NCBI RefSeq assembly: GCF_000708755.2
Contig: NZ_JGVU02000002.1
Span: 248,001-312,000 of the forward strand
Length of the DNA: 64,000 nt
Origin: Metabacillus indicus LMG 22858
Lineage (GTDB): Bacteria > Bacillota > Bacilli > Bacillales > Bacillaceae
Direction of reading: 5' to 3'
This document shows positions 1 to 64,000 of the stretch, in pieces. The position numbers were made by a program, and so were the translations under genes. The notes beneath the pieces were generated by a model. That model made no database searches and was not told where the DNA came from. It saw only the letters and a list, made by a program, of their open reading frames with translations. Each line of letters starts with the position of its first letter. Within the stretch, counting starts at the first letter, position 1.

Positions 1-2594
<2,594 letters not shown>

Positions 2595-2598
<4 letters not shown>

Positions 2599-3695
2599 TC
2601 AGACATCTGATTCTCGAAGACGGCACCATTTTTACAGGACAGGGATTTGGAAGCGAAGCGGATACAATGGGAGAGGTAGTGTTCCATACTGGAATGACAG
2701 GCTATCAGGAGATTCTCTCCGACCCGTCATACTGCGGGCAGATTGTGACGCTTACGTATCCGATGATTGGAAACTACGGCATTAACCGCGACGATTTTGA
2801 AACGATTTCTCCATTCATCAACGGGTTTATCGTAAAAGAATTATGTGAAGTGCCATCAAATTTCAGAAGCGAGTTTTCACTGGACGAGTACTTCAAAATC
2901 AAGGGAATTCCCGGACTTGCAGGCATAGATACACGCAAGCTGACAAGAATTATCCGCACTTATGGAACATTGAAAGGCGCTTTTTGCTCAGAGCATGCAG
3001 ATGTAGATGAGGTGATTGCCTCATTGAGATCAGCGGAGCTTCCAAGAAATCAGGTGGAAATTGTTTCGACTAAAACACCTTATCCAAGCCCGGGACGCGG
3101 ATGCAGAGTGGTTCTTGTCGATTTCGGGATGAAACACGGCATTCTCCGCGAGCTGAACAAACGCAGCTGCGATGTGGTCGTCGTGCCTCATACGGCAACT
3201 GCTGAAGAAATCCTTCAGTTAAATCCAGACGGCATCATGCTGTCAAACGGACCTGGGGACCCGAAAGATGTCCCTCATGCACTTGAGATGATCAATGGAG
3301 TGCTCGGGAAAATTCCTCTATTCGGCATCTGCCTTGGCCATCAGCTTTTTGCCCTTGCAGGGGGAGCCGATACGGAAAAAATGAAATTCGGACACCGCGG
3401 GTCAAACCATCCGGTAAAAGACCTGTCAACAGGAAAGGTAGCTCTTACCTCCCAAAATCACGGATACACCGTTACCCTTGATTCAGTAAAAGCAACAGAC
3501 CTTGAGGTTACTCATCTTGCTTTAAACGACGGATCTGTAGAAGGACTGAAGCATAAAACGCTGCCTGCCTTCACCGTGCAGTACCATCCGGAAGCTTCAC
3601 CAGGACCAGAAGATGCAAACGGACTATTTGATCAATTTATCGACATGATTGAAACATTCAAGAAAGAAGGGATCAACGTATGCCAAAACGCGTAG
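2595..3695 (+). CDS. pyrAA: Carbamoyl-phosphate synthase, small (glutaminase) subunit
   Basis: Hydrolyses glutamine and passes ammonia to the large subunit for carbamoyl phosphate synthesis. The 366-residue protein has an N-terminal CPSase small-chain domain and a C-terminal class I glutamine amidotransferase domain: nucleophile Cys246 in GICLGHQ, then His331 and Glu333 in QYHPEAS. The ATG at 2595 overlaps the pyrC stop and follows GGGAGAGAG (2579-2587); an earlier in-frame ATG at 2571 is rejected because it has no such site. It overlaps pyrAB by 16 bp, so the two subunits are probably made together. Confidence 0.97.
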
Positions 3696-6600
3696 ACATC
3701 AAAAAAATTCTAGTAATCGGATCAGGGCCAATTATCATCGGCCAGGCAGCAGAGTTTGACTATGCAGGAACACAGGCCTGCATCGCTCTTAAAGAAGAAG
3801 GTTATGAAGTCATCCTTGTCAATTCAAACCCTGCAACGATCATGACAGATACAGAAATGGCAGACAAAGTGTATATTGAGCCCCTGACACTTGAGTTTTT
3901 GACGAAAATCATCCGCAAAGAACGCCCGGATGCACTTCTTCCGACGCTTGGAGGCCAGACAGGCCTTAACATGGCGGTTCAGCTTGCTGAAGCAGGGGTT
4001 CTTGAAGAATGCAACGTTGAGATTCTTGGAACAAAATTAAGCGCTATTCAAAAAGCGGAGGACCGCGATCTTTTCCGCCAGCTGATGAATGAACTGGGTG
4101 AGCCGGTTCCGGAGAGCGATATTGTCCACAACCTTGAAGAAGCTTACGCTTTTATAGAAAAAGTCGGTTATCCTGTCATCGTAAGACCTGCCTATACACT
4201 TGGAGGCACAGGCGGCGGAATCTGTTCAAACGAAGAAGAGCTGATTGAAATCGTGACAAGCGGACTAAAATACAGTCCGGTCACACAATGCCTGCTTGAA
4301 AAAAGCATCGCGGGTTATAAAGAAATCGAATATGAAGTCATGCGTGATAAAAATGACAGCGCAATTGTTGTCTGCAACATGGAAAACATCGATCCTGTCG
4401 GCATTCATACAGGCGACTCCATCGTAGTTGCACCAAGCCAGACGCTTAGCGACAGAGAGTATCAGATGCTCAGGAACGTTTCAATTAAAATTATCCGCGC
4501 ACTCGGAATAGAAGGGGGATGCAATGTGCAGCTTGCGCTTGATCCGCACAGCTTCCAGTACTACATCATTGAAGTGAATCCGCGTGTAAGCCGGTCATCA
4601 GCGCTTGCATCTAAAGCAACAGGCTATCCGATTGCGAAGCTTGCGGCAAAAATTGCTGTCGGACTGACTCTTGATGAAATGATGAACCCGGTAACTGGCA
4701 AAACGTATGCGTGCTTTGAGCCGGCTCTTGACTACATCGTCACAAAAATCCCGAGATGGCCGTTTGATAAATTTGAGTCAGCCAACCGCAGACTCGGAAC
4801 GCAGATGAAAGCTACCGGCGAAGTGATGGCGATTGGCAGAACGCTTGAAGAATCCCTGCTTAAAGCCGTCCGTTCACTTGAAGCGGATCAGTACCATATC
4901 GATCTGAAACATGCAGCCGATTTCAGCGATGAAAAGATTGAAAAGCGAATCCGCAAAGCAGGAGACGAGAGGCTGTTCTATCTTTCTGAAGCGATCAGAA
5001 GAGGCGTATCAATCGAGACGATTCATGAGTGGAGCGGAATTGACCTATTCTTCCTTGTGAAAATTGAAAATATCATCAAGTTTGAGCGTGTCATTGAAGA
5101 AGCGAAGTTTGATGCCATCGTCCTTGAAAAAGCGAAAAAGATGGGCTTCTCTGATATCGCTGTTGCTGAACTTTGGAAGACGACTGAGCGGGAGGTATAC
5201 AAATTCAGAAAACAGCTGAACTTGTTCCCGGTCTATAAAACAGTTGATACATGCGCAGCAGAGTTCGAATCTGAAACACCATACTTCTACGGCACGTATG
5301 AGGATGAGAATGAATCAGCTGTTACAGATAAAGAAAGTGTGATTGTCCTTGGTTCAGGACCAATCCGAATCGGCCAGGGGGTAGAATTCGACTATGCAAC
5401 CGTACACTCCGTATGGGCCATTAAAGAAGCCGGATATGAAGCGATTATCATCAACAACAATCCTGAAACCGTCTCAACCGATTTCAGCATCTCTGATAAG
5501 CTTTACTTTGAGCCGCTGACGGCGGAAGATGTGATGCACATCATCGAACTTGAAAAGCCTAAAGGGGTAGTCGTTCAGTTCGGGGGACAGACAGCGATAA
5601 ACCTTGCTGATGAACTTGAAGCAAGAGGCGTCAAGATTCTCGGAACATCTCTTGAGGATTTGGACCGTGCGGAAAACAGAGATAAATTTGAGCACACATT
5701 AAACACACTCGGCATTCCTCAGCCTCTTGGAAAAACGGCGACATCTGTAGAAGAGGCGGTTGCCATAGCTTCATCCATCCGCTATCCGGTTCTTGTCAGA
5801 CCGTCATATGTTCTCGGCGGACGTGCAATGGAGATCGTGCATGAGGAAAACGATCTGCTGCATTACATGAAAAATGCTGTAAAAGTAAATCCGCAGCACC
5901 CGGTACTGATCGATAAATATTTAACTGGAAAAGAAATAGAAGTTGATGCGATCTCAGACGGCAAAAACGTCTTTATTCCTGGAATTATGGAGCATATTGA
6001 GCGTGCAGGGGTCCACTCCGGAGATTCCATCGCTGTATATCCTCCGCAAACACTGACGGAAGATATCAAAAAGACGATTACTGAACGGACAATCGCACTT
6101 GCAAGGGGATTAAACATTAAAGGGCTTCTGAACATTCAGTTTGTCATCTATAAAGATGAAGTATTTGTCATCGAAGTGAATCCAAGATCAAGCCGCACGG
6201 TTCCTTTCTTAAGCAAAATAACAGGCGTGCCGATGGCAAATCTTGCAACGAAGGTGATACTCGGCAAATCATTGCCAGAGCTTGGGTATGAAACGGGCAT
6301 TCAGCCGGAAAGCGAGGGCGTGTATGTCAAAGTGCCGGTCTTCTCTTTTGAAAAGCTGCGCAGAGTGGATATTACGCTCGGCCCTGAAATGAAATCGACA
6401 GGCGAAGTGATGGGAAAAGATTCAACCCTTGAAAAAGCTCTTTATAAAGGCCTGATCGCATCAGGAATGAAAGTGCAGAACTACGGACAGGTCCTTCTGA
6501 CAATCGCGGACAAAGATAAAGAAGAAGGTCTGGAGGTAGCCCGCCGCTTCAGTGCAATCGGCTATCAGATCATGGCAACAAGCGGAACAGCCGGCTACCT

Positions 6601-6888
6601 GCATGAGAACGGGGTAGAAGCGAGAATCGTCGGCAAAATCGGCAGCGAGTCTCCTACTATGCTGGATATTATCCGCACGGGCGAAGCTCAGTTCGTCATC
6701 AATACACTGACAAAAGGGAAACAGCCGCAGCGCGATGGCTTCAGAATCAGACGCGAGTCGGTTGAAAACGGCATCCCGTGTCTCACATCCCTTGACACAG
6801 CAAAAGCGATTTTAAGAGTTTTAGAGTCAATGACCTTCTCAACAGAACAAATGCCAAAACGAGTAATCAGCAAAGAGGTGACGTACGC

Positions 6889-6892
<4 letters not shown>
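3680..6892 (+). CDS. pyrAB: Carbamoyl-phosphate synthase, large subunit
   Basis: Synthesises carbamoyl phosphate from bicarbonate, ammonia and two ATP, working with PyrAA. The 1070-residue protein is the expected tandem duplication: two ATP-grasp halves (roughly 1-550 and 551-930), each starting with a GSGPI..IGQ nucleotide-binding motif, then a C-terminal MGS-type allosteric domain ([14 protein letters not shown]). Bacillus paralogues split into a pyrimidine-regulated and an arginine-regulated enzyme; the position inside the pyr operon makes this the pyrimidine one. The stop codon overlaps the TTG start of pyrK. Confidence 0.98.
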
Positions 6893-9287
<2,395 letters not shown>

Positions 9288-9291
<4 letters not shown>

Positions 9292-9920
9292 ACCATCAAA
9301 TTGCAGAACAACTGCTGACAATCGAAGCTGTATTCCTTAGCCCGAATGATCCGTTTACCTGGTCAAGCGGGCTCAAATCACCGATCTACTGCGATAACCG
9401 CCTCACGCTTTCTTATCCGGAAGTAAGAAAAAACATTGCAGAAGGCCTGTCGGCTCTGATCAGAGAGCATTATCCCCAAGCTGAAATGATAGCAGGCACG
9501 GCTACTGCAGGAATTCCTCATGCTGCATGGGTAAGTGATCTTCTGAATCTGCCGATGTCCTATGTGAGAAGCAAGCCAAAGGGACACGGAAAGGGCAATC
9601 AGATTGAAGGAAAGATCCGGGAAGGACAGAAAGTGGTAGTAGTGGAGGATTTGATTTCAACCGGAGGAAGCGTTATTACGGCGGTCAAAGCCCTTAGAGA
9701 AGCCGGATGCGAAGTGATCGGCGCTGTATCCATTTTCACATATGAACTGCAAAAAGGGACAGAGATGCTTGAGGAAGAAGGCATTCATTCCGTATCACTG
9801 ACGGACTATTCATCTCTGATTGAAACAGCTCTGAAAAAAGGCTCCATTCAAAAAGAAGACTTAGCCAAGCTGAAGAAATGGCGTGAAAATCCATCGTCAG
9901 AAGAATGGCTGAACGTATAA
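9288..9920 (+). CDS. pyrE: Orotate phosphoribosyltransferase
   Basis: Adds the phosphoribosyl group of PRPP to orotate to make OMP. The 210-residue type I PRTase has the PRPP-binding motif [13 protein letters not shown] and the flexible-loop segment [14 protein letters not shown]. It is the last gene of the operon: the ATG overlaps the pyrF stop, and a strong terminator begins within 10 bp of the TAA. The order pyrD-pyrF-pyrE at the operon end is standard for Bacillus. Confidence 0.97.
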
Positions 9921-9925
9921 ATGAT

Positions 9926-9957
9926 AAAGGCATCAGAAGCAGCTGATGCCTTTTTTT
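9926..9957 (+). terminator. Bidirectional terminator after pyrE
   Basis: The stem GGCATCAG (9929-9936) with CTGATGCC (9943-9950) is flanked by AAA before and a seven-T run after. The A/T flanks let it also end the convergent minus-strand gene at 9956-10234, whose stop codon lies within the T run. Confidence 0.9.
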
Positions 9958-10234
9958 ATTTCCATATCAGCACGCTTCCGGAAAAAGCCAGTGTGCTGAT
10001 CAGCAAAAAGCCAATTCTGAATCCTTTTTTCTGCCAGGGTGCAGGCAGCAGCTTCCCGCTGAGTTTAAATCCCGCAGAACCGAGCATTCCGAAACACTTC
10101 ATCACTCCGCGTTCCTCTTTCATTTTTTCAAAAATGGCTGGGTCATCAATCTCCATTGCCGCATAAGCTAATGAAAATCCGCCTAACCCATAAAAAACGG
10201 CAGCTGCACTTAACAAGATAAAAATAACTCCCAC
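9956..10234 (-). CDS. Small two-helix membrane protein of unknown function
   Basis: Product not recognised. The reading frame gives up to 92 residues: a hydrophobic N-terminal helix (about 2-25, rich in Ala/Gly/Leu), a charged middle (MEIDDPAIFEKMKEERG) and a second hydrophobic helix (about 72-90) ending in Trp-Lys, so it should span the membrane twice. The start is uncertain: the outermost GTG lies inside the purine-rich GGGAGGTGGGAG that should be the ribosome site. If that is the site, initiation would be at an ATT (third codon further in) or the TTG three codons later. It converges on pyrE and shares its terminator. A real gene is likely given length, composition and terminator. Confidence 0.6.
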   Translation of the reverse strand: MGVIFILLSAAAVFYGLGGFSLAYAAMEIDDPAIFEKMKEERGVMKCFGMLGSAGFKLSGKLLPAPWQKKGFRIGFLLISTLAFSGSVLIWK

Positions 10235-10343
10235 CTCCCGGACGAACTATAGTACACCTTATTCCGGCGCTGTATATCTAGCACTTTTTTATCAATAGTT
10301 CCTAAAAAGAGTCGTTTTTTTAATTCCGATAGAAAAACTAAGG

Positions 10344-10371
10344 TTGACAGTGACTGCAATTGTGATAAAAT
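10344..10371 (+). promoter_or_regulatory. Sigma-A promoter of the S-box / cysH operon
   Basis: TTGACA (10344-10349), a 16-bp spacer and TAAAAT (10366-10371), with an extended -10 TG at 10363-10364. It lies about 17 bp before the riboswitch P1 stem, so the transcript would start with the aptamer. Confidence 0.82.
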
Positions 10372-10387
10372 TTAGAAAAATATAATA

Positions 10388-10494
10388 AACTTATCCAGAG
10401 AGGCGGAGGGAACTGGCCCGGTGAAGCCCGGCAACCTGCATGCGTGCAAGGTGCTACATCCAGCAAAATGAAACCCATTTTGGAAGATAAGGTT
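10388..10494 (+). promoter_or_regulatory. S-box (SAM-I) riboswitch
   Basis: The P1 stem forms between AACTTATC (10388-10395) and GATAAGGTT (10486-10494). Between them are the conserved S-box blocks AGAGAGGCGGAGGGA, the P2 arms around GGCCCGGTGAAGCCCGGCAACC, and the P3/P4 hairpins. When S-adenosylmethionine binds, the terminator at 10506-10532 is favoured and the sulfate-assimilation operon is off; low SAM lets transcription through. This links cysteine-precursor synthesis to methionine/SAM status. Confidence 0.95.
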
Positions 10495-10505
10495 GATGCC
10501 TGAAC

Positions 10506-10532
10506 AGTCTTTCAAACCGGAAGGCTTTTTTT
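10506..10532 (+). terminator. S-box expression-platform terminator
   Basis: AGTCTTTC pairs with GGAAGGCT (8 bp, two of them G-U) across a short AAACC loop and runs into seven T residues. It directly follows the aptamer and precedes the first gene, the position of a regulated terminator. Confidence 0.82.
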
Positions 10533-10557
10533 AATGGGAAAGAAACGGGGGACCACT

Positions 10558-10701
10558 GTGGGTACTGATCAAAAACTTGACGCGGTCATCGACAGGCTGA
10601 AGGAAATGCTGAACACAATGAGCTATGGTTCTGTGACACTGATCGTTCAGGACGGAAAAGTGATTCAGCTTGAGAAAAATGAAAAAATAAGAATGAAATG
10701 A
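10558..10701 (+). CDS. yezD: Small DUF2292 (YezD-like) protein
   Basis: A 47-residue protein beginning MGTDQKLDAVIDRLKEML and containing SYGSVTLIVQDGKVIQLE. This strand-forming pattern is that of the DUF2292/YezD family, whose members are repeatedly found in S-box or sulfur-assimilation operons; the biochemical role is not known to me. The GTG at 10558 is preferred because GGGGGA lies at 10547-10552; an in-frame ATG at 10534 has no ribosome site and sits against the terminator T run. It is the first gene after the riboswitch and precedes cysH by 105 bp. Confidence 0.78.
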   Translation: MGTDQKLDAVIDRLKEMLNTMSYGSVTLIVQDGKVIQLEKNEKIRMK

Positions 10702-10806
10702 AAAATGCTGACTGGATAAACTGGAGGCATTTTAACGAAAGCGGGCTCCTGTCCTACTATTAAAAGCTTTTTGTACAGGACCTGAAAAAGTGAGGAGAAG
10801 ACCAGC

Positions 10807-11508
10807 ATGCTTACGTATATAACATGGCAGGAGCATGAACAGACTTTTGAAACAGACGACGGGTACAGCGGCGCATTGAATGTGCTGAACTGGGCTTACG
10901 GCCATTACGGCGAAGAGATTGTCTATGCCTGCAGCTTTGGCATTGAGGGCATTGTTCTCATTGACCTGATTTCAAAAGTAAAACCGGATGCGTCGATTGT
11001 GTTTCTTGATACAGATGTTCATTTCAAGGAAACATATGAAACCATTGAACGTGTAAAAGAAAAGTATCCCAAGCTCCGAATTACGATGAAAAAACCAGCC
11101 CTTACCCTTGCAGAACAAGCTGAACAGCATGGAGATAAGCTGTGGGAAACAAATCCGAATCAGTGCTGTGCAATCAGAAAGCTTCAGCCGCTGAATGAAA
11201 CACTCTCTCAGTCAAAAGCGTGGATTTCAGGGCTTCGGAGAGAGCAGTCTGAAACAAGGAAAAATGTGCAATTTATCAATAAAGACGACAAGTTTCAGTC
11301 GGTAAAAGTCTGTCCTCTCATTCACTGGACGTGGAAAGATGTCTGGCGCTATGTTCATAAAAATGACCTCCCTTATAATCCGCTCCATGATCAGGGATAT
11401 CCGAGCATCGGCTGTTTCCACTGCACGCAGCCTGCGTTCAGTGCAGATGATCTGCGCTCAGGCAGATGGAGCGGCCAGGGCAAAACAGAATGCGGCCTGC
11501 ATGGATAA
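10807..11508 (+). CDS. cysH: Phosphoadenylyl-/adenylyl-sulfate reductase
   Basis: Reduces activated sulfate (PAPS and/or APS) to sulfite using thioredoxin. The 233-residue protein has the PP-loop ATPase-like fold ([13 protein letters not shown]) and the full cysteine set of the iron-sulfur type: Cys120-Cys121 (NQCCAIRK), Cys203 and Cys206 (GCFHCTQP), and the C-terminal ECGLHG with the catalytic Cys229. Two cysteine pairs of this kind indicate a 4Fe-4S cluster, as in APS reductases and the dual-specificity Bacillus enzyme. GAGGAGAAG precedes the ATG. CysC in the same operon suggests PAPS is also made. Confidence 0.95.
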
Positions 11509-11520
11509 GGAGGGATTGCG

Positions 11521-12585
11521 GTGCTTGAACTGGGTGCGCTTGCCATCAGTCTCTTTTTCGCCATGAATATTGGAGCGAGCGGGGCCGCTGCTTCCATGGG
11601 AGTAGCTTACGGTTCCGGTGCAGTTCCGAAAGCCCGGCATGCCCTTTTTATATGCGCCATCGGTGTTTTTGCAGGCGCGTATCTTGGCGGGGGAGAGGTT
11701 GTTAAGACAATAAGTGCCGGAATTATTCCGCAGGATATCATTGATGTGAAAGTTGTTCTGATCATTATTTTGTCTGCGACAAGCTCGCTGTTTCTTGCAA
11801 ACCTGCTGGGAATCCCGCTTTCAACAAGCGAGGTGACGGTTGGAGCCGTTGTGGGAGTGGGAATTGCCTATCAGATCCTATTTATTAAATCACTGATGAT
11901 TATCATGATGTTCTGGGTGATTGTTCCTGTCGCAGCTTTCGGAATTGCCTGGCTGTTCGGCAAAGGGCTTTATAAAGTGCAGCATAAACCGTTCTTTAAA
12001 GACCGTCCGCTCCTTACAGGCATCCTGATACTGGCAGGATTTTTCGAGGCTTTCTCAGCTGGAATGAACAATGTGGCAAACGCAGTAGGGCCGCTTGTCG
12101 GGGCTGGCCTGATTTCCGTGCCGGACGGGACCCTGCTCGGAGGAGCATTTGTTGCTCTTGGAGCGATTTTTCTCGGCAAAAAAGTGCTTGAAACAAACGG
12201 TAAGAAAATTACCCGGTATTCAAAGCCAGAAGGCATTCTGATTTCCGGTACAGGAGCAGGACTTGTGATTGCCAGTTCCATTTTCGGACTTCCCGTCCCT
12301 CTGACGCAGGTGACCTCATCAGCTATTATCGGACTTGGAATGGCGAAAAGCGGGAGCGAGATCCTTCAAAAGCACATTGTGAAGAAAATCATCCGAATCT
12401 GGATTGTTTCACCGCTGTTTTCACTTGCCATATCGTATATGCTTGTCAAACTGTTTTTGGAAAAGGATATGTACTCCCTTATCGTTCTTCTGAGTGTCAT
12501 GCTGGCAACACTTGGTGCACTGAGCCTGATGAAGGCGATAAAGGATGAAAAGCGTGCCGTGCATGAAGAAGGCGGAGGCATTTAA
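11521..12585 (+). CDS. cysP: Sulfate permease, PiT (inorganic phosphate transporter) family
   Basis: Integral membrane transporter thought to import sulfate. The 354-residue protein is hydrophobic almost throughout, with about ten predicted helices and the two inverted PiT signature copies: an early GANDVANA-like GASGAAASMGVAYG region and a later GMNNVANAVGPLVGAG. PiT proteins usually carry phosphate, but the family member in Bacillus cysH operons carries sulfate; placement between cysH and sat supports that here. The GTG start at 11521 follows AAGGAGGGA (11507-11515), which overlaps the end of cysH. Confidence 0.93.
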   Translation: MLELGALAISLFFAMNIGASGAAASMGVAYGSGAVPKARHALFICAIGVFAGAYLGGGEVVKTISAGIIPQDIIDVKVVLIIILSATSSLFLANLLGIPLSTSEVTVGAVVGVGIAYQILFIKSLMIIMMFWVIVPVAAFGIAWLFGKGLYKVQHKPFFKDRPLLTGILILAGFFEAFSAGMNNVANAVGPLVGAGLISVPDGTLLGGAFVALGAIFLGKKVLETNGKKITRYSKPEGILISGTGAGLVIASSIFGLPVPLTQVTSSAIIGLGMAKSGSEILQKHIVKKIIRIWIVSPLFSLAISYMLVKLFLEKDMYSLIVLLSVMLATLGALSLMKAIKDEKRAVHEEGGGI

Positions 12586-12627
12586 CATTAAAACCAATTA
12601 AAAAGGTCAGTTTAGGAGGAAAAATAA

Positions 12628-13767
12628 ATGAGTTTACAGCCGCATGGTGGAGTATTAGTTGATGTATACAATCCTGAAGTAACTGCACATGAAATCGATC
12701 AGGTGATCGAAATTGATGCAATGGCTCTCAGCGATCTGGAATTGATCGGAATCGGAGCCTACAGCCCGCTTACGGGTTTTTTAACACAAGAGGATTATGA
12801 AAGTGTTGTCAGCAGCATGAGACTTGCAGACGGCACAGTCTGGAGTATTCCGATCACGCTTCCGGTTTCAAGAGAAACAGCAGCGTCGCTGAAGACAGGA
12901 GACAAAGCAAAGCTTCAGTATGGCGGCGAAGTGTATGGGCTGATTGAAATCGAAGATCTCTATGAGCCGGATAAAACGAATGAAGCGATCAATGTTTACG
13001 GAACAGCGGATCTCGCCCATCCCGGAGTGAAAAAACTGCATGAAAGAGAAGACATCTATGCAGGAGGCAAAATCACTCTGATCAAGCGTCCCGATAAGCC
13101 GTTTAAAGAATATACGTTTGATCCATCAGAAACAAGAGCGATTTTTAAAAGTAAAGAGTGGAAAACCGTAGTCGGCTTCCAGACAAGAAATCCTGTGCAC
13201 AGAGCACATGAATACATCCAGAAAGCTGCCCTTGAAACAGTTGACGGATTGTTTCTGAATCCTCTTGTCGGCGAAACGAAATCTGATGATATTTCAGCAG
13301 AAATCCGCATGGAGAGCTATGAAGTATTGCTTAAAAACTACTATCCGGAAGAACGAGTGGAGCTTGGCGTTTTCCCTGCTGCGATGAGATATGCAGGACC
13401 AAGAGAAGCGATTTTCCATGCGCTTGTCCGCAAAAATTACGGATGCACGCATTTTATTGTCGGAAGAGATCATGCAGGCGTCGGTGATTATTACGGCACA
13501 TATGATGCTCAGAAGATATTTGACCAATTTGAAGAAGCGGAGCTTGGCATTAAGCCGATGAAATTCGACCACAGCTTCTACTGCAGCAAATGCGAAAGTA
13601 TGGCTACAACGAAAACGTGCCCTCATGACAGCGCAGATCACGTCATTCTCTCAGGCACAAAGGTCAGACAGATGCTGAGAAACGGCGAAGTGCCGCCAAG
13701 CACATTCAGCAGGCCTGAAGTGATTGAAGTATTGATCAGCGGACTAAAAAAAGAAGTCGTTTCGTAA
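12628..13767 (+). CDS. sat: Sulfate adenylyltransferase (ATP sulfurylase)
   Basis: Activates sulfate with ATP to adenylyl sulfate (APS). The 379-residue homo-oligomeric type has an N-terminal PUA-like part, the ATP-binding [10 protein letters not shown] (residues 185-194) and [12 protein letters not shown] (from 279). It also has the [15 protein letters not shown] cysteine segment seen in bacterial enzymes, and lacks any fused APS kinase. The ATG follows TTAGGAGGAAAAATAA, a strong ribosome site. It lies between the permease and APS kinase genes of the operon. Confidence 0.97.
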
Positions 13768-13780
13768 GAAGGGAGAAACA

Positions 13781-14377
13781 ATGATGAGCAGCAATATCGT
13801 ATGGCATCAAGCATCTATCGCAAAAGAAGAACGGCATAATAAAAACAAGCATCAAAGCTTTATCCTCTGGTTTACAGGGCTGTCTGCTTCAGGCAAGTCT
13901 TCTGTCGCAAACGCATTTGCACGGACATTGTTCGACCGCGGCGCCCAGTCATTTGTGCTGGATGGAGACAACGTGAGACATGGACTGAACAGTGATCTTG
14001 GCTTCGGTGAAGAAGACCGCAAAGAAAATATCCGCCGGATCGGCGAGGTTTCAAAGCTGTTTGTGGAAAGCGGGCAGATTGTCCTGACGGCGTTTATTTC
14101 ACCCTACCGCGCTGACCGCGATCTTGTCAGATCGCTTGTCGGAGAGAATGAATTTCTTGAGGTCTATGTGAAATGTTCTGTTGAAGAATGCGAGAAGCGT
14201 GATCCTAAAGGTCTTTATAAAAAAGCGAGAAATGAAGAGATTAAGAACTTTACGGGAATCAGCGCCCCGTACGAGGAACCTCTTCATCCCGAAATTATTC
14301 TGGACACCGAAAAGCACTCAGTAGAAGAGTGTGTCAAACAGCTGACAAAAGCTTTGATTGAAAGAGGCTTGATTTAA
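13781..14377 (+). CDS. cysC: Adenylyl-sulfate (APS) kinase
   Basis: Phosphorylates APS to PAPS, the substrate of PAPS reductase. The 198-residue P-loop kinase has Walker [10 protein letters not shown] (33-41), the [11 protein letters not shown] substrate loop, and FISPYRADR. Two tandem ATGs at 13781 and 13784 are both usable; the first is annotated, and GAAGGGAGA lies just upstream. The gap from sat is 13 bp. Confidence 0.96.
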
Positions 14378-14490
14378 CAAAAATATTCTAAAAAATGCTC
14401 CGTTTTCCTGATATAGTAGACTGTAAGAATCACTACATCACACGCCGAACGCAGCGAGGCAGTTTTCATATAAGTAAGGAGAGTCTATCA

Positions 14491-15264
14491 ATGGGGAATG
14501 TTTATTTAGTAGGTGCAGGACCAGGTGATCCTGAACTGATCACGTTAAAGGCTGTTAAATGCATTCAAAAGGCCGATGTCATTTTATATGACCGCCTTGT
14601 GAACAAAGAATTGCTTTCCTATGCAAAAGAAGGTGCAGACCTTATTTACTGCGGAAAGCTGCCAGATTATCACTTAATGAAGCAGGAAACAATCAATCAT
14701 TTTCTTGTCCGCTACGCTAAAAGCGGAAAAATCGTCACCCGTCTGAAAGGCGGAGATCCGTTTGTGTTCGGCCGGGGTGCAGAAGAAGCGGAAGCCCTTG
14801 TCAAACACGGCATCCCGTTTGAAATTGTACCCGGCATCACATCTGGAATAGCTGCTGCTGCATATGCAGGGATTCCCGTCACACACCGTGATGTGAGCGC
14901 AAGCGTTGCCTTCGTTGCAGGGCACCATAACAACGATGAAAAAGAAGAGCAAAAATGGGCAAGTCTTGCAAAAGGGATTGATACACTTGCAATCTATATG
15001 GGAGTGGGGAATCTGCCCTATATTCAGGAGCAGCTGCTGAAAAACGGAAAGTCCAAAGATACCCCTGCTGCGCTTGTTCACTGGGGAACGACTGACGTTC
15101 AGAAGACTGTAACCGGAACGCTTGAAACGATTGCAGAGATTGCCAGAACTGAAAAAATCACGAACCCCAGCATGATCATCATCGGAGAAGTTGTCCGCTA
15201 CCGCGAAAAAATCAGCTGGTTTGAGGAAAAAGCCTCTAAAGCTGCCATCAGCGGGGTGCTTTAG
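14491..15264 (+). CDS. sumT: Uroporphyrinogen-III C-methyltransferase
   Basis: Uses two SAM to convert uroporphyrinogen III to precorrin-2, the first step towards siroheme, the cofactor of sulfite and nitrite reductase. The 257-residue protein starts MGNVYLVGAGPGDPELITLKA and contains RLKGGDPFVFGRGAEEAE and VPGITSG, the class III methyltransferase signatures. It stands alone, not fused to a uroporphyrinogen synthase or dehydrogenase. ATG 14491 follows AAGGAGAG (14476-14483). The 113-bp gap from cysC is long for this operon and no clear promoter was seen in it. Confidence 0.95.
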   Translation: MGNVYLVGAGPGDPELITLKAVKCIQKADVILYDRLVNKELLSYAKEGADLIYCGKLPDYHLMKQETINHFLVRYAKSGKIVTRLKGGDPFVFGRGAEEAEALVKHGIPFEIVPGITSGIAAAAYAGIPVTHRDVSASVAFVAGHHNNDEKEEQKWASLAKGIDTLAIYMGVGNLPYIQEQLLKNGKSKDTPAALVHWGTTDVQKTVTGTLETIAEIARTEKITNPSMIIIGEVVRYREKISWFEEKASKAAISGVL

Positions 15265-15265
15265 G

Positions 15266-16051
15266 ATGAAACAGGCTGTTCTATATGTCTGCCACGGCAG
15301 CCGGATCAGACAGGCCTGTGATGAGGCTGTCTCCTTTATCAGGCGGGTCCAGCCGCACATCGAAGCGGATATTCAGGAAATTTGCTTTCTTGAACTGGCC
15401 GAGCCCTCCATTGAAGAAGGATTCGCTGCATGCGTCAGAAATGGGGCTGAAAAAATCGCGGTAGTGCCCCTGCTTTTGCTGACGGCCGCTCATGCGAAAG
15501 AGGATATACCAAAAGAAGTTGCAGAAGCCGCATCGCTTTTCCCGCATGTTGAGGTAACGTACGGAAAACCAATCGGCGTTCATGAAAAACTGGCTGAGAG
15601 TGTGCTCAAGCGAGTAACGGAACAGGGAAATCCGGGTCCCGGATCGCTCATCGTCATTGTCGGCAGAGGAAGCTCTGATCCGGATGTGGCAAGAGATTTA
15701 AAGGAAATCAGCCTGCTTGTAAAAGACCGTGCAGGCGGGAGCGAAGTGGACATAGCCTTCGTGACAGCAGCAAAACCGAGTCTTGATGATATGCTTGATA
15801 GGGTGGCGGGCATGAATGATAAACGCATTTTTCTAGTGCCTTACCTGCTCTTCACAGGTCTTGTCATGAGAGAGGTTATGAGAAAGGCTTTGTCTGTTCC
15901 CCATAAGGATTTAACTGTGTGCAGATACCTTGGATACGACAGCGGGGTTGAGGAAGTCTTTACTGAGCGCGTGCAGGAAGCCGTTTCAAACCGGGACGGT
16001 GCATTTGACTTTATATATGAGGGAAAAACGCATGCTTCCATTAATGATTGA
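15266..16051 (+). CDS. sirB: Sirohydrochlorin ferrochelatase (CbiX/SirB family)
   Basis: Inserts Fe2+ into sirohydrochlorin to give siroheme. The 261-residue protein has the two-domain chelatase fold: an N-terminal CHGSR motif with the metal-binding His, PLLLLTAAHAKEDIP with the second His, and a second half-repeat beginning IVIVGRGSSDPD. The ATG at 15266 starts two bases after the sumT stop. Cobalt chelatases are close relatives, but the siroheme context favours iron. The 3' end overlaps sirC by 20 bp. Confidence 0.9.
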   Translation: MKQAVLYVCHGSRIRQACDEAVSFIRRVQPHIEADIQEICFLELAEPSIEEGFAACVRNGAEKIAVVPLLLLTAAHAKEDIPKEVAEAASLFPHVEVTYGKPIGVHEKLAESVLKRVTEQGNPGPGSLIVIVGRGSSDPDVARDLKEISLLVKDRAGGSEVDIAFVTAAKPSLDDMLDRVAGMNDKRIFLVPYLLFTGLVMREVMRKALSVPHKDLTVCRYLGYDSGVEEVFTERVQEAVSNRDGAFDFIYEGKTHASIND

Positions 16052-16595
16052 TGTGAAAAACCGGCCAGTCGTCATCATAGGCGGGGGGAAAATCGCATGC
16101 CGAAGACTTGCCGTTTTTCTCGAGCAGGGAGCAGCTGTCACAGTTGTCAGCCCTGAGGCTGCTGCAGAAATACAGGAACTTCATCTTGCAGGCATCATTA
16201 CGTGGAAGCAAAAAGAAGTTCAAAAAGAAGACCTGTCGGATGCGTTCTTAATCATAGCAGCTGCCGGAAGCAGGGAAGTAAATGCCTGGGCTGCAGAAGC
16301 GGCGGGAAAGCACCAGCTTGTAAACATTGCGGGTGAAGCCGGCCTTGGAAATGTACAAGTTCCCTCTATTAAAAAAAGAGGCAGACTTACCCTGTCAGTT
16401 TCAACAGACAGCGCAAGCCCTGCTCTCGCCAAAAAAATAGCCGGTCATTTTGCCGATCAGCTGAACGACCCATTCATCATCAAACTGAACGAACTGCATG
16501 AACAGCGGAAACACATTCACGCATCTGATCTGAGCAGGGAAGAAAAAAAGAAACTACTAAAAAAGCTGGCAGATGACTGCATGGAACTTTTATAA
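16032..16595 (+). CDS. sirC: Precorrin-2 dehydrogenase (siroheme synthase, SirC/Met8 type)
   Basis: NAD-dependent enzyme that oxidises precorrin-2 to sirohydrochlorin, the step between SumT and SirB. The 187-residue protein begins MLPLMIDVKNRPVVIIGG, continues with the Rossmann GGGKIACRRL, and has the SVSTDSASPALAKKI motif of the CysG-N/Met8 family. ATG 16032 is chosen over 16044 because it matches the family N-terminus and TGAGGGA is about 8 bp upstream. It is the last gene of the sulfur operon. Confidence 0.93.
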   Translation: MLPLMIDVKNRPVVIIGGGKIACRRLAVFLEQGAAVTVVSPEAAAEIQELHLAGIITWKQKEVQKEDLSDAFLIIAAAGSREVNAWAAEAAGKHQLVNIAGEAGLGNVQVPSIKKRGRLTLSVSTDSASPALAKKIAGHFADQLNDPFIIKLNELHEQRKHIHASDLSREEKKKLLKKLADDCMELL

Positions 16596-16660
16596 AGAGC
16601 ATGGAATCTAAAAATAAAGGGTTCGGTTTAAAGATTCTAAACAAAAATCGCAAAGTATTC

Positions 16661-16695
16661 GCACACCATTCAACAATTGAAATGGTGTGCTTTTT
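16661..16695 (+). terminator. Terminator of the sulfate assimilation operon
   Basis: GCACACCATT (16661-16670) pairs perfectly with AATGGTGTGC (16681-16690), followed by a five-T run. It lies 65 bp after sirC. Confidence 0.88.
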
Positions 16696-16729
16696 CATTT
16701 ATGTCATTTAAACAGGATGTTAGATAATT

Positions 16730-16739
16730 GTGATAAAAT
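16730..16739 (+). promoter_or_regulatory. Candidate extended -10 promoter for the 91-aa membrane protein
   Basis: TGATAAAAT (16731-16739) is an extended -10 element. It is embedded in AATTGTGATAAAAT, which also occurs at the cysH promoter. No good -35 is seen 16-18 bp upstream, so this is a weak call. Confidence 0.4.
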
Positions 16740-16818
16740 GGAAATAACAGTTATTCGGTTAAAGGGCAGGATTTTTCAATAAGCATTTGAGATAAATTTG
16801 AATAAGGAGGGATATAAA

Positions 16819-17094
16819 ATGAACGCAATTAATCGTTGGGTTGTTTTTACTTTTCTTGCTTTCATTACAGTTTTAATGGTCAATAAAGGAATAAATTTAT
16901 GGTCTCTTGGAACAAATGTGGATGGCGATGGCATTGGAGTACACTTCTTAGGATTAGAAATAAATGACAGAGTACCAGAAGCGAATATCCCTGCATATGC
17001 AATTGGTTTCTTTGTTGCAAGTTTTATTTCTTTGTTGATTGCCTTTGCATTTGTTGGGAAAACTTTTTTGAAAAGTAACACACCAGCACGTTAA
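16819..17094 (+). CDS. Small membrane protein of unknown function
   Basis: Product not recognised. The 91-residue protein has one hydrophobic helix near the N-terminus (about 7-23), a polar external-looking loop with Asp/Asn (NVDGDGIGVHFLGLEINDR) and a second helix (about 63-82) ending in a short basic tail. ATG 16819 follows a textbook AAGGAGGG (16803-16811). The gene is more AT-rich than its neighbours and sits alone between the sulfur operon and rqcH, where (from memory) B. subtilis has nothing, so it looks like an accessory acquisition. Confidence 0.78.
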   Translation: MNAINRWVVFTFLAFITVLMVNKGINLWSLGTNVDGDGIGVHFLGLEINDRVPEANIPAYAIGFFVASFISLLIAFAFVGKTFLKSNTPAR

Positions 17095-17137
17095 TTTTAA
17101 TAGATATTCAACGATTGGGGGCGATTACAGAAACATG

Positions 17138-17169
17138 AATAAGAAGCTATAGATTGGGCTCCTTATTTT
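17138..17169 (+). terminator. Possible terminator after the 91-aa membrane protein
   Basis: AATAAGAAGC can pair with GGCTCCTTATT across a 9-nt loop, with one mismatch, followed by a short T run. The stem is imperfect, so confidence is low. The rest of 17095-17245 shows no gene. Confidence 0.4.
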
Positions 17170-17245
17170 GTGTGCTATTTGACATTAGAATCTAAAATAT
17201 GAGTCTATTTCGTACCTTTTGAAGCTTAGTAGAATGCTCCAAGCT

Positions 17246-17375
17246 CCAGTGGACTGAAGCGGAAGGCACTTGACTCCTGCGGGATGAAGAGTGCACTGGA
17301 GACCCCGCAAGCGCAGCGAGGAGGCTCCAGGCGCTCCCCGCGGAAAGCAAGTGACTGCAGCGAAAGGGAACGGGT
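17246..17375. repeat. Dispersed ~130-bp structured repeat, copy 1
   Basis: This GC-rich block begins CCAGTGGACTGAAGCGGAAG and ends GGGAACGGGTA. It has CACTTG near one end pairing with CAAGTG near the other, and CCTGCGGG pairing with CCCCGCGG, so it folds into a long interrupted stem with internal hairpins. A near-identical block lies at 59872-60002. It fills most of the 17095-17466 gene-free gap; reading frames across it on the minus strand are not believed to be genes. Confidence 0.88.
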
Positions 17376-17466
17376 ACATTTCATGTTTTTCCTAAGTAAG
17401 CAGGAATACAAAAAAAGATATGGAATGGTATCAAAGGACATCTAACAAAAATCTGGAGGAGAAAAA

Positions 17467-17820
17467 ATGAAAAGCCCTGTAATGAACCAAATCGGAACCG
17501 TGTTCGTTCCTGTCAGCGATGTAGAAAAAGCAAGAGACTGGTATTGCAGCATTCTAGGTGTGGAACCTCAAGGAGAAATCCAGTTCGGCCATATATATGT
17601 TCTCCCGATGCAGGGGACAGGTGCCGTTCTCGACAGCAAGATTTACCGAGAGGGAGAAGCATCAAAAGTGCCTTTGTTTCACTTCAATGCCGAAGATATT
17701 AATACAGCTCATTCATTCATTAAAGAAAAAGGAGCTGCCCATCAATCGGACATTCAGCATGATCATTATTTTACGTTTCAGGACCCTGACGGAAACACGC
17801 TCATGGTATGCAAGTGCTGA
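17467..17820 (+). CDS. VOC superfamily (glyoxalase/bleomycin-resistance fold) protein
   Basis: A 117-residue single-module protein with the vicinal-oxygen-chelate pattern: IGTVFVPVSDVEKARDWYCSILG at the N-terminus, a central strand region, and the C-terminal FQDPDGNTLMVCK, where the last acidic/metal position of the family would lie. Such proteins include glyoxalase I, fosfomycin-resistance and dioxygenase types; the substrate cannot be told from sequence. CTGGAGGAG precedes the ATG. It stands alone, bounded by the dispersed repeat and a strong terminator, and looks accessory. Confidence 0.82.
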   Translation: MKSPVMNQIGTVFVPVSDVEKARDWYCSILGVEPQGEIQFGHIYVLPMQGTGAVLDSKIYREGEASKVPLFHFNAEDINTAHSFIKEKGAAHQSDIQHDHYFTFQDPDGNTLMVCKC

Positions 17821-17830
17821 TTCAATAAAA

Positions 17831-17866
17831 AGACCCCGGAAATGTCATTTCCGGGGTCTTTATTTT
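17831..17866. terminator. Bidirectional terminator between VOC gene and rqcH
   Basis: AGACCCCGGAAAT pairs with ATTTCCGGGGTCT (13 bp, 3-nt loop), with A-rich sequence before and T-rich sequence after. It serves the VOC gene on the plus strand and rqcH on the minus strand. Confidence 0.92.
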
Positions 17867-19568
17867 ACTTTTTAAGCTTGATCACAAGATCAGGATCCGG
17901 CGTGACATAGACCGTCTGCTGGTTGTCGTAGATGACAAAGCCGGGCTTTGAGCCGTTCGGCTTTTTAACGTGACGGACTTTTGTATAGTCTACAGGAACA
18001 GAGCTTGAGCCTTTCGCTTTACTGAAGTACGCTGCAAGATTCGCTGCTTCAAGGATTGTTTCATCGCTTGGCTCCGGGTGGCGGATCACGACGTGGGAGC
18101 CTGGAATGTCTTTCGTGTGCAGCCAGATATCATCCCGGGCTGCCGTTTTGTTTGTCAGGTGATCATTTTGCTTATTGTTTTTTCCTACAAGAATTTCGGT
18201 GCCGTCACTGGATCGGTATGCTTCCAGCACGATTTTTGCCTGTTTGGCCTTTTTGTTTCCTTTTGTCTGTCTCTTTTTAAGATAGCCGCCTTCCATGAGT
18301 TCCTCGCGGATTTCCTCAATATCCTTCGGTGAAGCGGATTCGATTTGCTGGAAAAGGTTTTCGAAGTAGGCAATCTCTTTTTCGGCAAGTGAAATCTGCT
18401 CGTTAACGTAGGCTACAGATTTCTTTGCTTTATTGTATTTCTGGAAATAGGCCTGGGCATTATCTGACGGCGTTTTTTGAGGATTCAGCGTGATGGTGAC
18501 CGTATCCCCGTTATAGTAATTGATGACATCCGCAGATGCATCTCCGCGCTTAATAGCGTACATATTGGCTGTTATCAGCTCTCCCTGAAGCTTGTACTTT
18601 TCAGCTTTTTCAGCATCCTTTAACGTTCCTTCAAGTTTTTTGATTTTCGTTTTATTTTTTTTGATTTCATTCTGCACGAACCGTTCAAGATCATTTCCCT
18701 GCTGCTTGACTCTGTCCCTTGCTGCTTTTCCATAATAATACCGGTCAAGCATTTCCGAAATGGTTGAAAACGGCTTTTCTTTTCCATCAAGGTGGGTGAG
18801 GGGAAGAATGTAAAAATAATCTTTTTCCGGAAGTTCAATCATGGCAGGTGAAAGCTGATGCTGCTTGATTTCACCGACAAGAGAAAGAAAGGACTTCGGC
18901 AGACTGCTTCTGTTGGCAAGGCCTGCACGGAACAGGATCTCGCGTGCAAACAGCGGGGAGATCCCTGAGAACTGCTGCATGATCTGCTGGTCTAATTTAC
19001 CTGCGTTAAAATCGAGCTTCCGGAGCACGGTTTCTTCCGTTGCTTCAAATGGATCTGCTTTCATCTGCTCAGGGGGAAGCACATATTCCTGTCCGGGCAT
19101 TACCGTCCGGTGGCGGTTTACAGCAGGTGAAAGATGCTTGATGCTGTCAAGAATCATATTCCTGCCGCGGTCTATCAAAATAATATTGCTGTGTCTTCCC
19201 ATGACTTCAATGATCACCCTCTTGTAGGTGACATCTCCGATTTCGCTTCGTCCTTTCACATCGATATAGAGAATCCGCTCCATTCCAATCTGTCCGATTT
19301 CCTCAATGACTCCGCCTTCAAGATGCTTTCTCATCAGCATGCAGAACATCGGAGGCTCACTAGGATTTTCGTAGCTCTCTTCTGTTAAGTGAATTCTTGC
19401 ATAGCTCGGATGAGCAGAAAGCAAAAGCTTATGATTGGCTCCGTTTGAGCGAATCACAAAAATAAGTTCGTTTTTATACGGCTGATGAACCTTTGAGATT
19501 CTGCCGTTTTCAAGTGAATTCTTAAGTTCTTCTGTTATCGCATATGTAAACATGCCATCAAATGACAT
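17865..19568 (-). CDS. rqcH: Rqc2/NEMF homologue RqcH, ribosome quality control
   Basis: Binds stalled 50S-peptidyl-tRNA complexes and recruits tRNA-Ala to add C-terminal alanine tails that mark the nascent chain for ClpXP. The 567-residue protein has the NFACT-N domain ([24 protein letters not shown]), HhH and long coiled-coil segments (about 280-440, Lys/Glu-rich), and the C-terminal NFACT-R domain ([17 protein letters not shown]). The family was also annotated as fibronectin-binding protein A. Start 19568 has AAGGGTG at good spacing. The residue aligning with B. subtilis Asp97 is Glu here (GMERIL), next to conserved Arg98. Confidence 0.95.
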
Positions 19569-19619
19569 CGCAAGCACCCTTTTCTATAGCTGTTTAGGAA
19601 ACAATTGTTCATTCGAATT

Positions 19620-19648
19620 ATTATAGCATTTTTTCGGACAGGTCTGAA
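19620..19648 (-). promoter_or_regulatory. Sigma-A promoter of rqcH
   Basis: On the minus strand, TTCAGA, a 17-bp spacer and a consensus TATAAT with TG one base upstream (TGCTATAAT). It lies 50 bp before the rqcH start. Confidence 0.75.
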
Positions 19649-19652
19649 TAAA

Positions 19653-19680
19653 TTGGCATTAGAAGAGATTGTCCTACTAT
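19653..19680 (+). promoter_or_regulatory. Candidate sigma-A promoter of the Ca2+ ATPase gene
   Basis: TTGGCA (19653-19658), 16-bp spacer, TACTAT (19675-19680). It is back to back with the rqcH promoter in the 142-bp divergent gap. Confidence 0.6.
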
Positions 19681-19710
19681 TTAGAGTATTGAGAGGTGTA
19701 ATAATCATTC

Positions 19711-22398
19711 ATGAAATGGCATGAAGTGAAACCTGAGGAAGTACTAGAGTCCATTCATTCCAGCAGGGAAAACGGTTTGTCTGAAAAAGACGTACAGAAA
19801 CGGGTCAGGCACCACGGATTTAATGAACTGAAGGAAGCGGAAAAACCTTCAGCCTTTTTAGTATTTCTTGAGCAGTTCAAAGATTTTATGGTCCTAGTAT
19901 TGCTCGCAGCAACTCTCATATCCGGTTTGCTCGGCGAATACATTGATGCCATTGCGATCATTGCCATTGTGCTGGTAAACGGGATCCTTGGTTTTTTTCA
20001 GGAACAGAAAGCAGAGAAGTCTCTGCAGGCCCTAAAAGAAATGTCGGCGCCACAGGTGCAGGCCCTCAGAGAAGGTGAATGGACAAGAATTCAGTCGAAG
20101 GACCTTGTTCCCGGTGATATCGTGAAGTTTTCGAGCGGTGACAGGATCGGGGCAGATCTGAGGCTGCTTGAAGCAAAAAGCCTTGAGATTGAAGAATCAG
20201 CCCTTACAGGTGAATCTCTTCCTGTTGCCAAATGCACAAACGCCCTTTCTGACAGTCACGCAGGAATTGGGGATCTCGTGAATATGGCGTTTATGGGAAC
20301 GCTTGTGACAAGGGGAAATGGTGTCGGGGTTGTTGTCGCGACCGGAATGAACACCGCGATGGGACAGATTGCAGATCTTCTTCAATCTGCTGAAACGCTT
20401 GAAACCCCGCTGCAAAGACGGCTTGAACAGCTTGGCAAAATTCTCATCATTGTAGCCCTTGCCCTTACATGTTTAGTAGTAGCTGTCGGAGTCATACAGG
20501 GACATGCGCTTTACGATATGTTCCTTGCAGGAGTGTCGCTTGCCGTAGCGGCAATCCCGGAGGGGCTCCCTGCAATCGTGACCGTTGCGCTGTCTCTTGG
20601 GGTCCAGCGGATGATCAAACAGCGTTCAATTGTCAGAAAGCTTCCCGCTGTTGAAACGCTTGGCTGCGCATCTGTCATTTGTTCGGATAAAACAGGTACG
20701 ATGACACAGAACAAAATGACGGTTACGCACATCTGGTCAGGCGGGACAACGTGGAAACTGAGCGGAACAGGCTATCAGCCAAAAGGCGAGTTTTTTATCA
20801 ATGACCAGAAAGTGCTTGTGAAAGACAGCAGGCCGCTGCAGCAGATTCTGACGTTCGGTATGCTCTGCAACACAGCAGAAATAACCGAAAAAGATGACGA
20901 CTATGTTCTCGACGGCGATCCGACTGAAGGGGCTATGGCTGTTGCCGCGATGAAAGCGGGACTGTCGAGAGAATCTCTTCTGAATCAGTTCAAACTGGTG
21001 GAAGAGTTTCCTTTCGATTCAACAAGAAAAATGATGAGTGTCATTATCGAGGATAAAAATGGTAAAAGATTTGCTGTTACAAAAGGCGCTCCTGATATTC
21101 TTCTGAAAAAACTTGATTTTGTTCTATGGGGCGAAAAACAGCATGCTGTATCTTCAAAATATGAAGCAGAAATCATGGGAGCGATCGACAGCCTTGCTTC
21201 CCAGGCACTGCGAACAATAGCCGTTGCATTTAAACCTGTAGCCGTACAAAGTGTGTACCATCAGCATGAAGTTGAGAGAAACCTCGTGTTTCTTGGGCTG
21301 CAGGGCATGATTGATCCTCCGCGTCCTGAGGTAAAACAGGCCGTAAAAGAATGCAGGCAGGCCGGGATTAAAACCGTCATGATCACAGGGGACCATGCGA
21401 ATACAGCGCGCGCTATCGCCTCTCAGCTTGATCTCCTTCCTCCAAATGGAAAAGTGCTGGACGGTGCGGCACTGTCTGCCATGTCGGATGAAGAGCTTGT
21501 GGCGGTTGTGGAAGATGTCTATGTCTTTGCAAGGGTTTCGCCCGAGCATAAGCTTAAAATTGTTAAAGCGCTGCAGAGCAGGGGACACGTCGTTGCCATG
21601 ACGGGTGACGGGGTGAATGATGCTCCTGCAATCAAATCCGCCGACATCGGGATTTCAATGGGCATAACAGGAACAGATGTCGCAAAAGAAGCCTCTTCTC
21701 TTATTCTGGTTGATGACAATTTTGCAACCATAAAGCTTGCTATTAAAGAAGGACGCAATATATATGAGAATATCAGAAAATTCATCAGGTATCTGCTTGC
21801 CTCAAATGTCGGAGAGATTCTCGTTATGCTGTTTGCGATGCTCCTGGCCCTGCCGCTGCCGCTCGTTCCAATTCAGATTCTGTGGGTGAACCTTGTCACA
21901 GACGGACTTCCGGCTATGGCCCTCGGCCTTGATCAGCCTGAAGGTGATCTGATGCAGAGAAAACCGAGGCACCATAAAGAAGGTGTGTTTGCACGCGGTC
22001 TCGGATGGAAAGTCATTTCAAGAGGGTTTTTAATCGGTGCTGTCACCCTGGCAGCCTTCATGATTGTCTATTACAGAGACCCGGAAAACTTGATCTATGC
22101 TCAGACCATCGCGTTTGCAACGCTCGTCATGGCCCAGCTGATTCACGTTTTTGACTGCAGAAGCGAGCGGTCCGTATTCTTAAGAAATCCATTCGAAAAT
22201 CTTTACCTGGTCGGAGCAGTCATTTCATCCATCTTGCTCATGCTTGGTGTCATCTATTACGCTCCGATGCAGCCGATCTTCCACACAGTTCCGATTCTGG
22301 CCAGAGACTGGCTCCTTGTTCTCGGCCTGTCCGCCATTCCAACTTTTTTGCTGGCGGGGTCACTTTTGACAAGTAAAAAAAGGGAGAATATGCTATAA
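19711..22398 (+). CDS. yloB: Calcium-transporting P-type ATPase (type IIA)
   Basis: ATP-driven cation pump of the cytoplasmic membrane, SERCA-like; the B. subtilis member affects Ca2+ handling and spore germination. The 895-residue protein has the A-domain TGES motif, the phosphorylation motif [20 protein letters not shown] in the nucleotide-binding domain, and [19 protein letters not shown]. About ten membrane helices include PEGLPAIVT in M4 and [12 protein letters not shown] in M6, whose side chains form Ca2+ sites in type IIA pumps. Ca2+ is inferred; Mn2+ is possible. GAGAGGTG lies 14 bp before the ATG, somewhat far. Confidence 0.95.
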
Positions 22399-22402
22399 TT
22401 TT

Positions 22403-22436
22403 AAAGGTAATAGAGTTCTCTATTACCTTTTCTTTT
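22403..22436 (+). terminator. Terminator after the Ca2+ ATPase gene
   Basis: AAAGGTAATAGA (22403-22414) and TCTATTACCTTT (22419-22430) form a perfect 12-bp stem with a GTTC loop, followed by TTCTTTTG. Confidence 0.88.
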
Positions 22437-22495
22437 GTTTAAAGATACAGAAAAGCATTTCTTATGATATGATCAGAGAATTGGATGTGATAAAA

Positions 22496-23371
22496 ATGGT
22501 ATGCAGCATGACAGGATACGGACGTTCAACTGAGAGAAATGATCAACACACCATAACAGCCGAAATGAAATCGGTTAATCACCGTTTTTTTGAAATTAAC
22601 GTAAGAATGCCTAGACAATTGATGTCTGTTGAGGATAAAATCAAAAAAGTGATCTCATCCGAGGTTAAAAGAGGACGGGTTGAAGTATACATAACGATTG
22701 AAGGCGAAGCGCTGGCAGAACGGGTCATTGAAATTGACTGGAAGCTGCTTGACCAGTATGCGGATGCTGCGTCTGAAATGGAAAACCGGTATCAGACCGG
22801 GAGCAGGCTGAAGCTTTCAGATCTGTTCAGGCTTGACAGTGTCTTTTCCGTGGCTGAAATGGCTAAAGGAAATGAAACACTTGAAGAGTTGATTCTTTCG
22901 GCTGTCAGGGGTGCTGCCATGCAGCTTAAGGATATGAGGCGCGAAGAAGGATCCTATCTGAGAATTGATCTTCTGAAGCAGCTGTCTGAAATAGAGGGAT
23001 ATGCAGACGAGATTGAAAAGCATGCCCCGGACGTTTTGCTCCGTTATAAAAACAGGCTCGAAAAGAAGATGGCTGAGCTGTCAGGCGGCTCCATCGATGA
23101 CAGCAGAATCGCAGCTGAAGCAGCCCTCTTTGCTGACCGGGCGGACATATCAGAGGAGATTACAAGAATAAGAAGCCACCTTCTTCAGTTCAGGCAGACA
23201 ATGGAAAAGCCTGAACCTGCCGGCAGAAAGCTCGATTTTCTTGTTCAGGAGCTGAACCGCGAAGCAAATACGATCGGTTCAAAAGCAAATGACAAGGAGA
23301 TCTCAAGATGCTCAGTCGAACTGAAAAGCGTGATTGAAAGAATTAAAGAACAGGTTCAAAATATTGAATAA
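22496..23371 (+). CDS. yloC: YicC-family endoribonuclease
   Basis: The 291-residue protein begins MVCSMTGYGRS, with the N-terminal YicC domain, and ends with the DUF1732 C-terminal domain (EEITRIRSHLLQFRQ, then LDFLVQELNREANTIGSKA). Family members in E. coli and Bacillus have been reported as RNA endonucleases; the natural target here is unknown. The ATG at 22496 matches the family start; an in-frame ATG at 22469 is rejected. It precedes remA, gmk and rpoZ in the order kept across Bacillus. Confidence 0.92.
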   Translation: MVCSMTGYGRSTERNDQHTITAEMKSVNHRFFEINVRMPRQLMSVEDKIKKVISSEVKRGRVEVYITIEGEALAERVIEIDWKLLDQYADAASEMENRYQTGSRLKLSDLFRLDSVFSVAEMAKGNETLEELILSAVRGAAMQLKDMRREEGSYLRIDLLKQLSEIEGYADEIEKHAPDVLLRYKNRLEKKMAELSGGSIDDSRIAAEAALFADRADISEEITRIRSHLLQFRQTMEKPEPAGRKLDFLVQELNREANTIGSKANDKEISRCSVELKSVIERIKEQVQNIE

Positions 23372-23444
23372 TTAGAAGTTAATCGTTTATGCCGGGCCTT
23401 TTAGGGCAAAAATAGGGTTGTCGTTTATTAGGGGGAGCAAACAG

Positions 23445-24334
<890 letters not shown>

Positions 24335-24339
24335 AACAT

Positions 24340-24537
24340 ATGCTATATCCATCTATTGACAAACTTATGAACAAACTGGATTCAAAATACACGCTTGTAA
24401 CGGTTGCCGCAAGACGTGCACGCGAAATGCAGGAAAATCACGATCAGCAGATCGTGAAGCCTGTTTCTCATAAATACGTAGGAAAAGCACTTGAAGAAAT
24501 TCATTCAGGCCTGCTTGATTATGAAAAACAAGACTAA
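24340..24537 (+). CDS. rpoZ: RNA polymerase omega subunit
   Basis: Chaperone-like small subunit of RNA polymerase. The 65-residue protein begins [20 protein letters not shown] and has the AARRAREM motif that contacts the beta' subunit. The gmk stop region carries GGAGGTTGA as its ribosome site. Length and motif are typical for Bacillus omega. Confidence 0.94.
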
Positions 24538-24552
24538 TTGAATCGCTTTTAA

Positions 24553-24589
24553 AAATAACAACCTGATTCATCATGGGTTGTTATTTTTT
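24553..24589 (+). terminator. Terminator after rpoZ
   Basis: AAATAACAACC (24553-24563) pairs with GGTTGTTATTT (24576-24586) and runs into a T-rich tail. It ends the yloC-remA-gmk-rpoZ unit. Confidence 0.88.
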
Positions 24590-24638
24590 CATACTGCCGG
24601 CAATTACAGGATAAACAGCACTGATGGGGGGATGTAAA

Positions 24639-25841
24639 ATGAAGGGTAAAAAGATACTCCTTTGTGTAAGCGGGGGAATTGCAGTCTATAAAGCGGCTGC
24701 GCTGACAAGCAAGCTGGTGCAGGCGGGAGCAGAAGTGAAAGTGATCATGACGGCCTCAGCCCGTGAATTTGTCCAACCTCTTACGTTTCAGGCACTGTCA
24801 AGAAATGATGTCTACTATGACACGTTCGATGAAAAAAATTCTGCCGTCATCGCTCACATCGATCTTGCAGACTGGGCGGATCTGATCCTTGTGGCACCGG
24901 CTACAGCCAATACAATCGGAAAGCTTGCAAATGGAATAGCAGATGACATGCTTACGACAACTTTGCTTGCATCAACAGCCCCTGTATGGATTGCTCCGGC
25001 TATGAACGTCCATATGTATGATCACCCTGCCGTTAAGAAGAACATTTTGACCCTTTCTCAGTTCGGCTATCAGTATATTGAACCGAGCGAGGGATATCTT
25101 GCATGCGGGTATGTCGGAAAAGGCAGGCTTGAAGAACCGGAGAAAATCACGGCGCTGATTACTGCTTATTTTTCTGCTGAAGCTGAACAGCCGCTAAAAG
25201 GCAAAAAAATAATCATAACCGCCGGCCCTACACGTGAAAAAGCAGATCCGGTCCGATTCTTCTCGAATTCTTCGACTGGAAAAATGGGATATGCCCTTGC
25301 AGCTGCGGCAAGAAACATGGGAGCCGATGTCACTCTGGTGTCCGGTCCGGTGAGTCTTGCACCGCCCCAGGGTGTGGAAACTGTGCAGGTGGAATCAGCA
25401 GAAGACATGTACAGGGAAACAGTCAACAGGTTCGCTGAGGCGGACATCGTGATCAAGTCGGCTGCTGTCGCCGATTACCGCCCGCGTCTTGTGTCAGATG
25501 AAAAAATGAAGAAGCAGGACGGCGATCTTGTGATTGAGTTTGAACGGACAAAGGATATTTTAAAAGAGCTGGGCGAACGGAAAGAACATCAGATTCTTGT
25601 CGGATTTGCTGCTGAAACTCATCATGTTGAAGAGTATGCATTAAAAAAACTTGAGAAGAAAAACCTTGATATGATTGTGGCCAACAATGTAAATCAGGAC
25701 GGAGCCGGCTTTGGCACGGATACAAACATTGTCACGATCTATAAGCGGAGCGGAGAAAAAATGGAACTTCCCGTTATGTCCAAAGAAGAAGTTTCAAAGA
25801 ATATACTCCGCGAGATTATCCGTCTTGATAAAGGAGTTTAA
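24639..25841 (+). CDS. coaBC: Phosphopantothenoylcysteine synthetase/decarboxylase (bifunctional)
   Basis: Two steps of coenzyme A synthesis: coupling 4'-phosphopantothenate to cysteine (CoaB) and decarboxylating the product (CoaC). The 400-residue protein has an N-terminal FMN-binding decarboxylase (LLCVSGGIAVYKA; PAMNVHMYDHP; ACGYVGKGRLEEP) and a C-terminal CTP-dependent synthetase (ITAGPTREKADPVRFFSN; KSAAVADYRP). ATG 24639 follows GGGGGGATG. The stop abuts the priA start. Confidence 0.96.
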   Translation: MKGKKILLCVSGGIAVYKAAALTSKLVQAGAEVKVIMTASAREFVQPLTFQALSRNDVYYDTFDEKNSAVIAHIDLADWADLILVAPATANTIGKLANGIADDMLTTTLLASTAPVWIAPAMNVHMYDHPAVKKNILTLSQFGYQYIEPSEGYLACGYVGKGRLEEPEKITALITAYFSAEAEQPLKGKKIIITAGPTREKADPVRFFSNSSTGKMGYALAAAARNMGADVTLVSGPVSLAPPQGVETVQVESAEDMYRETVNRFAEADIVIKSAAVADYRPRLVSDEKMKKQDGDLVIEFERTKDILKELGERKEHQILVGFAAETHHVEEYALKKLEKKNLDMIVANNVNQDGAGFGTDTNIVTIYKRSGEKMELPVMSKEEVSKNILREIIRLDKGV

Positions 25842-28262
25842 ATGATGAAGTTTGCCAGTGTAATCGTAGATGTTAAAGCCATGCAGACAGACAGGGCGTT
25901 CGATTACCTGATTCCTGAAAAATGGATGGGTTTTATCAAACCCGGCATGCGTGTGATCGTGCCATTCGGACCGCGTGCGGTGCAGGGGTTTGTTATCGCT
26001 CTGAAAGACAGCAGCGATTTTGACAAAGTGAAGCCGATTACGGAAGTTATGGATATAACGCCTGCTTTGACGGCGGAGCTTCTTGACATCGGCCACTGGC
26101 TGACAGAGTCAACACTCTGCTTCAAAATTTCTGCGTTTCAGGCCATGCTGCCTGCTTCCATGAAAGCGAAGTATGAAAAAGAGATCCGCCTGACATCCTC
26201 TGAGGCGAAGGACAGGCTGCATCCAAAGTCTGCCCGCTGGTTTGAGAACGCACCGGGCATCTTCTGGAAAGAGATAGAAAAAAGCGACAGCGTGAAAGAG
26301 CTTCAGGGGGATATTGAGCGCGGGCTGCTTGAGGTCATATACCGGGTTAAACAGAAAAACAAACAAAAAACACAGAAGGTCATCCGTGCTGCTGTCACAT
26401 CAGACGTGCTGAAAGAGGAAGCCTCCGGATGCACGCAGCAGGCAGCAAAGCAAAAAAAAGTACTGGATTATTTCGCAGAACATGGCGGAGCAGCTGTCCC
26501 TCTGCAGGAGCTTTTGCTTAAACTGAATATCACGGACTCTCCCGTCAAAACTCTGATCAAGAAAAACCTTCTGTCTGAATCCTACGAAGAAATCTACAGA
26601 GACCCTTATGCTGACCGCACATTCCAGAAAACAGAGTCTCTGCCGCTTACACCAGAACAGCAGACGGCGATTGCTCCTATTCTTGACGGCATCGAACGGA
26701 AGGCGCATGATGTCTTTTTGATGTATGGGGTCACCGGAAGCGGGAAAACAGAGGTTTATCTTCAATCCATTGAAGCTGTGCTGAATCAGGGGAGGGAAGC
26801 GATTGTTCTTGTGCCTGAGATCTCACTGACGCCGCAGATGGTCAACCGGTTTAAAGCAAGGTTCGGATCGCTTGTTGCGGTCCTCCACAGCGGACTTTCG
26901 ATCGGTGAAAAATACGATGAGTGGAGAAAAATCCGCCGCGGTGAAGTTAAGCTTGTCGTAGGTGCAAGGTCTGCCGTTTTTGCTCCGTTTACAAACCTTG
27001 GCATGATCATCATTGATGAGGAGCATGAAGGCAGCTACAAGCAGGAAGAAAATCCCCGCTATCATGCAAGGGATGTAGCCATTTACAGGGCAAAGCGCCA
27101 CAAGTGTCCTGTTGTCCTCGGCAGCGCAACTCCTTCTCTTGAATCGTTTGCACGAGCAGGCAAAGGGGTTTATCAGCTGCTTACCTTAAAAGAACGAGTG
27201 AACAGCCGCCCCCTTCCCGAAGTGGAAATTGTGGATATGCGGGATGAACTCAGGAGCGGGAACAGGACAATGTTTTCTAAAGTTCTGCTTGAGAAGCTGG
27301 AAGACAGGTTAGAAAAAGGGCAGCAGTCGGTCCTGTTCCTGAATAAAAGAGGCTATTCCTCCTTTATCATGTGCAGAGACTGCGGCTGTGTAAAGGGCTG
27401 TCCCCATTGTGACATTTCCCTTACGTATCACAAGCGCGGACATTTGTTGAAATGCCATTACTGCGGTCATGAGGAGCCGATGCCGAATGTCTGCCCTGAG
27501 TGTGCAAGCGAGCATATCCGCTTTTTTGGCACCGGCACACAGAGGGTTGAAGAGGAACTGGCAAAAGTTCTTCCGGAAGCCCGGATTATCCGCATGGATG
27601 TTGATACTACGGGGAAAAAAGGGGCGCATGAAAAACTTCTTACGGCGTTCGGCAACAAAGAGGCGGATATCCTTTTAGGCACACAGATGATTGCAAAAGG
27701 ACTGGATTTTCCAGATGTGACGCTTGTTGGAGTTCTGACGGCAGATACGATGCTGCATTTGCCTGACTTCAGGGCTTCCGAAAAAACGTTTCAGCTCCTG
27801 ACCCAGGTCTCCGGCAGGGCGGGAAGGCATTTGCTTCCGGGAGAAGTTGTGATCCAGTCTTATTCACCGGAGCATTACAGTATCCAGCTTGCAGGAAAGC
27901 ATGATTATGATTCATTTTACATGCAGGAGATGACAGCAAGAAAGCAGCATGCATACCCTCCGTTTTACTTTCTTGCACTCGTCACGGTCAGTCACCCTGA
28001 TCTGTTAAAGGCCGTCTCTGTGACGGAGAAAATTTCCCAGCACCTGAATCACAAATTGTCAAATCATGTTCAGATTCTCGGTCCGTCCGCTTCGCCAATT
28101 CCAAGGGTAAACGATAGATATCGCTATCAATGCATGATAAAATACAAGCGGGAAGAAAATCTTCATTCTGCGCTGAAGATGATCATTGAACGGTTTCAGC
28201 AGGATATGAACAAAAATCAGCTGTCCATTTCAATCGATATGAATCCTAACGCCATGATGTAG
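25842..28262 (+). CDS. priA: Primosomal replication-restart helicase PriA
   Basis: Superfamily 2 3'-5' helicase that recognises stalled forks and starts primosome assembly. The 806-residue protein has an N-terminal 3'-DNA-binding domain, a winged-helix region, Walker A GVTGSGKT (296-303) and DEEH box (392-395). Between the helicase lobes is a zinc-binding insert (CRDCGCVKGCPHC, then LKCHYCG and CPECASEHIRFFGTGTQ), followed by the second helicase lobe. Two tandem ATGs occur at 25842 and 25845; AAAGGAG lies within the coaBC end, so translation is coupled. Confidence 0.97.
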   Translation: MMKFASVIVDVKAMQTDRAFDYLIPEKWMGFIKPGMRVIVPFGPRAVQGFVIALKDSSDFDKVKPITEVMDITPALTAELLDIGHWLTESTLCFKISAFQAMLPASMKAKYEKEIRLTSSEAKDRLHPKSARWFENAPGIFWKEIEKSDSVKELQGDIERGLLEVIYRVKQKNKQKTQKVIRAAVTSDVLKEEASGCTQQAAKQKKVLDYFAEHGGAAVPLQELLLKLNITDSPVKTLIKKNLLSESYEEIYRDPYADRTFQKTESLPLTPEQQTAIAPILDGIERKAHDVFLMYGVTGSGKTEVYLQSIEAVLNQGREAIVLVPEISLTPQMVNRFKARFGSLVAVLHSGLSIGEKYDEWRKIRRGEVKLVVGARSAVFAPFTNLGMIIIDEEHEGSYKQEENPRYHARDVAIYRAKRHKCPVVLGSATPSLESFARAGKGVYQLLTLKERVNSRPLPEVEIVDMRDELRSGNRTMFSKVLLEKLEDRLEKGQQSVLFLNKRGYSSFIMCRDCGCVKGCPHCDISLTYHKRGHLLKCHYCGHEEPMPNVCPECASEHIRFFGTGTQRVEEELAKVLPEARIIRMDVDTTGKKGAHEKLLTAFGNKEADILLGTQMIAKGLDFPDVTLVGVLTADTMLHLPDFRASEKTFQLLTQVSGRAGRHLLPGEVVIQSYSPEHYSIQLAGKHDYDSFYMQEMTARKQHAYPPFYFLALVTVSHPDLLKAVSVTEKISQHLNHKLSNHVQILGPSASPIPRVNDRYRYQCMIKYKREENLHSALKMIIERFQQDMNKNQLSISIDMNPNAMM

Positions 28263-28331
28263 GTTTCAGAATTCGGATTAGCGTCAAAACTGGAGAAAAA
28301 ATAAGCTTTTAAGTAGTTGGAGGACGTTTCA

Positions 28332-28814
28332 TTGGCTATTAAACCGATTGTTCTGCATCCGGCAGATGTGCTGGAGCAGGAATGTGAAGATGTAACAGTA
28401 TTTGACAGGAAACTGTCAAAGCTGCTGAAAGATATGTATGATACAATGATTGAACTTGACGGTGTGGGACTTGCCGCTCCCCAAATTGGAGTGCCTGTCC
28501 GTGCAGCTGTTGTTGATATAGATGATCATCACGGGACGATTGAACTCGTTAACCCGGTGATCATTGAAAAAAGAGGCTCTCAGACTGGTCCTGAGGGCTG
28601 CTTGAGTTTTCCCGGCCTTTTTGGAGAAGTAGAGCGGAGCGAGTATGTAAAAGTGCAAGCTCAAAACCGCAAAGGCAAACCATTTGTGATGGAGGCAAAT
28701 GGTTTTTTAGCGAGAGCGATCCAGCACGAAATTGATCACCTTCATGGAATTCTTTTCACGTCCAAGGTGACAGCCTATTTAAATGAAGAAGAGCTAGAAG
28801 AATCGGAAGGATGA
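28332..28814 (+). CDS. def: Peptide deformylase
   Basis: Removes the formyl group from the N-terminal methionine of new proteins, using Fe2+. The 160-residue protein has all three motifs: [17 protein letters not shown] with the metal-ligand Cys, and QHEIDHLHG with the HExxH-like His-Glu-x2-His. The start is TTG at 28332, preceded by GGAGG at 28319-28323, giving [13 protein letters not shown] as in relatives. It overlaps the region before fmt by a few bases; the def-fmt pairing joins formyl removal with formyl addition. Confidence 0.96.
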
Positions 28815-28819
28815 TGGTC

Positions 28820-29776
28820 ATGACACGAATTGTATTTATGGGAACTCCTGACTTTTCGGTTCCTGTTTTAAAAAGACTTATAAATGAGGGGTACAATGTG
28901 GTCGGGGTTGTGACCCAGCCAGACCGTCCAAAAGGCAGAAAAAAAACTCTTACGCCGCCGCCTGTAAAGGTGGAAGCAGAAAAGCAGAATATACCCGTTC
29001 TGCAGCCTGAAAAAATCAGGGATAAAAAAGAACTTGAAAAAGTGCTCGCTTTGCAGCCTGATCTCGTTGTAACCGCCGCATTCGGGCAAATTCTTCCGAA
29101 TGAACTGCTGGAAGCGCCTAAGCACGGCTGCATTAATGTCCATGCTTCGCTGCTTCCTGAACTGAGAGGCGGGGCTCCGATTCATTATTCAATCCTTCAG
29201 GGGAAAAAGAAAACGGGCATAACCATTATGTATATGGCTGAAAAGCTTGATGCCGGCGATATTCTTACCCAGGCTGAAGTGGAAATTGATGAACGGGATC
29301 ACGTAGGAACTCTGCACGATAAATTAAGTGCTTCAGGGGCGGATCTTCTGTCTGAAACGCTGCCTTCACTCCTGGAAGGCAAGCTTACACCGCAGAAGCA
29401 GGATCACGAAAAAGCGACATTCGCTTCAAATATTAAACGGGAACAGGAAATCATTGACTGGACGAAGTCCGGAGAGGACATTTATAACCATATCAGAGGA
29501 TTAAACCCCTGGCCTGTTGCCTATACCTACCTTAATGGCCAGGTTGTGAAAATCTGGTGGGGAGAAAAAATGACTGGAAGCATTCATACCGCACAGCCGG
29601 GAACCGTCATCGGAATTGATTCAGATGGAATCGTCGTCTCCACAGGAAATACGACAGCCATCAAGATCACAGAACTTCAGCCGTCCGGAAAGAAGAAAAT
29701 GAACGGCGAAGATTTCCTTCGCGGCGCACAAATCCAGGCTGGAGACAAGTTGGGAGAGAGCCATGAAGAAAAATAA
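28820..29776 (+). CDS. fmt: Methionyl-tRNA formyltransferase
   Basis: Formylates initiator Met-tRNA with 10-formyl-tetrahydrofolate. The 318-residue protein starts [17 protein letters not shown] and has the catalytic [18 protein letters not shown] segment, then an OB-like C-terminal tRNA-binding domain. ATG 28820 is chosen over 28811 and 28814 because GGAAGG (28805-28810) is then 9 bp away and the N-terminus matches the family. Overlaps rsmB by 14 bp. Confidence 0.97.
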
Positions 29777-31106
29777 TGTCCGTGAAACGGCTCTTGAAAC
29801 GCTGCTCATGATTGAAAAAAACCAGGCGTACAGCCATCTTCTGCTAAACTCCATGATAAAAAAGCACGGAGTAAAAGAGATTGATATCCCTCTGCTTACA
29901 GAAATCGTATACGGGACGCTGCAGCGCAGGGATACGCTGGATTTTTATCTTGCGCCTTTTATTAAAAATGCCAAAAAAACTGAGCAGTGGGTGCAAAATC
30001 TCTTAAGACTTTCCGTGTATCAGATGGTATACCTGGACAGAGTGCCGGAGCGCGCTGTTTTTCACGAGGCAGTTGAAATTGCAAAACACAGGGGCCATAA
30101 AGGCATTGCATCCTTTGTCAACGGCATCTTAAGATCGATTCAGCGGCAGGGGCTGCCCTCCACTGCTGAGATAAAAGATGAGGCAGAGCGCATCGCTGTT
30201 GAAACAAGCTTCCCGCTATGGCTTGTGAAGCGCTGGATCAGCCAGCTTGGGGCCGCTGATGCAAAAAAAATGTGCGAAGCCACTTTGACGCCGCCAAGTG
30301 TATCAGCACGTGTCAATTTTATGAAAAACACCCGCGGGGAGCTAATGGAGCAGCTTTTAGCAAAAGGCTTTCAAATTGAAGAAGGCTATCTGACTGCTGA
30401 TGCTATTAAAAGCCTGAAAGGCAGCCTTGTGCAGACGGAAGAATTTAAAGAAGGCAGGTTTACGATTCAGGATGAAAGTTCGATGCTGGTTGCCAGAACT
30501 CTTGCACCTGAAAAAGGAGATGCTGTTTTAGATGCATGTGCAGCGCCGGGCGGAAAATCAACCCATATTGCGGAGATTCTCGAGAACACAGGGACCGTCT
30601 ACTCCCTTGATCTCCACAAGCAGAAAGTCAGCCTGATCACAGAACAGGCGGAAAGACTCGGCCTTACGAACATTAAGACTGAGGCAATGGACAGCAGAAA
30701 AGTGCATGAGCGCTTTAAAAACGAACAATTTGACAAAATACTGGTCGATGCCCCATGCTCAGGACTTGGGGTTGTCAGACGAAAGCCTGACATTAAATAC
30801 ACGAAATCAGCCGAAGACGTGAAAAGACTGTCGCAAATTCAGCTGGAAATTCTGTCATCTGCCGCGCCTTTACTTAAAAAAGGTGGTACACTAGTCTATA
30901 GTACATGTACAATTGACAGCGAAGAAAACGGGCAGGTTGTTGACAAATTCCTTGCAGAACACAGTGAATTTGAACTTGATTCAGCAATGGCTGACCGGCT
31001 GCCGGAGGCTGCAAAGCCATATGCAGACGGCGGGCAAGTGCAGATTCTGCCCCACTATTTCGGAACTGACGGATTTTATATAGCAAGCTTAAGAAAGAAG
31101 GTGTAA
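29763..31106 (+). CDS. rsmB: 16S rRNA m5C967 methyltransferase RsmB
   Basis: SAM-dependent enzyme that methylates cytosine 967 (E. coli numbering) of 16S rRNA. The 447-residue protein has an N-terminal NusB-like RNA-binding domain (about 1-130), a SAM-binding segment [15 protein letters not shown], and the two catalytic cysteines in DAPCSGLG and [18 protein letters not shown] precedes the ATG inside the fmt end. Part of the fmt-rsmB-rlmN-prpC-prkC chain. Confidence 0.95.
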
Positions 31107-31108
31107 AA

Positions 31109-32200
31109 ATGGAAGAGGTAAAACGCACAAAGAAAACAGTCATCGAAGAAAACAAAAAACCTTCCATTTATTCTCTCGAACTGGGAGAAATAAAAAACTG
31201 GCTGACAGAAAACGGAGAAAAGCCTTTCAGGGCTGCTCAGATTTTTGACTGGCTTTATATTAAACGGGCAACAGCATTTGAAGAGATGTCAAATCTTTCA
31301 AAGGCGCTCAGAACAAAACTTGAGGAGAACTTTACGCTTACCACGCTTAAAACGATCATTCAGCAGACATCAAGCGACGGCACGATGAAGTTCTTATTCG
31401 AGCTGCACGACGGCTATTCCATTGAAACGGTTCTCATGCGCCATGAATACGGCAATTCAGTATGCGTTACAACACAGGTCGGCTGCCGGATCGGCTGTAC
31501 GTTCTGCGCTTCAACACTGGGCGGATTAAAACGCAACCTCGAAGCAGGAGAAATCGTTGCTCAAGTCGTAAAAGTACAAAAGGCTCTTGATGAACTTGGA
31601 GAAAGGGTAAGCCATGTCGTCATCATGGGAATCGGAGAACCGTTTGATAACTATGACGAAATGATGGGATTCCTTAAAATCATCAATCATGACGACGGTT
31701 TGAATATCGGTGCACGCCATATTACCGTATCTACAAGCGGAATCATTCCTAAAATCTACAAATTTGCGGACGAACAGCTGCAAATTAACTTCGCTGTATC
31801 GCTGCATGCACCGAATACAGAACTCAGAAGCCGCTTAATGCCGATCAACAGAGCATATAAACTGCCTGAGCTAATGGAAGCTATTGAGTATTATGTGAAC
31901 AAAACAGGACGACGCGTCAGCTTCGAATACGGGCTGTTCGGCGGAGTAAATGATGGGGTAGAACACGCTGAAGAGCTCGCAGCGCTTATTAAGCATCTGA
32001 AATGCCATGTAAACCTGATTCCCGTTAACTATGTGCCTGAGCGCGATTATGTAAGAACTCCTAAAGAACAGATTGATCTTTTTGAGAAAACATTGAAAAA
32101 GCGCGGCATTAATGTAACGACAAGACGCGAGCAGGGTCATGATATCGATGCGGCATGCGGTCAGCTGAGAGCGAAGGAGCGCAAAGAGGAGACGAGGTGA
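31109..32200 (+). CDS. rlmN: Dual-specificity 23S rRNA/tRNA adenine-C2 methyltransferase RlmN
   Basis: Radical-SAM enzyme that makes m2A2503 in 23S rRNA and m2A37 in some tRNAs. The 363-residue protein has the cluster motif CxxxCxxC at Cys126, Cys130 and Cys133 ([12 protein letters not shown]), GEPFDNYD, and the C-terminal Cys350 in DIDAACGQL, the position that becomes the methyl carrier. All three hallmarks argue for RlmN and not the resistance enzyme Cfr. It begins three bases after rsmB. Confidence 0.96.
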
Positions 32201-32204
32201 CTTC

Positions 32205-32966
32205 ATGGAAACCGTTATCGCAACAGACAGGGGAAAAGTGAGACAGCACAATGAAGACAGCGTTGGTGTTTTTCAAAATAAAGACGGTGATGTTTTAGCC
32301 GTCGTGGCTGACGGAATGGGCGGCCATTTAGCAGGTGATGTAGCAAGCCAGATGACAATTGCAGCATTAAAAGAGATGTGGGAGGATGCCTCGGGCATTT
32401 CCTCCCCGGATCTCGCCTCAGGCTGGCTTTCGGACCATGTGGCAAAGGTGAATCTGACATTGCTGCACCATGCTAAAACACATCCTGACTGCAGCGGAAT
32501 GGGAACGACTGTTGTGGCGGCTATTTGCACAGAAGCTTTTGCAACTGTCGGCCATATTGGCGACAGCCGCGGCTATCTCTGCAACAGCAGCGGATTCAAA
32601 CAAATTACAGAAGACCACTCACTTGTCAATGAACTGGTGAGATCCGGACAAATATCAAGAGAAGATGCCGAGCATCACCCGCGCAAAAATGTTCTTGTAA
32701 GGGCTTTAGGGACAGAAGAACATGTTGAACTAGACATGACTTCTATTTGTCTTGAAGAATCTGACCTTCTTCTATTATGTTCCGACGGGCTGTCGAACAA
32801 AGTAGGTGAAGAGGAGCTTAAAGATTTGCTTTCATCCGGGGGGGCGCTTCAGACCATTGCTCAGGAACTGATCAGAAAGGCGAATGATAACGGGGGAGAG
32901 GATAACATTTCACTCGTCATCGTCAAACAGCCGTCTGAAATCAAAGAGGGTGATGGGGCGTGCTGA
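32205..32966 (+). CDS. prpC: PP2C-family serine/threonine phosphatase
   Basis: Mn2+-dependent phosphatase that reverses PrkC phosphorylation. The 253-residue protein has the PPM motifs in order: TDRGKVRQHNEDS, VADGMGGHLAGDVAS, GMGTTVVAA, VGHIGDSRGYL, ITEDHSLVNELV, LLLCSDGLSNKV and GGEDNISLVIV. GAGGTGACTTC precedes the ATG. It overlaps the prkC start by 7 bp, so kinase and phosphatase are produced together. Confidence 0.96.
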   Translation: METVIATDRGKVRQHNEDSVGVFQNKDGDVLAVVADGMGGHLAGDVASQMTIAALKEMWEDASGISSPDLASGWLSDHVAKVNLTLLHHAKTHPDCSGMGTTVVAAICTEAFATVGHIGDSRGYLCNSSGFKQITEDHSLVNELVRSGQISREDAEHHPRKNVLVRALGTEEHVELDMTSICLEESDLLLLCSDGLSNKVGEEELKDLLSSGGALQTIAQELIRKANDNGGEDNISLVIVKQPSEIKEGDGAC

Positions 32967-34936
32967 TCGGCAAGCGGTTAAGCGGCAGATATAAAATACT
33001 CCGCGTGATTGGCGGCGGAGGAATGGCTAACGTATATTTGGCGCGGGACATGATTTTAGACCGCGATGTTGCAATGAAAGTTCTCAGGTTCGATTTTTCA
33101 AACGACGACGAATTCATTAAACGGTTCAGACGTGAGGCTCAGTCCGCAACAAGCCTTGCCCACCCGAATATTGTCAGCATTTTTGATGTTGGAGAAGAAG
33201 ACGGCATCTACTATATTGTCATGGAGTATGTGGAAGGAAACACACTTAAGCAATACATACAGCAGTATGCTCCCCTGCACCCTAGAGAAGCACTCAATAT
33301 TATGGAGCAAATCGTATCAGCCATTGCACACGCCCATGAAAACCACATTGTCCACCGGGATATCAAGCCTCATAACATCCTGATCGATCCCCATGGCAAT
33401 GTGAAAGTAACGGATTTCGGAATTGCAATGGCACTGAGCTCGACCACGATTACCCAGACCAATTCTGTCCTTGGATCTGTCCATTACCTTTCGCCTGAAC
33501 AGGCAAGGGGAGGAATGGCAAATAAAAAATCAGATATTTATTCACTTGGCATTGTCCTGTTTGAATTATTGACCGGAAGACTGCCGTTTGACGGAGAATC
33601 GGCCATCTCCATTGCGCTGAAGCACCTGCAGTCTGAAACGCCTTCTGCCAAGCGCTGGAATGCAACGGTTCCTCAAAGTGTTGAAAACATTATTTTAAAA
33701 GCAATGGCAAAGGACACGTTCCACCGCTATGAGTCTGCTGAAGAGATGGAAGCCGATCTTTCAACCGCTTTAAATCCGGAACGGCTTCATGAAGAAAAGT
33801 TTGTCATACCGGAAGATACAGAGGCAACAAAAGCCATTCCGATTATCACGGATTCAGATATGTTTGAAAAAACCGGTGATACGCTAGTTCGTGCGCCTGA
33901 ACCGGCTGCAGAAGAAACGTCTGCAAAAAATGCCCCGGTAAAGAAAGAAAAAAAGAAAAAAGAAGAGAAAAAGAAAAAAAGCAAAGCAGGAGTCATCCTG
34001 ATCAGCCTCTTTTTGATCCTTCTTGCAGCAGGAGTTGCCGCTGTCACCGTTGTGCCGGCCCTGATGATGCCAAAGGATGTGGAAGTTCCTGATCTGACAG
34101 GGATGAAATATCAGGATGCGGTAGAGAAGCTTGTCTCGGAAAAATTTGAAGTGGATGATCCCATCCTGATTGCCGATGACGAAATTCCGGAAGGGGATGT
34201 CGTCAAAACGAAACCTGAAGCAGGCAGAATGGCAAAGGAAGGGGACAGCATTATCATCTACCAGAGCTCAGGCAAAGAGAAAGTCGAGCTTGATGATTAT
34301 GTGGACAGAGACATTACAAGAGTCCGGGAGCTCCTTGAACGTAAAGGATTTGAAAAAATCACGGTCGAAGAAGAATTTAATGAAGCAGCAGCGGGAACGA
34401 TTTTAGAGCAGGATCCTGAACCGGGCGACATGGTCATTCCAAGCGAAGATGAAATCGTGCTGACTGTAAGCGCCGGGCCGGAGGAATTTGAACTTCAGGA
34501 CTTAAGAGGCTATTCAGAAGAAGCTCTGAATGCCTATATCGAGGACAAGCAGCTTGTGCTTGTAACGAAGGAAGACTTTTCTGACACTGTGACTAAGGGG
34601 GAAGTGATCTCACATACTCCCGAGCCGTCAGCAAAAGTACTTCCGGGCGACACCGTTGAGGCCACTGTTTCCCTCGGGCCGAAAGAAAAGCCTGCCAAAA
34701 AAGTCAAACGGGTAATTGAAATTCCTTATCCGGAAGAGCTAGCAGGACAGCCGGCAGAAGTGAAAATCAGCATCGATGATGCCGAGCGGTCTGTAGCCGA
34801 TGATTCTCAAATCTTTACTATTACAGAGAGCATAACTAAAGAAATCGAATTCACAATCGAGCCCGGTGGAAGAGCCTATTACATGGTAATGGTTGACAAC
34901 CGCGTTGAGAAAACCGAAACCATCCCATATGAGTAA
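32960..34936 (+). CDS. prkC: Membrane Ser/Thr protein kinase with PASTA domains
   Basis: Senses muropeptides/peptidoglycan and phosphorylates translation, cell-wall and germination targets. The 658-residue protein has a Hanks kinase domain at 10-275 (GGGGMANVYLARD, AMKVL, HRDIKPHNI, DFG, then a Thr-rich activation loop TTITQTNS), a Lys/Glu-rich juxtamembrane tract before one membrane helix (about 346-370), and three PASTA repeats (about 373-575). A short C-terminal beta-type domain completes it. The GTG start at 32960 overlaps prpC. Next comes rsgA, whose product PrkC is reported to phosphorylate in B. subtilis. Confidence 0.97.
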   Translation: MLIGKRLSGRYKILRVIGGGGMANVYLARDMILDRDVAMKVLRFDFSNDDEFIKRFRREAQSATSLAHPNIVSIFDVGEEDGIYYIVMEYVEGNTLKQYIQQYAPLHPREALNIMEQIVSAIAHAHENHIVHRDIKPHNILIDPHGNVKVTDFGIAMALSSTTITQTNSVLGSVHYLSPEQARGGMANKKSDIYSLGIVLFELLTGRLPFDGESAISIALKHLQSETPSAKRWNATVPQSVENIILKAMAKDTFHRYESAEEMEADLSTALNPERLHEEKFVIPEDTEATKAIPIITDSDMFEKTGDTLVRAPEPAAEETSAKNAPVKKEKKKKEEKKKKSKAGVILISLFLILLAAGVAAVTVVPALMMPKDVEVPDLTGMKYQDAVEKLVSEKFEVDDPILIADDEIPEGDVVKTKPEAGRMAKEGDSIIIYQSSGKEKVELDDYVDRDITRVRELLERKGFEKITVEEEFNEAAAGTILEQDPEPGDMVIPSEDEIVLTVSAGPEEFELQDLRGYSEEALNAYIEDKQLVLVTKEDFSDTVTKGEVISHTPEPSAKVLPGDTVEATVSLGPKEKPAKKVKRVIEIPYPEELAGQPAEVKISIDDAERSVADDSQIFTITESITKEIEFTIEPGGRAYYMVMVDNRVEKTETIPYE

Positions 34937-34962
34937 TACGTGAATCACCAAGGAGGAAATGT

Positions 34963-35847
34963 ATGCCTAAAGGCAAAATTATCAAAGCGTTAAGCGGGTT
35001 TTACTATTGTCTTGACGGTGATAAGACCATCCAGTGCCGCGGCCGCGGGGTTTTCAGAAAAAACAAAATCACCCCGCTTGTCGGCGATGAAGTCGTGTAT
35101 GATTACGAAAATGAACGGGAAGGCACAATCCAGGAAGTGCTCGAGAGAAAAAACGAGCTTGTCCGTCCCCCGATTGCAAACGTTGATCAGGCTATTTTAG
35201 TGTTTTCAGCAGTCGAGCCTGATTTCAGCCCTGTTCTGCTTGACCGTTTTCTCGTTCTGATTGAATCTAATGACATTGAACCTGTCATCTGCATCAGCAA
35301 AATGGATTTGATCAAGGATGAAAAACAGCGTCAGGAAATCGAAGAATATGCAGCGGATTACAGAAAAATCGGGTATGAGGTGATGCTCACTTCTACTCTC
35401 GAGGAAGACGGAATTACTGAACTGCGTCCGCTGCTGAACGGCAGAATCTCTGTTTTTGCGGGACAGTCAGGTGTCGGAAAATCTTCGCTGCTGAATGTTC
35501 TGCGCCCTGAACTTTCACTGAAGACGAGCGGCATATCGTCTCATTTGGGCAGGGGAAAACATACGACACGCCACGTGGAGCTTATCCAGGTCGGAACCGG
35601 CCTTGTCGCTGATACCCCCGGTTTCAGTTCACTTGAATTTATGAACATAGAAACAGAAGACCTTTCCTACTGTTTCCCTGAGATGCGGGGTGTGAGCGGA
35701 GACTGCAAATTCAGGGCATGCACGCACATTTCAGAGCCGAAATGCGCCGTGAAGGAAGCTGTTGAGAATGGCAGTATTCCTGCTTACAGATATGAACATT
35801 ATTTAAGCTTTATAGAAGAAATTAAAGACAGAAAGCCGAGGTACTGA
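34963..35847 (+). CDS. rsgA: Small-ribosomal-subunit GTPase RsgA
   Basis: Circularly permuted GTPase that checks late 30S assembly; also called CpgA/YloQ in Bacillus. The 294-residue protein has an N-terminal OB-fold, then the permuted G4 motif as SKMD (112-115, in place of NKxD), then G1 GQSGVGKSS (from 167), DTPGFSS, and a C-terminal zinc site ([19 protein letters not shown]). AAGGAGGAAATGT precedes the ATG. It lies between prkC and rpe as in relatives. Confidence 0.96.
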
Positions 35848-35849
35848 TC

Positions 35850-36497
35850 ATGATTAAAATTGCACCTTCCATCCTTTCAGCAGACTTTTCAAAGCTTGGA
35901 GCGGAAATAGAGGATGTTGAAAGAGGCGGAGCTGATTATATTCATGTTGATGTGATGGATGGACATTTTGTCCCGAATATCACGATCGGTCCGCTGATTG
36001 TGGACGCGATCAGACCTGTGACAAAGCTTCCGCTGGATGTGCATTTGATGATTGAAAATCCGGATGCATACATCCCGGCATTTGCAAAAGCGGGTGCTGA
36101 CATTATTTCTGTTCACGCTGAAGCATGCCCTCACCTGCACCGTACGATCCAGCTGATTAAATCAGAAGGCGTAAAAGCAGGTGTTGTGCTGAATCCTCAT
36201 ACCCCTGCTGATATAATCAGGCATGTGATTGATGAAGTGGATCTTGTCCTGCTGATGACGGTGAATCCGGGCTTCGGCGGGCAGTCTTTTATCCATGCTG
36301 TTCTTCCGAAAATAAGAGAAGTGGCTGACATGGTTAAAGAACGGGGTCTTCAAACAGAAATCGAAGTAGACGGAGGAGTAAACGCCGAAACAGCAAGATT
36401 GTGCATTGAAGCAGGAGCAAACGTCCTGGTTGCCGGCTCTGCTGTTTATAACAAGAGTGACCGCAAACAGGCTATTGATCAAATAAGAAACGCATAA
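35850..36497 (+). CDS. rpe: Ribulose-phosphate 3-epimerase
   Basis: Interconverts ribulose 5-phosphate and xylulose 5-phosphate in the pentose phosphate pathway. The 215-residue TIM-barrel has [50 protein letters not shown] and EVDGGVN, with the metal-binding His/Asp residues at their usual strand ends. Starts two bases after rsgA; ends at a terminator. Confidence 0.97.
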
Positions 36498-36526
36498 GAA
36501 CCGCCAAGAGCGGTTCTCTTTTTTTA
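36497..36526 (+). terminator. Terminator after rpe
   Basis: AGAACCGC pairs with GCGGTTCT (8 bp, 4-5-nt loop), followed by CTTTTTTT. It closes the long coaBC-to-rpe gene series. Confidence 0.88.
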
Positions 36527-36569
36527 GATTTAAACCATAACATTATTATGTAAACAGGAGTGGTTAGCA

Positions 36570-37208
36570 GTGAAGATTCACATCGTCGCAGGAGGTCCTG
36601 AAACGTATATTCCATCATTGAAGGATTATCAAACGGAAGATGCCGTCTGGATTGGCGTTGACAGGGGAGTGATTTATCTGCAGCAGGCGGGCATTATACC
36701 TGACAGGGCGTTTGGAGACTTTGATTCTGTGACAGAAAAAGAGCTTAACACGCTGAACAGTTCAGCTGTGCATCTTGATCTTTTTCCTGCGGAAAAGGAC
36801 CAGACAGACACGGAGATTGCCCTGGAATGGGCGGTGAAAATGAACCCTGAAGCCATCATCCTCTTCGGTTCAACAGGCGGCAGGCTTGATCACTTCCTTG
36901 CAAACACACAGCTTCTGGCACGTTATCCGGAAACGAAAATTGAAATCATTGACCGGAAAAATCAGCTTTCTGTTTTCCTCCCCGGCACCCGCAGCGTGCA
37001 TTCTGACAGCAGATTTCCGTATATCTCGTTTCTGCCCGTGAGCCCGGAAGTAAGGGATATTACACTTGAGGGATTTAAATATCCGCTTTCAGGCTGTCAT
37101 ATAAAGCTTGGATCGACACTTTGTATTAGTAATGAACTTATTCGTCCATCCGGTACTTTTTCATTCAGCAGCGGCATATTAATGATGGTAAGAAGTACTG
37201 ATGAATAA
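36570..37208 (+). CDS. thiN: Thiamine pyrophosphokinase
   Basis: Transfers pyrophosphate from ATP to thiamine to make the cofactor TPP. The 212-residue protein has the TPK catalytic region GVDRGVIYL, AFGDFDSVTEKEL, FPAEKDQTDTEIALEWA and GSTGGRLDHFLAN, then a C-terminal beta domain with the thiamine-site SGCHIKLGSTLCISNEL. The start is GTG 36570, preceded by CAGGAGTGG. It is a single gene between the rpe terminator and spoVM. Confidence 0.94.
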   Translation: MKIHIVAGGPETYIPSLKDYQTEDAVWIGVDRGVIYLQQAGIIPDRAFGDFDSVTEKELNTLNSSAVHLDLFPAEKDQTDTEIALEWAVKMNPEAIILFGSTGGRLDHFLANTQLLARYPETKIEIIDRKNQLSVFLPGTRSVHSDSRFPYISFLPVSPEVRDITLEGFKYPLSGCHIKLGSTLCISNELIRPSGTFSFSSGILMMVRSTDE

Positions 37209-37311
37209 CTTCAAACATGAAGGTTAACCACATAACCTGGGCATAACCGGTTTCTTACATGATGGGCTTCGCCCCAGCAGCAAACTGAACGAATGGCTGA
37301 GGAGGGAAAGT

Positions 37312-37392
37312 ATGAAATTTTATACAATCAAGTTACCGAAGTTTTTAGGTGGCATTATCAGGGCAATGCTTGGGTCGATGAAGAAGGATTAA
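37312..37392 (+). CDS. spoVM: SpoVM, amphipathic coat-basement peptide
   Basis: A 26-residue peptide, MKFYTIKLPKFLGGIIRAML followed by GSMKKD, nearly identical to B. subtilis SpoVM. It forms an amphipathic helix that recognises the positive curvature of the outer forespore membrane and recruits the coat ATPase SpoIVA. The proline at position 9, important for membrane sensing in the known protein, is present. GAGGAGGGAAAG precedes the ATG at 37312. It marks the organism as an endospore former. A mother-cell (sigma-E) promoter is expected in 37209-37290 but I could not assign it. Confidence 0.96.
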   Translation: MKFYTIKLPKFLGGIIRAMLGSMKKD

Positions 37393-37422
37393 TGAAAAGC
37401 GGATATGAGGTTTTGAAACTAT

Positions 37423-37455
37423 AAAAAAAGCACCGCCATAGCGGTGCTTTTTTTA
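37423..37455. terminator. Bidirectional terminator between spoVM and rpmB
   Basis: GCACCGC (37430-37436) pairs with GCGGTGC (37441-37447) over a CATA loop, with seven A before and a seven-base T run after, so it can work in both directions. Confidence 0.92.
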
Positions 37456-37492
37456 TATGTTCCCTTATGGGAATCAAAAGCAGAACTTTTGA

Positions 37493-37681
37493 TTATACAC
37501 GCTCAACTTTACCGGACTTCAAAGCGCGAGCAGATACATATACGCGTTTTGGTTTGCCGTCTACTAAGATGCGTACTTTTTGAAGGTTAGCACCCCAAGT
37601 ACGTTTTGAAGCGTTCATTGCGTGAGAACGTGAGTTTCCAGAACGTGTTTTTCTACCAGTGATTACGCATTTACGTGCCAT
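37493..37681 (-). CDS. rpmB: 50S ribosomal protein L28
   Basis: The 62-residue protein begins [20 protein letters not shown] and continues with the conserved [16 protein letters not shown] core. Only one cysteine remains, so this is the zinc-free form. On the minus strand, TTAGGAGGGAATACG precedes the ATG at 37681. It is transcribed against its neighbours, as in B. subtilis. Confidence 0.97.
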
Positions 37682-37755
37682 CGTATTCCCTCCTAACTGC
37701 AAAAAACCTTACCAATTCAAACATTAATAGTCTTGTTTGTCATGAGATACTTTAA

Positions 37756-37784
37756 TAATTTATCACAACTCCTTTCTGAATGCA
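37756..37784 (-). promoter_or_regulatory. Candidate sigma-A promoter of rpmB
   Basis: On the minus strand TTGCAT, a 17-bp spacer, then TAAATT, about 75 bp before the rpmB start codon. Both hexamers depart from consensus, so the call is moderate. Confidence 0.5.
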
Positions 37785-37817
37785 ATAGTTCTTGCTTTTG
37801 CTTTCAAGAATTTTTCC

Positions 37818-37849
37818 TTGACATACATGAATATTTCATGCTGAATAAT
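37818..37849 (+). promoter_or_regulatory. TTGACA element with dyad-filled long spacer before the Asp23-family gene
   Basis: A perfect -35 TTGACA (37818-37823) is followed by the dyad CATGAATATTTCATG (37826-37840) and AATAAT (37844-37849). The -35 to -10 distance would be 20 bp, too long for ordinary sigma-A promoters but typical of MerR-type regulated ones. Whether this promoter serves the gene at 37961 is inferred. Confidence 0.45.
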
Positions 37850-37960
37850 ACTATAGGGTAAGAGGTCCTTAAAGCTGTGCCGCAGAATAACTTTTAAAAA
37901 TCGCCTGTATATAGTAAAATAGCTTTAGCCTATGCGAACAATTCCAAAGGGGGAACCATC

Positions 37961-38323
37961 ATGTCCATCGAGATGAAAACAAAGTACGGACACATTGACA
38001 TATCCAATGAAGTCATTGCAACGGTTGCTGGCGGTGCAGCCATTGACTGTTATGGCATTGTCGGAATGGCATCCAAAAACCAGATCAAAGACGGCATCAC
38101 TGAAATTCTTAGAAAAGAAAACTTCAGCCGGGGCGTTATTGTCCGCCAGGAAGAAGATCACATCAACATTGATATGTACATTATCGTCAGCTACGGAACG
38201 AAAATCTCTGAAGTGGCACATAATGTTCAAACGAAAGTGAAGTACACACTGGATAAAACAGTCGGACTAGCTGTTGATTCAGTCAATATTTTTGTTCAGA
38301 GTGTTCGTGTAACGAACCCGTAG
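37961..38323 (+). CDS. yloU: Asp23/Gls24-family (DUF322) protein
   Basis: A 120-residue member of the Asp23 family, SIEMKTKYGHIDISNEVIAT, with the internal AAIDCYGIVGMASKNQIKDG and a C-terminal VNIFVQSVRV. Staphylococcal Asp23 is a membrane-anchored envelope-stress protein; the function of the Bacillus YloU type is poorly known. It lies 17 bp before the fakA-like gene and is probably translated with it. AAAGGGGGAACC precedes the ATG. Confidence 0.92.
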   Translation: MSIEMKTKYGHIDISNEVIATVAGGAAIDCYGIVGMASKNQIKDGITEILRKENFSRGVIVRQEEDHINIDMYIIVSYGTKISEVAHNVQTKVKYTLDKTVGLAVDSVNIFVQSVRVTNP

Positions 38324-38340
38324 TAAGGAGGAAAAAGTCC

Positions 38341-40008
38341 GTGTCAATTACAACTTTAGATGGAAAACGTTTTGCGGAAATGATCTTGCAGGGGGCAGGC
38401 CACCTGTCAAACAATGCAGATTATGTAGATGCGCTGAACGTTTTTCCGGTTCCGGACGGAGATACCGGGACGAATATGAACCTTTCCATGACATCTGGAG
38501 CGAAAGAGGTTCAAAATCATGTATCTGAGCATATCGGCAAAGTCGGTCAGGCACTGTCAAAAGGCCTGCTTATGGGAGCCCGCGGAAATTCCGGGGTTAT
38601 TCTTTCCCAGCTGTTCAGAGGATTCTCAAAAGCAATTGAATCAAAAAGCACGATTTCTGCAGCTGAATTTGCAGCTGCTCTTCAAGCTGGCGTCAACACA
38701 GCTTATAAAGCGGTCATGAAGCCCGTTGAAGGAACAATTTTAACTGTAGCAAAAGATTCAGCCAAAAAAGCTGTTGATACAATAGAGGCAAAGCCGGAGA
38801 TCAGCATCGATCAATTGATGGAAGCTGTATTTGCGGAATCTAAGGCATCACTGAAAAGAACCCCTGACCTGCTTCCTGTCCTAAAAGAGGTAGGAGTTGT
38901 CGACAGTGGCGGACAAGGTCTTGTGTTTGTTTATGAAGGATTTCTTGCCGTATTAAAAGGTGAGAAAGTGTCTTCTGCCAAAGTTGCAGCGTCCATGACG
39001 GACCTTGTGAGCGCAGAGCACCACAAAAGCGTTGCATCCCACATCAATACAGAAGATATTGAATTTGGATACTGCACGGAATTTATGGTGCGCTTTGAGG
39101 ATGATAAAGAGCCATTCAAAGAAGATGCGTTCAGACAGGATCTGAGTGAACATGGTGATTCCCTTCTGGTAATTGCAGATGATGAAATTGTAAAAGTACA
39201 TATTCACGCAGAGTATCCTGGAAAAGTTCTGACATATGCACAGACCTACGGCAGCCTGATCAATATGAAGATTGAGAATATGCGCCAGCAGCATACTAGT
39301 CTGCTTGACAGCGGGGATGCACCATCAAAGCCTGCTGAAAAGAAAGAAAAACAGCCTTACGGTATTGTGACTGTCACAATGGGCAAAGGAATTGCCGAGC
39401 TGTTCCGCAGCATCGGATCACACTCTGTCATTGAAGGCGGACAGACGATGAACCCGAGCACAGAGGACATTGTCCAGGCCATTAAAGATGTGAATGCTGA
39501 AACAGTGATCATTCTGCCGAATAACTCCAATATCGTGATGGCTGCACAGCAGGCTGCGTCTGTTGTGGATGATAACGTCATCGTGATTCCGTCTAAAACC
39601 GTTCCTCAGGGAATGGCAGCACTGCTTGCCTTTAACCCGTCAGCAGCAGCTGAGGAGAATGAAGAAGTCATGAAAGAAGCGCTTGGAACGGTTAAGACAG
39701 GTCAGATCACGTACGCAGTCCGCGATACGAATATTGACGGCCTTGATATTGAAAAGGGCGATTTCATGGGTATTGCAAACGGCAAGATTGTGACAAAAGA
39801 CCGTAATCAGCTGGCATCTGCCAAAAAACTTCTTGATTCCATGATGACAGAAGACGACGAAATATTGACTGTCCTTCAGGGCGTTGATGCAGCCGATGAT
39901 GAAATGCAGGAACTTGTTTCCTATATCGAAAGTAAATTTGAAGATGTGGAAGTAGAAGTCCATAAAGGGGAGCAGCCTCTTTATTCCTACATTTTTTCAA
40001 TCGAATAA
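38341..40008 (+). CDS. fakA: DAK-like fatty acid kinase subunit FakA homologue (YloV)
   Basis: In Staphylococcus FakA phosphorylates fatty acids bound to FakB, feeding phospholipid synthesis through PlsX/PlsY. The 555-residue protein has an N-terminal DhaL-type ATP-binding domain (NVFPVPDGDTGTNMNLS, with the Asp residues that hold Mg-ATP, and LLMGARGNSGVILSQ), a middle linking domain and a C-terminal degV-like domain. GTG 38341 follows AAGGAGGAAAAAG. B. subtilis calls it yloV. The link to lipid metabolism fits the nearby fapR-plsX operon. No FakB (DegV) gene is in the window. Confidence 0.9.
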   Translation: MSITTLDGKRFAEMILQGAGHLSNNADYVDALNVFPVPDGDTGTNMNLSMTSGAKEVQNHVSEHIGKVGQALSKGLLMGARGNSGVILSQLFRGFSKAIESKSTISAAEFAAALQAGVNTAYKAVMKPVEGTILTVAKDSAKKAVDTIEAKPEISIDQLMEAVFAESKASLKRTPDLLPVLKEVGVVDSGGQGLVFVYEGFLAVLKGEKVSSAKVAASMTDLVSAEHHKSVASHINTEDIEFGYCTEFMVRFEDDKEPFKEDAFRQDLSEHGDSLLVIADDEIVKVHIHAEYPGKVLTYAQTYGSLINMKIENMRQQHTSLLDSGDAPSKPAEKKEKQPYGIVTVTMGKGIAELFRSIGSHSVIEGGQTMNPSTEDIVQAIKDVNAETVIILPNNSNIVMAAQQAASVVDDNVIVIPSKTVPQGMAALLAFNPSAAAEENEEVMKEALGTVKTGQITYAVRDTNIDGLDIEKGDFMGIANGKIVTKDRNQLASAKKLLDSMMTEDDEILTVLQGVDAADDEMQELVSYIESKFEDVEVEVHKGEQPLYSYIFSIE

Positions 40009-40016
40009 GCAGGAAA

Positions 40017-40046
40017 GAATAGAAGGGCGATCCCCTTCTATTTCTT
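40017..40046 (+). terminator. Probable terminator after fakA
   Basis: GAATAGAAGGG pairs with CCCTTCTATTTC over a short loop; the T tract is broken (TTTCTT), so the call is moderate. It separates fakA from sdaAB. Confidence 0.65.
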
Positions 40047-40173
40047 ATGTCCAAATTCGGGTTGCAATTTTGGTGATGATTCCGTTTTCTTAAGCTGTGT
40101 TTATCTGATAAACTATGAAGGAAACACACAGCAAGCATGAGACAACAGGCTATGCATGTTCAGGGGGGAGCAT

Positions 40174-40836
40174 ATGAAATACAGAAGTGTTTTTGATATA
40201 ATCGGACCGATTATGATTGGTCCTTCAAGTTCCCATACAGCAGGGGCTGCAAGAATCGGGAGAGTAGCAAGAAGCTTATTTGGAAGAGAACCTAAATGGG
40301 CAGCCATTTCATTCTATGGGTCATTTGCAAAAACCTATAAGGGCCATGGAACGGATGTAGCCATCATCGGCGGCCTGCTTGATTTTGACACATTTGATGA
40401 GCGGATTAAAACGTCGCTTGACATTGCATCTGATAAAGGGATGAAAGTGACATTTACCGAAGAAGAAGCGATTACAGATCATCCAAATACAGCCCGTGTG
40501 ATTATTGGAGATGACCACGGCCAGCTTGAGCTTGTCGGCATTTCCATCGGCGGAGGGAAGATTGAAATTACAGAGCTGAACGGTTTTGAGCTGAAGCTCT
40601 CAGGCAACCATCCTGCCATTCTTGTGGTTCATAATGACCGTTTTGGTGCGATTGCAGCTGTAGCGAATGTGCTTGCAAAATACGCGATTAATATCGGACA
40701 TATGAATGTTGCCCGCAAGGAAAAAGGGAAGCTTGCGCTAATGACCATTGAAGTTGACCAGAATATTGACAAATCAGTGCTTGATGAGCTGAAAACACTG
40801 CCGAATATTCTTCAGGTGACAAAAATAGCAGATTAA
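40174..40836 (+). CDS. sdaAB: L-serine dehydratase, beta subunit (iron-sulfur type)
   Basis: With SdaAA converts L-serine to pyruvate and ammonia. The 220-residue subunit starts MKYRSVFDIIGPIMIGPSSS and has a C-terminal ACT domain (about 148-220: PAILVVHNDRFGAIAAVANVLA). ATG 40174 follows GGGGGGAGC (40163-40171). An in-frame ATG at 40156 is rejected because it lacks this site and the homologous N-terminus. A TGATAAACT extended -10-like motif lies at 40106-40114 without a clear -35. Confidence 0.95.
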   Translation: MKYRSVFDIIGPIMIGPSSSHTAGAARIGRVARSLFGREPKWAAISFYGSFAKTYKGHGTDVAIIGGLLDFDTFDERIKTSLDIASDKGMKVTFTEEEAITDHPNTARVIIGDDHGQLELVGISIGGGKIEITELNGFELKLSGNHPAILVVHNDRFGAIAAVANVLAKYAINIGHMNVARKEKGKLALMTIEVDQNIDKSVLDELKTLPNILQVTKIAD

Positions 40837-40861
40837 CCGTGATGCGATTGGGGGTAAAAAA

Positions 40862-41749
40862 ATGTTTCGCAATGTAGCAGAACTAGTCGAACTTGCAGAA
40901 AGCAAAGGCGTTAAAATAGCGGAAATTATGATTCAGCAGGAAATGGAGATGACCGGAAGATCCCGGGAGCAGATCCTTCAAATGATGGACCAGAACTTGA
41001 CGGTCATGGAACAGGCGGTTGAAAAGGGGCTCGCAGGAGTCAAATCCCATTCAGGACTTACGGGCGGCGATGCTGTTCTAATGAAGGCATACATCGAGAA
41101 AGGAAATTTTCTCTCAGGGGAATACATTCTTGATGCTGTCAGCAAGGCGGTCGCAACGAACGAGGTCAATGCAGCAATGGGAACGATATGCGCCACGCCT
41201 ACAGCAGGATCTGCCGGTGTTGTTCCGGGGACTCTTTTTGCTGTAAAAAATAAATTAAACCCGAGCAGGCAGGAAATGATTGAATTCCTGTTTACATCAG
41301 GTGCTTTTGGATTCGTTGTGGCAAACAATGCATCCATTTCAGGTGCAGCAGGAGGATGCCAGGCAGAGGTTGGCTCAGCTTCAGGCATGGCCGCTGCTGC
41401 GATAACTGAGCTCGCCGGAGGGACTCCAAGCCAGGCTGCAGAAGCAATGGCTATTACCCTCAAAAATATGCTCGGGCTTGTGTGTGATCCTGTTGCGGGA
41501 CTGGTTGAAGTCCCTTGCGTAAAACGAAATGCAATGGGTGCTGCCAATGCCATGATTGCCGCCGATATGGCGCTTGCAGGCATTACAAGCCGTATACCTT
41601 GCGATGAAGTCATCGACGCGATGTTCAGAATCGGACAATCCATGCCGACAGCTCTTAAAGAAACTGCACAGGGAGGTCTTGCCGCTACGCCGACAGGACG
41701 GGAGCTTGAAGCAAAAATCTTTGGGATATCACTTGATGAACGCAGTTAA
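40862..41749 (+). CDS. sdaAA: L-serine dehydratase, alpha subunit (iron-sulfur type)
   Basis: Catalytic partner of SdaAB that holds an oxygen-sensitive 4Fe-4S cluster. The 295-residue protein has MGTICATPTAGSAGV, ISGAAGGCQAEVGSA and GLVCDPVAGLVEVPCVKRN, which supply the cluster cysteines. The two-subunit arrangement is the Gram-positive form; in E. coli the parts are fused. The 3' end overlaps the recG start. Confidence 0.95.
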   Translation: MFRNVAELVELAESKGVKIAEIMIQQEMEMTGRSREQILQMMDQNLTVMEQAVEKGLAGVKSHSGLTGGDAVLMKAYIEKGNFLSGEYILDAVSKAVATNEVNAAMGTICATPTAGSAGVVPGTLFAVKNKLNPSRQEMIEFLFTSGAFGFVVANNASISGAAGGCQAEVGSASGMAAAAITELAGGTPSQAAEAMAITLKNMLGLVCDPVAGLVEVPCVKRNAMGAANAMIAADMALAGITSRIPCDEVIDAMFRIGQSMPTALKETAQGGLAATPTGRELEAKIFGISLDERS

Positions 41750-43790
41750 TCCGCTGCTGCAGCCTGTCAGTGCAGTCAAAGGAGTAGGTCCTGAATCTGC
41801 AGAGGTTCTGGGCAGCATGGGCATTCTGACGGTCATGGATCTAATTGAATATTTGCCATATCGTTATGAAGATTATCGCCTGAAAGACTTAGCGGACGTA
41901 CAGCATGATGAGCGGGTGACAGTCGAAGGGAAGGTTCACAGCGAACCTTCTCTTGCCTTTTTCAGCAAAAAGAAATCACGGCTTACTGTAAGAATTCTAG
42001 TCGGAAATTACCTGATCAGCGCTGTCTTTTTTAACCAGCCTTATTATAAAAAGAAGCTTGAACTCGGTTCTGTCGTCACGGTTACAGGAAAATGGGACAA
42101 ACACCGCCAGACGATTACGGCCAACCAAATCGTCTTTGGCCCTCATGCAAAAGAACATGAGATCGAGCCGGTTTACTCCGTGAAAGAAAATATAACGGTA
42201 AAAACCATGAGGAAACTGATTAATCACGCCCTCACCCAATACGGCCCGGAGATTCGCAATGTCATTCCTGAACAGCTGATGGAGGCATACAGGCTTCCCG
42301 CAAAAAAAGAAGCCATCCTGACCATGCATCACCCTCTTAAACATGAAGATCTGAAACATGCAAGGCGGTATTTTGTGTATGAAGAGTTTCTCTTGTTTCA
42401 GCTGAAAATGCAGGCTCTGAGAAAATTTCAGCGTGAACAGTCAAAGGGAGTTTCCCACGAAATTCACAGGGAAAGACTGGAAGAATTTATCGGGTCTCTT
42501 CCGTTTCCTTTGACGAATGCACAGGAGCGGGTAATCGGCGAAATTCTGACGGATATGAAATCTGCTTACAGAATGAACCGTCTTCTCCAGGGAGATGTAG
42601 GTTCAGGCAAAACCGTCGTTGCGGCGATTGCGATGTATGCTGCCTATTTATCCGGCTATCAGGCAGCCCTCATGGTTCCGACCGAGATTCTTGCCGAACA
42701 GCATGCCGAATCATTAACCGCGATTTTTGCAGGCTTCCCCGTTACGGCAGCCCTTCTTACAAGCTCTGTAAAAGGTAAAAAAAGACGGGAATTGCTTGCA
42801 CGGGTGGAGTCAGGAGAAATACAGTTTCTTGTAGGTACGCACGCTCTGATCCAGGAGGATGTTCACTTTTCAAAGCTTGGTCTTGTGATAACAGATGAAC
42901 AGCACCGGTTTGGGGTCGGCCAGCGGAAGGTGCTCCGCGAAAAAGGCGAAAATCCGGACGTGCTCTTTATGACGGCCACACCGATTCCAAGGACGCTGGC
43001 GATTACGGCCTTTGGCGAAATGGATGTATCTGTCATTGATGAACTTCCTGCAGGACGTAAAAAAATTGAAACTTACTGGGTCAAGCATGAGATGCTTGAC
43101 CGTATCCTTAAGTTTATTGATAAAGAGCTCATGGAAGGCAGGCAAGCTTATGTAATCTGTCCGCTTATTGAAGAATCGGATAAGCTTGATGTGCAGAATG
43201 CCATAGATGTCCATAGCACACTTGTACACTATTACGGAGACAGGTGGAAGCTAGGGCTTATGCACGGAAGACTTTCAAGTGCAGAAAAAGATGAAGTGAT
43301 GAGAGAATTCAGTGAGAATGCGGTTCAAATTCTCGTCTCCACAACAGTAGTTGAAGTTGGCGTAAACGTGCCAAATGCAACCGTGATGGTCATTTATGAT
43401 GCAGAACGTTTTGGCCTGTCCCAGCTTCACCAGCTGAGAGGCCGGGTTGGCCGCGGAAGCGCCCAGTCCTATTGCATCCTGCTAGCAGATCCGAAATCTG
43501 AAACCGGCAAAGAAAGAATGCGGGTCATGACAGAAACAGCGGACGGCTTTGAACTGTCTGAAAAGGACCTTGAACTGAGAGGCCCCGGCGACTTTTTCGG
43601 AAGAAAACAAAGCGGAATGCCGGAATTTAAAGTGGCGGACATGGTCCATGATTACAGGGCTTTAGAAACGGCGAGAAACGATGCGGCTAAGCTTGTGCAG
43701 TCAGAAGCCTTCTGGAAATCTGATGACTACAGGGAGCTTCGTGACTATGTATACGCATCAGGCATCATAAGCGGCGGAAAATTAGATTAA
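41736..43790 (+). CDS. recG: ATP-dependent DNA helicase RecG
   Basis: Remodels stalled forks and branched recombination intermediates. The 684-residue protein has an N-terminal wedge/OB domain ([18 protein letters not shown]), Walker A GDVGSGKT (286-293), DEQH box (from 387), ATPIPRT, and the C-terminal TRG motif region (QLRGRVGRG). ATG 41736 lies in the end of sdaAA and has only a weak ribosome site, so translation is probably coupled. Length equals the Bacillus family norm. Confidence 0.95.
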
Positions 43791-43805
43791 GAGATTTTGA
43801 GACAG

Positions 43806-43843
43806 AAGCAGATTGCAATCAGTCCTTGCAATCTGCTTTATTT
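43806..43843 (+). terminator. Terminator after recG
   Basis: AAGCAGATTGCAA (43806-43818) pairs perfectly with TTGCAATCTGCTT (43826-43838), then TATTTG. Its right arm also holds the TTGCAA -35 of the next promoter. Confidence 0.85.
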
Positions 43844-43875
43844 GCTTATATACTACTATTAGTACCTAGTCTTAA
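43826..43875 (+). promoter_or_regulatory. fapR promoter and FapR operator
   Basis: TTGCAA (43826-43831), 17-bp spacer, TATACT (43849-43854), with the operator TTAGTACCTAGTCTTAA at 43859-43875, covering the expected start site. This closely matches the conserved 17-bp FapR box. FapR bound here blocks its own operon; malonyl-CoA releases it, so lipid synthesis follows precursor supply. Confidence 0.92.
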
Positions 43876-43897
43876 GAGTGCGGACGGTGTTAGTGCA

Positions 43898-44497
43898 ATG
43901 AGAAAATCCAAAAAAGAACGGCAGTCTCTGCTGAAGCAGACAATAAATGACACACCCTTTATTACCGACGAGGAACTGGCTGATAAATTCCAGGTCAGTA
44001 TCCAGACGGTCAGGCTTGACCGCCTTGAACTCTCCATTCCTGAGCTAAGAGAACGGATAAAGCATGTGGCAGTAAAGCAGCTCGATGATGAAGTGAAATC
44101 TCTGCCCTTAGAAGAAGTGATCGGGGAGATTATTGATCTAGAGCTTGATTCTTCTGCGATATCGATTTTCGAAGTGAAAAAAGAGCATGTTTTCAGCCGC
44201 AATCAGATTGCCCGCGGGCATCACTTATTCGCCCAGGCCAATTCGCTTGCAGTGGCGGTCATTGATGACGAGCTTGCTCTTACAGCAAAGGCAAATATCC
44301 GTTTCACAAGGCAAGTAAAGGAAAAAGAAAGAGTTGTCGCAAAGGCAAAAGTCATCCATACAGATGAAGAAAAAGGCAGAACGACGGTAGAAGTCACAAG
44401 CTATGTAGGCAGTGAGCTTGTCTTTTCAGGAGAATTTGACATGTACCGTTCAAAAACAACAAAAAAGGCAGGTTTCAGCAATGAAGATCGCAATTGA
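43898..44497 (+). CDS. fapR: Malonyl-CoA-responsive lipid repressor FapR
   Basis: Global repressor of fatty-acid and phospholipid genes in Gram-positive bacteria. The 199-residue protein has an N-terminal DeoR-like helix-turn-helix ([20 protein letters not shown], about 22-41) and a C-terminal hotdog domain that binds malonyl-CoA ([19 protein letters not shown]). ATG 43898 matches the family start MRKSKKERQ; the ribosome site is weak. It is autoregulated through the operator at 43859-43875 and overlaps plsX by 17 bp. Confidence 0.97.
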
Positions 44498-45473
44498 TGC
44501 AATGGGAGGAGACAACGCTCCTAAAGCAATCGTAGAAGGCGCAATGAAAGCTGTCACACTTTTCAGCGATATTGAAATAACACTTTACGGCAAAGAGCCT
44601 TTAATAAAAGAATATCTGACAAATCAAGAACGAATTTCGATCGTACATACAGATACGGTAATCGAAGCAACGGATGAGCCTGTAAGAGCCGTCCGCAGAA
44701 AGAAAGATGCCTCAATGGTGCTGATGGCGAACGCGGTCAAAGAAGGGGAGGCGGATGCATGCATTTCCGCCGGAAACACCGGCGCTCTAATGACTGCCGG
44801 GCTCTTCGTTGTAGGACGGATTGAGGGGATTGAAAGGCCTGCACTTGCTCCGACGCTGCCAACCATTGAAGGAAACGGGTTTTTAATGCTTGATGTCGGT
44901 GCCAACGCTGATGCCAAACCTGAGCAGCTTTTGCAATATGCCATGATGGGTTCCATTTATGCAAACAAAGTAAGAGGAATTGAAAAGCCGCGTGTCGGCC
45001 TGCTGAATGTCGGCACGGAAGAAAAGAAAGGAAATGAGTTAACGAAAGCAGCATACCAGCTGCTGAAAGGCTCAGATCTGCATTTCATCGGCAATGTGGA
45101 GGCAAGGGATTTGCTTGACGGCATCGCGGATGTTGTAGTCACAGACGGTTTCACCGGAAATGTTGCCCTTAAAACCATTGAGGGGACGGCACTTTCTGTG
45201 TTCAAAATGCTGAAAACAGCTCTGACAAGCAATCTTCAGTCAAAGCTTGCCGCAGCTGTTCTGAAACCAAAGCTTAAAGTCATTAAAGGGAAATTGGATT
45301 ATTCCGAATATGGCGGTGCGGGGCTGTTCGGTTTAAAAGCGCCGGTCATCAAAGCACACGGCTCATCAGATCCGAACGCCGTCTATAACGCCATCCGCCA
45401 GGCGCGGGAAATGGTCAGCAATGAAGTAACAGGCACGATTAGACGTTCAGTTGAGAAATCGGCCGATAACTAA
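44481..45473 (+). CDS. plsX: Phosphate acyltransferase PlsX
   Basis: Peripheral membrane enzyme that converts acyl-ACP to acyl-phosphate for glycerolipid synthesis by PlsY. The 330-residue protein starts [20 protein letters not shown] and has [25 protein letters not shown] and [14 protein letters not shown]. Second gene of the FapR operon; the ATG lies inside fapR. It is also the entry point for acyl-phosphate made by Fak kinases, linking it to the fakA-like gene upstream. Confidence 0.97.
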
Positions 45474-45493
45474 ATGCATGAGGGGAGATTATC

Positions 45494-46441
45494 ATGAGTA
45501 AATTGGCGTTTATTTTTCCCGGTCAGGGTTCGCAGTCAGTCGGTATGGGGAAAGATGTGCATGATCAGTCAGAAACGGCACGGTCCATTTTTGAAGCGGC
45601 AGATGAAAAACTCGGCATGAAACTTTCAGAGATTATGTTTGAAGGGCCGCAGGAAACACTGACACTCACTTACAATGCTCAGCCGGCACTTCTGACGGCA
45701 AGTACAGCGATTCTCTCGAAATTCAGAGAAAACGGTATTTCGCCTGATTATGCAGCCGGGCACAGTCTCGGAGAGTATTCAGCTTTGGTTGCAAGCGGCG
45801 TGCTGTCCTTTGAGGATGCCGTTTACGCTGTAAGAAAGCGCGGAGAGTATATGAATGAAGCCGTGCCTGCAGGCATAGGAGCTATGGCTGCAATCATGGG
45901 CATGGATGCGGATGCATTGAAAAGCGTAACAGAAGAGGTAACAGCATCAGGATTTTCTGTCCAGCTTGCGAATTTAAACTGCCCGGGCCAGATTGTGATC
46001 TCCGGGACAGCAGAAGGCGTTGAAAAGGCATCGGCACTTGCAAAAGAAAAAGGTGCCAAACGCGCTATTGCGCTTGATGTAAGCGGTCCGTTTCATTCGG
46101 AACTGATGAAGCCTGCTGCTGAAAAATTTGCAGCGGTCCTGGAGGAACTTGAGGTAAACGATGCGGCCATTCCTGCTGTTGCCAATGTAACCGCCAAGCC
46201 TGTTGCAGATAAAAATGAGATTAAGCGTTTATTAGTTGAACAATTATATTCACCTGTAAGATGGGAAGAATCAGTGAGAGAAATGATTGATCAGGGTGTA
46301 ACAGTATTTGTTGAAATCGGCCCTGGAAAGGTTCTTTCCGGACTTGTGAAAAAAATTGACCGGAGTGCAGAAGTGATAGCTGTTTCAGATATGGCATCAT
46401 TTGAAGCAGCTGTTCAAAAACTGAAGGAGGTTCAGTTATGA
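45494..46441 (+). CDS. fabD: Malonyl-CoA:ACP transacylase
   Basis: Moves malonyl from CoA to acyl carrier protein. The 315-residue alpha/beta hydrolase-like protein has FPGQGSQ (9-15), the active-site GHSLG with Ser91 (89-93), and the partner His in [22 protein letters not shown] precedes the ATG. The stop overlaps the fabG start (ATGA at 46438-46441). Confidence 0.97.
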
Positions 46442-47178
46442 CAGAGAGTAAAACAGCGCTCGTTACCGGTGCATCAAGAGGCATCGGCCGGGCCATCGCA
46501 CTTGAACTTGCACGGAATGGGATAAATGTAGCGGTCAACTATGCCGGAAGCGAAGCTAAGGCAAATGAGGTCGTTGACGAAATTAAAGCTCTTGGAAGAG
46601 AAGCGTTTGCTGTACAGGCAGATGTCAGTGACAGTGAATCAGTATCAGCGATGGTAAAAGAAACGGTTGAGCGTTTCGGCAGACTGGATATTTTAATCAA
46701 TAATGCCGGCATCACAAAAGATAACCTTCTGATGAGAATGAAAGACTCCGAGTGGGATGATGTCATCAACATTAATCTAAAAGGGGTTTTCCTCACAACA
46801 AAAGCCGTTACCCGTCAAATGATGAAACAGCGTTACGGCAGAATCATCAACATCGCTTCAATTGTCGGCGTCAGCGGAAATCCGGGTCAGGCAAACTACG
46901 TAGCAGCAAAAGCTGGTGTAATCGGTCTTACAAAAACGGCTGCTAAAGAGCTGTCATCACGAAATATTACTGTGAATGCGATTGCTCCCGGGTTTATTAC
47001 GACTGATATGACGGATAAACTGACAGAAGATGTGAAAAATGAAATGCTGAAACAGATCCCTCTTGCAAGATTCGGCGAAGCTTCAGACATCGCGCACACT
47101 GCCGTGTTTCTTGCTTCTGAAAAAAGCAGCTACATTACGGGGCAGACCATTCATGTAGACGGCGGCATGGTCATGTAA
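46438..47178 (+). CDS. fabG: 3-oxoacyl-ACP reductase
   Basis: NADPH-dependent reduction of beta-ketoacyl-ACP in fatty-acid elongation. The 246-residue short-chain dehydrogenase has TGASRGIG (10-17), NNAG, and the Tyr154-x3-Lys158 pair in NYVAAKAG with the catalytic Ser in [20 protein letters not shown] in the fabD end is its ribosome site. It is the last gene of the FapR operon proper; acpP follows after 92 bp. Confidence 0.97.
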
Positions 47179-47241
47179 AAAAACATGTTCCACATGCTCT
47201 GCAATCATTGATTTCGGCTAGTTTTTTAAAAGGATATACAC

Positions 47242-47247
47242 TATAAT
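47242..47247 (+). promoter_or_regulatory. Consensus -10 element before acpP
   Basis: TATAAT in ACACTATAATACT, 24 bp before the acpP start codon. No convincing -35 was found 16-18 bp upstream. It would give acpP its own, stronger transcript. Confidence 0.5.
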
Positions 47248-47270
47248 ACTTTGAGGGGAGGTGAAATGTT

Positions 47271-47504
47271 ATGGCAGAAGTACTTGAACGCGTAACGAAA
47301 ATTATCGTTGACCGTCTTGGTGTTGATGAAGCAGAAGTGAAAATGGAAGCTTCTTTCAAGGACGATCTTGGCGCTGATTCCCTTGATGTTGTAGAACTTG
47401 TTATGGAACTTGAAGATGAGTTCGACATGGAAATTTCTGATGAAGATGCAGAAAAGATTGCAACGGTGGGCGACGCTGTGAACTACATACAAAGTCAACA
47501 GTAA
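47271..47504 (+). CDS. acpP: Acyl carrier protein
   Basis: Carries growing acyl chains on phosphopantetheine. The 77-residue acidic protein has the attachment motif [15 protein letters not shown], with Ser37 as the modified residue. GAGGGGAGGTGAAATGTT precedes the ATG, a very strong ribosome site that fits the high expression of this protein. A terminator follows directly. Confidence 0.98.
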
Positions 47505-47512
47505 TGTTGCAA

Positions 47513-47542
47513 ATAAAGCCCCGTTATAAGGCGGGGCTTTAT
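47513..47542 (+). terminator. Terminator after acpP
   Basis: ATAAAGCCCCG pairs with CGGGGCTTTAT across an 8-nt loop, followed by CCCTTTTG. Confidence 0.85.
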
Positions 47543-47593
47543 CCCTTTTGAAAGATTACGTTAGATGCTGTTGTTTAAGTGATGGAGGTTATT

Positions 47594-48325
47594 ATGCCGA
47601 AGATGAATTACAGAGAGAGAAGATCGTTTGTCAAAAAAGCAGAATTCAAACAATTTCAGGAGCAAATTGGCCATACGTTTCAAAATGAAAAATTATTGTA
47701 CCAAGCCTTCACACATTCATCCTATGTGAATGAGCATCGCAAAAAGCCGTATGAAGACAATGAACGGCTGGAGTTTTTAGGAGACGCTGTACTTGAACTG
47801 ACGATTTCCCAGTTCCTATTCAAGAAATATCCGACAATGAGCGAAGGAGACCTCACAAAGGTCAGAGCTGCAATCGTCTGTGAACCGTCCCTTGTCGCGT
47901 TTGCAAACGAGCTTTCATTCGGTAAGCTGGTGCTTCTTGGAAAAGGGGAAGAAATGACAGGCGGAAGAGCAAGACCTGCACTTCTTGCAGATGTTTTTGA
48001 AGCCTTTATCGGTGCACTGTATCTGGATTCAGGCCTTGAACCTGTGGTCCATTTCCTCGAAAAATGCGTTTTCCCTAAAATAAATGATGGTGCTTTTTCT
48101 CATGTGATGGATTTTAAAAGCCAGCTGCAGGAATTTGTCCAGCGGGACAGCAAAGGATCCCTTGAGTACAAAATTCTTCAGGAAAAAGGACCTGCCCACA
48201 ACAGAGAGTTCGTTGCAACGGTTTCGTTAAACGGCGAGATCCTCGGAACAGGCAGCGGAAAATCAAAAAAAGCGGCCGAGCAGCACGCGGCACAGGAAGC
48301 CTTAACAAAACTGAAGCCGCTTTAA
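47594..48325 (+). CDS. rnc: Ribonuclease III
   Basis: Double-strand-specific endonuclease for rRNA, scRNA and mRNA processing. The 243-residue protein has the catalytic [15 protein letters not shown] signature, the second acidic cluster in [13 protein letters not shown], and a C-terminal dsRNA-binding domain ([11 protein letters not shown] ... [13 protein letters not shown]). ATG 47594 follows GGAGG at 47584-47588; [10 protein letters not shown] fits the extended Bacillus N-terminus. A GTG at 47579 and an ATG at 47582 are rejected because they overlap the ribosome site. Confidence 0.96.
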
Positions 48326-48330
48326 TGGAT

Positions 48331-48360
48331 AAACCCCCGAATACAAGGGGGTTCTCTTTA
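48331..48360 (+). terminator. Terminator after rnc
   Basis: AACCCCC pairs with GGGGGTT over a loop of about 8 nt, followed by CTCTTTAT. The T run is short. Confidence 0.7.
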
Positions 48361-48374
48361 TGTACAGCGATTTT

Positions 48375-48430
48375 CTGCCGGGCAAGTCCTTTTGCATATG
48401 TTTTTAAACCTGCCGGGCAGAAATTATGAT
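48375..48430 (+). promoter_or_regulatory. Doubled palindrome and candidate promoter before smc
   Basis: TGCCGGGCA, a 9-bp palindrome inside CTGCCGGGCA, occurs at 48376-48384 and 48411-48419, centres exactly 35 bp apart. A possible promoter, TTTTAA (48402-48407), 17-bp spacer and TATGAT (48425-48430), has the second palindrome inside its spacer. This arrangement looks like a repressor or regulator site; no binding protein is suggested by the sequence. Confidence 0.5.
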
Positions 48431-48471
48431 AGAATATGGATGATTTTATAGAATAGTAGGGAGGATCCATA

Positions 48472-51400
48472 ATGTTCCTCAAACGTTTGGATATTGTAGG
48501 ATTTAAGTCATTCGCTGAACGTGTGAATGTCGATTTTGTAAAAGGTGTTACAGCTGTTGTCGGACCAAACGGCAGCGGGAAAAGCAATATCACGGATGCC
48601 ATCAGATGGGTGCTTGGAGAACAGTCGGCCAAATCTCTCCGCGGAACGAAAATGGAAGATATCATTTTTGCCGGAAGCGACTCAAGAAAAGGCGTCAACA
48701 TGGCGGAAGTCACACTGACTCTTGATAACGGGGATCAGTTTTTGCCGATCGACTATCACGAGGTTTCTGTTACGAGAAGAGTGTACAGATCCGGTGAAAG
48801 TGAGTTTTCAATAAACAATCAGACTTGCCGTCTGAAGGATATTGTCGACCTTTTTATGGATTCCGGGCTCGGAAAAGAAGCTTTTTCAATCATAAGCCAG
48901 GGAAAAGTAGAAGAAATTTTAAGCAGCAAAGCAGAAGAGCGCCGCAGCATCTTTGAAGAAGCAGCAGGCGTACTTAAATATAAAACGAGAAAGAAAAAAG
49001 CCGAATACAAATTGGCTGAAACGCAGGAAAACCTGAACCGCGTCCAGGATATTCTCCATGAGCTTGAAGGACAGGTAGAGCCTCTTAAAATCCAGGCTTC
49101 TATCGCGAAAGACTATTTGGAGAAAAAAGAGGAACTCGAGCAGTTTGAAGTAGCTTTGACCGTCTATGAAATTGAGGAACTTCATCAAAAATGGGAAGCT
49201 CTTTCAAAAGCAGTAGAAGACGGGAAATTGAAAGAAAGCAGTCTCTATGCCGCTGTTCAGAAAAAAGAAGCGGATATTGAACAGGTGAGAGACCGGACTC
49301 ACGCGCTTGATGAATCCATCAATGATCTTCAGCAGGTGCTCCTTCTTGCAAGTGAAGACCTTGAAAAGCTGGAAGGCAGAAAAGAAGTTCTCAAAGAACG
49401 GAAAAAAAATGCAAGCCAGAACAAATCCCAGCTCCAGCATGCGGTAAAAGAAGCATCAGAACGCATCCATGCGCTCGAAAAGGAAAAAGAAGAACAGTCG
49501 CGAACACTTAAAGCTCTGCAGTCTGAAGTGGCAGACCTTAAAGAACAGCTTCAGCAGAAACAGTCTCTTCTGTCCTCCTTTGATCAGAACATGGAAGAAA
49601 AGATTGAATCGCTTAAAAGCGAATACTTTGATCTATTAAATGCAGAAGCCCAGGCGAAAAATGAAATCACATACATAAATGAGCAGATTGAGCAGCAGGC
49701 AAGAAAGACCGGCCGCCTGAAAGAAGCCAATCAAAAGTATTTGAGCGAGAGAAGCGAAACGGAAGAGAAAAAACGAAAGCTTGAGGCGAGACTTTCCCTT
49801 CTTGAAGCAGACCTGGATGAGCAAATTAAGACGTTCAGAACCGCCCAGACAAGCCTTGAGCATAAAAAAGCAGCCTACCAAAAGAGGGAAACAGCTCTTT
49901 ACCAGGCTTATCAATATCTGCAGCAGACGAAATCGCGCAAGGAAATGCTCGAATCGATGCAGGAAGATTATGCAGGGTTCTTCCAGGGAGTAAAGGAGAT
50001 CCTGAAACGCAGGAATGACCTTGAAGGAATTCACGGGGCCATTGCGGAGCTTATCTCAACGGATAAACTCTATGAAACGGCCATTGAAATTGCTCTCGGC
50101 GGGGCAGCCCAGCATGTTGTCGTAGAGAACGAACAGGCGGCAAGAACCGCTATCGCGTACTTAAAGAAGCATGCATTTGGACGGGCAACATTTCTTCCGC
50201 TCACTGTTATGAAGGAAAGGACCGTATCTGCTCAGGATCTGCAGACACTGCGCAGCCATCCGGCATTTAAAGGGATTGCCTCTGATTTGACTGAGTATGA
50301 TCCTGTTTACCGGAAAGCTGTTTTAAATCTCCTTGGAACGGTCATTGTGACAGAAGATCTCAAGGGGGCAAATGAACTGGCGCGTCTTTTAAACTACCGT
50401 TTCAGGTTTGTGACCCTCGGCGGAGATGTTGTTAATCCTGGCGGATCGATGACAGGCGGCGCAGTAAAGCAAAAGAACAATTCTCTTCTCAGCAGAAGCC
50501 GCGAACTGGAAACGATCGACAAACAGTTCAGCGAAATGTCCGATAAGACAAATCAGCTTGAACAAGAGGTCAAATCACTGAAATTGTCGATCTCAGAGGG
50601 TGAAAAGAGCCTTGAATCTCTCAGGGAAAAAGGAGAACAGCTCCGTATGGATACAGGGGCTGTCAGGTCAGACCTGAAAGAACTTGAAATGATGGAGAAG
50701 AATGTGAACAGCCATCTTTCTCTTTATGATGCCGAAAAAGAATCATATCAGGAAGAAAAGGCCAGAATGGTAAAGCGCAAAGAAGAACTGACCGAGAGAC
50801 TTGAAAAGGATGACAGCAAAAAAAGAGAGCTCGATCAGCTTATTGCTGAATTGAGCGCTAAAAAATCCAGTCAGCAAATGTCCAAGGAAGAAGTTCAGTC
50901 AGACATAACAGACGTAAAGGTCGTACTTGCCGGCAAAAAACAGGCGCTTGAAAATCAGCGCGGCCTTGCTGAACGGACAGAGCATGAATGGCTCGCGCAG
51001 CAGAAAAAATACCGCGAGGCAAAGGAAGACTTGGAATTTCTTCAGGATGAAATGAATTCTGATTTCTCCGGGGAAGAAAAACTCGAGCAAACAGCACAAG
51101 AGAAGCGGGAAGATAAAAATAAAACGATTGAACTGATCTCTGTGAGAAGAAGTCAGCGCCTGAAGCTTCAGGATCAGCTTGAAACAGCAGAAAAAGAAGT
51201 TAAAGAACTGAACAGGCAGTACAAACAGCTTTCAGAGCTGCAGAAGGATGAGGAAGTTAAGCTGAACCGTTACGATGTGGAGCTTGATAACAGGCTCAAT
51301 CATCTTCGCGAAGAGTATCTTCTTTCGTTTGAAGCGGCAAAAGAAAAGTATGAGCTTCAGACAGATGCTGCAGAAGCGAGAAAACGAGTGAAGCTTATCA

Positions 51401-52038
51401 AGCTTGCGATTGAAGAACTGGGCACTGTCAACCTTGGCGCCATCGATGAATACGAGAGAGTGTCCGAACGCTATCATTTCCTGACAGACCAGCGCAACGA
51501 TCTTCAGGAGGCCAAAGATACACTCCATCAGGTAATCGGTGAGATGGATGAAGAAATGAAGAAGAGATTCCACACGACCTTTACTCAAATCAGGTCACAC
51601 TTTGAATCTGTTTTTCAGGCACTTTTTGGAGGGGGCCGGGCGGAGCTCAGGCTCACAAATCCGGACGATCTGCTGAACACCGGTGTGGATATTGTCGCTC
51701 AGCCTCCCGGCAAAAAGCTGCAGAACCTGGGCCTTCTGTCTGGCGGAGAGCGGGCTCTTACAGCCATCGCCCTTCTGTTCTCCATTTTAAAAGTGAGGCC
51801 GGTTCCATTCTGTGTGCTCGATGAAGTCGAAGCGGCCCTTGATGAGGCCAATGTGCACAGATTTTCGCAGTATCTTAAAAAATTCAGCCAGGATACACAG
51901 TTTATTGTTATTACACACAGAAAAGGCACTATGGAAGATGCAGATGTACTCTACGGCGTAACGATGCAGGAATCAGGCGTATCCAAGATGGTTTCAGTCC
52001 GCCTGGAGGAAACGAAAGAATTTGCCGAATCAAGATGA
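48472..52038 (+). CDS. smc: Chromosome condensation and segregation protein Smc
   Basis: ATPase of the Smc-ScpAB condensin that extrudes DNA loops from ParB sites at the origin. The 1188-residue protein has Walker A GPNGSGKS (31-38), a first coiled coil (about 170-500), a hinge (about 510-690, with ALGGAAQHVVVEN and GGSMTGGAVKQK), a returning coiled coil (about 690-1030), ABC signature LSGGE (1089-1093) and Walker B CVLDEVEAALDEAN. AGGGAGGATCC precedes the ATG. Partners scpA and scpB are outside the window. Confidence 0.98.
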   Translation: MFLKRLDIVGFKSFAERVNVDFVKGVTAVVGPNGSGKSNITDAIRWVLGEQSAKSLRGTKMEDIIFAGSDSRKGVNMAEVTLTLDNGDQFLPIDYHEVSVTRRVYRSGESEFSINNQTCRLKDIVDLFMDSGLGKEAFSIISQGKVEEILSSKAEERRSIFEEAAGVLKYKTRKKKAEYKLAETQENLNRVQDILHELEGQVEPLKIQASIAKDYLEKKEELEQFEVALTVYEIEELHQKWEALSKAVEDGKLKESSLYAAVQKKEADIEQVRDRTHALDESINDLQQVLLLASEDLEKLEGRKEVLKERKKNASQNKSQLQHAVKEASERIHALEKEKEEQSRTLKALQSEVADLKEQLQQKQSLLSSFDQNMEEKIESLKSEYFDLLNAEAQAKNEITYINEQIEQQARKTGRLKEANQKYLSERSETEEKKRKLEARLSLLEADLDEQIKTFRTAQTSLEHKKAAYQKRETALYQAYQYLQQTKSRKEMLESMQEDYAGFFQGVKEILKRRNDLEGIHGAIAELISTDKLYETAIEIALGGAAQHVVVENEQAARTAIAYLKKHAFGRATFLPLTVMKERTVSAQDLQTLRSHPAFKGIASDLTEYDPVYRKAVLNLLGTVIVTEDLKGANELARLLNYRFRFVTLGGDVVNPGGSMTGGAVKQKNNSLLSRSRELETIDKQFSEMSDKTNQLEQEVKSLKLSISEGEKSLESLREKGEQLRMDTGAVRSDLKELEMMEKNVNSHLSLYDAEKESYQEEKARMVKRKEELTERLEKDDSKKRELDQLIAELSAKKSSQQMSKEEVQSDITDVKVVLAGKKQALENQRGLAERTEHEWLAQQKKYREAKEDLEFLQDEMNSDFSGEEKLEQTAQEKREDKNKTIELISVRRSQRLKLQDQLETAEKEVKELNRQYKQLSELQKDEEVKLNRYDVELDNRLNHLREEYLLSFEAAKEKYELQTDAAEARKRVKLIKLAIEELGTVNLGAIDEYERVSERYHFLTDQRNDLQEAKDTLHQVIGEMDEEMKKRFHTTFTQIRSHFESVFQALFGGGRAELRLTNPDDLLNTGVDIVAQPPGKKLQNLGLLSGGERALTAIALLFSILKVRPVPFCVLDEVEAALDEANVHRFSQYLKKFSQDTQFIVITHRKGTMEDADVLYGVTMQESGVSKMVSVRLEETKEFAESR

Positions 52039-52053
52039 GAGGATGAAGCTTAA

Positions 52054-53043
52054 GTGAGTTTCTTTAAAAAGTTAAAAGATAAATTTACACAGCAGCAGGA
52101 GCCTGATGCTTCACCGGAAAAGTATAAAGAGGGGCTTGCGAAAACGAGAGTATCATTTTCTGAACGCGTCAATAATCTCGTTGCCCGCTACCGCAAAGTA
52201 GATGAAGAGTTTTTTGAAGAGCTTGAGGAAGTACTGATTGGCGCGGATGTAGGCGTAGCAACAGTGATGGACCTGATAGATGAGCTGAAGATGGAAGTAA
52301 AGCGGCGGAATATTCAGGACTCAAAAGATGTAAGATCAGTGATTTCCGAGAAGCTTGTTGAGATTTATGAAGGAGAAGATGAAGAGTCTCCAAAGCTTAA
52401 CATTCGGGAAGGGCGCCTAAATGTGATTCTTTTTGTCGGCGTAAACGGAGTCGGCAAAACAACATCCATCGGCAAGCTTGCCCACAGGCTGAAGCAGGAA
52501 GGCAAATCAGTCCTCCTTGCAGCAGGAGATACTTTCCGTGCAGGCGCAATTGAGCAGCTGGAAGTCTGGGGAGAGCGTGCGGGAGTGGATGTAATTAAGC
52601 AGTCCGCAGGCTCAGACCCTGCAGCCGTCATGTTTGATGCAGTTCAGGCAGCAAAAGCAAGAAAAACGGACGTGCTGATCTGCGATACAGCAGGACGCCT
52701 GCAAAACAAGGTCAATCTCATGAACGAACTCGAAAAGGTAAAACGGGTCATCGAGCGCGAAATCCCGGGTGCTCCGCATGAGGTCCTTCTGGCTCTCGAC
52801 GCGACCACGGGCCAGAACGCCATGGTGCAGGCAAAGCAGTTTTCCCAGGCGACAAATGTCACAGGCATCGTGCTTACAAAGCTTGACGGAACGGCAAAAG
52901 GCGGCATCGTCCTCGCCATCCGCAATGAACTGAGCATCCCTGTAAAACTTGTCGGCTTAGGCGAAAAAATGGACGACCTCCAGGAATTTGACGCAGAACA
53001 GTACGTCTACGGCTTGTTTGCGGATCTTGTAGAAGAAGCATAG
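52054..53043 (+). CDS. ftsY: Signal recognition particle receptor FtsY
   Basis: Membrane-associated SRP-family GTPase that receives ribosome-SRP complexes and delivers them to SecYEG. The 329-residue protein has a short basic N-terminal region (SFFKKLKDKFTQQQ), an N domain, and the G domain with GVNGVGKTT (129-137), DTAGRLQNK and TKLDGTAKGG. The GTG start at 52054 follows GAGGATGAAGC. It has no long acidic A domain, as usual in Bacillus. Its partner Ffh is encoded 1 kb downstream. Confidence 0.97.
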   Translation: MSFFKKLKDKFTQQQEPDASPEKYKEGLAKTRVSFSERVNNLVARYRKVDEEFFEELEEVLIGADVGVATVMDLIDELKMEVKRRNIQDSKDVRSVISEKLVEIYEGEDEESPKLNIREGRLNVILFVGVNGVGKTTSIGKLAHRLKQEGKSVLLAAGDTFRAGAIEQLEVWGERAGVDVIKQSAGSDPAAVMFDAVQAAKARKTDVLICDTAGRLQNKVNLMNELEKVKRVIEREIPGAPHEVLLALDATTGQNAMVQAKQFSQATNVTGIVLTKLDGTAKGGIVLAIRNELSIPVKLVGLGEKMDDLQEFDAEQYVYGLFADLVEEA

Positions 53044-53051
53044 GATAAATG

Positions 53052-53088
53052 AAAGCCGTTCCCTTTGTGAAAGAGGGGCGGTTTTTTT
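53052..53088 (+). terminator. Terminator after ftsY
   Basis: AAAGCCGTTCCCTTT pairs with AAAGAGGGGCGGTTT (several G-U pairs, small loop) and enters a seven-T run. It ends the rnc-smc-ftsY series. Confidence 0.85.
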
Positions 53089-53122
53089 ATGGAACAATGA
53101 AGATGACTGTTTTGGAAGGAAA

Positions 53123-53240
53123 CTGGGAAATTTCAAGTTAACAGGGGATTTTGGCAAGTAAAGTGGCTGGTTTTTCAAGTGAAAAAGGAAGTTATTCAAG
53201 TATTCATTAAATAATGGCAAATAAATAAGAGTTTAGCGAA
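53123..53240. repeat. Phased CAAGT block A (21-bp period)
   Basis: CAAGT starts at 53134, 53155, 53176 and 53197, with a CAAAT variant at 53218: five units at exactly 21-bp spacing. The block opens with CTGGGAAATTT. The bases just before each motif follow the pattern TT, GG, TT, TT, GG, which is almost the same in block B. No start codon or ribosome site opens a frame through it. Confidence 0.85.
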
Positions 53241-53349
53241 CTAGGACGAAGCTGCAGAGCTGCACAGGTTGAATCAGATGCCCAAAAGCAAGTAGAGGGA
53301 CAATAATTGGCAGGAATGCCGTATTCCTCACTTCTAAATTAGGAGGTAG

Positions 53350-53480
53350 CCGGGAAATTTCAAGTAAACACGGGATTTAAGCAAGTAATGGATCTGGATT
53401 TTCAAGTAAAGTAAGAAGAAATTCAAGTGTTTCTTCTAAAATGGCAAGTAAAATAAAATTCCGGTGCTCAGTTTAGAGAC
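53350..53480. repeat. Phased CAAGT block B (21-bp period)
   Basis: CAAGT starts at 53361, 53382, 53403, 53424 and 53445, again exactly 21 bp apart, 227 bp downstream of block A. It opens with CCGGGAAATTT, and unit by unit it resembles block A more than its own neighbours, so the whole five-unit block was duplicated. Both end near a GTTTAG motif. The sequence between the blocks (53241-53349) shows no gene. Confidence 0.85.
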
Positions 53481-53519
53481 ATGTTGGGGCGATTCAAGCT
53501 TTTCGCATTGTCCAGCTCC

Positions 53520-53616
53520 ATCAGCCAGCTCCTCCGCCAGAACAAAATCCCCCAAAAAGTCAAACCCGGACTTTTCGGGGGATTTCTTTTTTGTCTGTCG
53601 GAGCTAAACGGCTGAT
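53520..53616. repeat. Nested palindromic element with terminator tip
   Basis: Outer arms ATCAGCC (53520-53526) and GGCTGAT (53610-53616), middle arms around AGCTCCTCCGCCAGA and TCTGTCGGAGCT, and an inner terminator stem (53545-53585) lie on the same axis. The left flank TTGTCCAGCTCC resembles a short repeat common between Bacillus genes. The element looks like a REP-type dispersed palindrome that supplies a terminator. Confidence 0.7.
53545..53591. terminator. Strong bidirectional terminator before ylxM
   Basis: AAATCCCCCAAAAAGTC (53545-53561) pairs with GACTTTTCGGGGGATTT (53569-53585) with one mismatch, over a 7-nt loop, then CTTTTTTG. No gene ends close by on the plus strand, so its job may be to insulate ylxM-ffh. 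Confidence 0.85.
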
Positions 53617-53645
53617 TCCGCTTTTCTGGCAGTCAAGAAAAAAAC

Positions 53646-53674
53646 TTGACATACATGTGACGAAAATGTAAACT
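53646..53674 (+). promoter_or_regulatory. Sigma-A promoter of ylxM-ffh
   Basis: TTGACA (53646-53651), 17-bp spacer, TAAACT (53669-53674), 43 bp before the ylxM start. The 13 bases CTTGACATACATG are identical to the -35 region before the Asp23-family gene at 37817. Confidence 0.85.
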
Positions 53675-53717
53675 AATGCTTGTAAAGGCAATTCCCTTAA
53701 CAAAGGAGAGAAGCTTA

Positions 53718-54050
53718 GTGATGCTTGAAAAGACAACGAGAGTGAATTACTTGTTTGATTTTTATCAATCGTTGTTAACACCAAAGCAAAAGAGCTATAT
53801 GTCGCTTTATTATCTGGATGATTACTCCTTGGGTGAAATTGCTGAAGAGTATGACATCAGCCGCCAGGCCGTCTATGATAATATTAAACGGACTGAGGCG
53901 ATGCTCGAACAATATGAAGAAAAATTATTGCTTTTTGAAAAATTTCAAAAGCGGCAGCAGCTGATACAACAGCTGAAAACAGCAGTGGCGGATCTGGACG
54001 GGAACGGACAGGTTTTATCGCTTGTTGAATCGCTTGAGAAATTAGATTAG
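53718..54050 (+). CDS. ylxM: YlxM/p13-family putative SRP-associated helix-turn-helix protein
   Basis: The 110-residue protein has a sigma-70 region 4-like helix-turn-helix ([20 protein letters not shown], then [20 protein letters not shown]) and a C-terminal coiled region. The family sits next to ffh throughout Firmicutes; in streptococci it binds SRP RNA and modulates Ffh/FtsY GTPase activity. The GTG at 53718 is preferred (AAAGGAGAG 8 bp upstream, N-terminus matching relatives); ATG 53721 is the alternative. It is 12 bp before ffh. Confidence 0.93.
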
Positions 54051-54062
54051 GAGGCGGCATGT

Positions 54063-55406
54063 ATGGCATTTGAAGGATTAGCCGACCGACTGCAGAATAC
54101 AATCGCAAAAATCCGCGGCAAAGGCAAAGTGTCGGAGTCTGATGTTAAAGAAATGATGCGCGAAGTGCGTCTTGCATTGCTTGAAGCGGACGTTAACTTC
54201 AAAGTCGTAAAAGATTTTGTTAAAAAAGTAAGCGAACGGTCTGTCGGGCAGGAAGTCATGACAAGCCTTACGCCCGGCCAGCAGGTCATTAAAGTTGTTA
54301 AAGAAGAACTGACTGCATTAATGGGCGGGGAGCAGAGCAAGATTGCTGTTGCTAACCGGCCGCCGACTGTCATTATGATGGTAGGTCTGCAGGGGGCAGG
54401 TAAAACGACGACAACCGGAAAGCTTGCCAACCTTCTGCGCAAAAAGCATAACCGCAAGCCATTGCTTGTTGCAGCGGATATTTACCGTCCTGCAGCAATC
54501 AAGCAGCTTGAAACGCTTGGGAAACAGCTGAGTATGCCTGTTTTCTCACTTGGGGATCAGGTAAGTCCTGTTGAGATTGCCAAACAGGCAATTGAACACG
54601 CCAAAAAAGAGCATCATGATTATGTTCTGATTGATACGGCGGGACGCCTGCACATTGACGAGACCTTAATGGACGAGCTTAAGCAGGTAAAAGAATTATC
54701 AAAACCTGATGAGATCTTCCTTGTGGTAGATGCCATGACAGGTCAGGATGCTGTCAATGTTGCCCAAAGCTTCAACGAGCAGCTTGGACTTACGGGTGTT
54801 GTTCTGACGAAGCTTGACGGCGATACGCGGGGCGGAGCGGCGCTTTCCATCCGTTCTGTCACTCAGACGCCAATCAAGTTTGTCGGTCTTGGAGAGAAGC
54901 TGGATGCGATCGAGGCATTTCATCCGGAGCGCATGGCTTCCCGTATTCTCGGTATGGGTGATGTGCTGACTCTTATTGAAAAGGCTCAGGCAAACGTAGA
55001 TGAAACGAAAGCGAAAGAACTCGAGCAGAAAATGAGAACCGCTTCGTTTACATTTGACGATTTCCTTGAACAGCTTGGCCAGGTCCGCAGCATGGGACCG
55101 CTTGATGAGCTCCTCGGCATGCTTCCGGGAGCAAATAAAATCAAAGGCCTGAAAAATGCCCAAGTCGATGAAAAGCAGATCGGCTCTGTTGAGGCCATCA
55201 TCCGTTCGATGACGAAGGAAGAAAAGCAGCATCCTGAAATCATCAACTCAGGCAGACGCAAGCGTATTGCCAAAGGAAGCGGGACAACCGTGCCTGAAGT
55301 AAACCGCCTGCTTAAGCAGTTTGAGGACATGAAAAAGATGATGAAGCAGATGACAAGCATGTCAAAAGGCAAGAAAAAAGGCGGAATGAAGTTTCCGTTC
55401 ATGTAA
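54063..55406 (+). CDS. ffh: Signal recognition particle protein Ffh (SRP54)
   Basis: GTPase that with scRNA binds signal sequences on nascent chains and docks with FtsY. The 447-residue protein has an N domain, G domain (GLQGAGKTTTTGKL from 108; DTAGRLHIDE; TKLDGDTRGGAAL) and a methionine-rich M domain at the C-terminus (IKGLKNAQVDEKQ ... MKKMMKQMTSMSKGKKKGG). TTAGGAGGCGGC precedes the ATG. Confidence 0.98.
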   Translation: MAFEGLADRLQNTIAKIRGKGKVSESDVKEMMREVRLALLEADVNFKVVKDFVKKVSERSVGQEVMTSLTPGQQVIKVVKEELTALMGGEQSKIAVANRPPTVIMMVGLQGAGKTTTTGKLANLLRKKHNRKPLLVAADIYRPAAIKQLETLGKQLSMPVFSLGDQVSPVEIAKQAIEHAKKEHHDYVLIDTAGRLHIDETLMDELKQVKELSKPDEIFLVVDAMTGQDAVNVAQSFNEQLGLTGVVLTKLDGDTRGGAALSIRSVTQTPIKFVGLGEKLDAIEAFHPERMASRILGMGDVLTLIEKAQANVDETKAKELEQKMRTASFTFDDFLEQLGQVRSMGPLDELLGMLPGANKIKGLKNAQVDEKQIGSVEAIIRSMTKEEKQHPEIINSGRRKRIAKGSGTTVPEVNRLLKQFEDMKKMMKQMTSMSKGKKKGGMKFPFM

Positions 55407-55422
55407 CAATTTTTAGGTGTTA

Positions 55423-55450
55423 AGAAAAAACACTTTACAAAGTGGTTTTT
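55423..55450 (+). terminator. Hairpin after ffh, possible terminator
   Basis: AAAAACACTT pairs with AAGTGGTTTTT over a short loop, with one G-U pair. The right arm provides the T run. It overlaps the rpsP promoter -35. Confidence 0.6.
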
Positions 55451-55462
55451 CACTGATATCAT
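55434..55462 (+). promoter_or_regulatory. Sigma-A promoter of rpsP
   Basis: TTTACA (55434-55439), 17-bp spacer, TATCAT (55457-55462), 39 bp before rpsP. The -35 lies inside the hairpin following ffh. Confidence 0.7.
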
Positions 55463-55500
55463 ACTATCTTGTTGAAATATTTTCGGAGGTGCTATTTAAA

Positions 55501-55773
55501 ATGGCAGTAAAAATTCGTTTAAAACGCATGGGAGCTAATAAATCTCCTTTCTATCGTATCGTAGTTGCAGACTCTCGTTCTCCTCGTGACGGACGTTTCA
55601 TCGAAACAGTTGGAACGTACAACCCGGTTGCAAACCCTGCAATCGTTGAGATCAACGAAGAGCTTGCTCTTAAGTGGATGCAAAATGGTGCAAAACCATC
55701 TGACACAGTCCGCAACTTGTTCTCAAACCAAGGCATTATGGAAAAATTCCATAACGCTAAGCACAGCAAATAA
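55501..55773 (+). CDS. rpsP: 30S ribosomal protein S16
   Basis: The 90-residue protein begins [20 protein letters not shown] and has [15 protein letters not shown], the S16 signature. TCGGAGGTGC precedes the ATG at 55501 by 8-11 bp. Its start context and codon choice (frequent CGT, GGT, AAC) are those of a highly expressed gene. It leads the rpsP-khpA pair. Confidence 0.98.
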
Positions 55774-55784
55774 GGGCTGCTACA

Positions 55785-56015
55785 ATGATAGAGTTAATCG
55801 AGTCGATCGTTAAGCCGCTTGTTGACCATCCTGAAGATGTGTCTGTTGTAGAAAATGAACGTGAACATCAAATTGTCTACGAATTAACCTTACATCAAGA
55901 TGATATCGGCAAGGTAATCGGAAAGCACGGACGGATAGCGAAAGCGATTCGGACTGTTGTTTATGCAGCAGGATCCAGCTCTAAAAAGAGAGTTCAGCTT
56001 GAAATTAATGATTAA
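55785..56015 (+). CDS. khpA: KH-domain RNA-binding protein KhpA
   Basis: Small KH-domain protein (76 residues) that pairs with KhpB/Jag to bind RNA and influence cell elongation in Firmicutes. The GKHGRIAKAIRTVV segment is the KH nucleic-acid-binding loop (GxxG as GKHG). It lies 11 bp after rpsP and ends at a terminator. In B. subtilis it is ylqC. Confidence 0.94.
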   Translation: MIELIESIVKPLVDHPEDVSVVENEREHQIVYELTLHQDDIGKVIGKHGRIAKAIRTVVYAAGSSSKKRVQLEIND

Positions 56016-56017
56016 GA

Positions 56018-56048
56018 AAAAAAGGGAGGATCAGCCTTCCTTTTTTTT
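56018..56048 (+). terminator. Terminator after khpA
   Basis: AAGGGAGG pairs with CCTTCCTT (one G-U) over a 4-nt loop, then eight T. Confidence 0.85.
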
Positions 56049-56098
56049 GTACAATAAAAGAGAAGAATGGCTCAACAAAAGCTGACGGAGGAATGAAG

Positions 56099-56479
56099 AT
56101 GGAGATCTTCCAGACGGTAACGGTCAAACAGATCCTGACAGCAGCAAGCAAAGAGCAGCTCATGAAAACATTCAAACAAACGAAACAGCAGCTTGAAAGG
56201 GAGATTGATCAGCTTTCCTTTCAATTAAAGAAAAAAGAAAAAACCATTCAGACAGAAGAGATGAGAAAACAGTATCAGCGCGAAATCTCAAGGAGGATGG
56301 ACAAAATAAAAATAGCTGATTTTCAGCTGCAGCAGCTTGAAACTCTCCCGCTCGGAAGCGAAATGAAAGAAAAAGAAATGAACGCACTTGTCGATATTAA
56401 CGTCGGCGACCGCTGGGATGAGCTTATGAAAGAAAGAACCATCGTGATAAAAGACGGCATTGTCGTCGAAATACGCTAG
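56099..56479 (+). CDS. ylqD: YlqD-family protein, coiled-coil, function unknown
   Basis: The 126-residue protein begins [20 protein letters not shown], then a long charged helical stretch (about 20-85, Lys/Glu/Gln-rich, heptad-like) and a compact C-terminal part [20 protein letters not shown]-like ending in beta strands. Members occur only in Bacilli at this locus; no activity is known to me. ATG 56099 is chosen because GGAGG (56087-56091) is then 7 bp away; ATG 56093 would be too close. It precedes rimM by 10 bp. Confidence 0.88.
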
Positions 56480-56489
56480 AGGTGAACAT

Positions 56490-57014
56490 ATGGCAGAGAA
56501 ATGGTTTAATGTAGGAAAAATCGTCAATACTCATGGAGTAAAGGGAGAGGTCAGGGTACTCTCGACAACTGATTTCCCGGAAGAACGCTATAAGGCGGGA
56601 AATGTTCTCTACTTATTTAAAGAAGGTCAAACAGCGCCTGATGAGGTAACAGTCAAATCTCACCGGTTCCATAAAACGTTCAATTTGCTTACGTTTGAAG
56701 ATCATCCCTCCATTAATGATGTCGAGAAATATAAAAATTCCGTCATCAAAGTGCCGGAAAGCCAGCTTGCAGATCTAGAAGAAGGCGAATATTATTTCCA
56801 CGAGATTATCGGCTGCACCGTTTTAACGGATGAAGGTGCGGAAATAGGGACCGTTAAAGAAATTCTTGAAACAGGTGCAAATGATGTTTGGATCATCAAG
56901 CGGAAAGGAAAGAAGGATGCGCTGATCCCGTTTATTGATGATGTGGTTAAAGAAATTAATCCTGAAGAAAAGCGCATTGTGATTTCATTGATGGAAGGAC
57001 TTATTGAAGAATGA
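56490..57014 (+). CDS. rimM: 16S rRNA processing protein RimM
   Basis: Assembly factor that binds ribosomal protein S19 and helps mature the head of the 30S subunit. The 174-residue protein has an N-terminal RimM domain ([20 protein letters not shown]) and a PRC-barrel C-terminal domain ([31 protein letters not shown]). AGAGGTGAAC precedes the ATG. Overlaps trmD by 4 bp. Confidence 0.97.
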
Positions 57015-57739
57015 AAATAGACTTTTTAACGCTTTTTCCTGAAATGTTCCACGGAGTCATAGGAAACTCCATTTTAAAAAAAGCGGAAGAAAAAGGCGCC
57101 GTCCAGTTTAATGTGACAAATTTCAGAGAGTACTCAGATCACAAGCATGCAACCGTTGATGATTATCCGTATGGCGGAGGTGCGGGCATGGTTTTAAAGC
57201 CGCAGCCGATTTTTGATGCGGTTGAAGCGATTAAACAGGAAAGCTCCGCCCCTAAAGTAATCCTTGTATGTCCGCAGGGTGAAACCTACTCCCAGAAGAA
57301 AGCAGAAGAGCTTGCAAAGGAAGATCATCTTGTCTTCATCTGCGGACATTATGAAGGCTATGACGAGCGGATAAGAGAACACCTTGTAACAGATGAAATC
57401 TCAATTGGAGATTTTATTCTGACGGGCGGGGAACTTGCTTCCATGGTGATCGCTGACAGTGTCGTCAGGCTTCTTCCTGACGTGCTTGGGAATGAAGACT
57501 CTCCAGTCCTTGATTCGTTCAGCACAGGCCTGCTTGAGCATCCTCACTACACGAGGCCTTCTGACTTCAGGGGACTGAAGGTGCCAGATGTGCTGATATC
57601 AGGCAATCATGCCAAAATTGAAGATTGGCGGGAAAAAGAATCCCTCCGAAGAACGTATGAGAGAAGACCGGATCTTCTTGAAACATACACTTTGTCAGAT
57701 AAGCAGAAAAAGTGGATAGATGAATTTAAAAAACAATAA
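57011..57739 (+). CDS. trmD: tRNA (guanine37-N1)-methyltransferase
   Basis: Makes m1G37 in tRNAs to prevent +1 frameshifting. The 242-residue SPOUT enzyme has the [19 protein letters not shown] loop, [11 protein letters not shown], and the knot segment [17 protein letters not shown]. The ATG overlaps the rimM stop. The order rimM-trmD-rplS is conserved widely. Confidence 0.98.
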
Positions 57740-57747
57740 TTGAAGTA

Positions 57748-57776
57748 TTGCATGCGTCCGGGCAATATGATATGAT
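57748..57776 (+). promoter_or_regulatory. Sigma-A promoter of rplS
   Basis: TTGCAT (57748-57753), 17-bp spacer, TATGAT (57771-57776). It starts 9 bp after trmD and leaves a leader of about 110 nt. Confidence 0.75.
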
Positions 57777-57782
57777 GTTTCT

Positions 57783-58240
<458 letters not shown>

Positions 58241-58249
58241 TTGCACCAG

Positions 58250-58284
58250 AAAGGGCTTGTTTACTATGAACAAGCCCTTTTTTC
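58250..58284 (+). terminator. Terminator after rplS
   Basis: AAAGGGCTTGTT pairs with AACAAGCCCTTT over a 7-nt loop and runs into TTTTTCA. Confidence 0.92.
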
Positions 58285-58384
58285 ATCATTAAAAAAATAA
58301 TATGACTGCAAATAAAGCTGTCATCCTATACTATAAACAAACAAGCAGCCTACAATAAAGTGTATGAGAAGGTGAATTCAAAGC

Positions 58385-58918
58385 ATGACTCGAAAAAAAA
58401 GCGAGTTGTTTGAATGGATTAAAGCACTTGCTATCGCCGTAATACTCGCAGCCGTTATCCGTTATTTCCTGTTTGCCCCGATTGTCGTTGACGGACTTTC
58501 CATGATGCCTACTCTTCATGATCAGGACCGGATGATCGTCAACAAAATCGGCTACAAAATTGGTGATCCAGAGCGGTTTGACATCGTTGTCTTTCACGCA
58601 ACAGAAGAGAAGGATTACATCAAGAGAGTCATAGGACTTCCCGGTGACCGGATTGAATACAAAGATGATACACTTTATATTAATGGAAGGGCCTACGAAG
58701 AGCCTTACCTTGAAGAATACAAGAACACACTGATAGACGGACCGCTTACAGAGCCATTTACAGTGGAAAAGGTCCCTGAAGGACAGCTTTTTGTTATGGG
58801 CGATAACCGCCGCTACAGCAAAGACAGCCGACATATCGGACCGGTTTCAAAAGACGAGGTAATGGGTCAGACAAGCCTGATTTACTGGCCTCTGAACGAT
58901 ATCCGTTTTGTCAAGTAA
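58385..58918 (+). CDS. lepB: Type I signal peptidase
   Basis: Membrane-anchored protease that removes signal peptides from secreted proteins. The 177-residue protein has one N-terminal membrane anchor (about 12-32), the catalytic Ser39 in DGLSMMPTL and general-base Lys80 in YIKRVIGLPGD, and the GDNRRYSKDSRHIGPV box. One transmembrane segment and this size mark the prokaryotic P-type (SipS-like) enzyme. GAGAAGGTGAATTC precedes the ATG. B. subtilis has no sip gene at this site, but other Bacillus species do. Confidence 0.95.
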   Translation: MTRKKSELFEWIKALAIAVILAAVIRYFLFAPIVVDGLSMMPTLHDQDRMIVNKIGYKIGDPERFDIVVFHATEEKDYIKRVIGLPGDRIEYKDDTLYINGRAYEEPYLEEYKNTLIDGPLTEPFTVEKVPEGQLFVMGDNRRYSKDSRHIGPVSKDEVMGQTSLIYWPLNDIRFVK

Positions 58919-58940
58919 GGAATAAGAGCAGGTGGTAAGA

Positions 58941-59813
58941 ATGAACATACAATGGTTTCCCGGCCATATGGCCAAAGCAAGAAGACAGGTTACCGAAAAA
59001 CTAAAATTAATCGATATTGTGTTTGAGCTTGTCGATGCAAGAATTCCGGTTTCATCAAGAAATCCGATGATTGATGAAATCATCTCGGCCAAACCACGGA
59101 TTGTTCTGCTGAATAAAGCAGATATGGCAGATCCAAAAGCAACGCAGGAATGGCTTGCCTATTTTAAAGAGCAGGGCATTCACGCCCTCCCGATTGATGC
59201 CAAAACAGGGACAGGCATCAAGCAGATTGTCACGATGTCAAAAGAAGTGCTAAAGGAGAAGTTTGATAAACTCGCTGCAAAAGGCGTGAGGCCAAGAGCC
59301 ATAAGAGCCCTGATCATCGGCATTCCGAATGTCGGAAAATCGACCCTCATCAACCGGCTGGCAAAAAAGAATATGGCTAAAACCGGAGACAGACCCGGTG
59401 TTACAACTGCACAGCAGTGGGTAAAAGTCGGAAAAGAACTGGAGCTGCTTGATACTCCGGGAATTCTCTGGCCTAAGTTTGAAGATCAGCTGGTGGGATT
59501 AAAGCTTGCAACGACGGGTGCGATTAAAGATGCCATTCTCAACTTGCAGGAAGTAGCTCTTTTTGCCCTCGAGTTTTTAAGCGCCCATTACCCGCACCGT
59601 CTTAAGGAAAGATTCGCCCTAGATGTGATCCCTGAAGACCGGATCGAGCTGTTTGATGCCGTCGCAAAGAAACGCGGATGCATGATGTCCGGAGGCTTTG
59701 TGGATTACGATAAAGCTGCAGAACTCATCGTCAGGGAAATACGTCAGGAAAAGCTTGGCAGGCTGAGCTTTGAAACAACTGAAGACATACACCAGGAAGA
59801 CACGCTGCAATAG
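58941..59813 (+). CDS. rbgA: 50S assembly GTPase RbgA
   Basis: Circularly permuted GTPase needed for late 50S assembly (incorporation of L16, L27, L36). The 290-residue protein has G4 NKAD (58-61) before G1 GIPNVGKST (127-135), [12 protein letters not shown], and a C-terminal ANTAR-like helical domain. ATG 58941 follows AGGTGG and matches the family N-terminus [19 protein letters not shown] 58932 is rejected. It lies between lepB and rnhB. Confidence 0.97.
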
Positions 59814-59871
59814 CGCGTCTTTATTTTGTTTGCCTGTTTAATGCTGCTTCAGAATGTATGATCATAAGACA

Positions 59872-60002
59872 CCAGTGGACTGAAGCGGAAGGCACTTGAC
59901 TCCTGCGGGATGAAGAGAACATGGGAGACCCCGCAAGCGAAGCGAGGAGGCTCCCGGGGCTCCCCGCGGAAAGCAAGTGACTGGAGCGCAAGGGAACGGG
60001 TA
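59872..60002. repeat. Dispersed ~130-bp structured repeat, copy 2
   Basis: Second copy of the element at 17246-17375, in the same orientation. It begins CCAGTGGACTGAAGCGGAAG and ends GGGAACGGGTA. The outer parts are nearly identical; differences cluster in the central hairpin region (AGAACATGGGAGACC here against GTGCACTGGAGACC). It occupies most of the rbgA-rnhB gap. Confidence 0.88.
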
Positions 60003-60067
60003 TCAGAGAAAAACTTGCAACAACAATCATTCAATTTAAGAATACATAGAGAAATGGCAGTGAAACT

Positions 60068-60853
60068 ATGAAAAAGCTGACAACGGAAGAAATCCGCTTA
60101 AAGCTTGCTGCGATAAGCAGCCCTGATGATCCGTTTTTAAACCAGTGCAGAAACGATGAGCGAAAAAGCGTGATAAAGCTTGCTGACAAGTGGGCGAGAG
60201 ACTATGAACAGCAGCTTAAGAAAAAGCAGCAATTTGAAGAAATGATGATTTTCGAGAAGAAAGCAAGAGGAGAAGGCTATCACCTTCTTTGCGGGATCGA
60301 TGAAGTTGGCCGAGGACCACTGGCAGGCCCGGTTGTCGCAGCTGCCGTTATCCTGCCGGAATCCTTTTACCTTCCCGGCCTGACAGATTCAAAAAAACTG
60401 ACGGCCGCCAAAAGAGAATCCTTTTACGAATTTATCGTCAAGGAAGCGATTGCTTTCGGAATCGGAATCGTATCACCTGCTGACATCGACAGGCTGAATA
60501 TCTACCAGGCAACAAAGGCGGCAATGGTGCAGGCCGTGAAAGAGCTCCCAGCGGCCCCTGAGTACCTTCTCATTGATGCGATGGAGCTTTCCCTTCCCAT
60601 TCCCCAGGAATCGCTCATTAAGGGAGACGCACGCAGTGTGAGCATTGCAGCGGCATCTGTCCTGGCGAAAGTAACCAGGGACAGGATGATGATGCAGCTT
60701 GCCTCCGAGTATCCGCAATACGGGTTTGAGCAGAATATGGGGTATGGAACAAAGCAGCACCTTGAAGCTCTGAATTTGTACGGCGTGACAGAATGCCACA
60801 GAAGAAGTTTCTCTCCTGTGAAAGAGATGGCTGCAGAAGAAACGGTCAGCTGA
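60068..60853 (+). CDS. rnhB: Ribonuclease HII
   Basis: Cuts RNA in RNA-DNA hybrids, including single ribonucleotides in DNA. The 261-residue protein has an N-terminal extension (about 1-70) typical of Bacillus RNase HII, then the catalytic GIDEVGRGPLAGPVVAAAV with the first Asp-Glu pair, DSKKLT, and LIDAMELSLP and ASVLAKVTRDR with the remaining acidic and basic residues. The ATG follows a modest AGTGAAACT context. Confidence 0.95.
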   Translation: MKKLTTEEIRLKLAAISSPDDPFLNQCRNDERKSVIKLADKWARDYEQQLKKKQQFEEMMIFEKKARGEGYHLLCGIDEVGRGPLAGPVVAAAVILPESFYLPGLTDSKKLTAAKRESFYEFIVKEAIAFGIGIVSPADIDRLNIYQATKAAMVQAVKELPAAPEYLLIDAMELSLPIPQESLIKGDARSVSIAAASVLAKVTRDRMMMQLASEYPQYGFEQNMGYGTKQHLEALNLYGVTECHRRSFSPVKEMAAEETVS

Positions 60854-60858
60854 AAGGA

Positions 60859-60900
60859 CAAAGTCCGGCCTGCTCTCAAGGAATGAGTGGACGGACTTTT
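60859..60900 (+). terminator. Possible terminator after rnhB
   Basis: AAAGTCCG (60860-60867) pairs with CGGACTTT (60892-60899), enclosing an inner CTCTC/GAATGAG hairpin, and ends with a short T run. Confidence 0.55.
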
Positions 60901-60993
60901 CAGGTTGATCACAAAATTTTATATTACTAGAAAAATAATTTTAGAGAAAAAATCAGAAAAAAATGAAGGATTCGACGAATTTCTGCAGAATAG

Positions 60994-61022
60994 TAGACAA
61001 GGAATCAACTATTTTATAAAAT
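60994..61022 (+). promoter_or_regulatory. Candidate sigma-A promoter of sucCD
   Basis: TAGACA (60994-60999), 17-bp spacer, TAAAAT (61017-61022), 47 bp before sucC. The sequence 60901-60990 is AT-rich with no gene seen. Confidence 0.6.
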
Positions 61023-61068
61023 GAAAGCGCAGTCTATTTTTTTCGTACATAAGTTAGGAGGATGGGAA

Positions 61069-62229
61069 ATGAATATCCATGAGTATCAAGGAAAAGAAAT
61101 CCTTAGAAAATATGGAGTAGAAGTACCAAACGGCAAAGTGGCGTTTACAGTTGAAGAAGCTGTGGAAGCAGCAAAAGAACTGGGTACTGAAGTAACAGTA
61201 GTTAAAGCACAGATTCATGCAGGCGGCCGCGGCAAAGCAGGCGGGGTAAAAGTTGCAAAGAATATTGGCGAAGTAGAAACTTATGCGAAAGAAATTCTCG
61301 GAAAGACACTGGTGACACACCAGACAGGTCCTGAAGGAAAAGAAGTAAAACGCTTACTTATTGAAGAGGGCTGCGATATTAAGAAAGAATATTATATCGG
61401 CCTTGTTCTTGACCGCGCTACATCTCGCGTTGTCCTTATGGCATCTGAAGAAGGCGGCACAGAAATCGAGGAAGTGGCAGAAGCGACTCCTGAGAAAATT
61501 TTCAAAGAAGTGATTGATCCTGCTGTAGGACTGCAGGCATACCAGGCCCGCAGAATTGCTTTTAATATTAATATTCAAAAAGAATTAGTCGGACAGGCTG
61601 TTAAATTTATGATGAGCCTGTACAACGCATTTGTTGAGAAAGACTGCTCTATTGCTGAAATCAATCCGCTTGTAGTGACAGGGGACGGCAAAGTAATGGC
61701 GCTTGATGCAAAATTGAACTTTGATTCAAATGCTCTTTACCGCAGAAAAGATATCCTTGAATACCGCGATCTTGACGAAGAAGATGCAAAAGAAATCGAA
61801 GCATCCAAATATGACTTGAGCTATATTTCCCTTGATGGAAATATCGGCTGTATGGTAAACGGCGCCGGCCTTGCTATGGCAACTATGGATATTATTAAAT
61901 ATTACGGCGGCGAACCGGCGAACTTCCTGGATGTTGGGGGCGGCGCGACAGCTGAAAAAGTAACAGAAGCATTTAAAATTATCCTTTCCGATCAAAATGT
62001 AAAAGGAATTTTCGTCAACATTTTCGGCGGAATTATGAAATGCGACATCATTGCACAGGGTGTAGTTGAAGCGACGAAACAGGTCGGCCTGCAAATTCCA
62101 TTGGTTGTCCGTTTGGAAGGAACAAATGTAGAAATCGGCAAGCAAATCTTGAATGAATCCGGTTTGAATATCACTTCTGCTGAATCTATGGCAGACGGCG
62201 CACAAAAAATCGTATCTTTAGTAGGGTAA
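61069..62229 (+). CDS. sucC: Succinyl-CoA synthetase beta subunit (ADP-forming)
   Basis: With SucD converts succinyl-CoA to succinate with ATP formation in the TCA cycle. The 386-residue ATP-grasp protein starts [20 protein letters not shown] and has [12 protein letters not shown] and [20 protein letters not shown], then the C-terminal ligase domain ([33 protein letters not shown]). ATG 61069 follows TTAGGAGGATGGG; the in-frame ATG at 61021 is too far upstream. Confidence 0.98.
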
Positions 62230-62247
62230 GAAAGGCGGGGGACTGAA

Positions 62248-63150
62248 ATGAGCGTATTTATTAACAAAGATACTAAGGTAATTGTACAGGGGATTACAGG
62301 ATCTACGGCATTATTTCATACAAAGCAAATGCTTGAATACGGTACGAATATTGTAGGCGGGGTTACACCTGGCAAAGGAAACACTGAAGCTGAAGGAGTT
62401 CCTGTTTTTAACACCGTGGAAGATGCGGTAAAAGCAACAGGCGCAACGGCTTCTGTTATCTACGTGCCGGCACCGTTTGCTGCAGATGCCATCATGGAGG
62501 CGGTTGATGCTGAACTTGATCTTGCTATCTGCATCACTGAACATATTCCAGTTCTTGACATGGTGAAAGTTAAACGGTACATGGAAGGGAAGAAAACCCG
62601 TCTTGTCGGACCAAACTGCCCTGGTGTAATTACGCCTGATGAGTGTAAAATCGGCATTATGCCAGGCTACATTCATACAAAAGGCCACGTTGGCGTTGTA
62701 TCCCGTTCAGGAACATTAACGTATGAAGCAGTACATCAGCTTACACAGGCAGGAATCGGCCAATCTACAGCGGTCGGCATCGGCGGAGACCCGGTAAACG
62801 GCACAAACTTCATCGATGTTTTGAAAGCATTCAATGAAGATGAAGACACATATGCTGTGATTATGATCGGCGAAATCGGAGGAACAGCAGAAGAGGAAGC
62901 TGCCCTCTGGATCAAAGAAAACATGACAAAGCCTGTAGTGGGCTTTATCGGCGGACAAACTGCACCTCCTGGCAAACGCATGGGACATGCCGGTGCCATC
63001 ATTTCAGGCGGAAAAGGCACAGCCGCTGAAAAAATCAAAACAATGAATGAGTGCGGCATCAAAGTTGCTGATACACCTTCTGTTATGGGTGAAACACTTA
63101 TTGAAGCTCTTAAAGAAAACAACTTGCTTGAAAAGTGCAAAACACATTAA
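62248..63150 (+). CDS. sucD: Succinyl-CoA synthetase alpha subunit
   Basis: Holds the CoA-binding domain and the phosphohistidine of the enzyme. The 300-residue protein has the Rossmann CoA site ([25 protein letters not shown]), [10 protein letters not shown] and the active-site His247 in [32 protein letters not shown] precedes the ATG, 18 bp after sucC. Confidence 0.98.
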
Positions 63151-63159
63151 TAAATCTGT

Positions 63160-63190
63160 TGGGAACGGCGTTCATGCTGTTCCCTTCTTT
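63160..63190 (+). terminator. Terminator after sucD
   Basis: GGGAACGGC (63161-63169) pairs with GCTGTTCCC (63176-63184, one G-U) and is followed by TTCTTTAA. Confidence 0.7.
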
Positions 63191-63289
63191 AACATGTACC
63201 CCCGTTGCTTCTCCCACTCCTCCATTCGTCAAATCATGACAAAAACATTCATCATTAAAACTATATATAATAGTAGAAAGGGAACTAAA

Positions 63290-64000
63290 ATGCACAAAAA
63301 AGAGAAAGAAGTTCTCCATTTATCCCACTGCAGAGGCATCACCCATATGGCGCTCTTGAAGTGGCTGAAACTTGACCCTCCTCTATCTGTCTACTCTCTT
63401 AACAGCACCGACCTGCAGCGGGTTTTCAGGCTGTCAGATGCTCTTATGCCGCATTTTCTCAATGACTTTTATTCTTTTGATCCGGATGCCGCCTTTTCGC
63501 GCTTGAAAGCGAGTAACATTAAAGCCATATCACTTTGCAATGAAAGCTACCCGCACCTTCTGAAGGAAATCCATGATCCCCCTCCCATTCTCTTCTGCAA
63601 AGGAAACACAGCCCTGCTTTCTTCCGGAAAAATGATCAGCATTGTCGGAACAAGAAACCCCACAAATTACGGCACCCATTCTATAAAACGAGTGACAGAT
63701 CCCCTTATTTCTGCAGGGTGGACTGTCGTCAGCGGCCTCGCAAAAGGAATAGATGCTCTGGCCCACCAGAGAGCGATCGAGAGGCAGGCTCCAACGATAG
63801 GTGTAATTGGAGGGGGACTTCATCATTTCTATCCGAAAGAAAATCTGCCTCTTTTTAAAGAGATGGCTGAAAATCAATTAGTTCTCTCAGAGCATCCTCC
63901 GGACACCAAACCGCAAAAATGGCACTTTCCCATGCGCAACCGCATTATCAGCGGGCTGAGTCTTGGAACGGTTGTGATACAGGCGAAATCCAAAAGCGGA
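63290..64000 (+). CDS. dprA: DNA processing protein DprA/Smf (3' truncated by window end)
   Basis: Loads RecA on incoming single-stranded DNA during transformation and protects it. The first 237 residues are present: an N-terminal helical domain, a linker (ISLCNESYPHLLKEIHDPPP), and the Rossmann-like core with the family motifs SIVGTRNPTNYG, VVSGLAKGIDALAHQ and FPMRNRIISGLS, reaching KSKSG at the window edge. The ATG at 63290 follows AAAGGGAAC. The start codon may differ slightly. In B. subtilis it also lies just after sucD. Confidence 0.94.
   Translation, partial: MHKKEKEVLHLSHCRGITHMALLKWLKLDPPLSVYSLNSTDLQRVFRLSDALMPHFLNDFYSFDPDAAFSRLKASNIKAISLCNESYPHLLKEIHDPPPILFCKGNTALLSSGKMISIVGTRNPTNYGTHSIKRVTDPLISAGWTVVSGLAKGIDALAHQRAIERQAPTIGVIGGGLHHFYPKENLPLFKEMAENQLVLSEHPPDTKPQKWHFPMRNRIISGLSLGTVVIQAKSKSG

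Follow-up and report, generated by a model that had tools for sequence, protein, structure and literature searches.

Phased, directional CAAGT arrays behind genes in Metabacillus indicus and other Bacillales

The gap between ftsY and ylxM of Metabacillus indicus LMG 22858 contains two blocks in which the pentamer CAAGT recurs five times at 21-bp steps, and arrays of the same design are present at other gene ends of this genome and in other genera of the Bacillales. The arrays keep a helical phase, conserve the motif over the spacers between its copies, point with transcription, lie behind genes with terminators before rather than after them, and have switched their word at shared loci of two Fictibacillus species. 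The arrays of the window, which is the whole stretch of 64,000 nucleotides analysed here, belong to a published and unexplained class of Bacillus repeats, 20–21 nt long, of constant length and variable sequence. To the reading that they are phased sites for a putative protein, which would oligomerise on one face of the DNA, we give a nearly even chance. Binding by a protein, its oligomerisation and a role for the resulting complex are what we infer from the pattern of the sequences.

The two blocks behind ftsY

The features of the gap and its flanking genes are the following.

52054..53043, + strand: ftsY, an open reading frame that scores 390 bits with the ftsY equivalog of NCBIfam, above its cut-off of 261
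53060..53088, + strand: hairpin and T run behind ftsY, resembling an intrinsic terminator (stem 53060–53078, tail CGGTTTTTTT)
53112..53133, + strand: head of block 1, from alignment with 15 other elements and the start of the repeat
53134..53222, + strand: block 1, five CAAGT units of 21 bp, the last being CAAAT (motif positions, shuffle test)
53339..53360, + strand: head of block 2, from the element alignment and the repeat comparison
53361..53449, + strand: block 2, five CAAGT units of 21 bp (motif positions, shuffle test)
53721..54050, + strand: ylxM, which follows the arrays and scores 116 bits with the YlxM equivalog of NCBIfam, above its cut-off of 80

An earlier note, made from the letters of this stretch, had placed the motif starts at 53134, 53155, 53176, 53197 and 53218 for the first block and at 53361, 53382, 53403, 53424 and 53445 for the second, and all ten positions are correct. 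The 21-bp step is exact throughout both blocks, and CAAGT is exact in nine of the ten units, the sole CAAAT being the unit that starts at 53218. The repeated block described there is real, but it extends further than was given: each copy is 114 bp long (53112–53225 and 53339–53452) and consists of a 22-bp head followed by five units at 21 bp. The copies lie 227 bp apart and are 76% identical, which bears out the proposed block duplication. Block 1 begins about 50 bp past the ftsY terminator. When the window was compared with 100 dinucleotide-preserving shuffles, as the note had suggested, the three-unit pattern CAAGT-N16 with at most one mismatch gave six matches in the window, all of them in these blocks, and none in the shuffles. 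A chance origin of the window array is excluded. Tandem Repeats Finder did not report the arrays of the window.

By eye, a different dispersed repeat, GCTTTTC..GTCCAGCTCC..GTCTGTCGGAGCTAAACGG, is represented by one copy at positions 53490–53640, with a hairpin at 53565–53579 inside it and an inverted repeat with 17-nt arms (53545–53561 and 53569–53585). Similar stretches are found in the ftsY–ylxM gap of G006 and near yihY of G004, both members of the genus. Elsewhere in the window, Rfam identifies a SAM riboswitch (10388–10493) and a PyrR binding site (267–386).

Arrays in the genome and the genus

The search for further arrays that the note had proposed was run on the genome to which the window belongs (G000; 22 contigs totalling 4.13 Mb). 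When at most one mismatch is allowed, the three-unit pattern gives 39 matches, against one for the backward pattern. Two of the 39 (C5:28389 and C6:76964) are isolated and chance-like; together the matches form about 14 blocks at nine places, all intergenic. Neighbouring genes above NCBIfam cut-offs encode FtsY, YlxM, DnaB, PurA, an alpha-amylase, FabZ and YihY, and further neighbours, below the cut-offs of named families, a LacI-type regulator, an Ada-like protein and a Rieske-type protein. Three exact units are present in 12 blocks, all of which have five units except one with seven. At L042, and at L140, L144 and L185 of Psychrobacillus, the block of five to six units is itself in tandem at about 186–230 bp, with up to 36 units within one gap.

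Sixteen elements, 12 from G000 and four from the sister species G004, were aligned without gaps; the block with seven units was set aside, as was a decayed one at L042. On average, two elements differ by 6.7% in CAAGT, by 12% in the AA that follows, by 33% in the two preceding bases, by 53% in the spacer of 12 bases and by 30% in the head. With spacers far more variable than the motif, the G000 set is not simple slippage DNA, in agreement with the earlier note. Since the arrays were discovered through their motif, which favours this outcome, a comparison of syntenic arrays in G000 and G004 counts more. Between six such pairs, aligned without gaps, 8 of 150 positions of CAAGT are changed, 6 of 60 of the following AA, 73 of 288 of the spacer and 29 of 132 of the head. 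The difference between motif and spacer has a p-value of 5.5 × 10−8, or of 2.5 × 10−4 with the motif changes doubled, a correction made because the G000 side had been chosen by its motif.

Four of the seven genomes of the genus (G000, G004, G005 and G006) contain the three-unit pattern. Corresponding places were sought in six genomes through the flanks of eight G000 loci. In G004 an array is present at seven of the nine G000 loci, ftsY included, and is missing at yihY and fabZ; the syntenic arrays of the two species keep the 21-bp phase. Further arrays thus exist in the genome and the phase is retained in a sister species, where the note had named absence of the former and loss of the latter as grounds against its idea. 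Behind ftsY, G004 shows a single block, which lies at the edge of a contig. The G004 assembly breaks in the ftsY–ylxM gap (end of C1, start of C2), beside the array and another repeat. Of the relatives read at this gap in addition to G004, G002 has a gap of 184 bp and G006 one of 669 bp, with a different repeat family, both without an array. More distant genomes have no array at the places of dnaB–purA, the amylase gene and fabZ (five genomes each), yihY (four) and qcr (two). The place of the LacI-type gene was found in two more distant genomes, of which G006 has five units there. At this locus the array lies behind the same terminator in G000, G004 and G006, with 7, 5 and 5 units in the three genomes and spacers that can hardly be aligned. 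The G004 array L076 adjoins a gene without a match in G000.

Insertion borders were inspected at the two places where G004 has no array. At yihY, G000 is about 124 bp longer than G004, and in this one case the difference is flanked by 11-bp near-repeats, TGTTTTTGATT and TGTTTTCGTTA. At fabZ, the homology between the two genomes stops in the T run of the terminator.

Distribution, placement and change of word

A scan of GTDB genomes gives at least 111 stretches, many of them in Bacillales and the rest spread over phyla. Among the matches listed are Psychrobacillus, Fictibacillus, Ureibacillus, Planococcus, Kurthia and Neobacillus, together with Bacillus pinisoli, B. marasmi and M. idriensis. 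The three-unit pattern of the genus comparison also matches in G015, G025, G035 and G039, which are from outside the genus. The 35 stretches from a viral scan, with three to eight units, look on inspection like tandem repeats or chance matches. A pattern that is stricter and has another spacing occurs in seven of 299 genomes of the order, one of these being a 9-bp simple repeat and one irregular, and backwards in none of the 299. Spacings of 15–25 bp were allowed in 18 array-bearing genome entries, selected for having arrays (G072 and G325 are one genome): among the matches listed, all are spaced at 20–22 bp, and the reversed pattern has no match in any of the 18. Psychrobacillus G315 has as many as 125 matches, and Fictibacillus G316 has 76. 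The design, with GCAAGTAA, is common to several genera, and the spacers differ by genus. G021 and G022 match the backward control repeatedly and may contain phased arrays built on different words, or else repeats that are coding.

The number of units is six in all 21 arrays of Fictibacillus G316 and five in 11 of 12 in G000, and near-constancy is limited to these two genomes. It varies elsewhere (either 4 or 6 units per array in F. terranigra and between 5 and 10 in G095), which speaks against reading the arrays as rows of protein sites, as do the regular spacers of G095, G072 and G324, which resemble a plain tandem repeat. Information in the middle of the spacer is low in the larger groups and higher in small or regular sets (G049, G095).

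Placement was scored for 64 array clusters from ten groups, taking open reading frames of at least 150 aa as neighbours. As scored, 35 clusters are codirectional in the sense orientation, 2 codirectional in antisense, 18 convergent and 4 divergent, and 5 have a missing neighbour. One of the 35 (L036) is sense only by virtue of a 152-aa frame judged to be spurious, so 34 to 3 was used instead of 35 to 2: in codirectional gaps, 34 arrays point with transcription and 3 against it (p = 1.2 × 10−7), a count that does not separate the directions of transcription and replication. A hairpin with a T run is located within 160 bp before 24 of the 64 arrays and after 4 (p = 2.6 × 10−5). Compared with other gene ends, where 47 of 203 have one, terminators before arrays are in modest excess (p = 0.034); the terminator finder misses clear hairpins that are seen by eye (L038, for example), in arrays and controls alike.

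A second word shows a similar disposition. TCGCGG, published as the signal of the B. weihaiensis repeats (PMC8161180), recurs with similar spacing in 41 of the 397 genomes examined from the order. Its backward control is present in 19 of the 397, so that the TCGCGG pattern alone is not clean. Of 70 TCGCGG arrays, 26 are codirectional-sense and 6 antisense (p = 5.3 × 10−4), 24 convergent, 7 divergent and 7 incomplete; a hairpin precedes 24 of the 70 and follows 10, and on the reverse strand one precedes 7. All 70 were kept, including arrays that by their distances are mutual orthologs (L390, L410, L413 and L420) and L384, a 10-bp simple repeat. Given the same direction bias, the rule of placement is seemingly not tied to one word. 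G140 contains 248 TCGCGG triplets in 3.2 Mb, far above all others of the 397, and in G107, G274, G280, G368 and others the backward TCGCGG control matches repeatedly, possibly owing to arrays of other words or to coding repeats.

Within Fictibacillus the word itself changes. The 76 triplets of strain FJAT-27399 (G316) are all CAAGTAA, with none of GAGTAA, while F. terranigra (G317) has 13 of CAAGTAA and 29 of GAGTAA. Of 21 loci fetched from G316, 11 were sought in G317 and 10 found; one more pair was known by sequence. At least two units are kept in eight of these 11 pairs and not in the other three, whole units having been lost between the two species. At four of the eight shared loci (L351, L345, L339 and L335 of G316), GCAAGTAA becomes GTGAGTAA, with the phase kept and a like head. 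Replacement by another subfamily is the alternative to a change in place; the mixed array L376, in which spacers can be partly aligned to G316, favours a change in place, for that array at least. Taken with the absence of arrays from most corresponding places in distant members of the genus, the three losses in 11 Fictibacillus pairs mean that any benefit is weak. Many spacers of L332–L352 in G316 contain TGTCGAA at a fixed distance from CAAGT; this word, confined to Fictibacillus, is identical to the Spo0A box.

Possible explanations and known repeats

The phased contacts that the earlier note proposed are the best fit to these observations, with a protein that is putative. The interpretation given in that note is supported in part; it did not include the head, the position with respect to terminators, the direction, the change of word or the published class. 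A block would be a ready row of sites for a sequence-specific protein on double-stranded DNA, with the head marking the start of the row. The helical phase expected of a binding array for an oligomeric protein is present in the spacing of the listed genomes. As the sites are non-palindromic (core GCAAGTAA), face one direction and recur every two turns, protomers could align head to tail, and those on one face would oligomerise. Such a row would stand behind the end of a gene, often past its terminator, pointing with transcription. Its likeliest use may be as a polar protein barrier to read-through, or to polymerase still on the DNA once termination has taken place, and nucleoid anchoring would be another use of the same complex. 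The barrier role is a guess. The retention of RNA polymerase on DNA past termination (PMC6978322) would offer one, speculative, use for it, and the second terminator-like hairpin, after block 2 at 53565–53579, counts against a barrier behind a terminator.

The main rival is a mobile origin, in which the arrays would be non-autonomous repeats whose putative machinery needs the phased motif and inserts it behind terminators in one direction, with no gain to the host. About 14 related blocks at nine places, two of them empty in G004, are what such a repeat would leave, and the extra 124 bp at yihY could, with its flanks, be an insertion with target duplication, although deletion between short repeats explains it equally well. 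The end of homology in the fabZ T run is a further point in its favour. Group IIC introns also insert behind terminators in fixed direction; no intron or reverse transcriptase is seen here, and the element measures 114 bp. The interval that separates the first unit from the terminator differs among arrays by tens of base pairs, no mobilising gene is seen in the 2.5-kb flanks of the nine arrays, and seven of nine places are common to G004 with the motif kept while spacers drift, which is more than an inert insertion needs. We regard a mobile origin as unlikely, though it deserves serious attention. A neutral satellite, gaining and losing whole 21-bp units and sharing its motif through youth or exchange, would account for the unit losses in Fictibacillus, for the unequal numbers at the LacI-type locus and for the regular spacers of three genomes. 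Unequal exchange should homogenise spacers too, which differ by 53% in the G000 set against 7% for CAAGT, and orientation and place should be random. The conservation of motif over spacer in the syntenic pairs appears to run counter to this explanation, which we consider improbable.

An RNA element, in which transcripts of the array would be bound at the repeated GCAAGUAA and serve as a sponge or to mark a 3' end, seems to us no less improbable than the satellite. It agrees with the strict sense orientation and with the transcription of 52-nt repeats in B. coagulans reported by Subirana and Messeguer (PMC8161180). Hairpins, however, precede the arrays more than they follow them, four stretches fold no better than their shuffles (z of 0.98, −1.80, −0.48 and −0.70), Rfam has no match at the arrays of the window, and the fixed spacing of 20–22 has no clear reason in single-stranded RNA. 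That the arrays encode a heptad repeat, in the QV or the AS frame, is very improbable. A 21-bp step comprises seven codons, an open QV frame is present in 8 of the 12 G000 arrays and in 17 of the 21 from G316, and frames of 90 and 127 aa run across the arrays of L036 and L037; still, every frame is interrupted in some arrays of the three largest groups and steps of 20 and 22 bp occur, as expected if, in line with the earlier note, the arrays are non-coding. The core AGTAA is also kept as DNA, with a serine codon that has no synonymous variants in the motif column counts. Intrinsic curvature, calculated from wedge parameters for 18 arrays, was rejected as the property kept (z averaging 0.77 and lying between −0.94 and 2.83).

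The class to which the window arrays belong was described by Subirana and Messeguer in 2021 (PMC8161180), who counted 781 repeats of 20–21 nt among 4029 tandem repeats found by SATFIND in 176 Bacillus genomes, remarked on the two helix turns and suggested a polymerising protein or small RNAs. The likeness covers unit length (21 bp in both blocks, 20–22 bp among the matches listed), variable unit sequence (a spacer difference of 53% in the 16 elements), a short signal that is kept (here CAAGT), several arrays per genome and a location outside protein genes (here intergenic at nine loci); the class has a minimum of four units, and the window blocks have five each. Its signals are species-specific, as an observation of those authors and not a criterion, while GCAAGTAA is found in several genera. 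The head, the near-constant unit number (in two genomes), the fixed direction and the place at gene ends go beyond the description in that text, and the words terminator and orientation are absent from its main text. Sister papers are PMC6749651 and PMC8625621, and PMC8161180 cites a 2020 J Bacteriol paper of the same authors. In our searches of the literature other than that 2020 paper, neither the direction rule, the terminators before arrays, the near-constant unit number nor the Fictibacillus motif switch was found in print.

Two other kinds of repeat invite comparison. The BIME/REP sequences of enterobacteria are likewise short, dispersed repeats at gene ends for which protein binding has been proposed, but they form palindromic hairpins, while the present arrays are directional and phased and fold no better than chance. 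MraZ-type and iteron arrays are helically spaced direct repeats of a small non-palindromic word with a known oligomeric reader; they are located at promoters or replication origins, in contrast to the gene ends found here.

More broadly, the Bacillales may possess a diverging family of reader proteins that polymerise on phased words (GCAAGTAA, GTGAGTAA, TCGCGGAA) behind genes, in the direction of transcription, as a polar chromatin-like barrier past terminators. Word and reader would co-evolve and be exchangeable between sister species, with the places constant. This extension is doubtful, and we put it forward as a conjecture. The 20–21 nt Bacillus repeats have so far been catalogued without a function. 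The rule of placement, the conservation of word over spacer and the change of word turn them into a testable system, in which a block can serve directly as bait, GTGAGTAA and GCAAGTAA are natural controls for each other, and the geometry is predicted. Should a reader protein be found, it would represent a novel type of nucleoprotein structure at bacterial gene ends.
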